Positions 1 to 48,331 of a DNA stretch of 48,331 bases are shown piece by piece. The notes under the pieces are model-generated. The model did no database searches. It worked only from the letters and a program-made list of their open reading frames with translations, and was not told the origin of the DNA. The stretch is taken from the NCBI GenBank assembly GCA_937930025.1, contig CALGJW010000060.1, positions 1 through 48,331 on the forward strand, in the 5' to 3' direction. A program made the position numbers and the translations under genes. This DNA comes from an uncultured Saprospiraceae bacterium. GTDB lineage: Bacteria > Bacteroidota > Bacteroidia > Chitinophagales > Saprospiraceae. Position 1 is the stretch's first letter. The number at the start of each line of letters is the position of its first letter.

Positions 1-125
1 GTGCCGTGGGCGCGCCTTCTAGTTTAGCCATTGAAAGTGCGGAAGCTTTTGGTATGAGCTTGATTGGTTTTTTGAAAAAGGAGAGCTTTAATATTTATTG
101 CGGAGCAGAAAGAATCTTAAGATGA
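1..125 (+). CDS. fdhD: FdhD, sulfur carrier for formate dehydrogenase (3' end only)
   Basis: Only the last 40 or so codons are in the window. Reading from base 3, the frame gives [20 protein letters not shown] followed by [20 protein letters not shown] and a TGA at 123-125. This matches the conserved FdhD C-terminus (SAPSSLA... GMTLIGF... RFNIYSG). FdhD transfers sulfur from IscS to the molybdenum cofactor of formate dehydrogenases. The catalytic cysteine pair lies outside the window. The stop codon overlaps the ATG of the next gene as ATGA, so the two are probably one transcript. A formate-dehydrogenase-like molybdoenzyme (7630-9930) on the same strand is the likely client. The start lies beyond the left edge. 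Confidence 0.9.
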
Positions 126-1540
126 AGCAGCCCCGGAGGATATTTATTTTTGCCATGCTGGCTTTTATCCTGTTCGATCTAGCCTGGAATTTCGCTGAAT
201 ATTATAACCAACCTTTGCAAGGGGATATCATCCCGCTGGTTTTACCCGACGAAAGAAATGCGCCAGTCTTATCAGATCCCTTTGGATTTAAAGCATTGGC
301 CTCAGGCGAATTTCACCCTAACATTAATCGCTTCTTTTGCAATTTTACTTTGTATGGTTTTTTTAGATCCGTCCCTTTTGTTTTGCAAAAAGTAGTTCAC
401 CCAGTTGAAAGTTTATATTTAGGATCTACGCTATTTAAGTTTCTGCTGCTCCTAGGCTTTTGGGCGCTCATGGTAAAATTCATCATCGGTTCCACAAAAT
501 TTTTCCAAGACATTTTACTTGCTAGTTTTATTGTGCTGCCGTTTTTTCAAAGTAGTGGGTGGCTTTCGTCGATTGAGCCCATGGGGGTTTCCATCGTTTA
601 TATTTTTTTCTACAGCTTTCCATTTTTCCTGCTATTGTTATTACTCTATGGCATTTTTTGGAGTACAGAAAAAACAGATCAATATTTCAAATTGAAACTA
701 TTGGCGATGGTTGGACTGATCATCGTATGTGCTTTTAGTTCCGCCTTGATGCCAGCCGTTGTGCTAATTGGCGGAGGGCTATATTTTTTACATTTTATTT
801 TTCAACAAATAAAAGAGAGACAGTTAGGCATAAAATATTTGCTATCAAAAATGGATTGGAGATTTTATTTAATCAGTCTGTTTTTTATCCTATCCCTCTA
901 TAGTTTCTTTCTTGGAAGCTTTAATCCTGAGTCTGTGGATAATCCATCTTTGTCTGAAAAATATGAAAAATTATTCAGTGGATTATTCAGTCAACTCATT
1001 CAAAAACCCGGGCCCACTATTCTCTGGTTAATAGCCCTAGTCAATTTTTCAATCATTCGTTATTTTAAAATTCCTATCGAATCAAAAAGCGTATTGCCTT
1101 ATGTGAACTACGCCATCTTTTTTACTGTAGTTTATATTTTCCTATTACCACTGGGCGGCTTTCGAGAATACCGTCCAGACATCTTGAGATCAGATACTTT
1201 GCTCCCAATAGCTTTGATGTGGATGATTATCGTTGGTGCATCTTCGTATCTTATTATTAAGCATTTACCAAAATATACTTATTTATTTTTGGGCATCGTA
1301 ATCTTATTTTCCCATCATGAATATGCTAAAGGACCTTCCGGAAAGGAATGCGAGGAAGCTGCGCTCTATCAATTGTCGGAGTCATCCAGTGATATCATAA
1401 ACTTAGAAGCGCCTTGTCGAGTGATGGCCTGGGTGGAAGAAGATTATCCTGAATGGTTTGTGAATCACTCTAAACTTTGGCAATATTGGAATATTACGGA
1501 AGGAAGGGTGCTGGTGAAGATGCCTAAGAAGGAAGAGTAG
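122..1540 (+). CDS. Polytopic membrane protein of unknown function
   Basis: Product of 472 residues with many hydrophobic segments: one near the N-terminus (about residues 8-22), then clusters around 105-130, 140-160, 168-190, 205-235, 255-275, 305-320, 335-350 and 375-405, plus a soluble C-terminal tail of about 60 residues. I do not recognise the family. The overall look recalls large integral-membrane enzymes or polymerases of cell-envelope loci, but no catalytic motif was identified. A TTG start at 98 is possible, but the ATG at 122 is preferred. It overlaps the fdhD stop as ATGA, a classic translational coupling, and places the basic MKQPRR stretch directly before the first membrane segment. 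No functional link to FdhD is evident beyond co-transcription. Confidence 0.75.
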
Positions 1541-1736
1541 GATTAAAAGTTTCTGTCAGTTATAGACCCATACTTCAACATTTAAAAATATACGCTGGAT
1601 TTGTTGCCTTCTCATGCCGCGATGTAGAAAATCTGTCCTGTTAAATTTTTGATTTGCAAAAATTTACGGTTATATGGTTATGGAATTGAAATCAATTTGT
1701 TATATTCACATTATTCAAAAACCAAAAAAAGTAATA

Positions 1737-4268
1737 ATGAACCGATTTAAAAATTTTCAAACCTTCTCTTATTCTTCTCTTATTCTTCTCTTATTCTTTG
1801 CTGTTCCTGACGGACATACTCAGAGTAAAGAAATAATACCTCTTAATCATTCATGTGCTACCGAAATTACGGAAGAAGTATTTGATGCTTTTTTAGAGCA
1901 CAAGCAAAGAAACCTCTCAAGCTATGAGTCTCAAAATAGAAGTGGAACTCCATTTACGGTTCCGGTAAGAGTTATTGTACTGAGGCGATCAGATGGAACG
2001 GGATCTTTTTGGATAAACTCTACTTCGGATGTTGATGATTTTATATTGAATTTAAATGATAGCTATCAAGGCACTGTGGTAGATTTCATCCATTGTGGAG
2101 ATCCTATATTTATCGATAGTGATTATTATTATAATGAATTCCTTGATGGTAATCTCGACTTCAATAATTTCACAAACGACTTATATATTGATTTAGCATA
2201 TTTTTCAAGCGATGCTAATTTCTATGTTCCAGCTCCCGGGATGGGTGGTCGTTCCTCCGCCGAATGGCCTTGTTTAACAGGAGCTCCAGGTACTCCAAAC
2301 GGTATATACGGATGCCAATATGGAGAAATAGACAACCTGATTAGGTTAAATAGTTCTAACCCTAATTCTTCTGCCCATGAAATGGGGCACCATTTGGGTC
2401 TTATGCATCCACACAATGGAGCTTCGATTTACAACCCTCTGTTATTGACTGATAAGGATATTCCTTATAACGATCATCCGTATAATTATTCTTTGGCTTC
2501 AAGAGAGTTAATGTTAAGGAATCCAGACATTGATAAATTATATACTTTGCCTAATTGCAGTTTTGCAGGTGATTTTTGTTGTGATACTCCCGCTACGGGA
2601 TGGCTTAGCGAAGAAAATGGTACTGGTCTGAAGAGCATCCCAGAAAGGTATCCAGCTCCGGGTCAACCAAACTGTTGTAATCCAGGTGGTGGTCCTTTGG
2701 AGTCCGGAATATTTCAAACCTCCGTTGCTGATGGCTGCCTGTTGTCAGGGTCTTATAAGGATTACAATGGGGACAGTTATGAAGATCAGGTTGACCTACA
2801 AAGTATAGCCTCAAACTATATGAGTCATACTTATCTTAATATCTGTGGAAGCCTTAATTTTACGGAAGACCAAAAGATGAGATTCTGCAATATCTATGAT
2901 GCCAGAAGATCACAGCAATATGAAAATGATAAATGTGGTAATCATGAAGACCTAGTTACTTTTTGGGATGGACCGGAAATAATAAATGAAGTTTCTATTC
3001 AGTCCAGGCATAATAACTCGACAAAGTATGCCAATACTTTTACCACCTTTGAAGGGAAGTTCTCCTCAATTCTTTATTCAGATGAATTAACATCTAACGT
3101 TAGAAAACTTGGCAGCAAGAATGGTTTGGATTCGGATCCCTATTTGCCAAGCGATTGGAGAGAAGGGTTAACAGTAACTGATCTCACTATTTTGGCAAGA
3201 TACATAGTGGGACTGCAATCATTAAATGGATTTCAGAAACTAAGTAGCGATGTGAACAATGATGGGAATATTGATGCCTTTGATTTAATCGATATTCAAA
3301 AATTGATACTTTTTGTTACCGATGATTTTCCAAATCAAAATTCGCCATGGAAATTCATTCCTGAATATATTCCTACCGACCACACTACGGCATTTAATAA
3401 TGATCCATATAACATGGATATTGATGGTGTTTCAACTAATGGTTTTCCTATTTATACTGAAAACAATTGGAGTTATTCAATTTTAGATGGATTGAATGGG
3501 GTTGCTGGATTTAATGGGTATAAATTAGGCGATATAAATAAATCATCAATGCTTTCGCCTCCTGTCTTCGCTAATTGTTATGAATCAGATATTTCCATTT
3601 CGAATGACGTTATTCCTGTAAACCAGCCTATTGGTATAGCAGTCGAGGTAAAAGACAATATTAATTTTGAAAGCGCAGAATTAAATTTTGTGCTTCACGA
3701 AAGCGTTGAAATCGCGGATGTAACCTCAAGTTTAAATTCTTTTCAGGAATTGACAAGCTACAGTATTACGGAGAATAAGGGAGTTCAATATTTGAAGTTG
3801 TTAGTATTAAATCAAAACGCTTCGAAAATAGTTTCAAAGAATTATCCAGTTTTTGAAATTACTATGAGTTCAAATGAATCGTTGCCATTAAGTGAATTAA
3901 TCACTTTGGACGCAAACGCTCCATCTGTATTTATTTCGGACTTAGATGACTGTAACACCCTTGCGGAATTAGAAATAAATGTCGATATTGTTGGAGATGA
4001 ATTTTCTAGTAAAATATCCAATTCGGGTAATTTAGGAAGTTTGATTTTCCCAAACCCTAGTGAAGGAAATGTATTTGTGGACCTAAGCCAGTATTCTTTT
4101 GATATAGCGGTGAAAATTGAAATTTTTGATTTAAACGGAAAGAAAATCAATGAAGTCGTCACTAACGAAAAAATGATTCGTTTGGAAACGAAGGATTATC
4201 CGAAAGGAGTCTACTACATTAATATATTTCTAGATGAAATCATCACCCAAAAATTCATTTTAAATTAG
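1737..4268 (+). CDS. Secreted M43-like zinc metalloprotease with dockerin-like segment and T9SS sorting domain
   Basis: Predicted exported protease of 843 residues. The ATG at 1737 is chosen over the upstream 1674 because it starts a normal signal peptide (MNRFKNFQTF, hydrophobic SSLILLLFF, then a cleavage-like site near HTQS). The zinc-binding motif HEMGHHLGLMH (HExxHxxGxxH, first His about residue 214) and a later methionine in SNYMSHTY, plausibly the Met-turn, place it in the metzincin/pappalysin-like (M43) group. Around residues 480-535 a dockerin type I-like pair occurs (LTVTDLTILARYIVG, then DVNNDGNIDAFDLIDIQKLI, a calcium-loop pattern). The last 80 residues (IFPNPSEGNVFVDLS to the end) are a type A T9SS sorting domain, so cell-surface or extracellular release is expected. 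The signal-peptide codons contain a triple 11-bp repeat, described separately. Confidence 0.85.
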   Translation: MNRFKNFQTFSYSSLILLLFFAVPDGHTQSKEIIPLNHSCATEITEEVFDAFLEHKQRNLSSYESQNRSGTPFTVPVRVIVLRRSDGTGSFWINSTSDVDDFILNLNDSYQGTVVDFIHCGDPIFIDSDYYYNEFLDGNLDFNNFTNDLYIDLAYFSSDANFYVPAPGMGGRSSAEWPCLTGAPGTPNGIYGCQYGEIDNLIRLNSSNPNSSAHEMGHHLGLMHPHNGASIYNPLLLTDKDIPYNDHPYNYSLASRELMLRNPDIDKLYTLPNCSFAGDFCCDTPATGWLSEENGTGLKSIPERYPAPGQPNCCNPGGGPLESGIFQTSVADGCLLSGSYKDYNGDSYEDQVDLQSIASNYMSHTYLNICGSLNFTEDQKMRFCNIYDARRSQQYENDKCGNHEDLVTFWDGPEIINEVSIQSRHNNSTKYANTFTTFEGKFSSILYSDELTSNVRKLGSKNGLDSDPYLPSDWREGLTVTDLTILARYIVGLQSLNGFQKLSSDVNNDGNIDAFDLIDIQKLILFVTDDFPNQNSPWKFIPEYIPTDHTTAFNNDPYNMDIDGVSTNGFPIYTENNWSYSILDGLNGVAGFNGYKLGDINKSSMLSPPVFANCYESDISISNDVIPVNQPIGIAVEVKDNINFESAELNFVLHESVEIADVTSSLNSFQELTSYSITENKGVQYLKLLVLNQNASKIVSKNYPVFEITMSSNESLPLSELITLDANAPSVFISDLDDCNTLAELEINVDIVGDEFSSKISNSGNLGSLIFPNPSEGNVFVDLSQYSFDIAVKIEIFDLNGKKINEVVTNEKMIRLETKDYPKGVYYINIFLDEIITQKFILN
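1764..1796 (+). repeat. Three perfect tandem copies of an 11-bp unit inside signal-peptide codons
   Basis: The unit TTCTCTTATTC occurs at 1764-1774, 1775-1785 and 1786-1796 with no mismatch. It encodes the hydrophobic core of the protease signal peptide. Because 11 is not a multiple of three, gain or loss of one unit would shift the reading frame nine to twenty codons after the start; three units together keep the frame. Confidence 0.9.
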
Positions 4269-4283
4269 AAATTAAACCAATAA

Positions 4284-5867
4284 ATGAACATATCAACACA
4301 GCAAATGAAAGCCGCACAAAGCATTGTGGCCTTCATTTGCTTTTTTCTTAATTTTTCTTTTGGACAAACCTTAGAATTAGAGAAAACAAATCAGTATTCT
4401 TTTCTAGCAGGGCAGCATACATTCAATTGGTTTATACCAAATTTTAAAGTTCGTTTTGATTCTAAATCTAATGTATTTTTTAATTTAAACTATTTAACTC
4501 CTGGCACTTCAAACGGAATTGCATTTGGAAGTATTATTGATAACCAGATTTCCCTTTTTGACACGACTGATGTGGTTGGTTTCCCAGAACAATTGATTAA
4601 TATATTTGTAGATGACATCGATAACCGTCATTATTCTGTAGCGAGCCCTTTTGGTGGAAGAGTGAGTAAGGCAGATAAAGAGGGCAATATTTTATGGGAT
4701 TGTTTTTCATCCAATGACAAGCCATTTAATCCAGTTTTCCATATCCTGTCCAGCGATAATCATCCTATTATATTGTGGGATAAATTGATTCAAGATACCA
4801 CTCAAAGAACCTTGGTAAAACTTGACAATGAAACAGGAGCTATTTTATGGGAAAGTGAAAATGTTTTTGATATTACTGGAGATATGACGGGAAGAATCCT
4901 TAAGGAAGTAGATGGCCACTTTCAGCTATTTCAAAACAATAATAATTTTCTAAATATAACCTTTTTCGATCAGAACGGAATTGTAACTCAATCAAATAGT
5001 AAAGAATTAAATGGCAATTCACCAAGATATATTATCAATGTAGATGACTTTGGTAATACTTATCTTGGAATGGATGGTTGGGGTTATCAATGCCCTAAAC
5101 TAAATACACTAGGAGACACCATATGGTTCTATAATCGCCCTTCCCCTTTTGGAAATGAAGTCACTAATCGAACATTGGATATCCTTTTTGACCAGTCAGG
5201 ATCAGTCTATCTTTCTGGCCCTTATCGTTTTATTGCAGATAGTACCTCCTCCATGTTGTTGACCAAATTGGATGCCGAAGGGGAGATGTTATGGGAAACT
5301 TCAACCCATCACCTTAATGAGGCTGTAACAATATTTCCCAGTAAAACATTTATTAATAATGATACTATTTGGACTGCTTTCAATTTGTCCTTTGGCCCCG
5401 GTGATTTTAGAGGAGGTGTGATGGCCTTTGATTTAGAAGGCGACATTTTACTTTACAAAGAGATTGAAGAATTTTCCCCAATTGGACTATCGGGCTGGAT
5501 GGATTTTCATGAAGATGAGATCGTCATCCTAGGATCATCTAGCGCAGAAATAGATACCGATAGTATTTACCAACATATTATTCGCTATAAAGTTTCGACC
5601 ATAACAAATGTAAGTACCCCAGAAGTTCAAACGGTCAAAATTATTCCTTATCCGAATCCCAGCTCAGATTGGTTATCCTTTAAAAACTTGAATGCGGCTG
5701 AACTTGATTTTATTAAAATCTCAGACATGCAAGGAAGGGTGGTTTCCTTTTTGGAAAAGGATGACATTGAAGATTCTATTAACATCAATTATCTGGCAGC
5801 TGGCACCTACATTTTTAATTATGGAGTCGATGGGAAGCAGTATGCGGCGAAAATTGTGAAGCAGTAG
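4284..5867 (+). CDS. Secreted propeller-like protein with T9SS sorting domain, tandem paralog copy 1
   Basis: Product of 527 residues with a signal peptide (MKAAQSIVAFICFFLNFSFG, cleavage near Q-T), a central region of repeated beta-strand patterns with LW-D/E and ILSSDNHPIIL-like units reminiscent of beta-propeller blades, and a type A T9SS sorting domain in the last 75 or so residues (YPNPSSDWLSF ... AAKIVKQ). It is homologous over its full length to the next gene (5902-7485), from which it is separated by 34 bp. Translation could start at 4284 or at the in-frame ATG at 4305, which gives a more typical signal peptide and lies in the left arm of a strong hairpin. It follows the M43 protease by 15 bp, so the three may be co-transcribed. 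Function is unknown; a surface or secreted binding role is a guess. Confidence 0.8.
   Translation: MNISTQQMKAAQSIVAFICFFLNFSFGQTLELEKTNQYSFLAGQHTFNWFIPNFKVRFDSKSNVFFNLNYLTPGTSNGIAFGSIIDNQISLFDTTDVVGFPEQLINIFVDDIDNRHYSVASPFGGRVSKADKEGNILWDCFSSNDKPFNPVFHILSSDNHPIILWDKLIQDTTQRTLVKLDNETGAILWESENVFDITGDMTGRILKEVDGHFQLFQNNNNFLNITFFDQNGIVTQSNSKELNGNSPRYIINVDDFGNTYLGMDGWGYQCPKLNTLGDTIWFYNRPSPFGNEVTNRTLDILFDQSGSVYLSGPYRFIADSTSSMLLTKLDAEGEMLWETSTHHLNEAVTIFPSKTFINNDTIWTAFNLSFGPGDFRGGVMAFDLEGDILLYKEIEEFSPIGLSGWMDFHEDEIVILGSSSAEIDTDSIYQHIIRYKVSTITNVSTPEVQTVKIIPYPNPSSDWLSFKNLNAAELDFIKISDMQGRVVSFLEKDDIEDSININYLAAGTYIFNYGVDGKQYAAKIVKQ
4301..4346 (+). promoter_or_regulatory. Terminator-like hairpin within the signal-peptide codons, copy 1
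   Basis: Left arm 4301-4316 (GCAAATGAAAGCCGCA) pairs with right arm 4325-4340 (TGTGGCCTTCATTTGC) across an 8-nt loop, with one A-C mismatch and one G-T pair. It is followed directly by six T residues (4341-4346). The arm includes the internal ATG at 4305. A paralogous hairpin sits at the same place in the next gene with pair-preserving substitutions. It could act as an attenuator/intrinsic terminator or hide the start codon; this is inference. Confidence 0.65.
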
Positions 5868-5886
5868 ATTGGGTTCGTATTAATAG
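5541..5886 (+). repeat. Near-identical 3' segment shared with the downstream paralog (copy 1)
   Basis: This segment matches 7159-7504 at a constant offset of 1618 bases and includes the sorting-domain codons, the stop and 19 bases after it. Within it, 5674-5761 is identical to 7292-7379 over 88 bases, whereas the upstream parts of the two genes are clearly more diverged. Confidence 0.85.
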
Positions 5887-5901
5887 GTTTATATTTAAAA
5901 C

Positions 5902-7485
5902 ATGAACATATCAACTCAAAAGATGAAAGCCACAAAACTTACTGTGGCTTTCATCTTGTTTTTTTTTAATGTCTCGTTCAGCCAAACATTGGAATTGGAG
6001 AAAATTGCGCAATATTCTCTTCTTTCAGGAGAACATGCTGTAACCGCTCTTGGTCCGAAAAAAGTACTTTTTGATTCAGAATCCGATATTTTTTTTAATC
6101 TGGGTTATGTAAACCCTGGAACTTCCAATGGTTTAGTTTTTGGAAGTATTGTAGCCGACGAGTTTCTGCTTTTTGACACAGCTGATGTTGTTGGTTTTCC
6201 AGATCAGCTCATCAATATATTGGTGGATGAGGATGATAATTGTCACTACTCAACTGTAGGTCCATTTGGTGGGAGAATTATTAAGGCGAATAAGGCAGGA
6301 GTTATTTTCTGGGAATGTTTTGCTTCCAACAACAAGCCTTTTAATCCAGTTTTTCATATTATTTCTGAAGACAACCATCCCGTTGTTTTGCTGGACGAAA
6401 ATTTTCTAGACACCACCGAGAGAAGGTTGGTTAAAATAAATAACACCACCGGCGAAAAACTTTGGGAAAGTGAAAATATTTTTGAAACAACGGGAGTAAT
6501 GTCTGCACATTTTTTAAAAGAGGTAAATGGCCGTTTTCAGCTTTTTCAAAACAGTGATGACTCGATGAACATCATGCAATTCGATCAGGATGGTAATATT
6601 GTGGAATCAAATAATAAAGTATTGTCCGGTAATTCATTTCCGAATGAATATATCAATATGGATGAGGAGGGTAATACTTATCTCGGTTTTGAAGGTTGGG
6701 GGTACAAGTGTCCTAAACTAAATCAACATGGAGATACCCTTTGGTTTTATGAACGCCCTTCCCCTTTTGGAATTGAAACCACTAACCGAACGTTAGATAT
6801 ACTCTTTGATAGTCAGCACTCAACTTATATCTCAGGTCCGTATAGGTTCGAGGAGGAGGGTCTTTTTTCAATGTTATTGACAAAGCTAAATAGCGATGGA
6901 GAAGTTATATGGGAAACCTCAACGCACTATTTGAGCGATTCAGCAACAATATTCCCCAATAAAACTTTTATAAATAAAGATACCATTTGGAGTACAGTTG
7001 AATTGTTCTATGGTCCAGGCAATGCAAAAGGAGCAATAATTGCTTTTGATGTTGAGGGTAATGTTTTGTTGTTCAAAGAGATCGAAGAATTTTCCCCTAT
7101 AGGACGATCAGCTTGGATGGATTTTCACGAAGATGAAATAGCCATCATAGGATCTTCTAGCGCAGAAATAGATACCGACAGTATTTACCAGCATATTATT
7201 CGGTATAAAGTTTCGACCATTACAAATGTAAGCACTCCAGAAGTACAAACGGTCAAAATAATTCCCTATCCCAACCCCAGCTCAGATTGGGTATCCTTTA
7301 AAAACTTGAATGCGGCTGAACTTGATTTTATTAAAATCTCAGACATGCAAGGAAGGGTGGTTTCCTTTTTGGAAAAGGAGGACATTGAAGATGTTATCAA
7401 CATCCTTTATCTAGCAGCCGGCACTTATATTATCAATTACGGCGTTGCTGGGAAGCAGTATGCGGCGAAAATTGTGAAGCAGTAG
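5902..7485 (+). CDS. Secreted propeller-like protein with T9SS sorting domain, tandem paralog copy 2
   Basis: Product of 527 residues, the same length as its upstream neighbour and collinear with it: signal peptide (MKATKLTVAFILFFFNVSFS from the second Met), the same blade-like repeats (LFDTADVVGFPDQLINI, SSNNKPFNPVFHI-type segments) and an almost identical type A T9SS sorting domain ending AAKIVKQ. The central region has many substitutions relative to copy 1, but motif spacing is kept, so this is an old tandem duplication with a recently homogenised 3' end. The alternative start at 5923 lies inside the left arm of a perfect 15-bp hairpin. No catalytic motif was recognised. The unit ends 144 bp before the molybdoenzyme gene. 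Confidence 0.8.
   Translation: MNISTQKMKATKLTVAFILFFFNVSFSQTLELEKIAQYSLLSGEHAVTALGPKKVLFDSESDIFFNLGYVNPGTSNGLVFGSIVADEFLLFDTADVVGFPDQLINILVDEDDNCHYSTVGPFGGRIIKANKAGVIFWECFASNNKPFNPVFHIISEDNHPVVLLDENFLDTTERRLVKINNTTGEKLWESENIFETTGVMSAHFLKEVNGRFQLFQNSDDSMNIMQFDQDGNIVESNNKVLSGNSFPNEYINMDEEGNTYLGFEGWGYKCPKLNQHGDTLWFYERPSPFGIETTNRTLDILFDSQHSTYISGPYRFEEEGLFSMLLTKLNSDGEVIWETSTHYLSDSATIFPNKTFINKDTIWSTVELFYGPGNAKGAIIAFDVEGNVLLFKEIEEFSPIGRSAWMDFHEDEIAIIGSSSAEIDTDSIYQHIIRYKVSTITNVSTPEVQTVKIIPYPNPSSDWVSFKNLNAAELDFIKISDMQGRVVSFLEKEDIEDVINILYLAAGTYIINYGVAGKQYAAKIVKQ
5920..5967 (+). promoter_or_regulatory. Terminator-like hairpin within the signal-peptide codons, copy 2
   Basis: Left arm 5920-5934 (AAGATGAAAGCCACA) is perfectly complementary to right arm 5943-5957 (TGTGGCTTTCATCTT) with an 8-nt loop. 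A G and nine T residues (5959-5967) follow, giving the shape of an intrinsic terminator about 20-65 bases into the reading frame. The second in-frame ATG (5923) is in the stem. Confidence 0.7.
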
Positions 7486-7504
7486 CTTGGGTTCGTATTA
7501 ATAG
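7159..7504 (+). repeat. Near-identical 3' segment shared with the upstream paralog (copy 2)
   Basis: Partner of 5541-5886; it covers the last 109 codons of copy 2 and the first 19 bases after its stop, including the shared TTGGGTTCGTATTAATAG. Confidence 0.85.
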
Positions 7505-7629
7505 TTCAAATGTCCCGCCATTTGCAATTTCCAGTCTGCATAGCAATCCTCCTTTACTCACTCCTTTGGAAATAAATGATTTTCATAACTTGTAGGCGCT
7601 AACTAGAATCTTGATAGCCACTACAACCA

Positions 7630-9930
7630 ATGAAAGATCAAAAAATAAATCATCGTCCTCCACAATCCAGTGATTCCTTCGAAATAAGCACACCCAAAGA
7701 AAAGTCTGTTGGCATGCCGGCCGTAGTCGAAAGCCTGCGACAGATGAATAAGTATATGGATATGCCTAAGGCGTTACGGGCATCGCTGAAGATGAATCAA
7801 AAAGGCGGTTTTGATTGTCCAGGTTGTGCCTGGCCTGATCCAGATGATGAGCGAAGTCCTTTGGGCGAGTATTGTGAAAATGGAATTAAAGCCTTGGCCG
7901 AAGAAGCCACAAAGTTTAGAGCTAATCCAGATTTTTTCCTCAAACATAGTATAGCAGAATTGTCTGCCATGAGTGACTTTACCTTGGGCAAGTCCGGTCG
8001 TTTGACACAACCTATGTATCTAGCGGAAGGAGATGATCACTATAGAGCCATTTCTTGGGAAGCTGCTTTTAAGAAAATGGCGGCGCAATTGAACGCCGTC
8101 AATCCCAACGAAGCGATCTTTTATACCTCCGGTCGAACCAGCAATGAAGCTGCATTTTTATACCAGCTTTTTGTTCGCGCTTATGGAACAAATAATCTAC
8201 CAGATTGCTCCAACATGTGTCATGAGTCCAGTGGAAAAGCATTGTCGCAAACCTTGGGAATTGGCAAAGGCTCAGTGACCTTGGAGGACATCCATCAAGC
8301 TGATCTCATCATGGTGATGGGGCAAAATCCTGGAACCAATCATCCGCGAATGCTTTCTGCTTTAGAAAAAAATAAAGCCAACGGTGGAACGATCATCGCA
8401 GTCAACCCAATGAAGGAAGCTGGACTAGTGCATTACACTAATCCGCAAAAAGTTTCTAGAATGCTCATGGGAGGAGTGGATTTGACGGATTTATATTTAC
8501 CTATTAGAATCAATGGAGATTTAGCTTTTGTAAAAGCGCTGATGATATTGTTGTTAGAGAAGGAGGAAAAAAATGGAGGTGTTTTCGACCATGACTTCAT
8601 CAAAGCACAAACGACGGGATACGATGAAGTAATCGCATCGATTAAGACCGCCGACTTTGATACCTGTGTGAAGGAATCAGGATTGCAAGAAGCAGATATT
8701 AGAAAAGCTGCTGAGCTAATTGTCGCGAATAAAAATATGATCATCTGTTGGGCGATGGGAATCACGCAGCAAGTCAATGGGGTGGACACTATCAAAGAAA
8801 TAGTAAATTTATTATTGCTTCGAGGCTCAATCGGGAAGTCGGGTGCGGGTACTTGCCCAGTACGTGGACATAGCAATGTGCAAGGCGATCGCACCATGGG
8901 CATCTATGAAAGTATGTCCGAAGGATTTCATCAAAAGTTGGATAAAGCCTTTGGGATTCAGACCCCTCGCGAACATGGCTACGCTACCATTCATGCAATA
9001 GAAGCCATGTATGAGAAAAAAGCAAAAGTGTTTTTCGCCATGGGTGGAAATTTTCTTTCTGCAGCGCCCGACACAGATTACACGGCCGAAGGATTGCGCA
9101 ATTGTGAGTTGACTGTTCATGTTTCTACTAAGCCCAATCGTTCGCATTTGGTGCATGGAAAAGAAGCCATCATTCTGCCTTGCCTAGGTCGCACCGAAAT
9201 GGATATGCAAGCCTCTGGCTATCAATTCGTCTCTGTTGAAAATAGCATGGGCGTGGTGCATAGTTCAAAAGGAGTATTGTCTCCTTTGTCTCCAGCATTA
9301 AAATCTGAAGTCGCTATTGTTGCCGGTTTAGCGAAAGCAGTTTTTGCGAATTCCGAAAAGGTAAATATAGATTGGAATGTGTTAGAAGGAGATTACGATA
9401 AGATCAGAGAAAAAATTGAAGAAGTTATTCCGGGTTTTGAGGATTACAATAATCGAGTGAGGGAAAAAAATGGTTTTGAATTGCCCAACGGAGCACGCAC
9501 TAGAAATTTTTCTACTTCAGATGGTAAAGCGCATTTCACGGTAAATGCACTTCCAGAAAATGAAATTCCAGCGGGACATTATCACCTCGGAACAGTCCGT
9601 TCTCACGATCAATACAATACTACGATCTACGGATTAGATGATCGTTATCGCGGCATCAAGAATGGCCGAGAAGTTATATTGATGAATAAAAAAGACATGC
9701 AGTTGGCTGGTTTTAAAGCTAAGGACAAGGTCAACGTTCATTCTATTTTTAAGGGGAAAACAAGGTCGATCTTCAATTTTAGTATTGTGCCGTATGATTT
9801 ACCACAAGGGAATTTAATGGCTTACTTTCCAGAAGCGAATCCGCTGGTGCCGATTGATTCATTTGCTTTGGAGAGTTTCACGCCGGTGTCGAAGCGGATT
9901 GTGGTGAAGTTGGAGCGGGTAAGTGCTTGA
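7630..9930 (+). CDS. FdhF/YdeP-type molybdopterin oxidoreductase (formate dehydrogenase-like alpha subunit)
   Basis: Product of 766 residues in the family of molybdopterin oxidoreductases related to formate dehydrogenase H and YdeP. Visible hallmarks are the N-terminal QKGGFDCPGCAWPDP segment (Cys63, Cys66, with Cys82 following), a TSGRTSNEAAF segment, and SNMCHESSG, where Cys197-His is at the position of the molybdenum-ligating (seleno)Cys-His of formate dehydrogenases. Others are VMGQNPGTNHPRM, GTCPVRGHSNVQGDRTMGI, and a C-terminal cofactor-binding domain with TVRSHDQYNTTIYG. The usual four-Cys FeS motif appears reduced to three N-terminal cysteines, as expected for this branch. No twin-arginine signal is present, so it is cytoplasmic. 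The fdhD remnant at the window start supports a sulfurated Mo/W cofactor. The physiological substrate in this family is uncertain. Confidence 0.88.
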   Translation: MKDQKINHRPPQSSDSFEISTPKEKSVGMPAVVESLRQMNKYMDMPKALRASLKMNQKGGFDCPGCAWPDPDDERSPLGEYCENGIKALAEEATKFRANPDFFLKHSIAELSAMSDFTLGKSGRLTQPMYLAEGDDHYRAISWEAAFKKMAAQLNAVNPNEAIFYTSGRTSNEAAFLYQLFVRAYGTNNLPDCSNMCHESSGKALSQTLGIGKGSVTLEDIHQADLIMVMGQNPGTNHPRMLSALEKNKANGGTIIAVNPMKEAGLVHYTNPQKVSRMLMGGVDLTDLYLPIRINGDLAFVKALMILLLEKEEKNGGVFDHDFIKAQTTGYDEVIASIKTADFDTCVKESGLQEADIRKAAELIVANKNMIICWAMGITQQVNGVDTIKEIVNLLLLRGSIGKSGAGTCPVRGHSNVQGDRTMGIYESMSEGFHQKLDKAFGIQTPREHGYATIHAIEAMYEKKAKVFFAMGGNFLSAAPDTDYTAEGLRNCELTVHVSTKPNRSHLVHGKEAIILPCLGRTEMDMQASGYQFVSVENSMGVVHSSKGVLSPLSPALKSEVAIVAGLAKAVFANSEKVNIDWNVLEGDYDKIREKIEEVIPGFEDYNNRVREKNGFELPNGARTRNFSTSDGKAHFTVNALPENEIPAGHYHLGTVRSHDQYNTTIYGLDDRYRGIKNGREVILMNKKDMQLAGFKAKDKVNVHSIFKGKTRSIFNFSIVPYDLPQGNLMAYFPEANPLVPIDSFALESFTPVSKRIVVKLERVSA

Positions 9931-9970
9931 TGATTTTTTCTATAAATCTTCATGGAAAATTTAGATATTT

Positions 9971-10108
9971 TATATGTAAAAGCATATATAATTGTTTTTC
10001 TGCTTGTTTTTATATGCAAAAACATATAATATTGTATTGATGGCTTGTTTTATATGTAAAAGCATATAAATAGGCTTAAATTATAATTTTTATACGCAAA
10101 AGCATATA
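9971..10108 (+). promoter_or_regulatory. Four palindromic operator-like sites at 40-bp spacing upstream of hipB
   Basis: Four 18-bp sites with half-sites TATATG...CATATA lie at 9971-9988 (TATATGTAAAAGCATATA), 10011-10028 (TATATGCAAAAACATATA), 10051-10068 (identical to the first) and 10091-10108 (TATACGCAAAAGCATATA). Start-to-start distance is exactly 40 bp each time, so all sites should face about the same side of the helix. The last ends 4 bp before the hipB ATG. Palindromic sites upstream of a HipB-type repressor gene are the known autoregulation arrangement; that HipB binds these is inferred. Confidence 0.85.
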
Positions 10109-10112
10109 AATT

Positions 10113-10331
10113 ATGAAGCGATTGCCGCAGTTTGTAAAGGAAAGGAGGAAAAGACTGGACCTAACTCAGGTAGAATTAGCAGAGAAGGCGGGAGTGGCAC
10201 TTACTGTCATTCGAAAAATTGAGCAAGGGAAAGATAACTTGAGCTTGGCTAAAGTAAACCGAGTACTACTAATGTTTGGCCACACACTAGAACCAGTAAA
10301 CCTCAAACATGATGAGAAAGGCTATAGTTAA
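10113..10331 (+). CDS. hipB: HipB-like Xre-family antitoxin/repressor
   Basis: Product of 72 residues consisting almost entirely of a helix-turn-helix domain of the Xre/Cro type (RRKRLDLTQVELAEKAGVAL, then TVIRKIEQGKDNLSLAKVNRVL, and a hydrophobic FGHTLEPV strand usual for HipB). It is the first gene of a three-gene operon, overlapping the next by 23 bases, and sits directly behind four palindromic repeats that are its likely operators. In HipAB and HipBST systems HipB represses the operon and holds the kinase complex on DNA. The length is normal for the family; nothing is missing. Confidence 0.9.
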   Translation: MKRLPQFVKERRKRLDLTQVELAEKAGVALTVIRKIEQGKDNLSLAKVNRVLLMFGHTLEPVNLKHDEKGYS

Positions 10332-10647
10332 ATATAACAACCTAGTAGCGGGAGTAATTAGTGAAGAAGACAATGGTGAATATCAATTCGTCTATGATAA
10401 GGATTATGTGAATAATCATCCGCGGTTGTTCATTACATTTCAAATGCCTGTCTCCATACAGACTTATCGAAGTAATACGCTATTTCCTTTCTTTGACGGA
10501 TTAATACCAGAAGGATGGTTGCTTGACATTGCTGCTGATAGTTGGAAAATTAATAAAAATGATCGCATGGGATTACTACTGTCCTGTTGTCAAAATGCCA
10601 TAGGTGCCGTGAGCGTACATCCCATAAATATCGCAAATGCCAAATAG
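10309..10647 (+). CDS. hipS: HipS-like small protein (HipA N-terminal subdomain 1)
   Basis: Product of 112 residues matching only the N-terminal subdomain of HipA (couple_hipA type): a beta-rich start VKYNNLVAGVISE and the conserved FPFFDGLIPEGWLLDIAA motif. The kinase part is encoded separately by the next gene, so this is the split arrangement known from the E. coli O127 HipBST system, where HipS, not HipB, neutralises the HipT kinase. The ATG at 10309 overlaps the end of hipB, and a second ATG directly follows at 10312; the gene end overlaps hipT by 11 bases. The antitoxin role here is inferred from architecture. Confidence 0.85.
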   Translation: MMRKAIVKYNNLVAGVISEEDNGEYQFVYDKDYVNNHPRLFITFQMPVSIQTYRSNTLFPFFDGLIPEGWLLDIAADSWKINKNDRMGLLLSCCQNAIGAVSVHPINIANAK

Positions 10648-11584
10648 CTGTTTACATTGTTACGATCCATTGAATGATGGAGAAGTTGACTATCATGAAA
10701 GTTGTTTGATAGCATTTTTTAATCAAGCTGCTGCGCCTATTCTACCGTATGATTTTTCTGAAATGGAACAGCTTGCTAAAGAGGCCGCATTGCAGTCGAT
10801 CACTGTTCCCGGAGTACAACCAAAAATATCACTCGGTTGGATAAAAAAAGGTATTGAAGCTGGACATAGCGGACGTCTAACGGTAATGAATGCACTAGAT
10901 GGTAACTACATTTTGAAACCGCCAAATACTAGTTATGAACAGATGCCAGAAAACGAACATCTCTCCATGAAGTTGGCAGAATTATTTAAGATCAATGTAG
11001 TTCCTTTCAGCATGATCAGGCTACAGTCTGGTGAATTATGCTATCTCACAAAACGTATTGATCGAGATGAGGATGGAGGAAAAAATCATATGATCGATTT
11101 TCTGCAAATAATGGAACTTACTGACAAGTATAAAGGAACAATGGAACGGCTTGGAAAGCTAATCGGCGAGTTGTCTGAAAATACATTATTCGACAAATTG
11201 CGATTTTTTGAGTTAGCAGTTTTTAATTATATCATTGGTAATAATGATATGCATCTGAAAAATTTCTCCATGTTATTATCAGATATGGGATGGATATTAT
11301 CACCAGCATATGATCTGTTGAACGTGAAAATAATTCTTCCTGAAGACAAAGAAGATTCGGCAATTTTAATGGGAGGGAAAAAACAAAATTTCAATAAAAC
11401 CTACTTTGATAGATTTGCAGAGGTTCTATCGCTTGATAAAAAACAAATAGAGCCTGTATATAAGCGCTTAAAGGTTTGGCTTCCTGAAGCTTTGGGACTA
11501 ATCGGAAAGTCATTTCTTTCGAATGACAATAAGAACCTTTATCGTGAGCAGCTTAAAACAAGAGCAAAGATTTTTATCATTTGA
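10637..11584 (+). CDS. hipT: HipT-like serine/threonine kinase toxin (HipA kinase core without subdomain 1)
   Basis: Product of 315 residues with the HipA kinase fold. The glycine-rich loop is VPGVQPKISLG, the ATP-site lysine Lys94 lies in YILKPP, the catalytic loop is GNNDMHLKNFS (Asp204, Asn209) and the metal site is SPAYDLLN (Asp226). Directly before the loop is Ser54-Ile-Thr56, at the place where E. coli HipT carries its autophosphorylated Ser-Ile-Ser. The N-terminus has a probable zinc knuckle: Cys5, Cys8, His20 and Cys23 (CLHC, HESC), common in Bacteroidota HipA-like proteins. The N-terminal HipA subdomain is supplied by the preceding gene. HipA targets GltX and HipT targets TrpS; the target here cannot be read from sequence. 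All key residues are present, so it looks active. Confidence 0.88.
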   Translation: MPNSCLHCYDPLNDGEVDYHESCLIAFFNQAAAPILPYDFSEMEQLAKEAALQSITVPGVQPKISLGWIKKGIEAGHSGRLTVMNALDGNYILKPPNTSYEQMPENEHLSMKLAELFKINVVPFSMIRLQSGELCYLTKRIDRDEDGGKNHMIDFLQIMELTDKYKGTMERLGKLIGELSENTLFDKLRFFELAVFNYIIGNNDMHLKNFSMLLSDMGWILSPAYDLLNVKIILPEDKEDSAILMGGKKQNFNKTYFDRFAEVLSLDKKQIEPVYKRLKVWLPEALGLIGKSFLSNDNKNLYREQLKTRAKIFII

Positions 11585-11660
11585 TTTTCAAGATCTTAAC
11601 TAACGCCTACTTCAAAGCAAGTTTTTGTATTTAGAGGGCAGAGAAAAATAAATGGTGTTT

Positions 11661-12071
11661 CTATTTTCTTTTACTTCTCATCGCCTTTACTTTCTTAATA
11701 GAATCGTCCTTCAAGAATTTTTTATACTCCTTGGTCTCCGCTCCATAGATCGCAATTTTTCCTTCTTCATTGCTATGCACTCCCCAGCCATAAGATTTCG
11801 TTAAGGGTGAAGCACGAAAGCAAGGTTGTCCTTTTGAAAAGTAATGATCTCTTTGCTCTTTCAATTCGCCTTTTGCAAATTCCTTTCTGATTGCAAAAAC
11901 ACCAAACAGAACTTCATCCGAATTGTACTTGTATGGATTTTCGTAAAGCATGTCAAATTGCAAATTGGCCACAGTTTTTTTATCACCCTTTAGTGGCGGC
12001 ATTTCGCCTTGACTTACTTTGCAATCTTCAGCGATTTCAATGAAGGTGTTGGAGTAATTGGTTGTATGCAT
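11661..12071 (-). CDS. DUF6157-family protein
   Basis: Product of 136 residues beginning MHTTNYSNTFIEIAEDC, with a central LQFDMLYENPYKYNSDEVLF segment and GQPCFRASPLTKSYGWGVH near the C-terminus, the pattern of the DUF6157 family found as small stand-alone proteins in Bacteroidota and Firmicutes. No signal peptide or membrane segment is present, so it is cytoplasmic. It starts 2 bases after the stop of the SRPBCC gene and is the last gene of a three-gene minus-strand cluster headed by a WYL regulator. Function is unknown. It converges with hipT across 76 bases in which no clear terminator was found. Confidence 0.7.
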   Translation of the reverse strand: MHTTNYSNTFIEIAEDCKVSQGEMPPLKGDKKTVANLQFDMLYENPYKYNSDEVLFGVFAIRKEFAKGELKEQRDHYFSKGQPCFRASPLTKSYGWGVHSNEEGKIAIYGAETKEYKKFLKDDSIKKVKAMRSKRK

Positions 12072-12073
12072 AT

Positions 12074-12523
12074 CTATTGATTTTCTAGTTTCATTAATTG
12101 ACCTGTTTCAATCCAAGTTTTTAGGTTGCTTAAGATTAAATACCATTGTTTGGCATCAGCCTGCATTGGATTATTTTCAGAAAATTGATCATTGGTCACT
12201 GTGAGGCGCATTGCTTGGCCAAGAGCTTCAAATGTAATACTTACTCTTGATTCGAGTACTGCATGATTCTCATTGTACATGGGCCCTGGATGATCTGTAT
12301 AGGAAAGTAATTTGCCTGCCTCAAATTCTAATACTTTCCCATAAATATGAACGGTTTCGTTTCCTTCGTACAATCCAGCAAATTCCAGCTGGTCTCCGAT
12401 TTTAAAAGTTGAACGGATATCAGCGCTAAAGAAAGCCTGGAAAAATTGATTTGGTTCTACAAAAGCGCTCCAAACCTTTTTGGCAGAAGCATTGATGAAA
12501 ATTTCAGTATAAAAATCTGTCAT
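12074..12523 (-). CDS. SRPBCC/AHSA1-like small ligand-binding domain protein
   Basis: Product of 149 residues with the START/SRPBCC pattern: an N-terminal strand FYTEIFINASAKKVWSAFVEPN, glycine-containing strands (FKIGDQLEFAGLYEGN, VLEFEAGKLLSYTDHPG), and a long C-terminal helix QWYLILSNLKTWIETG. AHSA1-like proteins bind hydrophobic small molecules or act as HSP90-ATPase-activator relatives; no catalytic residues can be named. It lies between a WYL regulator and DUF6157, with a palindrome 32-55 bases upstream that may control it. Family assignment is good; ligand and role are unknown. Confidence 0.8.
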   Translation of the reverse strand: MTDFYTEIFINASAKKVWSAFVEPNQFFQAFFSADIRSTFKIGDQLEFAGLYEGNETVHIYGKVLEFEAGKLLSYTDHPGPMYNENHAVLESRVSITFEALGQAMRLTVTNDQFSENNPMQADAKQWYLILSNLKTWIETGQLMKLENQ

Positions 12524-12554
12524 AATTTCTAAGTTTTGACAAATCTAATCTTAG

Positions 12555-12578
12555 GCCGCGACAACCCTTTGTCACGGC
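12555..12578 (-). promoter_or_regulatory. Palindrome between WYL regulator and SRPBCC gene, possible operator
   Basis: GCCGCGACAA (12555-12564) and TTGTCACGGC (12569-12578) form an inverted repeat with one mismatch around a 4-base centre, overlapping the stop codon of the regulator gene. It lies upstream of the SRPBCC gene. A GACA...TGTC palindrome in this place fits an operator for the adjacent WYL protein; a hairpin at the end of the regulator transcript is the alternative. No T-run follows on the minus strand, which argues against an intrinsic terminator. Confidence 0.45.
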
Positions 12579-13294
12579 TCTTTGAAATGTTTTTTACGCT
12601 GAATTTCTACATATTCAGCTAAGGTCATTTTATGCGGTGTAAAGCTTTCAGATAGTTCGATTAAGCTTTGAATGCGATCTAGTCTAAAATTCCGGAAATC
12701 CTTTCTCATCCTGCACCAAGCTATTAGTACCCAATTTTCAGCCGTGTTGTGGTAAATAGCAAAGGGTTCAACTTTTCGCTCAGTGCTTTTAGCGCTTTCT
12801 TCTTTCTTGTACTCGATTTTTAAAACTTGAAAGTTCGTTAGCGTTTTTTGAATGATAGACAAGTGATTGCTTGTTCGTTCTTCTTGCCAATTTTTTCCAA
12901 TTATCGTTCTTTTCGAAAGGAATTCGACTTTCTCTTTTTCGCTATTTCGAAGGACGGATTTTATCTTATCGATAGCATTGTTAAATTCGGCGATAAGTGA
13001 TTTGTCTTTCGTTTTAGCAATTAATTTTTCGCCAAAAATTAATGCATTGGCTTCTGATTCTGTGAACATAACTGGTGGAATATTATATCCGCTCAATAAT
13101 GAATACCCTTTCCCTTCAGCCGCGACTATGGGGATTCCAGCCTGTTCTAGGGAAGTTAAATCACGATAAATAGTTCTTTTGCTGACATCAAATTCTGTTG
13201 CCAATTGACTAACAACAACAAAGGACTTGGATTGTAACTTCAAAAGAATGGAAGTCAATCTCGATAATCTTGAAATGTTATCTGAATATGCCAT
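12572..13294 (-). CDS. YafY-like transcriptional regulator (HTH + WYL)
   Basis: Product of 240 residues: an N-terminal DeoR/HTH_11-type helix-turn-helix (LSRLTSILLKLQS, VSKRTIYRDLTSLEQAG, residues 8-65), a linker, and a WYL sensing domain around residues 150-225 (VEPFAIYHNTAENWVLIAWC then RKDFRNFRLDRIQSL). WYL domains sense small ligands or nucleic acid and are often found with SRPBCC or GyrI-like partners. The gene heads a minus-strand cluster with the SRPBCC and DUF6157 genes. The start ATG at 13294 is 20 bases from the end of the multihaem gene. It probably regulates its own cluster through the palindrome at 12555-12578; that link is inferred from position. Confidence 0.85.
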   Translation of the reverse strand: MAYSDNISRLSRLTSILLKLQSKSFVVVSQLATEFDVSKRTIYRDLTSLEQAGIPIVAAEGKGYSLLSGYNIPPVMFTESEANALIFGEKLIAKTKDKSLIAEFNNAIDKIKSVLRNSEKEKVEFLSKRTIIGKNWQEERTSNHLSIIQKTLTNFQVLKIEYKKEESAKSTERKVEPFAIYHNTAENWVLIAWCRMRKDFRNFRLDRIQSLIELSESFTPHKMTLAEYVEIQRKKHFKEP

Positions 13295-13313
13295 TTAGTT
13301 TTTGTATAAAAAA

Positions 13314-15239
13314 TCAAAACACAATCCCCATGCGCTCAAGCCCCTCCCGCGCTTGCCCATTCTCCGGATTAACTTCCAACACCCGGCGCAACAATTGCTC
13401 TGCCACCTTCAGGTCATTCTTAAACATCCGAACCGCGGCTTTATTAATTAATGCCTGTTCATAATCCGGATCCAATGCTATTGCTCGATCATAAAAGAAT
13501 TCCGCCTGTTCTACTTTTCCTTGGCTGGCTAAAATATATCCTAGATTCGATAAGGCTAATTTTCTTTTGGGATTTTCAGCCAAGACGAATTCCAATGTGG
13601 TTTGAGCCTCTGAAGTCCTCCCAACCTGCAGCAGGGCCACACTGTTTTTTTCCAAAAATTCTAAATTAAGTGGAGAGAGATTGACGGCTTGATTTAATAA
13701 CTCCAATGCTGCCTCCGGTTGACCTAAAGCCAAATATGCTTGTCCAATTCTGTAGGCTGTCCAATCCTCCAAGGAGTTCGTTTTGTTTTGCGTGTAATAT
13801 TTAATTAATGATTCGTAATCCTCAATATTGAAGAAATAATGAATCTGCGTTTTTAATTTTTTGGCTGCAGGTTCCGAAGAACGATTGAGGTAAACTTTTG
13901 CGGAATCTAAAATGGCAGGAGCTTGCACATATTTATCATAAAGCGCCAAATAGCCTTGGGCCATTTTTAAGTCTGAAGGATTTTCGGAAGTCAAAGAAGT
14001 TAGGCCAAGAAACTGCGCTACAGAATTAGACTTTGTTTCGGACGGCTGATCAACTCTTAATGCTGTTTGCCTACTGATGTTATGATCCGTAATGTTTACA
14101 TGGGGAATATCTATGGAGCCTGATCTGGGCATATGGCAACTCACACAATTCCCATCCGCAGCATCAAACTTCGCTTGATCTACTAAGCAGGCCTGTTGTT
14201 GATCTTCATGACAATTAATACAGGCGTCGTTAAATTTTTCTGAACCGGTAATCGAAACAGATTGATGTGGATTATGACAAGTGATGCAGGTCAAAGTTTC
14301 GGACGATTGATAACAAGGACTCATGCGCAGGCGATCTGCTTGAGAAGCCATGATGAATTTTTCATGAGAGTTGGTGTAGCGTGGGAGATAAACTTCCATA
14401 ACGCTATTTAATTTCATCCCCGGTTTGAAATCAAAAAACGTCTTACCCGAATTTAGCACTGCGACTCCTTGGAGATGACAACGTTGACAAAGATCCATCT
14501 GCAAGTCTCTGGATAAATGCCTTGGATTCACAATGGTGTAATCAACTGAAGTGGAAGTGTCAACAATGTTGCCAGCTAATTTTTCCCTACGGTGGATCTC
14601 CCCGGGACCATGACAGCGTTCGCATTCGATTCCCGTCGGCATTTCGGTAAATTTATTTTGCGAACCCGCTGCATGATCTGGAAGGTGATTATGACAAGTA
14701 ATACATTCTGTGTTGAGCAAACGAGAAAAGCGCAGATTTTTGGATTCGAACCCCGGGGCCATGTCCCATTTTTGCTCTTGGGTATAATAGGTAATCGGCG
14801 CTTGATAAATGTATCCCCCAAAACTCAAGATATGCGAGTTGGTGTGTTGGCCAGAACCAATGATATAATCCACTTTTTCTAATCGCTTATGAGTCGTGTC
14901 TTTGCCAGTGAGTCGAAATTCTTCTATGTAGAATATGCTGTCTTTGAAAAAGGGTCGGTAAAAATATTGGCTTATACTATCATACACTAAATGATGATCT
15001 TCAAACTTTGCCGCCGTTTTACTGAGGCTGGCAGTATCAAAGGATTGCCCCATTCCAGTCTGGATAAAGCTATCGTAAATCTTTGGATGACAGGAACGAC
15101 AAGTTTGCATACCGACATATTCTACCGAGTCTGCTAGGTTTAGGAATTCCGATGAAGGGGCTAAATTTGGCTTGCGATTGCAGAAGGTAAGCAACAGGCC
15201 TATGCCAATAAACACCAATGTAATAAGCAACGTTCTCAT
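13314..15239 (-). CDS. Seven-haem c-type cytochrome lipoprotein with C-terminal TPRs
   Basis: Product of 641 residues. The ATG at 15239 is chosen because a strong AAAGGAGG sits just upstream (about 15244-15251) and it begins a lipoprotein signal peptide ending in LLLTFC. The longer frame from TTG 15284 would start inside the putative promoter. Seven CxxCH haem-binding motifs are present (CRSCH, CITCH, CERCH, CQRCH, CITCH, CINCH, CVSCH), in a cytochrome c554-like arrangement. The C-terminal third has about four TPR units (YRIGQAYLALGQPEAALELL, then further repeats to the end). It would be a periplasmic or surface lipid-anchored electron carrier or multihaem oxidoreductase. Its partner is unknown. 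It is divergent from hemA, which makes the first committed haem precursor. Confidence 0.88.
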   Translation of the reverse strand: MRTLLITLVFIGIGLLLTFCNRKPNLAPSSEFLNLADSVEYVGMQTCRSCHPKIYDSFIQTGMGQSFDTASLSKTAAKFEDHHLVYDSISQYFYRPFFKDSIFYIEEFRLTGKDTTHKRLEKVDYIIGSGQHTNSHILSFGGYIYQAPITYYTQEQKWDMAPGFESKNLRFSRLLNTECITCHNHLPDHAAGSQNKFTEMPTGIECERCHGPGEIHRREKLAGNIVDTSTSVDYTIVNPRHLSRDLQMDLCQRCHLQGVAVLNSGKTFFDFKPGMKLNSVMEVYLPRYTNSHEKFIMASQADRLRMSPCYQSSETLTCITCHNPHQSVSITGSEKFNDACINCHEDQQQACLVDQAKFDAADGNCVSCHMPRSGSIDIPHVNITDHNISRQTALRVDQPSETKSNSVAQFLGLTSLTSENPSDLKMAQGYLALYDKYVQAPAILDSAKVYLNRSSEPAAKKLKTQIHYFFNIEDYESLIKYYTQNKTNSLEDWTAYRIGQAYLALGQPEAALELLNQAVNLSPLNLEFLEKNSVALLQVGRTSEAQTTLEFVLAENPKRKLALSNLGYILASQGKVEQAEFFYDRAIALDPDYEQALINKAAVRMFKNDLKVAEQLLRRVLEVNPENGQAREGLERMGIVF

Positions 15240-15281
15240 AGCACCTCCTTTCTGATTATCGGTCTCAAAGTTTGATTCAGT

Positions 15282-15289
15282 CAAATATA
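15282..15289 (-). promoter_or_regulatory. Putative Bacteroidota promoter -7 element for the multihaem cytochrome gene
   Basis: On the minus strand the bases read TATATTTG, an exact match to the Bacteroidota TAnnTTTG element. The expected transcript start near 15275 leaves a leader of about 36 bases with the AAAGGAGG site before the ATG at 15239. No TTTG at the ideal -33 spacing was found, so support is partial. Confidence 0.45.
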
Positions 15290-15392
15290 GTGCTCTTTTT
15301 ATGCTATTTCACGTCAAAATGCAAAGAGTAGCACTAGCCTTTTACGGTTCAATGACAAACAACTATTTGGCCCAACGTACCTTTACTCTTCT

Positions 15393-16643
15393 GTGGATAA
15401 CTTGCTTAACATATTACAGGGCTACAAGATCCTAACCCTGACCTTCAGGGAAGTTCCAACTCACCAGTTGGAAGAATTAGTTCTTTCTAATGATTTGGAA
15501 GGCGAATTGTTTGAGCGACTAGAATTACTCAAAAAGAATTTAGGACTTAAGGAAGTATTCTATCTGCACACTTGTAATCGTGTTTTATTCTTTTTTTATG
15601 GAGATGTGGAGATCGATGTAAATTTCCAACTTCGTTTTTTCCGCCAACTGAATCCAGCCCTTTCTGAAGATCAATTTCATTTCCTTTGTTCAAAAATAAA
15701 ATTGTTAGAGGGTACATCGGCTATTAGTCACCTTTTTGAAATTGCTGGATCTATCGATTCTATGGTGGTTGGTGAAAGAGAAATATTGCGACAGTTAAGA
15801 ACAGCGTACGAAGAATGTGCTTTACAAGGGACCACCGGAGACTATATTCGTTTGGCAATGCAGCAAGCGGTTAGGACTGCAAAGAAAATATACAACAACA
15901 CTCGGATTGGTGAAAAACCAATTTCAATCGTTTCACTTTCCATCAAAGCACTGCTGGATCGCAATCCCAAAAAGGAAGATAGAATCCTGCTGCTGGGAGC
16001 TGGACAAACGATGAATCTCGTTTGTAAGTTTTTAAGAAAGCATGACTTAAGAAATGTGTCCATAGCGAATCGGACGATTTCTAAGGCAGAAAAACTGATG
16101 GCTGGTTTTCAAGGAAAGGCGATGAGCTTAGAAGAATTGGAGTCAAGCAATATTGGATTTGATGTACTCATCACCTGCACAGGACATACCAGTTCTTGGA
16201 TTAACGGAGATTTATATAATGGATTATTAGCTGGAGAAACAGATCGAAAAATTGTGATTGACTTGGCGGTTCCAACTAACCTTAAGTCGGAAGTAAGCCA
16301 GGGGTTCAATATGGATTATGTGCAAGTTGAAGATTTACGTAAAATAGCTTCCGCCAATTTAGCGTTTAGAACAAAAGAAGTCGATGGTGCTAAAGTTATT
16401 ATTACTGAACAAATTGCAGAGTTTAAATTGAACATAGAAGAGCGTAAAATAGAAAGAGCCTTGCAGACAATTCCTGCTCAAATCAAAGAGATCAAGGAAA
16501 AGGCAATCTCAGAGGTATTCCGAAAAGACCTTGAAGAGATGGATGAAGCTGCGCTAGCTATAGTTCATAAGATGATGGACTATATGGAAAAGAAGTGTGT
16601 TTCTGTTCCCATGAAAACAGCGAAGCAGGCGGTTACTAAATAG
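15393..16643 (+). CDS. hemA: Glutamyl-tRNA reductase
   Basis: HemA reduces glutamyl-tRNA to glutamate-1-semialdehyde, the first committed step of C5 tetrapyrrole synthesis. The 416-residue product has the catalytic cysteine in LHTCNR (Cys61), the signature GSIDSMVVGEREILRQL followed by RTAYEEC, an NADPH-binding core with LLLGAGQTMN and IANRTISKAEKL (residues about 195-230), and a C-terminal helical dimerisation region. No ATG is available at the right place, so a GTG at 15393 or TTG at 15402 must be used. A TACCTTTA sequence at 15379-15386 resembles a -7 promoter element very close to the GTG. The gene is divergent from the seven-haem cytochrome, sharing about 150 bases of upstream DNA; no other hem gene is adjacent. 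Confidence 0.92.
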   Translation: MDNLLNILQGYKILTLTFREVPTHQLEELVLSNDLEGELFERLELLKKNLGLKEVFYLHTCNRVLFFFYGDVEIDVNFQLRFFRQLNPALSEDQFHFLCSKIKLLEGTSAISHLFEIAGSIDSMVVGEREILRQLRTAYEECALQGTTGDYIRLAMQQAVRTAKKIYNNTRIGEKPISIVSLSIKALLDRNPKKEDRILLLGAGQTMNLVCKFLRKHDLRNVSIANRTISKAEKLMAGFQGKAMSLEELESSNIGFDVLITCTGHTSSWINGDLYNGLLAGETDRKIVIDLAVPTNLKSEVSQGFNMDYVQVEDLRKIASANLAFRTKEVDGAKVIITEQIAEFKLNIEERKIERALQTIPAQIKEIKEKAISEVFRKDLEEMDEAALAIVHKMMDYMEKKCVSVPMKTAKQAVTK

Positions 16644-16658
16644 TTTAAAAGGCAGAAA

Positions 16659-17813
16659 TTATTTCTCGTAAGTCTCCATATTCGCCACTAAGAATTCTTG
16701 AATAGGCCCCTTCATTCGGTCTCCCAATTTTCGTAATATAGATTTTTCAGAAGGAAAGTTTTCCTCCCATCCGGAGTCAGGGCAACAACTTAGCTCTATT
16801 GCTCTTTCATCTCCAAAGGCTTCCCCAAACTCATTGCTCCAGCTAAATTTAACGGATTGCTCTTTTTTTGCAAAAGCCCTTTGATCTCCATTTTTAAAAA
16901 GTTGAATCCTAAAAGGTAATTCTCCAGTTCTAATTTGTTCATAATTGATCACTTCTACTGAAACTGTTTCTATTATTGGAACTTCCCTTTGTACATAGGC
17001 TGAATCTGCCTCGCTCCATTCCTCAACTGTGTTGGTACCAACCTCAATTTCTTTGGAGTTTATGCATCTATCTTCCACCCAGATTGGTTGACTAATTCCA
17101 ACTTCTGCTGGTGCTATGTCGAGCCAAAAGTCAACCCGTGTAAAGTCTTTTGCATTGTTGGAAAGTTCAGACCAAAATTGTGTCTCAGGTAAACCCCAAC
17201 TTGTGATCATTGTTTCTAAACTGATTATTTCTGGCGTTCTTAAATAACTACTATCATAAATCATAACGATGTAATCCGTACCGATGTCTTTTAAGATTTC
17301 ATTGGTAGCCCCTGCATCTTTATACTCCTCTTGGTATTTGAAAATTCTATTGCCCAAATCATAACCTCGGCGTGCGGCTTTTTTGCTTCCCTTTAGCGCA
17401 TCTTGATATTCTTGTTGTTGTCTTTGGTAATAATATTCTGCAGCCTTTTCGTTGGCTAATTCCAACTTTGTATCCAAGTTCTTAAAGGAAGCGAACTGAG
17501 CAATTGGAATCGCTTGCTTTTCTGCAACAGCATAAATTTCATTTTGAATCGTCTCAATTTTTTCTAACCTTCCCGAAACACGTGGCCAGACCTCTAGACT
17601 ATCTGATTGCATCCAGCGATCAATTATCTGTTCATCTTGTGCAATTCGATCGGCATGAATTTTTATTAATAAATCTTTTTCGGTTTCATTCATCTTTTGC
17701 TTTGCTAAAAGTTTAACAAAGGCTTCCTCTGCGTTTCCTTCATCATAAAGCTTCAAAGGACCTTTACAGGCTATTAGAAAAAACAGTAAAAGAAGGGATA
17801 GATTGGTTTTCAT
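16659..17813 (-). CDS. Putative lipoprotein of unknown function
   Basis: Product of 384 residues with a lipoprotein signal peptide (MKTNLSLLLLFFLIAC, lipobox LIAC, lipid-anchored Cys at 16). The first 150 residues are strongly helical and charged (KLYDEGNAEEAFVKLLAKQK resembles a TPR-like helix pair; a YYYQRQQQEYQDALKG stretch follows). The second half is predicted mixed alpha/beta with several Trp and a late CC pair. No recognised domain. It stands alone between hemA (convergent, 15-base gap) and the terminator at 17919-17951. The assignment as a lipoprotein is from the lipobox only; function unknown. Confidence 0.7.
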   Translation of the reverse strand: MKTNLSLLLLFFLIACKGPLKLYDEGNAEEAFVKLLAKQKMNETEKDLLIKIHADRIAQDEQIIDRWMQSDSLEVWPRVSGRLEKIETIQNEIYAVAEKQAIPIAQFASFKNLDTKLELANEKAAEYYYQRQQQEYQDALKGSKKAARRGYDLGNRIFKYQEEYKDAGATNEILKDIGTDYIVMIYDSSYLRTPEIISLETMITSWGLPETQFWSELSNNAKDFTRVDFWLDIAPAEVGISQPIWVEDRCINSKEIEVGTNTVEEWSEADSAYVQREVPIIETVSVEVINYEQIRTGELPFRIQLFKNGDQRAFAKKEQSVKFSWSNEFGEAFGDERAIELSCCPDSGWEENFPSEKSILRKLGDRMKGPIQEFLVANMETYEK

Positions 17814-17910
17814 AATTCTATTTCAATAGGTGTACTACGAAGTTAAGCCATTTGCCTTATTAATAGTCCTATCAAATTATTAAAATAAATCTCGATTTGG
17901 TTAATTGTTT

Positions 17911-17951
17911 TTAACAAAAAAGAGCGTGATGTAAAATGCATCACGCTCTTT
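17911..17951 (-). terminator. Intrinsic terminator downstream of the CxxCH/T9SS gene
   Basis: A perfect 13-bp stem, AAAGAGCGTGATG (17919-17931) and CATCACGCTCTTT (17939-17951), with a 7-nt loop lies 22 bases past the end of the 17974-18840 gene. Read on the minus strand it is followed by TTTTTGTTAA, a typical intrinsic terminator. Confidence 0.85.
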
Positions 17952-17973
17952 AAAAAGTCCTATTTTAATATTG

Positions 17974-18840
17974 TTATTGCTTAATAACCTTTTGACTTAT
18001 GACTCCTTCTGAAGTATTAAGGTGCAAGAAGTAAACTCCTTGCGGGTAATCAGCAATATTTCTGTTCAAATTATTTTCTCCATTGTTCAACTGGATTGCT
18101 GTACTTTCCATTACCTGACCAGCAATGCTCAAAATAGAAAGTTGAGCATCTTGTGAAGCATTAGCAGTGAAGCTCAAATTCACAGATTCTGATGTCGGGT
18201 TTGGAAATACTTTTAAAGCAGATACACCTGTAATTGTATTTACGTTAGAAGACATTCCTTCAGTCAATTCAATCTTTCCGCAGGCTGCACCATCTCCTGA
18301 TGTCATACCATTACTATTCACTCCATTTCCACAAAAATAAATTGAGACAGGTCCTGATCCTTCTATGGGTGCAGTCCAATCTGCAGTAAACTCTCCCGTC
18401 GCACTTGGTCCTTTGTGCTCAAGGTAACTTCTTGAAGTGTTTGATGCAACAGACATTTTAGCATTATCACTAATATTAGTATAGTCAGAAGATTCATCTC
18501 CAGCAACATCTAATGCCGCTTTTAAAGCCAGCAACTGAAAACCATAAGCAGCTGGTGTTCCTACATCATTATTAAGCTTTACCTTAAAAGAATAAGTTTC
18601 TCCTGGAATATATTCAGCCGTTACAGGATTAGCTGATGCATCCTCAATTTCTAAATTAATAGACACTTGAAGGGCTGCATTATTGTTGTGACAAGTCACA
18701 CAAGTCTCATTTTGATCGCCAGGAGCTCCGGTATTTCCATTGCCCGTACTTGCTGCTCGGCCTTGCGAGCTAGCCATACTTATTGCTATGGTAAGCACCA
18801 AACATCCTATGAATAAAGCGTAAATAAATTTTAATTTCAT
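17974..18840 (-). CDS. Secreted choice-of-anchor V-like protein with one CxxCH motif and T9SS sorting domain
   Basis: Product of 288 residues from the ATG at 18840 (a TTG three codons upstream is unlikely). The signal peptide MKLKFIYALFIGCLVLTIAI is followed by a Gly/Asn-rich segment and a single haem-like motif CVTCHNNN around residues 47-51. A Reeler-like or choice-of-anchor V beta domain of about 130 residues (YIPGETYSFKVKLNN ... AYGFQLLAL ... FTADWTAP) follows, then a type A sorting domain (VFPNPTSESVNLSF ... GVYFLHLN ... QKVIKQ). The single CxxCH near the mature N-terminus is typical of this Bacteroidota family, and whether it binds haem is unknown. A strong terminator follows the gene. 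Confidence 0.8.
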   Translation of the reverse strand: MKLKFIYALFIGCLVLTIAISMASSQGRAASTGNGNTGAPGDQNETCVTCHNNNAALQVSINLEIEDASANPVTAEYIPGETYSFKVKLNNDVGTPAAYGFQLLALKAALDVAGDESSDYTNISDNAKMSVASNTSRSYLEHKGPSATGEFTADWTAPIEGSGPVSIYFCGNGVNSNGMTSGDGAACGKIELTEGMSSNVNTITGVSALKVFPNPTSESVNLSFTANASQDAQLSILSIAGQVMESTAIQLNNGENNLNRNIADYPQGVYFLHLNTSEGVISQKVIKQ

Positions 18841-18940
18841 AAGTTTCAATTTAATAGTTTCAAAAGGTTGGGGTAAAAGTCGTAATTTTTTAGGGTTAAA
18901 AGTGCTTTTGTCGCCAATTGTTCTGACATTATTCTGACAT

Positions 18941-19489
18941 TTAGTATGGCCAGCCTAACTCTGGGTTTTTTCCATTTGTGCCTCTAAAAAAGCTTTTGAG
19001 GTTGCCTAATTCCTCCTCATAGGTCCCTTCTATATAATAGGGATCCGAGAAAGTAACCAATTTTTTGTCCCAATCGAATTTACAGAGGATGATAGGAACA
19101 TTGGCCCCTTTAGCGATATAATACCAACCTGACCGAATTTTTTCGACCTTCTTTCGTGTTCCTTCAGGTGAAATGTGTAATAGAAATTCCTTATGCTTGT
19201 TGAGGATTCCAATGGCAGCATCTACGAATTTGACATTTCCAGTTCGATCAACTGGATATCCCCCTAATTTGCGAAAGATGGAACCATAAGGCCATTTGAA
19301 TAAAGAGCTCTTTCCAAGGTAGCGGATATTTTGTTTTAATACGATAGTAATATAGATTCCAATAGGGAAATCCCAGTTAGAGGTGTGAGGAGCCTGTACA
19401 AATAAAGCCTTAGGGACTGGTTTATAACTTTTCGAGTCAATTTTCCATCCGGTTAGCTTAGCATATAGATAACAAATCCATCGAATCAT
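18941..19489 (-). CDS. PlsC-like acyltransferase (lysophospholipid acyltransferase family)
   Basis: Product of 182 residues if started at the ATG at 19489; an upstream start at 19552 would add 21 residues without clear family similarity. Motif I is APHTSNWDFP (HxxxxD catalytic pair), motif II is GKSSLFKWPYGSIFRKLGGY with PVDR, motif III is ISPEGTRKKVEKIRSGWYYIA (the EGTR element), and motif IV is the VPIILCKFDW strand. These are the acyl acceptor and acyl-CoA/ACP sites of 1-acylglycerol-3-phosphate acyltransferases. An N-terminal hydrophobic segment (IRWICYLYAKL) suggests membrane association. The true acceptor lipid cannot be read from sequence. It is divergent from the CotH gene. Confidence 0.85.
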   Translation of the reverse strand: MIRWICYLYAKLTGWKIDSKSYKPVPKALFVQAPHTSNWDFPIGIYITIVLKQNIRYLGKSSLFKWPYGSIFRKLGGYPVDRTGNVKFVDAAIGILNKHKEFLLHISPEGTRKKVEKIRSGWYYIAKGANVPIILCKFDWDKKLVTFSDPYYIEGTYEEELGNLKSFFRGTNGKNPELGWPY

Positions 19490-19620
19490 GCGTATAAAAT
19501 AAGCCCGAAAGGTACAAATTACCTTAGGATTCGTAAAAATGTTGAAAATCAACGAAGCACATGTTACATTTGGACTGTTAAAGCAAAAATGACCATTTTT
19601 CGTTCAGAAATCTCATAGCA

Positions 19621-21990
19621 TTGAATAGGATTCTTTCCATACTATTTTTCATTCTAACAAGTATTCCTTTTGGTATTGGTCAGACTGGAGATTTGGGACC
19701 GAGTCTATCGGCGAATTCTAAGCCTAAAGTAGCGGTCGAATTTTCACACCCAGCCGGCCACCATAAAGCGCCTTTCGCACTTGAATTAAATACTCCGGGA
19801 GGAAGAATTCATTACACCTTGGATGGAAGCACACCGACTAGACAATCACCGAAATATTCAGGCCCAATCTCTATAAAAAAAACGACTATTGTAAGAGCCG
19901 CCGCCTATAGTGGAAGAAGAAAAAGCAAACTTCATGCGCGAACATTTTTGATCAACGAACCGCGGTCTACTTTTCCAATCGTTTCGATAGGAATTACTCC
20001 TGATTTATTGTTTGATCCATCTGCAGGTTTATATGTGCAAGGGCCAGATGCTAATGATTCTCTCTGGCAAAAAGATGGCGCAAATTTTTGGAGCAGAAAA
20101 GAGTTGCGCGCACATGTGGAGCTATTTGAAGAAGATGGTCGATGTGAACTAAACACAGGAACTGGATTTAGATTGTTTGGTGGGGTAAGTAGATTGTTTC
20201 CTCAAAAGTCGATGACCTTAGTAGCTAGAGATAGATATGGAAAAAAGAAATTCAGGCATAAAATATTTGGAACGGATGGTTTGAAATCTTACAAATTTTT
20301 GGTCCTCAGAAATTCAGGTTCTGATTGGGGGAAGTCAGGATTTAGAGATGCCTACATTACTAGTTTAGTTGAAGATTGGGATGTGGATATTCAAGACTAT
20401 CGTCCTTCACAACTTTATTTAAATGGTGAGTACTGGGGAATATACAATATCCGAGAAAAAATCAACCGATATTATTTAGAAGATCATCATGATGTGGACC
20501 GTGACAGTCTTGATTTACTCGAGCATAAGTACGATTTAAAAAGAGGAGGACGAACGCATTATTTAAAAATGCTAAAATATCTCGGGAAAAATTCCATGGC
20601 CGAAAAGGAGCATTACGATTATATTCAAACACAGATGGAGATTGATAATTTTATTGATTATCAAATCGCACAAATTTTTATAGATAACAGAGATGCCGGA
20701 GGAAATATCAAATATTGGAAGCCTCAAACCAAAGAAGGAAAATGGAGATGGGTATTATACGATACGGACTGGGGATTTGGTTTGCACTTTGCTAGCGCCT
20801 ATAAATTTAATAGCTTAAAATTCCATACTCGACCGGATGGGCCAGATTGGCCTAACCCACCTTGGAGTACTTTCATCTTGAGAAAATTATTGGCCAACGA
20901 ATCTTTTAAACTTAATTTTATTAATCGTTTTTGTGATAGGATGAATACCAGCTTGTCAGCTGAATTTACATTGAACCGATTAGAGGAATTCATTGATAAA
21001 TACGAACCTGAGGTGGCACGGCAAATGGAACGTTGGAATCTGGAAGAGTGGGTTCGCGATGAACAACTTGAAAGGATGACTAAATTTGCAAAAAACAGAC
21101 CCACTTATGTTAGAAATCATCTTAGAGAATATTTCGACTTAGGGGAAGATTCGGAGGTGATTTTGTCTAGTTCTGTCGGTGGACAGGTTGTTTTGAATGA
21201 TGCTATTGTAATTAAAAACAAAACGTATTATGGCCAATATTTTCAAGGGGTCCCTATCAATGTAAAAGCGATTCCAAAATTTGGATATAGGTTTTCTCAT
21301 TGGGAAGGAATCGCCAATGACAATACAGCAGGAAATGAAAATATTGACATTCAGTTTTCTCCTGAAAAAAATAAGGAGATCATTCGAGCAGTTTTTGAAC
21401 CATTTGAACACCCATTAGCTGGCAAGATTATAATTAATGAAATATCTCCAAGAGATAAAGAAGCAGGAGATTGGATAGAACTTTATAATAAGACGGAGGA
21501 AGCTATAGCCATAGATGGATGGATATTCTCTGATGCTAAAAACACTTTTAGTATTCCTGCAGTAAGTATTGGCCCTAAGGAGCACTTGATCCTTTGTCAA
21601 AATGAACAATCTTTTAAGCGCACGTACCCTGGTGTTAAATCGCTAGTTGGAAGTTTTAATTTTGGTCTAAACAAAAGAGGGGAGCAATTGGCCTTGTATG
21701 ATGATCGAGGAGCGAGTATAGACTCCGTAAAATATTCCGTCGACCCTTTAGATACAATTTTTACAGTTGGACTTTTATTGCCGCACTTAGATAACGGTGA
21801 TCCTGAAAATTGGAAGATAGAAATGGGCCAGGGAACGCCAGAAGCTATGAATCCACAATTCCTTCAAAGTTCTATTCGTTCCGCACAGAATCTTTGGATT
21901 CGATCAGGTATTTTATTCGGTATAATTATTTGCGGATTGATTTTCATATTGATGAAAGGCTACCTCAAGCCTTCCAACCAGCGGCGTTAA
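19621..21990 (+). CDS. CotH-like spore-coat kinase-fold protein with lamin-tail domain and C-terminal membrane anchor
   Basis: Product of 789 residues. It starts with TTG at 19621, the only start that gives the complete signal peptide (MNRILSILFFILTSIPFGIG). Domains in order: a chitobiase/FN3-like beta domain (residues about 35-110, IHYTLDGSTPT), and a CotH kinase-like domain (about 120-470) with RNSGSDWGKSGFRDAYI, DNRDAGGNIKYW and the metal-site YDTDWGFG. Then come a Listeria-Bacteroides-type repeat (VPINVKAIPKFGYRFSHWEG), a lamin-tail domain (INEISPRDKEAGDWIELYN ... GWIFSD) and one membrane helix (about 762-779, SGILFGIIICGLIFILM) before a basic tail. CotH proteins phosphorylate secreted protein substrates in Bacillus; activity here is inferred. 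Its 3' end overlaps the convergent IMPase gene by 26 bases. Confidence 0.85.
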   Translation: MNRILSILFFILTSIPFGIGQTGDLGPSLSANSKPKVAVEFSHPAGHHKAPFALELNTPGGRIHYTLDGSTPTRQSPKYSGPISIKKTTIVRAAAYSGRRKSKLHARTFLINEPRSTFPIVSIGITPDLLFDPSAGLYVQGPDANDSLWQKDGANFWSRKELRAHVELFEEDGRCELNTGTGFRLFGGVSRLFPQKSMTLVARDRYGKKKFRHKIFGTDGLKSYKFLVLRNSGSDWGKSGFRDAYITSLVEDWDVDIQDYRPSQLYLNGEYWGIYNIREKINRYYLEDHHDVDRDSLDLLEHKYDLKRGGRTHYLKMLKYLGKNSMAEKEHYDYIQTQMEIDNFIDYQIAQIFIDNRDAGGNIKYWKPQTKEGKWRWVLYDTDWGFGLHFASAYKFNSLKFHTRPDGPDWPNPPWSTFILRKLLANESFKLNFINRFCDRMNTSLSAEFTLNRLEEFIDKYEPEVARQMERWNLEEWVRDEQLERMTKFAKNRPTYVRNHLREYFDLGEDSEVILSSSVGGQVVLNDAIVIKNKTYYGQYFQGVPINVKAIPKFGYRFSHWEGIANDNTAGNENIDIQFSPEKNKEIIRAVFEPFEHPLAGKIIINEISPRDKEAGDWIELYNKTEEAIAIDGWIFSDAKNTFSIPAVSIGPKEHLILCQNEQSFKRTYPGVKSLVGSFNFGLNKRGEQLALYDDRGASIDSVKYSVDPLDTIFTVGLLLPHLDNGDPENWKIEMGQGTPEAMNPQFLQSSIRSAQNLWIRSGILFGIIICGLIFILMKGYLKPSNQRR

Positions 21991-22774
21991 TTACTTTTTT
22001 CATTTCGATATAAACGCTCGGATTTCCAGCTAAAATTTCTCGTCCATTTACTGCCGTGCCCGTTCCAGAAAAATCACTTGTTTTTCCTCCAGCTAATTCT
22101 ACCAGGAAAACGCCAGCTGCTACATCCCAAGGGTTAAGGTTCGTTTCATAAAAACCATCGAATCTTCCGCAGGCGACATAAGCTAAGTCCAGCGCAGCGG
22201 ATCCAAGCCTCCGGATGCCTCTAGTGCCCTCCATGAAGGAAGACAATGTTTTCATATACTTATCAATATTTTCAAAGTAGTAGTATGGAAATCCAGTGGC
22301 CAACAAACTATCCTTTAGTAATTCGGTTTGACTTGTATTAATGACACTGCCATTAAGCATCGCGGCACCTCCTTCCCAACCATAAAAACATTCCTTCCTT
22401 AAACATTCGAGTATAATTCCCAGGACGATTCGACCCTTGTATTCTAAGGCAACTGAAATAGAAAAAAAAGGTATTTGGTGTAAAAAATTGGTAGTGCCAT
22501 CCAAAGGGTCAATGATCCACCTCATTTCGGTAGAATCACTTTGAGAAACGGTGCCTTCTTCTGTCAGAAATCCCGATGATGGAAGGGCTTCTTTTAATGC
22601 TAAAACCAATTGCTCCTCCGCTTCTTTATCTACATGACTAACTAAGCTATTTAAACTTTTATGTTCGATAGCTCCTTCCGAAATTTTACCTAACTGAGTT
22701 TCAATAAAATCTCCAACCAACTGAATTTTGGGGAGTAAATTTTCACAAATAGTTTTGAGTTGGTCTTTGTTCAT
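21965..22774 (-). CDS. suhB: Inositol monophosphatase family protein
   Basis: Product of 269 residues from the ATG at 22774 (MNKDQLKTICEN); the longer frame from 22813 adds 13 residues with no family match. Metal-binding motifs are complete: TEEGTVS (the first Glu), WIIDPLDGTTNFLH (DPLDGT core) and NPWDVAAGVFLVELAGG (WDxAAG). The family hydrolyses inositol-1-phosphate and related phosphates with Mg2+, and the bacterial SuhB also has an rRNA-transcription role. It is cytoplasmic and monocistronic here, with a convergent overlap of 26 bases with the CotH gene. Substrate specificity is not determined by these motifs. Confidence 0.88.
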   Translation of the reverse strand: MNKDQLKTICENLLPKIQLVGDFIETQLGKISEGAIEHKSLNSLVSHVDKEAEEQLVLALKEALPSSGFLTEEGTVSQSDSTEMRWIIDPLDGTTNFLHQIPFFSISVALEYKGRIVLGIILECLRKECFYGWEGGAAMLNGSVINTSQTELLKDSLLATGFPYYYFENIDKYMKTLSSFMEGTRGIRRLGSAALDLAYVACGRFDGFYETNLNPWDVAAGVFLVELAGGKTSDFSGTGTAVNGREILAGNPSVYIEMKKVINAAGWKA

Positions 22775-22916
22775 GTAGCTATTTAGTTGGTAAGACTTTT
22801 TGTGAAAATCCAAGGATAAAGTAAATCAATCAATTTATGTTTATATTATTGTAAATATACCAAATAGGAAACCCTCAGTTTTGTAAAAGAATATTTTTTG
22901 ACAAATTAATATATAA

Positions 22917-23675
22917 ATGAAATTTGCTTTTATAACGGATTTGCACATTGATAAGGCTTATGAATATCCATATGGGATTGACCCTAGGGCAAATTTCCAA
23001 CGCATTTTAAAAGCAATTGCCAAAGGTCCCGCAGAACAATTAATCATCGGAGGAGATCTTTGTTATAGAGCGCCAGAGGTCGAAATTTACGAATGGATTT
23101 TTGAAGAATTGGCTCAATTCAAAATGCCTTTCCATATTATTGCTGGAAATCATGACGATCCTGAGATGATGAGTAAAATAGGTGGATTTGAAGCCTTGAT
23201 GACCGAAGGAGAATTATTTTATGCTCGAAAATTTAAACCCTTCTTAGCGATATTCTTAGACACTTCAAAAGGGAAAGTATCTAAGAATCAACTTGCTTGG
23301 ATGGACAGACAACTGTATCAACACAAAGGGCCTACTGTGATTTTCATGCATCACCCTCCAATGCATGCCGGTGTTCCAGTGATGGATGATAATCCCAAAA
23401 GAGCCTTTCAGGGAAAAGAGGCATTTCTTGAAATATTGGAAAGCACAAATCGCCCCATTCCCATTTTTACCGGACATTATCATGTTGAAAAAACAGTTAG
23501 TTTTAAAAACGTTCAATTGTTTATTACCCCTTCTTGTTTTTTTCAAATCAATCAATTTAAAGATGATTTCAAAGTCGATCACCATAGGATAGCCTACCGT
23601 CTAATCGAATTGGATGGGGACAGTTTAAAAAGTAGTTTGCATTATATCGCCGGATCCCGCCAAATGGATTCTTAG
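22917..23675 (+). CDS. Calcineurin-like metallophosphoesterase (CpdA/Icc-like)
   Basis: Product of 252 residues with the full two-metal phosphoesterase signature: TDLHID (DxH) at residues 7-12, IIGGDLC (GD), IAGNHDD (GNHD) near 76-82, FMHHPP and GHYH late. It is the size and layout of class III cyclic-nucleotide phosphodiesterases (CpdA/Icc), but those motifs are shared with other phosphoesterases, so the substrate is unsure. No signal peptide. It lies 20 bases before the TRAP permease genes on the same strand, suggesting co-transcription. Confidence 0.82.
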   Translation: MKFAFITDLHIDKAYEYPYGIDPRANFQRILKAIAKGPAEQLIIGGDLCYRAPEVEIYEWIFEELAQFKMPFHIIAGNHDDPEMMSKIGGFEALMTEGELFYARKFKPFLAIFLDTSKGKVSKNQLAWMDRQLYQHKGPTVIFMHHPPMHAGVPVMDDNPKRAFQGKEAFLEILESTNRPIPIFTGHYHVEKTVSFKNVQLFITPSCFFQINQFKDDFKVDHHRIAYRLIELDGDSLKSSLHYIAGSRQMDS

Positions 23676-23695
23676 TTTTTGTATTTTGTTGCGTA

Positions 23696-24223
23696 ATGAA
23701 GCAGTTGACCAATATTTCAAGCTTTATAGATAAAATAAATAATTGGATAGGAGAAAAAGTCTCTTGGCTTTCTGTCTGCTTAATTCTCGTAGTTTGCCTA
23801 GATGTGCTTCGCAGAAAGTTATTTAATCAAACGGAAGCTTGGATCACTGAACTGGAATGCTTTCTTTTTGCTTTAATTTTTCTGCTAGGAGCTGGGTATA
23901 CTTTTTTACATAATCGACATGTTCGGGTAGATGTTTTTTATGCCAAACAATCTGCGATTGAAAAAGCATGGATTAACCTTGCAGGAATTGTTCTATTGTT
24001 ATTTCCTTGGTTGATTTTTATTTTCTACTGGAGTATACATTACGCTTGGCAAAGTTTTTTAATGAAAGAAGGTTCTCCCAATCCGGATGGATTGCCCGCA
24101 TTATATTTGATGAAGTTTACAATTTCGATCGGATTGTTTTTACTATTTCTCCAAGGTGTTTCAGAGGCAATAAAATCTATCCTAATTATAAAAGGAAGTG
24201 AAAAATATTCGCAAGAAAACTGA
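23696..24223 (+). CDS. dctQ: TRAP transporter small permease (DctQ-type)
   Basis: Product of 175 residues with four predicted membrane helices (about 21-36, 50-66, 90-108, 133-155) and the family's conserved basic loop NRHVRVDVFY between helices 2 and 3, plus EAWITELECFLFAL in helix 2. It is the small membrane subunit of a tripartite ATP-independent periplasmic transporter for organic acids. The stop overlaps the next gene's ATG by one base (TGATG), a tight coupling with the large permease. No DctP-type binding protein is found next to it. Confidence 0.88.
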   Translation: MKQLTNISSFIDKINNWIGEKVSWLSVCLILVVCLDVLRRKLFNQTEAWITELECFLFALIFLLGAGYTFLHNRHVRVDVFYAKQSAIEKAWINLAGIVLLLFPWLIFIFYWSIHYAWQSFLMKEGSPNPDGLPALYLMKFTISIGLFLLFLQGVSEAIKSILIIKGSEKYSQEN

Positions 24224-25515
24224 TGGAAATTATTGCATTCATATTATTCCTAAGCATTTTCTTACTGATCCTCTACGGCTTTCCGGTGGCTTTTACCATG
24301 GGTGGAATTTCCATTTTATATGCGATTTGTTTTTTAGAGCCTAGTAGTTTAGCCGCATTACCTTCTCGGTTTATGTGGGTGATGAGTAACAATATTTTGA
24401 TTGCCGTCCCCTTGTTTATTTACATGGGAATAATGCTAGAAAAATCTGGACTGGCCGAAAGCATGTTAGAAAGCATGGCTATGCTCTTCGGTCGAGTTAG
24501 AGGAGGCTTAGCTATATCAGTGGTTGTCGTTGGAGCACTCCTAGCGGCGAGCACAGGGATTGTTGGAGCTACTGTGGTGACCATGGGCTTGATCAGCCTC
24601 CCAGTAATGCTAAAGCGAGGGTATCAAACAGAATTGGCTACAGGGACAATTGCTTCCTCGGGAACCCTTGGACAAATAATTCCACCTTCTATTGTTCTTG
24701 TCTTATTAGGAGATACTTTGCAAATTCCTGTTGGTGATTTATTTCGCGCAGCAATAATTCCTGGTTTGCTGCTAGTAGGTGCTTATATTTTATACATACT
24801 TATAAAGGCTCAGCTTGATCCAACATCTGCTCCTGCAATTCCAAAAGAGGAAATAGATGCATTTCAAAAAGACAATTATTTAGGAAAATTATTCAAAGCT
24901 TTTTTCTTGCCCATGATCTTAATAGTGGCAGTACTAGGTTCTATCTTTTCTGGTTTGGCCTCTGCAACAGAGGCCTCCGCTATAGGAGCTTTAGGAGCAT
25001 GTCTATTGACTGTCGTTCAGAAAAAATTTAGCTGGAAAATTCTCAAAGAAGTAGGAAGCGAAACAACCAAATTAACGTCTATGGTTTTTCTAATACTGCT
25101 GGGAGCCACCACTTTTAGCTTTGTATTTAGATCGCTGGGTGGAGATCGTTACTTGATTGAATTAGTAGAGGCCGCTAACTTCACACCAATGGTGTTTTTG
25201 GTTCTTGTGATGATCGCCGTTTTCATAATGGGATTTTTCATCGACTTTATTGAAATCATTTTCATCTTTGTACCCGTTGTTGCTCCAATTTTAGAGAATT
25301 TTGGAGTGGACTTAGTTTGGGTTGGAATTCTTTTGGCGCTAAATCTTCAGACCTCATTCCTCTCTCCACCTTTTGGGTTTTCCCTTTTTTATCTAAAAGG
25401 AGTCGCTCCACCTGGAGTAACAACCCAGCATTTGTATCGTGGAATTATTCCATTCTTGCTTATCCAGTTGGTGCTATTAGCCCTAGTTTTTATGTTTCCA
25501 ACACTTTTGGGCTGA
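24223..25515 (+). CDS. dctM: TRAP transporter large permease (DctM-type)
   Basis: Product of 430 residues with about 12 membrane helices, in the size range of DctM. Family landmarks are the start FILFLSIFLLILYGFPVAFT, VPLFIYMGIMLEKSGLAESM, GALLAASTGIVGATVVTMG and TGTIASSGTLGQIIPPSIVL (pseudo-repeat hairpins), and NLQTSFLSPPFGFSLFYLKG near the C-terminus. It forms the sodium-coupled translocation channel with DctQ. It needs a periplasmic binding protein (DctP or TAXI type) to deliver substrate; none is encoded in the window. Substrate is unknown. Confidence 0.9.
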   Translation: MEIIAFILFLSIFLLILYGFPVAFTMGGISILYAICFLEPSSLAALPSRFMWVMSNNILIAVPLFIYMGIMLEKSGLAESMLESMAMLFGRVRGGLAISVVVVGALLAASTGIVGATVVTMGLISLPVMLKRGYQTELATGTIASSGTLGQIIPPSIVLVLLGDTLQIPVGDLFRAAIIPGLLLVGAYILYILIKAQLDPTSAPAIPKEEIDAFQKDNYLGKLFKAFFLPMILIVAVLGSIFSGLASATEASAIGALGACLLTVVQKKFSWKILKEVGSETTKLTSMVFLILLGATTFSFVFRSLGGDRYLIELVEAANFTPMVFLVLVMIAVFIMGFFIDFIEIIFIFVPVVAPILENFGVDLVWVGILLALNLQTSFLSPPFGFSLFYLKGVAPPGVTTQHLYRGIIPFLLIQLVLLALVFMFPTLLG

Positions 25516-25520
25516 AGTCT

Positions 25521-25982
25521 TTATTTAGGAAAGCGATTCATTAGTCCTTCTGGTCTATTTGCTCTTTTATACCGATTTAATAATTCTCTTCTAAAGTTTT
25601 TTTCAACAGATGGAATCATCGCTATTTTTCTAGCAGGTAGCTTTCCCTTGAGATCCACAAAAAGTTGCTTCTTAATTTTAATTAATTCCAATTCATGATC
25701 GAAATAATTGTCAATATAGCTTTCCGCTTCTGCATCTGACATCAATTCAAGTCTAGGCTTTTTATTTTTATTTTTAAATGTGCGCAGACTTTCCTCATGC
25801 TTTTCAAAAATAGGCCAAAACACATTTGATTCTGCTTCTGTTAGCTGCAAAGATTGTTCGTAATGTTTTTTTCTTAATTCTTTTCCCTCTTTTCTTTTAT
25901 TTTCAAAGTCTGGCCCTTGGGCTAATAGTGAACCTGTTGAAATAAACAAGAGTGTCCCGATGAGTGCAAATAAATTTTTCAT
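25521..25982 (-). CDS. Small exported Spy/LTXXQ-like protein, third gene of the sigma-factor operon
   Basis: Product of 153 residues with a signal peptide (MKNLFALIGTLLFISTGSLLAQ) and a helical, highly charged mature part (EQSLQLTEAESNVFWPIFEKHEESLRTF), matching the small periplasmic proteins placed after ECF sigma/anti-sigma genes in Bacteroidota and annotated as sensors of ECF sigma factors. These have Spy/CpxP-like helical folds. It begins 2 bases after the anti-sigma gene stop. Role as an envelope-stress sensor or chaperone is inferred from context. Confidence 0.72.
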   Translation of the reverse strand: MKNLFALIGTLLFISTGSLLAQGPDFENKRKEGKELRKKHYEQSLQLTEAESNVFWPIFEKHEESLRTFKNKNKKPRLELMSDAEAESYIDNYFDHELELIKIKKQLFVDLKGKLPARKIAMIPSVEKNFRRELLNRYKRANRPEGLMNRFPK

Positions 25983-25984
25983 AA

Positions 25985-26491
25985 TTAAAATAAGTTTAGA
26001 ATTTCTTCTTCGTCCATATCGTCAATGAATTCTTCGAGGAAATCATTTTCGGAAGTTTGGGCTGAGTTTAAGTTTTCAATATTGATAAATGTTGCTAGAT
26101 CAAATAATTCCTCCGATTCGTAAGATTCAATGTTCATTTCCACCAAAGTTTCAATTGTAGAAATATCCACCGAAGCAAAAATATCTTCTGTTGGGGTAGA
26201 TGAATTATTAGTGAATAAAACTAATCCGGCTACTAGTATTGCGATGGAAGCTAAAGAGACAATTGCCCGAGGGGAGGAAATGGAGTGCCAACCATTTTGA
26301 AGGTTGTCCCAAAAACTCAATTCTTTTTTGACAGTTTGTTTTTCAAGCTTTTGAAAAACGGCTTCCTGCATGCCTTCAAAGTATTTGAACGGTATTTTGT
26401 AGGGAGAATCATTTTTCAATTCTTCCAATTGAGGTGCAATCTTATTGCTTAATTGCCCTAATTCTTTTTGGATCTCATTTCGCTCCTTCAT
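25985..26491 (-). CDS. Probable membrane anti-sigma factor
   Basis: Product of 168 residues: a soluble N-terminal part of about 70 residues (including YKIPFKYFEGMQEAVFQKLE), a single membrane helix around residues 75-93 (IVSLASIAILVAGLVLF) and an acidic C-terminal periplasmic tail (LATFINIENL ... FLEEFIDDMDEEEI). The topology and gene order, second after an ECF sigma factor and overlapping it by 17 bases, are those of anti-sigma factors, though no zinc-binding HxxxCxxC motif is visible. Binding to the sigma factor is inferred from position. Confidence 0.7.
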   Translation of the reverse strand: MKERNEIQKELGQLSNKIAPQLEELKNDSPYKIPFKYFEGMQEAVFQKLEKQTVKKELSFWDNLQNGWHSISSPRAIVSLASIAILVAGLVLFTNNSSTPTEDIFASVDISTIETLVEMNIESYESEELFDLATFINIENLNSAQTSENDFLEEFIDDMDEEEILNLF

Positions 26492-27029
26492 GAATAAATG
26501 ATTCTATTTTTTTAACTGCATGATGATAAGAAGCTTTAAGTGCGCCTACAGAAGTATTTAATATTTCGCTCATGTCCTGATAGCTTAGTTCATCAAAATA
26601 TCTCAAATTAAAAACCGCTTTTTGCTTGTCCGGTAATCTTGCAATTGCCGAGACTAACTTCAATTGAATTTCATTCGGATCAAAATACTCGGCAGCAGTT
26701 TGATGAAATTGATCTTCGGATAATTCTGAAAAACCCAGCTTTTTTTGTTTCTGTAAAAAAGTGAAAGTTTCATTACTGGCTATTCTATATAGCCAAGTGT
26801 ATAATTTCGAATCTTCTTTAAATTTTTGGATGTTCTTAAAAACCTTAATGAATGTATTTTGCAAAACATCATTGGCATCATCATGATTCTCCACCATTCG
26901 ACGAATTAGCCAATACAATCTTTCTTGATATTCCTCCATCAGCAACTCAAAGCCACGATTCATGGTTTCCCGGTTTTTCATGAACCCAAGAATCTGTTCA
27001 TCGATATGTTGAAGCTTTGCTGTTTTCAC
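26475..27029 (-). CDS. ECF-type RNA polymerase sigma factor
   Basis: Product of 184 residues with region 2 (FELLMEEYQERLYWLIRRMV then HDDANDVLQNTFIKVFKNI) and region 4 (RLPDKQKAVFNLRYFDELSY followed by QDMSEILNTSVGALKASYHHAVKK), the RpoE-like layout. The start is a GTG at 27029, in keeping with the upstream residues that continue the family's N-terminal helix (EQILGFMKNRETMNRGFE); an ATG at 26981 is the alternative. It is the first gene of a three-gene minus-strand operon with a membrane anti-sigma factor and a small exported protein. Autoregulation from its own promoter is expected for this group but was not read from the sequence. Confidence 0.9.
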   Translation of the reverse strand: MKTAKLQHIDEQILGFMKNRETMNRGFELLMEEYQERLYWLIRRMVENHDDANDVLQNTFIKVFKNIQKFKEDSKLYTWLYRIASNETFTFLQKQKKLGFSELSEDQFHQTAAEYFDPNEIQLKLVSAIARLPDKQKAVFNLRYFDELSYQDMSEILNTSVGALKASYHHAVKKIESFIHEGAK

Positions 27030-27250
27030 CCTTAATTATACAACTTTGACTGCTATCCTTGACTTAGGTTTAATTCCTAGTCGTAATTATCTAAGTGTAA
27101 TATGTTTTCAATCCGTTAAAATTTTGATATTCTCAGCCGAAACCGGCAATTTTCTGTCATTATTCTACCATTTTGGCTAGCAAAGCCGCTTCAGTTCGTA
27201 CTTTTACTGGTCTAAAGACGTTTGATTTTCATGACAACAGGTTCCCATTT

Positions 27251-29341
27251 ATGCAATTGAAAATTAGCTATACAATTCTATTTTTACTTTTTACGACTTT
27301 GGGCTTTTCTCAAATCGTCAATGATGACTGTATCAGTGCCATAGAATTACCCAGTGTTACTGATTGGTGTTCAAATCCAGGAGAACTAACCACAGTTGGC
27401 TCCACTGCTTCAGGTCTGAATGCCAGTTGCTTTCCAAATGGAGTGGATGTATTCGATGCATGGTTTTCATTTACTGCCATTGCCAATACGATTAATATTA
27501 GCGTGATTGGGAATGTTGATTTAAGTCCAGGAGGAACTTTGGTACAACCGCAATTAGCAGTGTATTCAGGTGATTGTATAAATGGACTAAATGAAGTAGG
27601 CTGTTTTTCAGATGGATTTAATAATGGAATTGCAGAGACATTCATTACTAACCTAACCCCCGGTGTCACCTATTTTATTCAAGTAAGCGCCCGTGGAAGT
27701 TTTGTAGGGACATATCAACTTTGTTTAAACAATTTCAATGCTCCACCTGAACCTGAGGGCGATTGTATTTCGGCAGCAGTTCTTTGTGATAAGAGTTCAT
27801 TCAGTGTTGAGTTCCTTTTGGGTGGTGGTAATGATATTACCGAATTGGCAGATGCGAGCTGTTTGCAAAATTGTGGTGGTACAGACGAGTCTAGTTCTGC
27901 ATGGTATAAGTGGACTTGTGATCAAGCAGGGACCCTGACTTTTACTTTGACACCAAATAGCCCTCAAGATGATTTAGATTTCGTGCTGTATGAACTGCCA
28001 AATGGTATAGATGATTGTAACGGGAAGGAAGAATTGCGCTGTATGGCGTCAGGTGAAAATGTAGGGGAAGCATTGGCAGGTTGGGTCGCTTGTACTGGCT
28101 CAACAGGTATAGGTGTAGGGAATGAAGATACTGGAGAAGGATGTGGCTGTGCCGCAGGAGATAATAACTTCGTTGCTCCGATAAATATGGAAGCCGGAAA
28201 ATCATATGCTTTGATCGTTTCTAACTTTTCAGATAGTGGTTCTGGCTTTTCAATTAACTGGGGCGGAACAGGAACTTTTCTTGGTCCTGATGTTGATTTC
28301 GCTTTGCAGCCAGACACCAATATAGAATGTGATGAGTCGGTGGCAATTGTAGATGCTTCGGCTTTTGGTGCAGGAAGTATCGTGGGCTGGTCCTGGTCTT
28401 TTGGCGCAGGAGCTATTCCTGCTAATGCTTTCACGCCTGGACCACATAATGTAGAATTTGCTTCCTTTGGACCAAAATTAATTACCCTTACAGTGGAATC
28501 AGATGGGGGTTGTTTTGTTACAAAGACAATTCCACTCAACGTGCGAGAATGTTGTATTATTCCAACTGACTTAGAAATACAATTGGTAGAAGCCATTGAT
28601 CCACTTTGCGCCGGGGAAGCATCAGGGATGATTACAGTGGAAGGATTTAATGGAGACCCTGATTACACCTATTCGTTGAATAATGGAACTCCTCGAACAT
28701 TTCCAGTTTGGGGAGGGCTAACTGCGGGAACTTATGAAATTTTGATTCAAGATATTAAAGGTTGTCAATCCACATTAATCGTTACGCTAAATGATCCTCC
28801 AGCTGTTATTGTGGACGCGGGCCCAGACATTACAGTCAATCTTGGAGAAGAAGTCAATCTTACCGCAGTTGCGCAACCGGCAATGGATATCATCAGCCTG
28901 GGATGGAGTGGAGATTCTACTTTGACTTGTTTTGATTGTCCTAATCCAACCGCTACACCTTTTCAGACAACGCAGTATACGGCCACAGCTATAAATGATG
29001 TAGGTTGTGAAGGGTTTGATAATATGATCGTTGAAGTGCGCGATGTGCGACCCATTTATATCCCAAATGTTATTTCTCCAAACAATGATGGAAACAATGA
29101 TTTGTTCCATATTTTTGGAAATGCAGCTGCTGTAGAAATCACAGAAATTCGAATTTTTAATCGATGGGGCGCTGTCATTTATGAAGAGCAAAATTTGCCG
29201 TTAGGTCAAAATTCTCGAGGTTGGGATGGGACCTTCAAAGGGCAGCAATTGACTTCTGATGTTTTTGCATTTTATGCGATAATCCGATTTATCGACGATA
29301 AGGAAATTCTCTACGAAGGGGATATTACCATCATGCGCTAA
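27251..29341 (+). CDS. Large secreted SprB-repeat protein with CHU_C (type B) T9SS C-terminal domain
   Basis: Product of 696 residues from the ATG at 27251, which opens a signal peptide (MQLKISYTILFLLFTTLGFS); the in-frame region upstream of it is not family-like. Two similar Cys-containing beta domains occur near the start (DDCISAIELPSVTDWC and GDCISAAVLCDKSSF). A PKD-like region (ITLTVESDGGCFVTKTI) and an SprB-type repeat (PLCAGEASGMITVEGFNGDP ... GTYEILIQDIKGCQ) follow. The end has the gliding-motility C-terminal CHU_C motif: IPNVISPNNDGNNDLFHIFG ... IRIFNRWGAVIYE ... GWDGTFKGQ. Such proteins are exported by T9SS and often act as adhesins or gliding components; function here is inferred. 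Confidence 0.85.
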   Translation: MQLKISYTILFLLFTTLGFSQIVNDDCISAIELPSVTDWCSNPGELTTVGSTASGLNASCFPNGVDVFDAWFSFTAIANTINISVIGNVDLSPGGTLVQPQLAVYSGDCINGLNEVGCFSDGFNNGIAETFITNLTPGVTYFIQVSARGSFVGTYQLCLNNFNAPPEPEGDCISAAVLCDKSSFSVEFLLGGGNDITELADASCLQNCGGTDESSSAWYKWTCDQAGTLTFTLTPNSPQDDLDFVLYELPNGIDDCNGKEELRCMASGENVGEALAGWVACTGSTGIGVGNEDTGEGCGCAAGDNNFVAPINMEAGKSYALIVSNFSDSGSGFSINWGGTGTFLGPDVDFALQPDTNIECDESVAIVDASAFGAGSIVGWSWSFGAGAIPANAFTPGPHNVEFASFGPKLITLTVESDGGCFVTKTIPLNVRECCIIPTDLEIQLVEAIDPLCAGEASGMITVEGFNGDPDYTYSLNNGTPRTFPVWGGLTAGTYEILIQDIKGCQSTLIVTLNDPPAVIVDAGPDITVNLGEEVNLTAVAQPAMDIISLGWSGDSTLTCFDCPNPTATPFQTTQYTATAINDVGCEGFDNMIVEVRDVRPIYIPNVISPNNDGNNDLFHIFGNAAAVEITEIRIFNRWGAVIYEEQNLPLGQNSRGWDGTFKGQQLTSDVFAFYAIIRFIDDKEILYEGDITIMR

Positions 29342-29356
29342 TCAAGCCACGCTCTA

Positions 29357-29917
29357 ATGAGAACTTTATTTCTTTGCTTTCTATTCTTAGTTGGTTTGCT
29401 TTCCTGCGAAAATGATATTGCTGATGTCAATAGGGTTTTCGCTGACAGACAAACCAATGTTGAGATAGCCAAAGAGATCGAAATGACCTATAGTGATTCT
29501 GCTGTTGTAAGAGTAGTTCTGAAGGCACCCATTTTAGTCAGACATCTGGAGGGCAGCGAGCCGTATCAAGAATATCCCGACGGTCTATTTGTGGAATTTT
29601 ATAATGATTTTGGTCAAAAGCAGGGGCAAGTTAGTTCCAAGTACGGACTGCGTTATGAAAGTAAGAATCAAGTAATTTTACAAGATTCAGTGGTTTGGTT
29701 GAGTATTCGAGATGAAAAATTGGAATCTGATGAGTTAATCTGGGATGACAAGGAACATATAGTTTATTCTGATAAATGGGTCAAAATCACTCAACCAGGT
29801 CAAGAAGTCATATATTCTTACGGTTTTGAGGCTGATGAGGACTTTACGCACTGGAAATTGAAAACTATGGAGGGCAGTTTACCGTATGAAGGGTTCAGGA
29901 AAGAAGAAAATCGCTAA
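29357..29917 (+). CDS. lptC: LptC-like LPS export lipoprotein
   Basis: Product of 186 residues with a lipoprotein signal (MRTLFLCFLFLVGLLSC, lipobox GLLSC) and the beta-jellyroll pattern of LptC in Bacteroidota (EMTYSDSAVVRVVLKAPILV ... YPDGLFVEFYNDFGQKQGQV ... LESDELIWDDKEHIVYSDKW). LptC links the inner-membrane LptBFG exporter to the LptA bridge. The 15-base gap from the CHU_C gene and the following CNNM gene suggest a shared transcript; lptC followed by a CNNM/CorC gene is common in this phylum. Confidence 0.85.
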   Translation: MRTLFLCFLFLVGLLSCENDIADVNRVFADRQTNVEIAKEIEMTYSDSAVVRVVLKAPILVRHLEGSEPYQEYPDGLFVEFYNDFGQKQGQVSSKYGLRYESKNQVILQDSVVWLSIRDEKLESDELIWDDKEHIVYSDKWVKITQPGQEVIYSYGFEADEDFTHWKLKTMEGSLPYEGFRKEENR

Positions 29918-29947
29918 TTTCCCGATATATTACGTGTCCGAATCTCA

Positions 29948-31213
29948 ATGCTGATAATACCAATCATTATTTGTCTTTTGCTAAGTGCCCTATTTTCGGG
30001 TGCTGAAATCGCCTTTATTTCGGCGAGCAAGCTTGAAGTGGAGCTAAAGAAAATGCAAGGATCCCGAAGAGGAGGCATTATGGGAAGGTGGTATGATAAG
30101 CCAGCCCAATTTTTAAGCACTATGCTGGTCGGAAACAATATTGCCCTGGTGCTTTTTACCATTCTTATGGGCAATCTGATGGAGCCTACTTTCACCGCAT
30201 ACTTTGGGATGAATGAAGGTGTTTTTCTTTTGACTAGCACTTTAGTGATAACTATTGTCGTCTTGATCTTTGGAGAATTCTTACCAAAGACTATTTTCCG
30301 ACTATTTTCAAATTCTATTCTTTTCTTCCTAGTTTATCCCTTGCAATTTGTAAGATGGTTACTAGCCTTTCCTGCATGGGTCATGACTCAATTATCTAAA
30401 AGACTTTTGAGGTTAATCTTTAAAACGCCAATAGGGGTAAATGATAATGTAATAACCAGGTTAGACTTAGAGAATTATATCAAAGGCACAAGACTACAAG
30501 ACAGTGATGACGAGATCGATGCGGATCTTTTTGGAAAAGCGCTTCACCTGCGTACAGTAAAGGTAAGAGAATGCATGGTGCCTCGAACTGAAATTGTGGA
30601 TGTGGATGTGAATGATAGCCTCGATCAGCTCAAACAAATCATCACCGAAACAAAACTTTCCAGGGTTATTGTAACAGAAGGGGATGTAGATAACGTCTTG
30701 GGGTATGTTCATCATCAGCAGTTATTTACTAATCCCAGCTCTATAAAAAAGATGATTATTGACATTCCTTTTGTCCCTGAAGCAATGCGGGTACGGGATT
30801 TGATGGATAAGTTGATAAAGGCTCGAATTAATATAGCCTGTGTGGTGGATGAATACGGTGGAATAGCCGGGGTTATTACCCTAGAGGACATATTAGAAGA
30901 GATTTTTGGGGAGATCGAAGATGAACATGATAACGAAGAACATGTGGAAACGCAGATATCGGAAACAGAATTCGTCTTAGCAGGTAGATTAGAAATTGAC
31001 TACCTGAATGAAAAATATGAGGCCTTAGAATTTCCGGATGGAGATTACGCCACCCTATCAGGATATTTAGTGATGACCTCACAGTCAATTCCAGAACAAG
31101 GTGCTACAATAATTTTAGAAGGATATCAATTCAACCTAGAGTTGGTTAGTGAAACAAAAATCGAAACAGTTAGAGTAATAAAGCTCCCAACTACTGATGA
31201 AAAAATGGCTTAA
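29948..31213 (+). CDS. CNNM-CBS-CorC membrane protein (hemolysin C family)
   Basis: Product of 421 residues: an N-terminal DUF21/CNNM membrane domain (helices about 1-20, 50-70, 80-105, 120-145; SALFSGAEIAFISASKLEVE is the family's first-helix motif), a CBS pair (about 195-315, VRECMVPRTEIVDVDVNDS, INIACVVDEYGGIAGVITLE then DILEEIFGEI), and a CorC/HlyC C-terminal domain (residues about 335-415, GRLEIDYLNEKYE). The family is linked to Mg2+/Co2+ efflux, and a related protein (GldE) takes part in gliding. It overlaps the next gene by 17 bases. Confidence 0.9.
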   Translation: MLIIPIIICLLLSALFSGAEIAFISASKLEVELKKMQGSRRGGIMGRWYDKPAQFLSTMLVGNNIALVLFTILMGNLMEPTFTAYFGMNEGVFLLTSTLVITIVVLIFGEFLPKTIFRLFSNSILFFLVYPLQFVRWLLAFPAWVMTQLSKRLLRLIFKTPIGVNDNVITRLDLENYIKGTRLQDSDDEIDADLFGKALHLRTVKVRECMVPRTEIVDVDVNDSLDQLKQIITETKLSRVIVTEGDVDNVLGYVHHQQLFTNPSSIKKMIIDIPFVPEAMRVRDLMDKLIKARINIACVVDEYGGIAGVITLEDILEEIFGEIEDEHDNEEHVETQISETEFVLAGRLEIDYLNEKYEALEFPDGDYATLSGYLVMTSQSIPEQGATIILEGYQFNLELVSETKIETVRVIKLPTTDEKMA

Positions 31214-33437
31214 TGACATAGCTTATTCTTTTCCACTTCAGCTGCTTTTTTTGCATCTGCGTAGCTACCCTCTATTGATCATTTGTTGGATAGTTATTGG
31301 TTTGCTCATGTCGGGCAACTTGGGAAATATTTTTGGAATAAAATATTTGTTTTTAACTCCAGAATATTTCGGAGAAGTCAATAGTCTTTCGTATTACTTT
31401 TTGGGTTTAGGGTTCGGAGCATTTTTAATGACTTGGAATTTGGCAACCTATCTTTTGACAGCTCACCATTTTCCCTTTTTAGCAACCTTGCAAAAACCCT
31501 TTACAAAGTTTAGTATTAATAATTCATTAGTGCCGCTTTTCTTTTTAGTGTATTATTTAATTCACACTATTTACTTCAAGTTGTATTTTGAATTTGACGA
31601 CGCAGGAACCATCGCTCTACATTGCTTTTCTTTTCTGGGAGGAGCCTTAAGTTTCATATTGTTGGCGGCCATCTATTTTTTCTATACCAATAAAGACATA
31701 CTTAGCTTTCTAAAAATACCAAAAGAAGAAGCCGAAAAGTTGCTTGCCCCTTTGACTTCTGGAAGAAAGGCAAAGCAAATGGAAAGTTTAAAAAAAGGAA
31801 AAAATAGATGGCGAGTAGATACCTACTTAAATGAATCCTTATCTCCAAGACTTGTTCGGCCAGTTGGCCATTATGATCCAAAGTTACTCTTAAAGGTCTT
31901 CAAACAAAATCATGTAAACGCTTTGATCGTTCAAATCTTGGGCCTATTGGTGCTTGTCTGCTTAGGTTTTATGATTGACAATCCATATTTCCGAATCCCT
32001 GCTGGAACGAGTATTTTTATTTTGGGAACCATCATTGTGGCGGTTACAGGCGCAACGATTTATTGGTTTGAACAATGGACGCTCACCTTTATGGTCGCAC
32101 TTTTAATGTTGATTAATTATATCAGCTCATTCTCTATGTTCGGGCATCACAATAAAGCTTATGGGTTGGAATACACTAAAGAGAGGCCAACCTATGATTA
32201 TGAAAGCTTAGTAAAGCAAATTCAGCCAGCTCAAATTGCTGCTGATAAAATCACTACGATTGAAAGATTGAATAATTGGCGTGCTCGATTTCCAGCGGAT
32301 AAGCCACCGAAGATGGTTGTTTATTGCGTAAGTGGTGGAGGGACAAAAGCCATGGTTTGGGTAATGAAAGTAATGCAAGAATGTGATGATTTGTTGGAAG
32401 AACCTATTACACCCCGGGCGACGCTTATTACAGGTGCTTCAGGAGGAATGATTGGGGCGAGTTATATGCGAGAATTGTATTTGCAAAAAGAAAATGGCAG
32501 GAGCATCCAACCTATGGATGAAAAATATATTGATCAACTAAGCCAAGATCTACTTAATTCCATGGCGTTTACCATCATTTCAAATGACTTATTTTTACCA
32601 TGGCTTAAGTTCGATTATGAAGGTAAAACTTACCAGAAGGATCGAGGATATATTTTTGAAAAGCAGTTGAACGAAAACACCTTGGGAATTCTTGATAAGC
32701 CGTTAAGCGCATATCTTGAACCTGAGCAAGCAGGGATTACCCCCGCGATAATTCTTACCCCATACATCGTTAACGATGGACGTCAATTAATGATCTCTCC
32801 AACAGGAGTGTCTTATATGTGTACTGCACCCATCGCTCAAACATTGCCGGGGGCAGTAGAAATGGATGCAATTGATTTTGGGAAATTTTTTGAAAAGCAA
32901 GGATCAGATCGACTAAGGTTTACCTCTGCGCTGCGAATGAGCGCAACTTACCCCTACATTTTACCAAATGTTCATATGCCTTCTACGCCTAGTATTGAAA
33001 TAATGGACGCAGGGCTAAGAGATAATTATGGTATTGGTTCGGCTACAAGATTTATTCAAGTGTTTCAAGATTGGATAAAAGAAAATACTTCTGGTGTGGT
33101 GATGATTCAAATTACTGCTTTGAACAAGCTAGAAGAAATTGACCAGAATGATGATAAAAGTTTATTCTCTTCTTTGGTGAACCCACTTGGTGTGGCGGGC
33201 CAAATTTTAAGTTTGCAGGATTATGAATTGGATAAAAGTATAGGTTTTGTTTATGATATTCTTGGACCAGAATATTTTGATGTCGTTAGATTCGTATATA
33301 AGCCAAGCAAGAAAAACCCTAGAGCTTCTGTGACCTTTCATTTAACCAAACGAGAAAAGAAAGATATTCTCGAAGCCATTAACAATGACCAAAATCAAGC
33401 AGCGATGGTGCGGCTTAAGACAGTCTTATCAGAATAG
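31197..33437 (+). CDS. Membrane-anchored patatin-like phospholipase
   Basis: Product of 746 residues in two parts. The first 320 residues hold about seven membrane helices (near 23-45, 64-90, 109-130, 140-165, 240-260, 268-290 and 295-315). The second part is a patatin-like hydrolase: oxyanion-hole motif CVSGGGTKAM (about 376-385), nucleophile motif TGASGGMIGA (GxSxG, Ser415), and the catalytic aspartate in IMDAGLRDNYG (Asp604), completing the Ser-Asp dyad. It begins inside the CNNM gene (17-base overlap), so it is co-transcribed with lptC and that gene, suggesting a role in envelope lipid homeostasis. Substrate is not known. Patatins with a large polytopic N-terminus are less usual than soluble or barrel-fused ones. 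Confidence 0.85.
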   Translation: MKKWLNDIAYSFPLQLLFLHLRSYPLLIICWIVIGLLMSGNLGNIFGIKYLFLTPEYFGEVNSLSYYFLGLGFGAFLMTWNLATYLLTAHHFPFLATLQKPFTKFSINNSLVPLFFLVYYLIHTIYFKLYFEFDDAGTIALHCFSFLGGALSFILLAAIYFFYTNKDILSFLKIPKEEAEKLLAPLTSGRKAKQMESLKKGKNRWRVDTYLNESLSPRLVRPVGHYDPKLLLKVFKQNHVNALIVQILGLLVLVCLGFMIDNPYFRIPAGTSIFILGTIIVAVTGATIYWFEQWTLTFMVALLMLINYISSFSMFGHHNKAYGLEYTKERPTYDYESLVKQIQPAQIAADKITTIERLNNWRARFPADKPPKMVVYCVSGGGTKAMVWVMKVMQECDDLLEEPITPRATLITGASGGMIGASYMRELYLQKENGRSIQPMDEKYIDQLSQDLLNSMAFTIISNDLFLPWLKFDYEGKTYQKDRGYIFEKQLNENTLGILDKPLSAYLEPEQAGITPAIILTPYIVNDGRQLMISPTGVSYMCTAPIAQTLPGAVEMDAIDFGKFFEKQGSDRLRFTSALRMSATYPYILPNVHMPSTPSIEIMDAGLRDNYGIGSATRFIQVFQDWIKENTSGVVMIQITALNKLEEIDQNDDKSLFSSLVNPLGVAGQILSLQDYELDKSIGFVYDILGPEYFDVVRFVYKPSKKNPRASVTFHLTKREKKDILEAINNDQNQAAMVRLKTVLSE

Positions 33438-33463
33438 TTGTCAGCCTGACAATTATCCTAATT

Positions 33464-33490
33464 AGAAGACTCGAGCCTTCTTTTATTTTT
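33464..33490 (+). terminator. Probable intrinsic terminator after the patatin gene
   Basis: AGAAG (33464-33468) and CTTCT (33477-33481) flank an 8-base loop and run into TTTTATTTTT ending at 33490. A second short hairpin, TTGTCA-GCC-TGACAA (33438-33452), follows the stop codon directly. The stems are short, so confidence is moderate. Confidence 0.5.
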
Positions 33491-33529
33491 CTCTATCATT
33501 GTGGCTGTAAGTTCATCTAAATAATTATC

Positions 33530-34615
33530 ATGTTATCTATAAGATTGACAGCTTGCGCTGTTTTTATTTTTTGCTTCCTCGGGAGTATTAACGCCCAATT
33601 TTCGGCGGCTGAGTCAGCGGAATACGATGCTAGTCAAAATCGTTGGTTGGTTTCCAATGGAAATATTATCGCGATAGCCGCGGACGGAACGACTTCAACA
33701 TTTGGTAACGCCCTCGCAAATTATGGTTTAGAAATCATGGGTGATAACGTATTTGCGGTTCAGGGAAATGGAATCAGAGGGTATGATCTTGTCAGCACCG
33801 ATCAAGTGATGACAATAAATATTCCCGGCGCTAACTTCCTAAATGGATTGGGTTCAGATGGAGTAGATAATTTATACGTATCGGATTTCGGAAGTAATAA
33901 AATTCACCAAGTAAATGTGGCCGACTTAAGTAATCCAGTTATTACAACTATTGTCGATGATACACAAACAACTCCTAATGGAGTTATTTATGACGGTCCC
34001 AACAATAGACTTCTATTTACAAGTTGGTCTGGCTCGAATGCTCCAATAACAGCTGTTGACCTCACAGACTTTAGTTTGTCCAATGCAGTTACAACTACGG
34101 TTGGAAGAATAGATGGCATTGATGAGGACAGCGAAGGAAATTATTATATCTCAAGTTGGTCTCCGGCAAGAATAATTAAGTACAATAATGACTTCAGTGC
34201 AGCGCCGATAACGATCACCACACCGTTTATCTCCTCTCCCGCTGATATCGGCTACGCTAAAGAAACGGACTCATTGGCTATACCAATTGGCAGCAATGTT
34301 GTGTTTGTAGATTTAGCACCAGACACGATTTCTGGAATAGAACATTTAAAGAAGGAAAATTTTCAATTAGTAGTAAGCCCCAATCCCTCAAGAGGAGCAG
34401 CCCAAATAAATTTCTTTTTGGAAAAAAGTCAGGCTGTTGATTTGATTTTATTTGACCAAGAAGGAAAATTGCAGTCCATATTGCTGGAAGGAATTCAGTC
34501 ATACGGATATCATAAAATTTCCCTGGCAGGACATTCGTTTTCTGCCGGACAATATTATTTAGTTTTGACAACAAAACAGGGTAGGCAAACTGTTCCAGTT
34601 GTACTAAGTAACTAA
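33530..34615 (+). CDS. Secreted NHL/SMP-30-like beta-propeller with T9SS sorting domain
   Basis: Product of 361 residues: a signal peptide (MLSIRLTACAVFIFCFLGSI, cleaved near NAQ), a propeller of about six blades (LNGLGSDGVDNLYVSDFGSN, TPNGVIYDGPNNRLLFTSWS, DGIDEDSEGNYYISSWSPAR) and a type A sorting domain from SPNPSRGAAQINF to the end. The blades resemble SMP-30/gluconolactonase or NHL repeats, but the metal and catalytic residues of true lactonases could not be confirmed. It follows a probable terminator and is expected to be on the surface or released. It is monocistronic. Confidence 0.82.
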   Translation: MLSIRLTACAVFIFCFLGSINAQFSAAESAEYDASQNRWLVSNGNIIAIAADGTTSTFGNALANYGLEIMGDNVFAVQGNGIRGYDLVSTDQVMTINIPGANFLNGLGSDGVDNLYVSDFGSNKIHQVNVADLSNPVITTIVDDTQTTPNGVIYDGPNNRLLFTSWSGSNAPITAVDLTDFSLSNAVTTTVGRIDGIDEDSEGNYYISSWSPARIIKYNNDFSAAPITITTPFISSPADIGYAKETDSLAIPIGSNVVFVDLAPDTISGIEHLKKENFQLVVSPNPSRGAAQINFFLEKSQAVDLILFDQEGKLQSILLEGIQSYGYHKISLAGHSFSAGQYYLVLTTKQGRQTVPVVLSN

Positions 34616-34651
34616 TTTGGACGTAAAAGCGTCCTTAAAACAAAACCATAG

Positions 34652-35287
34652 ATGGAATTTAAATACGACCAGTTGTGGAAAGACAATGCAATTGACTACA
34701 GTGCATATCGTGAATTGATGGCGACTCAGGTAGCAGAGGGTAGTACTTCGGGGCCAATACAAAACGAAGGGTTAAGTAACTATACCAAAATAAATCATAG
34801 CCGTATGAAGCGGTTGGATAAAAAAATTGAGCTTTTACCCTCAGTTATAGAACGCGTAAAAATGGTTCGTCAACCTCAAAATTGGTTGGTGATAACTGAA
34901 ACATGGTGTGGCGATGCTGCTCAAATTTTACCGGTGATTGCTAAGCTGGCAGCTTTAAATGAATATATTAGTCTAAAGTTGATTTGGAGAGATGAAAATT
35001 TGGCTTTAATGGATGCTCATCTTACCAATGGTTCACGAGCAATCCCAAAGCTGATTTGCTTGAACGAAGATTTTACCGCAATATTGGGAGAATGGGGAGC
35101 GCGTCCAAGAGATGCCCAAGAGATGGTCATGAGCAATAAAGCAGTAATGACAAAAATAAAAGACAAGGAAAAAAAAGCAAACCATTACAATGATTTTCAA
35201 ATTGAATTGCAAAAATGGTATAATGAAAACAAGGGAGAAGCAGTTCAGTTAGAAATGTTAGTGGAAATTGAAAAGTGGCAAATGTAA
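34652..35287 (+). CDS. Thioredoxin-fold protein with a single active-site cysteine
   Basis: Product of 211 residues: about 75 helical N-terminal residues, then a thioredoxin fold with WLVITETWCGDAAQILPVIA, a cis-proline strand (GSRAIPKLICL) and a C-terminal helix. The motif is WCGDA, so the resolving cysteine of CxxC is absent, as in a Bacteroidota group annotated simply as thioredoxin family protein. No signal peptide, so cytoplasmic. It is followed by the SpoU gene with a gap of 23 bases (or a slight overlap if that gene uses its upstream GTG). Its partner is unknown. Confidence 0.82.
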   Translation: MEFKYDQLWKDNAIDYSAYRELMATQVAEGSTSGPIQNEGLSNYTKINHSRMKRLDKKIELLPSVIERVKMVRQPQNWLVITETWCGDAAQILPVIAKLAALNEYISLKLIWRDENLALMDAHLTNGSRAIPKLICLNEDFTAILGEWGARPRDAQEMVMSNKAVMTKIKDKEKKANHYNDFQIELQKWYNENKGEAVQLEMLVEIEKWQM

Positions 35288-35310
35288 TAAGGCTTACTAT
35301 TTTGCAATCG

Positions 35311-35820
35311 ATGGAAGAACAACTCGAACATAGTCAGGTATCGAATCTAAAGCCAAATCATACTATTGTAGTCTTAGCCGAAGGTATTCAGAGTCCCGAA
35401 AATGTTGGAAGCATTTTTAGGATTTGTGATGCGATGGGAGTGAAAAAATTATATTTTTCAAAAGATTGCCCTACAACAGAAAGTCGAAAAGTTAAGCGAA
35501 CTGCAAGGAGTACCAATCATTCAATACCACATGAATATGTTGAAAATGTTCTCGAATTAATCCAAGGGTATCAATCCAAGGGTTATAAATGCCAGGCACT
35601 GGAGATTACCAGTGGAAGTATCTCTGTTTATAAATATAAATTTTTAGCGGAAGAAAAATATTTCTTATTGATTGGATCGGAAAGACATGGAGTAGATGCT
35701 GATCGGTTAAGTTTATTAAATGAGCACATTCATATTCCGATGTTTGGGAAAAACTCTAGTATGAATGTCGCTACCTCACTTGGAATCTATCTTTCGCAAC
35801 TCTGTGATGCCTGTAACTAA
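35311..35820 (+). CDS. SpoU/TrmH-family RNA 2'-O-methyltransferase
   Basis: Product of 169 residues of the SPOUT superfamily: motif 1 AEGIQSPENVGSIFRICDAM (with the conserved Asn and Arg), motif 2 YFLLIGSERHGVD and motif 3 HIPMFGKNSSMNVATSLGIY, which together form the trefoil knot that binds SAM. The ATG at 35311 is preferred over a GTG at 35275 lying inside the preceding gene. It would methylate tRNA or rRNA ribose; TrmH/TrmL-like specificity cannot be decided by eye. The size matches the short TrmH type without an N-terminal substrate-binding domain. Confidence 0.88.
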   Translation: MEEQLEHSQVSNLKPNHTIVVLAEGIQSPENVGSIFRICDAMGVKKLYFSKDCPTTESRKVKRTARSTNHSIPHEYVENVLELIQGYQSKGYKCQALEITSGSISVYKYKFLAEEKYFLLIGSERHGVDADRLSLLNEHIHIPMFGKNSSMNVATSLGIYLSQLCDACN

Positions 35821-36666
35821 TTAGCTGCTAATGGGATAGTCTCCTTCGGCCCATTCGGTCCAAGAACCATCAAATACCGAGGTCTTATTATAGCCTGCTA
35901 TAGTCGCCGCCAATAAAATTATACAAGCCGTAATTCCTGACCCACAACTGTAAATCACTCGTTTTTCACCTGGATCGAATTGATCAAAAATTTGCTTTAA
36001 CTTTTCAGGCGACTTAAACTTTCCTTCAGTTAAAACAACAGTATAAGGTAGGGATTTAGATTTCGGAATATGACCTCCGCGTAACCCAGCTCGAGGTTCT
36101 GGCGCTGTTGCTGCAAAGCGTCCAGCAGACCTGGCGTCAAGAACCAAACATTCTTCCGTAGTGATATTTGATAAAACTTGCTGGGCGTTTACCAACCATT
36201 CCTTTTTTAATTCAGCTTTAAAGTTGCCAGGCTTTTCTCCATAATTCAAATCGTTTTCTGCTAACGCACCACCAGCACGGATCCATTCTGGCAATCCTCC
36301 ATCTAGGACAGCAACATTATCATGTCCCATCGCTTTAAATAACCACCAAGTTCTAGGGCTTGAATAGATGCCAGTTTTATCATACACAACAATTTTGCTG
36401 TCCTTGTTTATGCCTAAGGTTTGACATTCCCGAGAAAAATCTTCTTGAGTCGGAATTGTATTTGGTAACGAAGATTGTTGGTTTGAAAATTTATTTTTTA
36501 GATCAAAAAAACGAGTACCAGGAATTCCAATCTGCGATGGGGGAGCGGTATCTCCCTTTCCGCCTACTTTATTAATGCTTGCATCGAGTACTATAAGTTT
36601 CGGGTCCTGTTTATTTTCTTGCAACCAATTTGCATTAATAATCGTCTTTTTAAAGAAGTCAGCCAT
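35821..36666 (-). CDS. sseA: 3-mercaptopyruvate/thiosulfate sulfurtransferase
   Basis: Product of 281 residues with two rhodanese domains. The N-terminal one lacks the catalytic cysteine (YDKTGIYSSPRTWWLFKAMG). The C-terminal one carries CGSGITA (Cys241), the loop typical of mercaptopyruvate sulfurtransferases (CGSGVTA) rather than thiosulfate ones (CRKGVTA). Further conserved segments are FDLKNKFSNQ and LVLDARSAGRFAATAPEPR. It is cytoplasmic by the lack of a signal peptide. It converges with the SpoU gene with no intergenic gap, and a perfect 8-bp palindrome lies in its leader. Confidence 0.88.
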   Translation of the reverse strand: MADFFKKTIINANWLQENKQDPKLIVLDASINKVGGKGDTAPPSQIGIPGTRFFDLKNKFSNQQSSLPNTIPTQEDFSRECQTLGINKDSKIVVYDKTGIYSSPRTWWLFKAMGHDNVAVLDGGLPEWIRAGGALAENDLNYGEKPGNFKAELKKEWLVNAQQVLSNITTEECLVLDARSAGRFAATAPEPRAGLRGGHIPKSKSLPYTVVLTEGKFKSPEKLKQIFDQFDPGEKRVIYSCGSGITACIILLAATIAGYNKTSVFDGSWTEWAEGDYPISS

Positions 36667-36673
36667 GTTGTTG

Positions 36674-36693
36674 TTTGCTTAAAAATAAGCAAA
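36674..36693 (-). promoter_or_regulatory. Perfect palindrome in the sseA leader
   Basis: TTTGCTTA (36674-36681) and TAAGCAAA (36686-36693) flank an AAAA centre, starting 8 bases upstream of the sseA ATG. It could form a hairpin near the ribosome entry site or be a repressor site; nothing in the sequence decides between these. Confidence 0.35.
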
Positions 36694-36891
36694 ATGAAAA
36701 ATAATAAGGTAAAAAATATAAAGAAGGCAGTCTAATGTTTATATTTAAGGAAATAGATTAGTTGCCAAACATGCAGATCAACGCATGAAGGAGTTTCCAT
36801 GGACGTAAGAAGATGAGTAGAACTTTAATATTTCGAATGGAATTGATTCCGTTCTGACTTACATTTTATTGTACCGGAAAACCGTAATATT

Positions 36892-38532
36892 ATGGCCTCA
36901 ATACAATTACTGAATGACAATCTTGATCGTAGGTTAGCCGCTCATTTACTTCGGCGAAGTACATATTGTCCCACAAAAGAAAACATAGATTTATTTATTG
37001 GTAAAAGTGTTGACCAAGCAGTTGACGATCTTTTCGCAATAAATAATTTTGTGATTGAAGAAGCTATTGATTATCAAACGGGGCAGCCGTATGTAAATAC
37101 TGGAATTGAGCCCATAGGGAATAGTGGAATTTTAAATGAATATACTACTGGACTTTGGGTCAACCATAGTTTGACAGATCTTTCCATAAGACCCAAATTA
37201 GGTTTTTGGCTCCATACTACTTTTACCGCAACAAAAGAAGCAGGAAACTTCAGGATGTTTTATGATTACCTAAAGTTGTTACGCCATTTTTCCTATGGTA
37301 ATCTAAAGGCTTTGGCTGTTCAAGTGAGCTTTGATAACACAATGCTCTACTATCTCAATGGACGAGAAAACACTAAAGCAAATCCCAACGAAAATTACGC
37401 AAGAGAATTTTTTGAACTTTTCACCATTGGAAAAGGGCCACAAATCGGACCAGGGGATTATACGAATTATACAGAAGATGATATCGTTACTGCAGCAAGA
37501 GTATTGACAGGGTTTAAAAGCACCTGGAGAACACTAGGTGGAAATCCTACTTATTGGAATGCGATTATTGGTATTCAAACAGGAAGAGCTCAGTACTCGC
37601 ATCATGACGAAGAAGATAAAACATTCAGCGCGAAGTTTGATAATACTACGATTTCGGCGGCAATTGATGATAATGATATGTTTAGAGAACTGAATGACTT
37701 CGTTAATATGGTTTTTGCAAAAGAGGAGACAGCGAAAAACTACTGTCGTAAACTCTATCGATACTTTGTAAATAATAAAATATCTGCTGAAGTCGAATCA
37801 GATATTATTGCCCCTCTAGCTCAAACACTAATAGCAAACAATTATGAAATCGTTCCTTGTGTCAAACAACTTTTGAAGAGTGAGCATTTTTATGATCGAG
37901 ACGATGCTGTAGCTACAGACAACCATATAGGTTCAATCTTAAAATCTCCTTTAGAGAATTTAACCCAGACTCTGTCATTTTTTAAAATACAATTACCAGA
38001 TCCCATAGTCGACCCTGAAAATCATTACCATCGCTGGTATGCGCTCACAGCAAATAGAACGATTAGTGTTTTGGCAGGTATGGATATTTATCGCCCTGAT
38101 TCTGTGGCAGGTTATCCGGCCTATTTTCAAGAACCGCTATTATCAGAAAACTGGTTTTCTGGATCAACACTTATCGCTCGATATAAACTCGCTGAAATAC
38201 TGTTAACTGGACGACGAGTACTAAATGGAGGAGATAACGGAGGAGTTGAATTTGATATAGTTGATTTTGTAGCAAACGGAAATGTTATTTCTTTTCCGGC
38301 AGAAGCGACGTCAATGGTCCAAGAATTCACCAATTATCTTTTTGCCGAACAACCTTTGCCCGATAGATTTAACTATTTGTTGAACGATGTTTTCCTAGAT
38401 AACCTTTCGTTACTGAATTGGGAATTTGAATGGACCAATTATATGAATACTGGTAATGATGAATCAGTAAGGATTCCGCTAGAGCGTTTGTTCAAAGCTT
38501 TATTGTCTTCACAAGAATTTCAAATGATGTAA
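36892..38532 (+). CDS. DUF1800 family protein
   Basis: Product of 546 residues with the DUF1800 marks RRLAAHLLRRSTYCP at the N-terminus and NYAREFFELFTIGKG around residues 163-178, and a C-terminal QEPLLSENWF segment. The family is almost always encoded beside DUF1501, as here (29-base gap), and is thought to work with it; no biochemical function is established. Unlike its partner it has no clear signal peptide, and no T9SS sorting domain is present. Confidence 0.88.
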   Translation: MASIQLLNDNLDRRLAAHLLRRSTYCPTKENIDLFIGKSVDQAVDDLFAINNFVIEEAIDYQTGQPYVNTGIEPIGNSGILNEYTTGLWVNHSLTDLSIRPKLGFWLHTTFTATKEAGNFRMFYDYLKLLRHFSYGNLKALAVQVSFDNTMLYYLNGRENTKANPNENYAREFFELFTIGKGPQIGPGDYTNYTEDDIVTAARVLTGFKSTWRTLGGNPTYWNAIIGIQTGRAQYSHHDEEDKTFSAKFDNTTISAAIDDNDMFRELNDFVNMVFAKEETAKNYCRKLYRYFVNNKISAEVESDIIAPLAQTLIANNYEIVPCVKQLLKSEHFYDRDDAVATDNHIGSILKSPLENLTQTLSFFKIQLPDPIVDPENHYHRWYALTANRTISVLAGMDIYRPDSVAGYPAYFQEPLLSENWFSGSTLIARYKLAEILLTGRRVLNGGDNGGVEFDIVDFVANGNVISFPAEATSMVQEFTNYLFAEQPLPDRFNYLLNDVFLDNLSLLNWEFEWTNYMNTGNDESVRIPLERLFKALLSSQEFQMM

Positions 38533-38561
38533 TCGAATTTTCCGATCCTTAATTTATTAAT

Positions 38562-40502
38562 ATGAAACGTCGAAAATTTTTACGAAATATAGGAGCAGTA
38601 TCCGCCGCACCAATTCTGTTAAATGGACTACCTGTTCAGTCCTTTGCTACACCAGGAATGTTATCCATGCTAAATTGCGATGGAATTGGTGATAGGGTGT
38701 TGGTCGTTTTATTTATGAAAGGAGGAAACGACGGTATCAATACGTTGGTCCCAATCAACCAATATGATACCTACGTAAATCATAGACCAGATATTCATTT
38801 AGAAAATTCAGGTGCCAATTCAATTATAAACCTAGATTCGAATTTATCAATCGAAGATCAGATTGGATTAAATCCCGGAATGACTTCCTTTAAATCAATG
38901 TATGACGATGGCATGGCAAATATTGTTCAAAGCGTAGGTTATGCAAATGTAAATCAGTCTCACTTTAAGTCTACAGATCTTTGGCTCACGGGCGGAGATA
39001 GTACGCCACAGAATTTTAATTTAACAAGTGGTTGGATGGGCAGATATATGGAACATGCTTTTCCAGGAATTGCTGGAAATCCTTCCAGTCAATTTCCTGA
39101 CCCTTTGGGCATTCAACTTGGAGATACCAAACCGTCTATAGGTTTTCATGATCATGCGAGTGAGTACGTTGGCTCTAATCTGGGTTGGCAATACCCGGGA
39201 GATTTATCTGGATTATTGTCAGGTTTAGGAACAGCCCCTCATGCTACTATGATGAATACAGATTTTGGTAAAGAAATCGAATACATCATGAATGTCGAAA
39301 ATAACACCAACACTTATGGTAATCGAATTTCCGATGTGTTTAATGCTGGATCCAATTCTGGCGTAACTTATCCAGATTCTGGACTAGGTTATCAGCTCTC
39401 TTCGGTCGCGAGACTTTTGTCAGGAGGATCCAAAACTAAGATATTTTTAATTCACACCTATGGATTCGATACACATGCGGATCAAGTAGTAGCCGGACAA
39501 ACACATCTTGGAAATCATTCAGAGATATTAAAAGATGTTTTTGATTCTATTAAAGTTTTTCATCAAGATTTGGCTAATCTCGGAATTGAGCAAAAAGTAA
39601 TTACTTCAACTTTTTCTGAATTTGGAAGAAGAGTTACGCAAAATGGTTCACTCGGTACTGATCATGGATTGCAAGCGCCTATGTTTTTGTTTGGGTCTTC
39701 AGTTAATCCCGGTGTCATTGGGACAAATGTCGATCTTTCTGTGGTTACAGATTCAGGAAACCTTGTTGATCCGCTTCAGTATGACTATCGATCAGTTTTT
39801 AAAACGTTGTTGCAAGATTGGTTAGCAGCAGATAATTCTATAATTACTGATGTTGGTTTTGATCCTGTTCCTAAGATCCCTGGTTTAGTTAATCCAAGTG
39901 CTACAGTTACCACTGACTGTTATATTTCACCCGTTGCACCGTTGCCAGTTACCTTAAAATATTTTGACGTAGAAAAAACGCCCGACCTAAAAGTTGCAAT
40001 TAATTGGACGGCTGAATATGAACGCAATTTTAAAGTTTATGAAATAGAAAGAAGTGAGGAAGGAATTCGTTTTGAAAAAATTGAGGAGGTATCACCAATG
40101 CAAAATGACGATATTCTAAAGGAGTACGAGCACTTTGATGAAACTCCTCTTGCGGGAACCTCCTATTATAGGTTAAAGTCAGTGGACCGAGATGATACAT
40201 TCAGCTATAGTGAAGTTAGGGCTGTTAATTTTCAAATCGAGCAGTTAGAACATGTAAAAATCTATCCTAATCCAGCCAAATTCGATACAAATCTGGTGAT
40301 GACTTCAGCTGTTTCAGACAACATATCTGCAGAGCTTCTTGACTCAAATGGTCGGCTAGTAAGCCAAATGGAACTTGACGTGAAAAAGGGTTTTAACAAG
40401 ATAAACCTTCCGTTATCCAATTTCGCACCCGGATTATACCTGCTACGGTTGAATAGAAATACTGAAGTCGTCAAGCAGTTGAAGTTATTGGTGGTAGAAT
40501 AG
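38562..40502 (+). CDS. DUF1501 family protein with Tat-like signal and T9SS sorting domain
   Basis: Product of 646 residues. The N-terminus MKRRKFLRNIGAVSAAPILL carries a twin-arginine-type motif (RRKFLR) typical of DUF1501 proteins. The core shows VLFMKGGNDGINTLVPINQY, VGYANVNQSHFKSTDLWLTG, FLIHTYGFDTHADQV and TFSEFGRRVTQNGSLGTDHG, all DUF1501 marks of a sulfatase/alkaline-phosphatase-like fold. From about residue 460 a fibronectin-like linker (LKVAINWTAEYERNFKVYEI) leads to a type A T9SS sorting domain (IYPNPAKFDTNLVM ... GLYLLRLNRN). It is encoded directly after the DUF1800 gene. Export by Tat followed by T9SS is implied but unproven. Confidence 0.88.
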   Translation: MKRRKFLRNIGAVSAAPILLNGLPVQSFATPGMLSMLNCDGIGDRVLVVLFMKGGNDGINTLVPINQYDTYVNHRPDIHLENSGANSIINLDSNLSIEDQIGLNPGMTSFKSMYDDGMANIVQSVGYANVNQSHFKSTDLWLTGGDSTPQNFNLTSGWMGRYMEHAFPGIAGNPSSQFPDPLGIQLGDTKPSIGFHDHASEYVGSNLGWQYPGDLSGLLSGLGTAPHATMMNTDFGKEIEYIMNVENNTNTYGNRISDVFNAGSNSGVTYPDSGLGYQLSSVARLLSGGSKTKIFLIHTYGFDTHADQVVAGQTHLGNHSEILKDVFDSIKVFHQDLANLGIEQKVITSTFSEFGRRVTQNGSLGTDHGLQAPMFLFGSSVNPGVIGTNVDLSVVTDSGNLVDPLQYDYRSVFKTLLQDWLAADNSIITDVGFDPVPKIPGLVNPSATVTTDCYISPVAPLPVTLKYFDVEKTPDLKVAINWTAEYERNFKVYEIERSEEGIRFEKIEEVSPMQNDDILKEYEHFDETPLAGTSYYRLKSVDRDDTFSYSEVRAVNFQIEQLEHVKIYPNPAKFDTNLVMTSAVSDNISAELLDSNGRLVSQMELDVKKGFNKINLPLSNFAPGLYLLRLNRNTEVVKQLKLLVVE

Positions 40503-40550
40503 TATTTAGGGATCTATAGGTCCAAAAGGTCAACTAAGGTAGAAATAGAC

Positions 40551-40558
40551 TACCTTTG
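40551..40558 (+). promoter_or_regulatory. Putative Bacteroidota -7 promoter element for rhlE
   Basis: TACCTTTG matches TAnnTTTG exactly and ends 22 bases before the rhlE ATG, predicting a leader of about 16 bases. A -33 TTTG at the usual spacing is not evident. Confidence 0.45.
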
Positions 40559-40580
40559 TGCCCTTTAATACCATTGACAT

Positions 40581-42158
40581 ATGACTTTTGACTCATTGGG
40601 TATCGTCGAACCCATCCTGAAAGCCCTAGAAAATAAAGGATATTCAACGCCCACTCCTATACAAGCTCAGGCTATTCCAATATTACTTGAACATAAGGAC
40701 CTTTTAGGCTGTGCTCAAACTGGCACAGGGAAAACGGCTGCTTTTACTATTCCAATCATACAGAATTTGATTGCGTCTACCGAAGGTTCTAATCGGCGAA
40801 GACCGGTAAAAGCACTAATTGTCACTCCAACGAGGGAATTGGCTATTCAAATTGCAGATAATATTACCGCTTACGCAAAATATACTTCCTTAAAAAGTAC
40901 AGTGATATTCGGAGGGGTAACCCAAGGAAAGCAAAAAGCTGCGATTAAAAGTGGAATAGATATTTTGATTGCCACACCAGGTCGATTACTGGATTATATT
41001 GGACAGGGAGTACTCAGCTTAGGCGAAATAGAATACTTCGTTTTAGATGAAGCAGATCAAATGCTAGACATGGGTTTTATCCATGATATCAAAAGAATAA
41101 TAAAACTGCTTCCGAAAAAAAGACAGTCGCTTTTCTTTTCAGCAACAATGCCTAAATCTATCGTTGAACTTTCAGGTCAAATATTAGGGAGTCACCCTGA
41201 GCGCGTAACAATTAAGCCAAAGCAAGCTACAGCAGAGAAAGTTTCTCAAGCATTGTATTATGTATCTAAGAGAGAAAAGATTGATTTACTCATTCATTTA
41301 ATAAAAAAACCAGGAAAGGAAAATAATTCTACTTTGGTTTTTTCAAGAACAAAGCATGGGGCCGATCGGATCGTAAGGAAATTAAAAGGAGCGAATATTG
41401 AGGCAGCCGCAATTCACGGAAATAAATCTCAAGTTGCTAGACAACGTGCGCTAGGTGATTTTAAAAAGGGGAAAATAAATGTCTTGATTGCTACGGATAT
41501 CGCAGCAAGAGGAATAGACGTGAGTGAATTGGAATTAGTGGTGAACTACGATTTGCCAAATGTACCTGAAACGTATGTCCATCGAATTGGTCGAACAGGA
41601 AGAGCAGAGGCGAGTGGTCTAGCTATTTCATTTTGTGATGGAGTAGAAAGAGCTTATTTGAAAGATATTGAGCGGCTAATTAATCAACGAATTCCATTAA
41701 TAGAGGATCAACCTTTTCCAGATGATGGAACGATTCCTGAACCTCCGCCTCAAACTAATCGTCCAAACAACAGAAGAAATTCTTCTCGTGGCGGAGCACC
41801 AAATCGGAATAACAATAGATCAAATTCTAAAAGAGGAAATGCGGAACCTCGAAGAAGAAATGATAATTCACCTTCTAATAGAAGAAATGATGAAAAGGCT
41901 GGAGAAAATCGAGAAGGAAGAAGAGAAGATACTAGAAGCGGAAGGCCAGATCGAAAAAGAAATGCTCCGAATCCAAGAAATAAAAAACCGGATAATAAAA
42001 ACGCCGATCGGCGGAATGCGCCAAGAGAAGAATCAAAAAAACAACAACGGCCTGATTCAAAAAAATCTAATCAGGACAGAAAGCCAAGACGTGGAAATGA
42101 CTCCAAGCCTAAAAACATTCCGACGAGAGAAGATAAACTAAAGTGGCCTTTACTATAA
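40581..42158 (+). CDS. rhlE: DEAD-box RNA helicase, RhlE type
   Basis: Product of 525 residues with all DEAD-box motifs: a Q motif (STPTPIQAQAIP), Walker A AQTGTGKT (45-52), PTREL, TPGR, DEAD (156-159), SAT (187-189), TDIAARGIDV and HRIGRTGRA. From about residue 380 the C-terminus is a low-complexity tail rich in Arg, Asn, Lys and Ser, as in RhlE-type helicases, likely for RNA binding. It unwinds RNA in ribosome assembly, mRNA decay or cold adaptation. It is monocistronic and converges with icmF. Confidence 0.92.
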   Translation: MTFDSLGIVEPILKALENKGYSTPTPIQAQAIPILLEHKDLLGCAQTGTGKTAAFTIPIIQNLIASTEGSNRRRPVKALIVTPTRELAIQIADNITAYAKYTSLKSTVIFGGVTQGKQKAAIKSGIDILIATPGRLLDYIGQGVLSLGEIEYFVLDEADQMLDMGFIHDIKRIIKLLPKKRQSLFFSATMPKSIVELSGQILGSHPERVTIKPKQATAEKVSQALYYVSKREKIDLLIHLIKKPGKENNSTLVFSRTKHGADRIVRKLKGANIEAAAIHGNKSQVARQRALGDFKKGKINVLIATDIAARGIDVSELELVVNYDLPNVPETYVHRIGRTGRAEASGLAISFCDGVERAYLKDIERLINQRIPLIEDQPFPDDGTIPEPPPQTNRPNNRRNSSRGGAPNRNNNRSNSKRGNAEPRRRNDNSPSNRRNDEKAGENREGRREDTRSGRPDRKRNAPNPRNKKPDNKNADRRNAPREESKKQQRPDSKKSNQDRKPRRGNDSKPKNIPTREDKLKWPLL

Positions 42159-42172
42159 GTTCCTAAAAACTA

Positions 42173-45100
42173 TTAGGTGTTTCGACGGTATTGTCCACCA
42201 ACGGCGAATAATGAATTTGTTATTTGTCCCAATGAACAATGTTTCCCGACTTCCATCAATTGCTCAAATGTGTTTTCATTGGCAATTGCGGCTCGTTGTA
42301 ATTCCTTTAAAAGTTTTTCTGCATTGGCTTTTTTAGCCTCATGCAAATACTCAAGGGTTTTTATTTGATCCAGCTTCTCTTCCTCTGTGGCTCTAATCAC
42401 TTCTTTTGGAATAACTGTTGGACTGCCATCTTTGCTTAAGAAAGTATTCACACCAATAATTGGAAATTCACCTGAATGCTTCAGTGTTTCGTAATGCAAA
42501 CTTTCATCTTGGATCTTTGAACGTTGGTAGGTTCCTTCCATGGCCCCTAGGACACCTCCTCTCTCCGTTAGTCTATCAAATTCAAGTAATACTGCTTCTT
42601 CAACTAGTTCAGTCAACTCATCTATGATGAATGCCCCTTGTAAAGGGTTTTCATTTTTAGAAAGCCCAAGTTCGTGGTTGATGATCATTTGAATTGCAAC
42701 CGCTCTTCGCACCGATTCTTCTGTGGGTGTGGTGATCGCCTCATCATAAGCGTTCGTATGCAATGAATTGCAATTGTCATAAATAGCATACAAAGCTTGA
42801 AGCGTCGTTCGAATATCGTTGAAGGAAATTTCCTGAGCATGAAGCGACCGGCCTGAGGTTTGAATATGATATTTTAATTTCTGAGATCGATCGTTGGCGC
42901 CATATTTTTCCCGCATAGCTTTTGACCATATTCTTCTTGCAACTCTTCCAATCACCGCATATTCTGGATCCACACCATTTGAGAAAAAGAAGGATAAATT
43001 TGGTGCAAAGTCATCTATATTCATTCCTCTGCTCAAATAATACTCTACGAAAGTAAAGCCATTTGACAGAGTAAAAGCCAATTGAGAAATTGGGTTTGCT
43101 CCTGCCTCTGCAATATGATAGCCAGAAATTGAAACGGAATAAAAATTCCGAACCTTCTGGTCGATGAAGTACTGTTGAACATCACCCATTAATCGGAGGG
43201 AGAATTCTGTTGAAAAAATACAAGTGTTTTGTGCTTGGTCTTCTTTTAAGATATCTGCCTGTACAGTTCCTCTGACGCTATTCAATGCATGCGCTTTTCT
43301 TTCTTCATAGATGGCTGGTTCCAAGATTTGGTCTCCAGTGATACCAAGCAACATTAAGCCTAAGCCATTATTCCCCTCTGGCAAGTCGCCTCGATATTTT
43401 GGTCGTTGGAGATTGTTGTCATCGTAAATAGCTTTCAGCTTTTGCTCAACTAAATCTTGAAGATCATTTTTGATGATATATTTTTCACATTGTTGATCTA
43501 TGGCTGCATTCATAAAAAAGGCACAGATCGTTGCGGCGGGTCCATTGATAGTCATAGAAACGGAAGTAGACTTTTCGCATAGGTCAAAACCAGAATACAA
43601 TTTCTTGGCATCATCTAAACAGCAAATACTTACACCTGAATTGCCAATCTTTCCGTAAATATCAGGTCTATGATCTGGATCTTCTCCATACAAAGTAACC
43701 GAATCAAATGCGGTGGATAAGCGATTCGCAGGCATATCAGCGCTTAAATAATGAAAGCGTCGATTAGTTCTTTCCGGTCCACCTTCCCCTGCAAACATCC
43801 TAGTTGGATCTTCTCCTTTTCTTTTGAAAGGAAATACTCCTGCTGTGTAAGGAAATTCTCCTGGAACATTTTCTTGTAAAGACCATCTAAGAATCTCTCC
43901 CCAATCTTTATACCTCGGAAGCACCACTCTTGGAATTCTCGAATGAGAAAGGGAAGTTGAAAAAGTAGGGACCCGAATCTCTTTCGATCTTACTTTGTAA
44001 ACATATTCATCTGCTGTATAGGCTTCCTTTTTCTCTTGCCAATTATCAAGAATTCTTTGGCAACGGCCATCCAAGTCTAACTTGCGTTCATCATAAGCTT
44101 TCGTTAGTTCTGCAGCTAGAGGATGATCAGGGTTCGATTTTTGAAAATGATCTATGGAAGTTTTAAGTCCAAATAGTTCTCTCGCGATTCCTACTTGTTG
44201 ATCTACCCATCGATCATACTGACGATTATTTTCTGAAATTTCAGAAAGGTATCTCGTTCGTTCTGGTGGGATGATATATATTTTTTCAGAGACAGCAGCA
44301 TCTGTTCCAAATGTTGAACTTAACTTTGCGCCTGTTTTTTCAACAATTTTATTCATCAACATACGATACAATGTGTTTGTACCCGGGTCATTAAATTGAG
44401 AGGCAATAGTGCCAAAAACAGGCATGTCCTCCATGGGTACTTCCCAAAGTTGATGATTTCTCAAGTATTGTTTTTTGACATCTCTTAAAGCATCCAATGC
44501 TCCACGTTTGTCAAATTTATTGATAGCAATCATGTCGGCGAAATCCAACATGTCTATTTTTTCTAATTGAGTTGCTGCGCCATACTCAGGAGTCATTACA
44601 TAAAGGGAGGTGTCAGAGTGGTCTACAATTTCTGTATCCGATTGCCCTATACCAGAAGTTTCTAAAATGACTAAATCAAAGTTTGCGGCTTTTAAAATAT
44701 CCACAGCTGCTTGCACATATTTGGAAAGTGCCAAGTTGGATTGTCGCGTAGCAAGAGAACGCATGTAAACCCTGTCCTTGGCTAAGGAAGGACTAATCGC
44801 GTTCATGCGGATGCGATCGCCAAGTAAAGCTCCACCAGTTTTTCTTTTAGACGGATCCACAGAAATAATGGCGATTGTTTTATCCTCAAAGTCCAATAAG
44901 AAACGACGAACTAATTCATCAACCAATGATGATTTTCCAGCACCCCCTGTTCCAGTAATTCCTAAAACAGGAATGATTTTTTTACTGACCTTTTTTTGAA
45001 GCTCAGCTAACCATTCGGCATTTTCTTCCGGATAGTTTTCCACTGCAGAAATCATTCTTGCAATGGCTCGCTTATCTCCTTTAAGGAAGTTCGTAAGCTC

Positions 45101-45559
45101 TCCGTTCAAGTTTTGACCTAGTGGAAAATCGCATTGTTTCAGCACATCGTTGATCATTCCTTGAAGCCCCATTTTACGGCCATCGTCAGGAGAATATATT
45201 CTTGCAATTCCATAGGATTGTAAGTCAGCAATCTCAGTAGGTAAGATTGTCCCGCCACCTCCACCAAAGATTTTGATATGCCCGGCCCCTTGTTCTTTTA
45301 AGAGGTCATACATGTATTTGAAAAACTCATTATGGCCACCTTGATAGGAAGTTAACGCTATACCCTGAACATCTTCCTGAACAGCGGTATTCACAATTTC
45401 TTGAACAGATCGATTATGTCCCAGATGGATGACTTCCGCGCCACTGCTCTGCATAATTCTCCGCATGATGTTTATAGCGGCGTCATGCCCATCAAATAGT
45501 GAAGCGGCTGTTACGATTCGCACCTTATTTATAGGTTGGTATGGAGCGATTTTTTCCAT
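42173..45559 (-). CDS. icmF: Fused isobutyryl-CoA mutase (IcmF)
   Basis: Product of 1128 residues with the IcmF domain order. An N-terminal adenosylcobalamin-binding domain has [14 protein letters not shown] (lower axial His25). A MeaB-like G-protein chaperone domain follows, with P-loop GTGGAGKS (203-210), a later switch region and NKFDKRG. A C-terminal mutase barrel carries [40 protein letters not shown] and [20 protein letters not shown]. The fusion interconverts isobutyryl-CoA and n-butyryl-CoA, with the G-domain guarding cofactor loading. The VFPFKR segment is the IcmF type rather than the methylmalonyl-CoA mutase type, though specificity needs testing. The full length looks intact. A plausible promoter lies upstream. 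Confidence 0.93.
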
Positions 45560-45592
45560 ATAGGAATTTGATTTTGGTTAGGACTGAGGGTG

Positions 45593-45621
45593 CAAAGATA
45601 AGGAAAAGAGAGGGGAGCAAA
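45593..45621 (-). promoter_or_regulatory. Putative Bacteroidota promoter for icmF
   Basis: On the minus strand TATCTTTG (45593-45600) matches TAnnTTTG, with TTTG (45618-45621) 17 bases upstream, near the spacing of the -33 element. The predicted leader to the ATG at 45559 is about 27 bases. Confidence 0.55.
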
Positions 45622-45708
45622 GAGAATTTAAGGCAGCTAGTGCTATTCAAACAGGTTAGTCGAAAGATTCAACTATAATCGACTGGTTGACTGGAGCAAG
45701 GAGGTTTG

Positions 45709-46794
45709 TTAGGCACGTTTTAATTGCATGCTAACTTCAATTCTATTGTTTAAAAGCCTATTTGCAGGGCTTTTATTTGGTTTCAAAGGGTAGTCTTCGC
45801 CAAGACCAAGAATCTTTAACCTGTCGTTTGAAATGCCTTTAGATTCCAAATAGTCAGCTATGCTTTGAGTTCGTTTCTGAGATTTTGCCAAATTGGCCGC
45901 TTTACTTCCAGAATCGTCCGTATGTCCCTCAATGACTAGATAATACTCCGGGTAGGAATTCATCAACCTTATGAGATTGTTTAGTTCTGATAATTCTGTA
46001 GGTGTTAACTTATCATTTTCATCGAATGTTACCTCCTTTAACCGATAACGTTCTGATGCAAGGATAGCTTGCTTTGTTTGATAACTAAAAGATGCCACTT
46101 CTAAGAAATCCGACTTTGTAATACATACTTGATGGCGATTATGTTCTCCTCCTGTGGCAGAGGTAAAGCCCCAATAAACCTTCGAATCTCCTCCAAAAAT
46201 AGTTTTGATCAAATCTACTCTTTGAGAGATCCTATTGCTTTCTCCAAAATGAAAGTTTAAAATTTTGGTTGCTGGATTCCATTCTACTTTCACTTTATGT
46301 GCGGCACAATTTTCAACATTTGCTTTTGATGGGATAAGGGGAATTGGTTCTGTTAGCGCTGAACCATGGTACGGGTTTCCATTGATCATCAAAGCCACAT
46401 GATCATATTCGGGATCGTTGAGGTGAAAATTTTGATAGGTATCCATTTCAATTCCTAGCGAAGGTCTTAATCCACCAAACCCCATTCCTTCTCCCTGGAA
46501 ACCTGTTTGAAGTATGGGATGGAAAATGAAGACAATACCATCGGCACCGTAGTCATCACAACCAAAGTATAATTCCAATTCCATAGAGAAACTTTCATTT
46601 AAGTCAATTTGGTTTCTATACCAAACGGCTCCTCCTTTCCATATAGTTGCAGGTGTTAATTCGAAACATTGGGAACCTGCTTTTTTTGCGTCGCCGGTTA
46701 GAATGAATTCTTTTAGATCGGTAATTTCTGACTGACCAATCAATAAAATAGGAAAGGCTAATAAGAATAAGACAATGGAAATTGGGGATTTCAT
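45709..46794 (-). CDS. Secreted L-type lectin-like protein fused to an OmpA C-terminal domain
   Basis: Product of 361 residues from the ATG at 46794 (signal peptide MKSPISIVLFLLAFPILLIG); an upstream frame to 46887 is not signal-like. Residues about 25-245 form a bacterial L-type lectin-like beta-sandwich (WKGGAVWYRNQIDLNESFSM, GADGIVFIFH, GLRPSLGIEMDTYQNF, VKVEWNPATKILNFHF). The C-terminal 100 residues are an OmpA-like peptidoglycan-binding domain (YYLVIEGHTDDSGSKAANLA then KSQKRTQSIADYL and NRLLNNRIEV). There is no beta-barrel, so the protein is periplasmic or lies at the inner face of the outer membrane, attached to peptidoglycan. Ligand unknown. It lies between icmF and a T9SS protein gene. 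Confidence 0.85.
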   Translation of the reverse strand: MKSPISIVLFLLAFPILLIGQSEITDLKEFILTGDAKKAGSQCFELTPATIWKGGAVWYRNQIDLNESFSMELELYFGCDDYGADGIVFIFHPILQTGFQGEGMGFGGLRPSLGIEMDTYQNFHLNDPEYDHVALMINGNPYHGSALTEPIPLIPSKANVENCAAHKVKVEWNPATKILNFHFGESNRISQRVDLIKTIFGGDSKVYWGFTSATGGEHNRHQVCITKSDFLEVASFSYQTKQAILASERYRLKEVTFDENDKLTPTELSELNNLIRLMNSYPEYYLVIEGHTDDSGSKAANLAKSQKRTQSIADYLESKGISNDRLKILGLGEDYPLKPNKSPANRLLNNRIEVSMQLKRA

Positions 46795-46996
46795 GTAATG
46801 AAAATAGAAAGAAGAAAATAGAAGCCCTATGAATTCAATGTATTTAACTTTTTGGGGATAAAATTTGGTTCTAGAAGCCCTAATCATTGTGTAGCTTCAA
46901 CCTAATTTTCCATTAAGGTTAAAATTTCAAGATTCAATGGGTAGGATGGATATTATACCAAACCTCAGCTCTTCTCTATTTTTTCAGAGTAGTCTT

Positions 46997-48331
46997 TTAT
47001 TCAACCACAACAACCTTTCCAAGCAAATTTTCTTGTAGACTAGATACGCCATATAAAAAGTAAATTCCTGCAGATAATTGTGTAGTTGAAATCTGATTTG
47101 CATTATAAACTTCTAGAACTTTCTTTCCAAGTTGATCGATCAAAGTTCCAGTTATTACTTCTTCTCCAAAAGACAATGTTTTACCTTGTTGAATCGGGTT
47201 CGGGAAAAAATTCAGACTTCTTGTCAAAGTCAAGTCATTAATGCCTGTGATATTTTCAAGATCTGAAATTTTAATAAACTTCAAATCATTATTTTCTTCG
47301 GGAATAGTATTGGTACCCGTTCCGATGATTAACAACTCATCGCTGCCAATCAATTTAATTTGCTCCGCATTACTATCTCTATCGTCTCCTAAATTATGTC
47401 GGGAAATTTCTGTGCCCTCCATGTCCAAAATCAGGAGCATTATATCGAAAACATCTGAAGAAGTTGTACAAAGGAGAAAAATCAAATCATTGTGAACAAT
47501 TACATCTTTACCAAAAAGAGAATTATCATTATCAAATGATTTTTGAAAAATTACATTTCCAAGATTGTCAAACTTTGTGATTGTTGCAGAGTAGATAGAA
47601 GTTGAGGCATCCTGTTTAGCGCCAGCCACAAGCAATTCTCCTGATCCTAGTTCAAAAACATCTCTAAAAACAGAATTATAAGAATCCTCTAATGTTGTTT
47701 CCCATTCGACGTTCCCATTTTCAGAAATTTTGTATAAAATTCCATTTGAACTATTGTCGTTATCGGAAATTTTGGCACCAGTAACGAATATTTTTCCATT
47801 TTGGGATTTATAACCTCTTTTTGTAATAATTCTATGAATTGGGTCTGCCAAAATAGTTTCCCATAAAAGATTTCCATCAAAATCAAACATGATAATTGCT
47901 GTATTAAGAAAGGAATAACTTGTAACTAATATTTTTTCATCCACAAGAACTAAACTTCCATTAGCAGAATCATTTTTGATTATTTTAGTCCAAAGAATAT
48001 TTAACTCGGTATCTAATTTAACTAATTCATATTCAAGATCTACTCCATTTTCCCCCAAGAAGAAAATATCACCTTGAGGGGACTGCAATACATCTATGGC
48101 CCTATTCTTTATAGTATTCCCAAAAGTTCTTGTAGTCAGAATATTTCCGTTCGCATCTAACTTCATAATTTGATATGCACCAAAGTCGTTACTGTCGTCT
48201 AGCAAGGTATTGGCGACTAAGATTTCATTATCTGAAGTAACACTGAAAGCATTTATCCGCTCTAATTCGGAGTCCCCTACAAATTTAATATCGAAGGTTT
48301 GAGCATATGTAAATAAAGAGGTAAAAAATAT
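46997..48331 (-). CDS. Secreted repeat (propeller-like) protein with T9SS sorting domain, cut by the window edge
   Basis: Minus-strand frame of about 444 codons open to the right edge. The extreme residues (FFTSLFTYAQ) are the end of a signal peptide, so only a short 5' piece is missing. The body repeats a blade of about 50 residues, seen as LDANGNILTTRTFGN, LDTELNILWTKIIKN, FDFDGNLLWETILAD, ISENGNVEWETTLED and FDNLGNVIFQKSFDN, each with a DG/NGN-LW-type core. The repeats resemble beta-propeller or sorting-associated repeat proteins. The C-terminal 75 residues are a type A sorting domain (FFPNPIQQGKTLSF ... GIYFLYGVSS). Function is unknown. Confidence 0.82.
   Translation of the reverse strand: MFFTSLFTYAQTFDIKFVGDSELERINAFSVTSDNEILVANTLLDDSNDFGAYQIMKLDANGNILTTRTFGNTIKNRAIDVLQSPQGDIFFLGENGVDLEYELVKLDTELNILWTKIIKNDSANGSLVLVDEKILVTSYSFLNTAIIMFDFDGNLLWETILADPIHRIITKRGYKSQNGKIFVTGAKISDNDNSSNGILYKISENGNVEWETTLEDSYNSVFRDVFELGSGELLVAGAKQDASTSIYSATITKFDNLGNVIFQKSFDNDNSLFGKDVIVHNDLIFLLCTTSSDVFDIMLLILDMEGTEISRHNLGDDRDSNAEQIKLIGSDELLIIGTGTNTIPEENNDLKFIKISDLENITGINDLTLTRSLNFFPNPIQQGKTLSFGEEVITGTLIDQLGKKVLEVYNANQISTTQLSAGIYFLYGVSSLQENLLGKVVVVE

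What the first reader, a model, noticed from the sequence alone, without database searches (positions are those of the whole stretch)
4301..4346. Terminator-like hairpins in the signal-peptide codons of both tandem paralogs, with covarying stem positions
Each copy has a stem of 15-16 bp, an 8-nt loop and then a T-run, in the first 20 codons. Comparing copies, the pair at the base before ATG changes from A-T to G-C, and the third position from C-G to A-T, both preserving pairing; a G-T becomes A-T. Such changes suggest selection for structure, not only for the encoded peptide. It could be an attenuator, a start-codon lid over the ATG at 4305/5923, or a target for an RNA-binding protein. I know of no described element like this, but I have not searched.
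Basis: seen in the sequence. Interest (0 to 1): 0.62.

Follow-up and report, generated by a model that had tools for sequence, protein, structure and literature searches.

The report
Hairpins inside signal-peptide codons
Two neighbouring genes for secreted proteins carry a strong RNA hairpin inside the codons of their signal peptide that has outlived near-saturating synonymous change, and a similar hairpin with matched changes on both arms was found in another family of secreted proteins, which hints at an unrecognised brake on making such proteins, or at a DNA-copying process that keeps palindromes perfect.

Summary
Stems of 16 pairs (copy 1) and 15 pairs (copy 2), each with an 8-nt loop, lie in codons 6-20 of two tandem T9SS-cargo genes and run into T6/T9 tracts. 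In 1120 ORFs from 1.6 Mb they were the only hairpins of -15 kcal/mol or lower near a CDS start with such a tract. Two results strengthen it. Synonymous sites are near saturation between the copies (dS 1.5-1.8, dN/dS 0.12-0.14), yet 16 of 17 columns pair in each. And a second T9SS-cargo family in the same genome, with a homolog in another species, has a hairpin over the signal-peptide end with 6 of 15 pairs changed on both sides and 42 of 43 cells paired. That hairpin has no T-tract, so termination is not the common denominator. I favour a maintained RNA brake, acting in the window pair as an early intragenic terminator. Template-switch upkeep of coding palindromes is a serious rival that I could not exclude. 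No transcript data exist here.

The parts
4284..5867 (+). copy 1 gene, 527 aa: N-terminal signal peptide (recognised by eye and by a crude hydrophobicity rule), T9SS C-terminal sorting domain
   Evidence: ORF; PF18962 E 3.1e-10; 70% aa identity to copy 2; dN/dS 0.16 over the whole gene
4300..4316 (+). 5' arm of hairpin, copy 1 (codons 6-11; holds the second in-frame ATG 4305)
4317..4324 (+). 8-nt loop, copy 1
4325..4341 (+). 3' arm of hairpin, copy 1
4341..4346 (+). T6 tract at the end of the stem (Phe codons of the signal-peptide core)
5902..7485 (+). copy 2 gene, 527 aa, tandem paralog with T9SS sorting domain
   Evidence: ORF; PF18962 E 9.6e-09
5920..5934 (+). 5' arm of hairpin, copy 2 (holds ATG 5923)
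5935..5942 (+). 8-nt loop, copy 2
5943..5957 (+). 3' arm of hairpin, copy 2, perfect complement
5959..5967 (+). T9 tract, one base after the stem
1674..4268 (+). upstream gene, 864 aa, T9SS sorting domain; its stop lies 31 nt before the copy 1 hairpin

Best explanation
The hairpin is an RNA structure kept in the signal-peptide codons alongside the peptide, and it acts as a brake on the gene. In the window pair the stem followed at once by a U-tract, about 16-58 nt after the start codon, works as an early intragenic intrinsic terminator: most transcripts end there unless a ribosome (for instance one re-initiating from the upstream stop, 15 nt before the ATG in copy 1 and 34 nt in copy 2) or an antitermination factor lets RNA polymerase through. 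In the second family, whose hairpin has no U-tract, the same kind of hairpin would brake translation instead. SHOWN: the structure, the T-tract, its survival over near-saturated synonymous divergence, and a covarying hairpin in a second T9SS-cargo family. INFERRED: that it acts as RNA, that it terminates, that termination is regulated.
For: Stability and shuffles. Only hairpins of -15 kcal/mol or lower with 5 or more T in the next 8 bases within 300 nt of a CDS start in 1120 ORFs. Stem lengths and energies within the range of the 22 hairpins with T-tracts that follow stop codons. At a given position of a G000 signal-peptide CDS an 8-mer with 7 or more T occurs in 1.6%, yet one sits at the stem in both copies (which are paralogs, so not independent). 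dS 1.52 in codons 1-30 and 1.82 in codons 31-420 with dN/dS 0.12 and 0.14, while 16 of 17 columns pair in each copy. Codon redraws 3 of 20000 for copy 2. Second family: 6 of 15 pairs changed on both sides, 42 of 43 cells paired, 2-3 of 500 shuffles as good, slid controls 31-43% paired. A review (PMC7858274, passages) reports from Li et al. 2015 that intrinsic terminators in the first 100 nt of ORFs terminated at close to 100%.
Against: The second family's hairpins are not followed by a T-tract, so termination cannot be the general function. A loop of 8 is unusual: 20 of the 22 such hairpins after stop codons have loops of 3-6, the other two 9 and 10. No antiterminator fold. Near-full termination would silence genes that purifying selection says are used. 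Window-pair covariation alone is weak. Copy 1 by itself is only moderately unusual for its peptide (316 of 20000). Only two copies were found in what was searched. No expression data.
Confidence: 0.4

Rival explanations
1. Coding palindromes made and re-perfected by template switching during DNA replication. An imperfect inverted repeat in the loosely constrained signal-peptide codons is repeatedly corrected by copying one arm from the other, so the arms change together without selection on RNA; any termination is a side effect of Phe codons.
For: The process is described and can give multi-base compensatory changes (PMC8794818, abstract and discussion); it altered 39 coding genes in yeast strains, about 1% of those analysed (PMC8604942, passages). 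Perfect stems in copy 2, L031 and L211. Between L050 and L031, 5 of the 6 pairs changed on both sides have no standard pair as a single-step intermediate (worked out by hand). Hairpins are patchy: 5 of 41 members at -15 kcal/mol or lower.
Against: Hairpins concentrate in signal-peptide codons: interior hairpins of score 13 or more are 11 in 1.395 Mb against 5 in 17.8 kb of G000 signal-peptide starts. Persistence of the same columns in paralogs and in another species over near-saturated synonymous change. No loop inversion between copies (by eye).
Confidence: 0.3
2. The hairpin acts on translation or secretion rather than transcription: it slows the lead ribosome while the signal peptide is made, or forces use of the upstream ATG by hiding the internal one.
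For: It would cover both families, including the one without a T-tract. The stem starts 16 nt after the first ATG, outside an initiating ribosome's usual footprint (recalled, about +15), while ATG 4305/5923 is buried.
Against: No direct test; ribosomes can unwind such stems (recalled); does not use the T-tract; same-genus G001 signal-peptide genes in the sample lack such hairpins (0 of 208 at score 13 or more).
Confidence: 0.16
3. By-product of signal-peptide composition: Met-Lys-Ala codons in the n-region happen to complement Ala-Phe-Ile codons in the core, and Phe codons give the T-run.
For: Redrawn codons already fold to -13.1 (copy 1) and -9.8 (copy 2) kcal/mol on average; copy 1 is reached by 316 of 20000; one member of the other family, L212, is reached by 1182 of 8000. 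169 of 198 G000 signal-peptide genes hold some 8-mer with 6 or more T in the first 84 nt.
Against: Copy 2 is reached by 3 of 20000; L128 by 4, L203 by 13, L129 by 56 and L211 by 0 of 8000; 0 of 208 G001 signal-peptide genes reach score 13.
Confidence: 0.06
4. DNA-level dyad: a binding site for a regulator that needs the inverted repeat as DNA.
For: Compensatory changes keep a DNA palindrome as well as an RNA stem.
Against: Arm sequences differ between the families, and the core pattern of the window arms has no third copy in the genome, unlike an operator read by one protein; G.U and A.C in copy 1 would break the DNA dyad.
Confidence: 0.05

Closest known systems
Intrinsic (Rho-independent) terminators, intragenic or in 5' leaders, acting by premature termination
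   Same: Stable stem directly followed by a U-tract; premature termination and ORF-internal RNA 3' ends are known (PMC7815308, passages; PMC7858274, passages).
   Different: Here the stem is itself signal-peptide coding sequence of a full-length gene, has an 8-nt loop, and no antiterminator was found.
Coding palindromes in Nematomorpha mitochondrial genes (PMC6649704, abstract and section list only)
   Same: Perfect inverted repeats inside coding sequence, both arms translated.
   Different: Those reach 284 bp in mitochondrial genes of animals; these are 12-16 pairs in signal-peptide codons of secreted bacterial proteins.
Template-switch hairpins (PMC8794818, abstract and discussion; PMC8604942, passages)
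   Same: Perfect stems whose arms change together.
   Different: Concentrated in one functional segment (signal peptide); no ancestor could be reconstructed to show a switch.

Membership tests
Intrinsic terminator | Stable GC-containing stem-loop | tested here: met
   -22.2 and -23.6 kcal/mol
Intrinsic terminator | U-tract starting within about 2 nt of the stem | tested here: met
   7 of 8 T after 4341 and 8 of 8 after 5959
Intrinsic terminator | RNA 3' ends at the U-tract in vivo | not testable with these tools
   No transcript data for this metagenome-assembled genome
Attenuator with alternative folds | Alternative antiterminator pairing upstream | tested here: not met
   Four transcript pieces ending just past the 5' arm fold no better than shuffles, z +0.30 to -0.53
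Known RNA family (Rfam 15) | Match at gathering score | tested here: not met
   0 matches in the window
RNA structure under selection | Covariation beyond chance across homologs | tested here: inconclusive
   Window pair weak (2 double changes, 139 of 500 shuffles); second family strong (6 of 15 pairs, 2-3 of 500) but only 3 sequences, and template switching is not excluded
Template-switch palindrome | Multi-base change of one arm to the complement of the other on one branch | tested here: inconclusive
   No outgroup for the window pair; no branch could be assigned
Dispersed repeat (REP-like) | Many copies of the sequence in the genome | tested here: not met
   Core pattern of the arms found only at the two sites in the held genome, which is about 74% complete

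The most novel reading that the evidence does not exclude
T9SS-cargo genes of Saprospiraceae and related Bacteroidota carry a class of selected RNA hairpins inside their signal-peptide codons, with free sequence but fixed place, that meter how much secreted protein is made: by early termination where the core's Phe codons supply a U-tract, by slowing the ribosome elsewhere.
Probability: 0.27. Interest if true: 0.75.

Novelty: new variant of a known kind. Interest (0 to 1): 0.5.

Why it matters
If the hairpins are selected, signal-peptide codons carry a second message, and the amount of a secreted protein could be set by an element that a survey of leaders and promoters would miss. If they are kept perfect by template switching, they are clean natural cases of coding palindromes evolving by arm copying in bacteria. 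Either way the pattern gives a direct test: synonymous changes that break and restore the stem.

Tried and rejected
Homologs of the window genes for a true covariation test: none with the N-terminus. Of 99 relatives, 13 had a match, 12 of them in the C-terminal sorting region only and one a distant body match (L012, 28%), whose 5' end has no strong hairpin (best stem 6 pairs). GTDB contigs, IMG/VR and plasmids gave nothing (the pattern scans of 11 and 14 reach close relatives only). Dispersed repeat: rejected. Start downstream of the hairpin: rejected by reading the frame: copy 1 has no ATG, GTG or TTG between the stem and the mature protein; copy 2 has only a TTG at the very end of the stem (5956), which would leave no n-region. 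Antiterminator: none. Rfam: none. AlphaFold model of copy 1: mean pLDDT 41.6, too poor to search, not used. Promoter (TTG, 17-23 nt, TAnnTTTG; the -7 and -33 motifs are quoted in PMC7366714, passages): one 1-mismatch match before copy 2 (5869-5897), none before copy 1; 95 such matches in the window's + strand against 65 in mononucleotide shuffles, so not used. The first scan of second-family loci read only the + strand and is void; repeated. In one search the window-pair figures used a wrong index and are void; repeated. In my notebook I first wrote that the L203 hairpin was in another register; aligning from its outer end showed the same columns with a 3-nt shorter loop region. One search failed because I gave reverse-strand coordinates (redone); one search failed on a search word (redone with other terms).

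Full report
The window is contig C60 of G000, a metagenome-assembled genome of 5.0 Mb in 637 contigs with an estimated completeness of 74%. The genome is rich in T9SS sorting domains: of 314 PF18962 candidates 150 were scored, and all 150 matched. That it is a Bacteroidota genome of or near Saprospiraceae is my inference from this and from the named loci of the second family: the closest, L203 (Saprospiraceae bacterium SS_bin_23), has the same first 400 nt of the gene as L175 in same-genus genome G002.

What is there. Two tandem genes, 4284-5867 and 5902-7485, each 527 aa with a C-terminal T9SS sorting domain, are 70% identical. Each begins with what reads as a signal peptide (MNISTQQMKAAQSIVAFICFFLNFSFGQ and MNISTQKMKATKLTVAFILFFFNVSFSQ). 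I have no signal-peptide predictor here; the call is by eye and by a crude hydrophobicity rule. The hairpins cover codons 6-20. Copy 1 has 16 pairs and one mismatch, copy 2 has 15 perfect pairs, both with loops of 8, then T6 and T9. Energies are -22.2 and -23.6 kcal/mol with z -5.6 and -7.1. No usable start codon follows the hairpin before the mature protein, so the hairpin is translated. Between the copies the alignment is poor before 4284/5902, and then 15 of 16 bases agree, so the upstream ATG is the likelier start and the ATG inside the stem is internal.

Is it more than chance? I scanned 1.6 Mb in 101 stretches: the window, 40 own-genome stretches, 40 of same-genus G001, and 20 of two other genera. 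The own-genome set was not random. Eight contigs were picked because they had weak sorting-domain matches, and one of them (C206) holds L031; three contigs (C62, C542, C531) were added because they hold second-family homologs. Among 1120 ORFs of 120 aa or more, 62 hairpins of -12 kcal/mol or lower lay in the first 300 nt, 23 were -15 or lower, and of these only the two window hairpins had 5 or more T in the next 8 bases. A scan with other rules (ORFs from 100 aa, stems overlapping the start allowed) listed two more at CDS 5' ends with T-tracts, in L052 (a 345-nt ORF, 22 nt after another gene's stop) and L078; both stems begin before the called start codon.

With 40 more own-genome stretches, stems of score 13 or more in the first 90 nt of signal-peptide-like genes number 5 of 198 in G000 (two paralog pairs and one lipoprotein gene in L048, so three independent cases), 0 of 208 in G001 and 0 of 92 in the other two genomes. 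In genes without such a start they number 0 of 260, 3 of 352 and 0 of 180. One G001 case seen (L068) looked like a terminator overlapping a spurious ORF; I did not inspect the other two. In gene interiors they number 11 in 1.395 Mb.

Could the peptide alone give it? Redrawing synonymous codons by the window's codon usage, 316 of 20000 versions of the copy 1 hairpin region and 3 of 20000 of copy 2 fold as well; over the first 31 codons 791 and 16 of 20000. The peptide does favour pairing: the redrawn mean for copy 1 is -13.1 kcal/mol. The T-run is also partly a matter of Phe codons: 169 of 198 G000 signal-peptide genes have some 8-mer with 6 or more T in the first 84 nt, but at a given position such an 8-mer occurs in 7.0%, and one with 7 or more in 1.6%.

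Covariation between the copies. Over 17 columns, 4 bases differ on each arm. Three pairs change on both sides; two stay paired and one (4301/4340) is lost. One G.T becomes A-T and one A.C becomes A-T. With the same numbers of changes placed at random, pairing as good occurs with P about 0.0008, and two paired double changes with P about 0.05; with sites fixed and targets random P is 0.085 or 0.022 by direction. With the two outer columns left out, overall P is 0.00025 or 0.0098. In the shuffle test 139 of 500 shuffles do as well. The divergence adds weight: dS (Nei-Gojobori, imprecise at this level) is 1.52 in codons 1-30 and 1.82 in codons 31-420, with dN/dS 0.12 and 0.14. Synonymous sites are near saturation, so an unconstrained stem should have decayed, and both genes look to be under purifying selection.

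An independent case. The background scan turned up a second T9SS-cargo family in the same genome (L050 and L031, cut again as L128 and L129; 50% aa identity, sorting domain in both). Each has a 15-pair, 4-nt-loop hairpin 33-66 nt after its ATG, over the end of the signal peptide, with different arm sequences. The homolog in another genome of the genus (L175 in G002; the start is identical in named contig L203) has 13 pairs at the same place, one mismatch and a 3-nt shorter loop region. Aligned, 6 of 15 pairs change on both sides, one pair shows three pair types, 42 of 43 cells pair, and 2-3 of 500 shuffles do as well; with the partner slid by 1-3 columns pairing falls to 31-43%. For the L050/L031 pair alone P is about 1e-5. 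This hairpin is not followed by a T-tract.

Spread in that family. Of 50 ORF matches, 41 had a signal-peptide start: 40 by my ATG-based rule and L203, whose start is GTG, set by hand. No two of the 50 share an identical 200-nt stretch at the tested place. Nine were dropped: five partial ORFs at locus ends and four full ones that the rule missed. Checked afterwards, three of these four (L201, L186, L192) have no strong hairpin and one, the second copy in L211, has a perfect 12-pair stem of -22.9 kcal/mol. Hairpins of score 11 or more among the 41: 6 in 3,690 nt of signal-peptide starts against 4 in 66,039 nt of the rest, about 27-fold denser. At 13 or more: 4 (L128, L129, L211, L212) against 0. 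One of the six (L213) is weak, -5.6 kcal/mol; the other five are -15 or lower. L211 and L212 are from named MAGs (Flavobacteriales bacterium Go_SlAct_bin_193; Bacteroidetes bacterium SZAS-77). L212 is not unusual for its peptide (1182 of 8000 redraws as stable); L211 is (0 of 8000). Most members have no such hairpin.

How it may work. In the window pair the element has terminator anatomy. Its stem begins 31 nt after the upstream stop in copy 1 and about 50 in copy 2. A review read in passages (PMC7858274) states that intrinsic terminators in the first 100 nt of ORFs terminated at close to 100% in the work of Li et al. 2015, and less further on, explained by ribosomes catching up with the polymerase. 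At 16-58 nt this one would act in that zone, so the gene would be nearly off unless something lets polymerase pass. No antiterminator fold was found, so an attenuator with alternative folds is not supported; a coupled ribosome or an antitermination factor would be needed. Since the second family lacks the T-tract, what the families share is only a strong hairpin in signal-peptide codons.

The rival I take most seriously is mutational. Template switching can create perfect stems and may change both arms together (PMC8794818, abstract and discussion; its authors call the evidence for upkeep of short stems circumstantial), and has altered coding sequence in yeast (PMC8604942, passages). Signal-peptide codons are loosely constrained (general knowledge), so such palindromes would be tolerated there. 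Against a purely mutational account stand the persistence of the same columns across paralogs and species at near-saturated dS and the rarity of such stems elsewhere in genes. I could not reconstruct ancestors, so this stays open.

Literature. Searches for signal-peptide hairpins, intragenic terminators in signal sequences, T9SS with RNA hairpins, and coding-sequence covariation with signal peptides listed no paper whose title or shown abstract start describes such an element. One search listed 20 of 32 papers, and the library holds open-licence papers only.

Noticed in passing
window 5959-5967: T9 homopolymer in the signal-peptide codons of copy 2 (copy 1 has T6 then C); slippage there would shift the frame, so it could be a phase-variable site.
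   Followed up: no
window about 5544-5867 and 7162-7485: The C-terminal part (about codons 421-527) of the two copies has dS 0.38 against 1.8 in the body, which looks like recent gene conversion of the sorting domain.
   Followed up: partly
window 5869-5886 and 7487-7504: The same 18 bases, TTGGGTTCGTATTAATAG, follow the stop codon of both copies; before copy 2 they form part of a weak Bacteroidota-type promoter match.
   Followed up: partly
L208 and L210, just before the ATG of second-family genes: Terminator-like hairpins with T-runs lie just before the likely start: 18 nt (L208) and 11 nt (L210) between stem and ATG, so these genes begin almost directly behind what looks like the previous gene's terminator.
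   Followed up: no
L048, reverse strand, gene start MTSILFIFALSCGSEKG: A lipoprotein-like gene with an 18-pair hairpin (6 G.U), -19.3 kcal/mol, over its signal-peptide codons.
   Followed up: no
L132 / L174 (G000 C531): An 8-pair stem with a TTCG loop overlaps the first in-frame ATG of another second-family gene, just before the likelier start.
   Followed up: no
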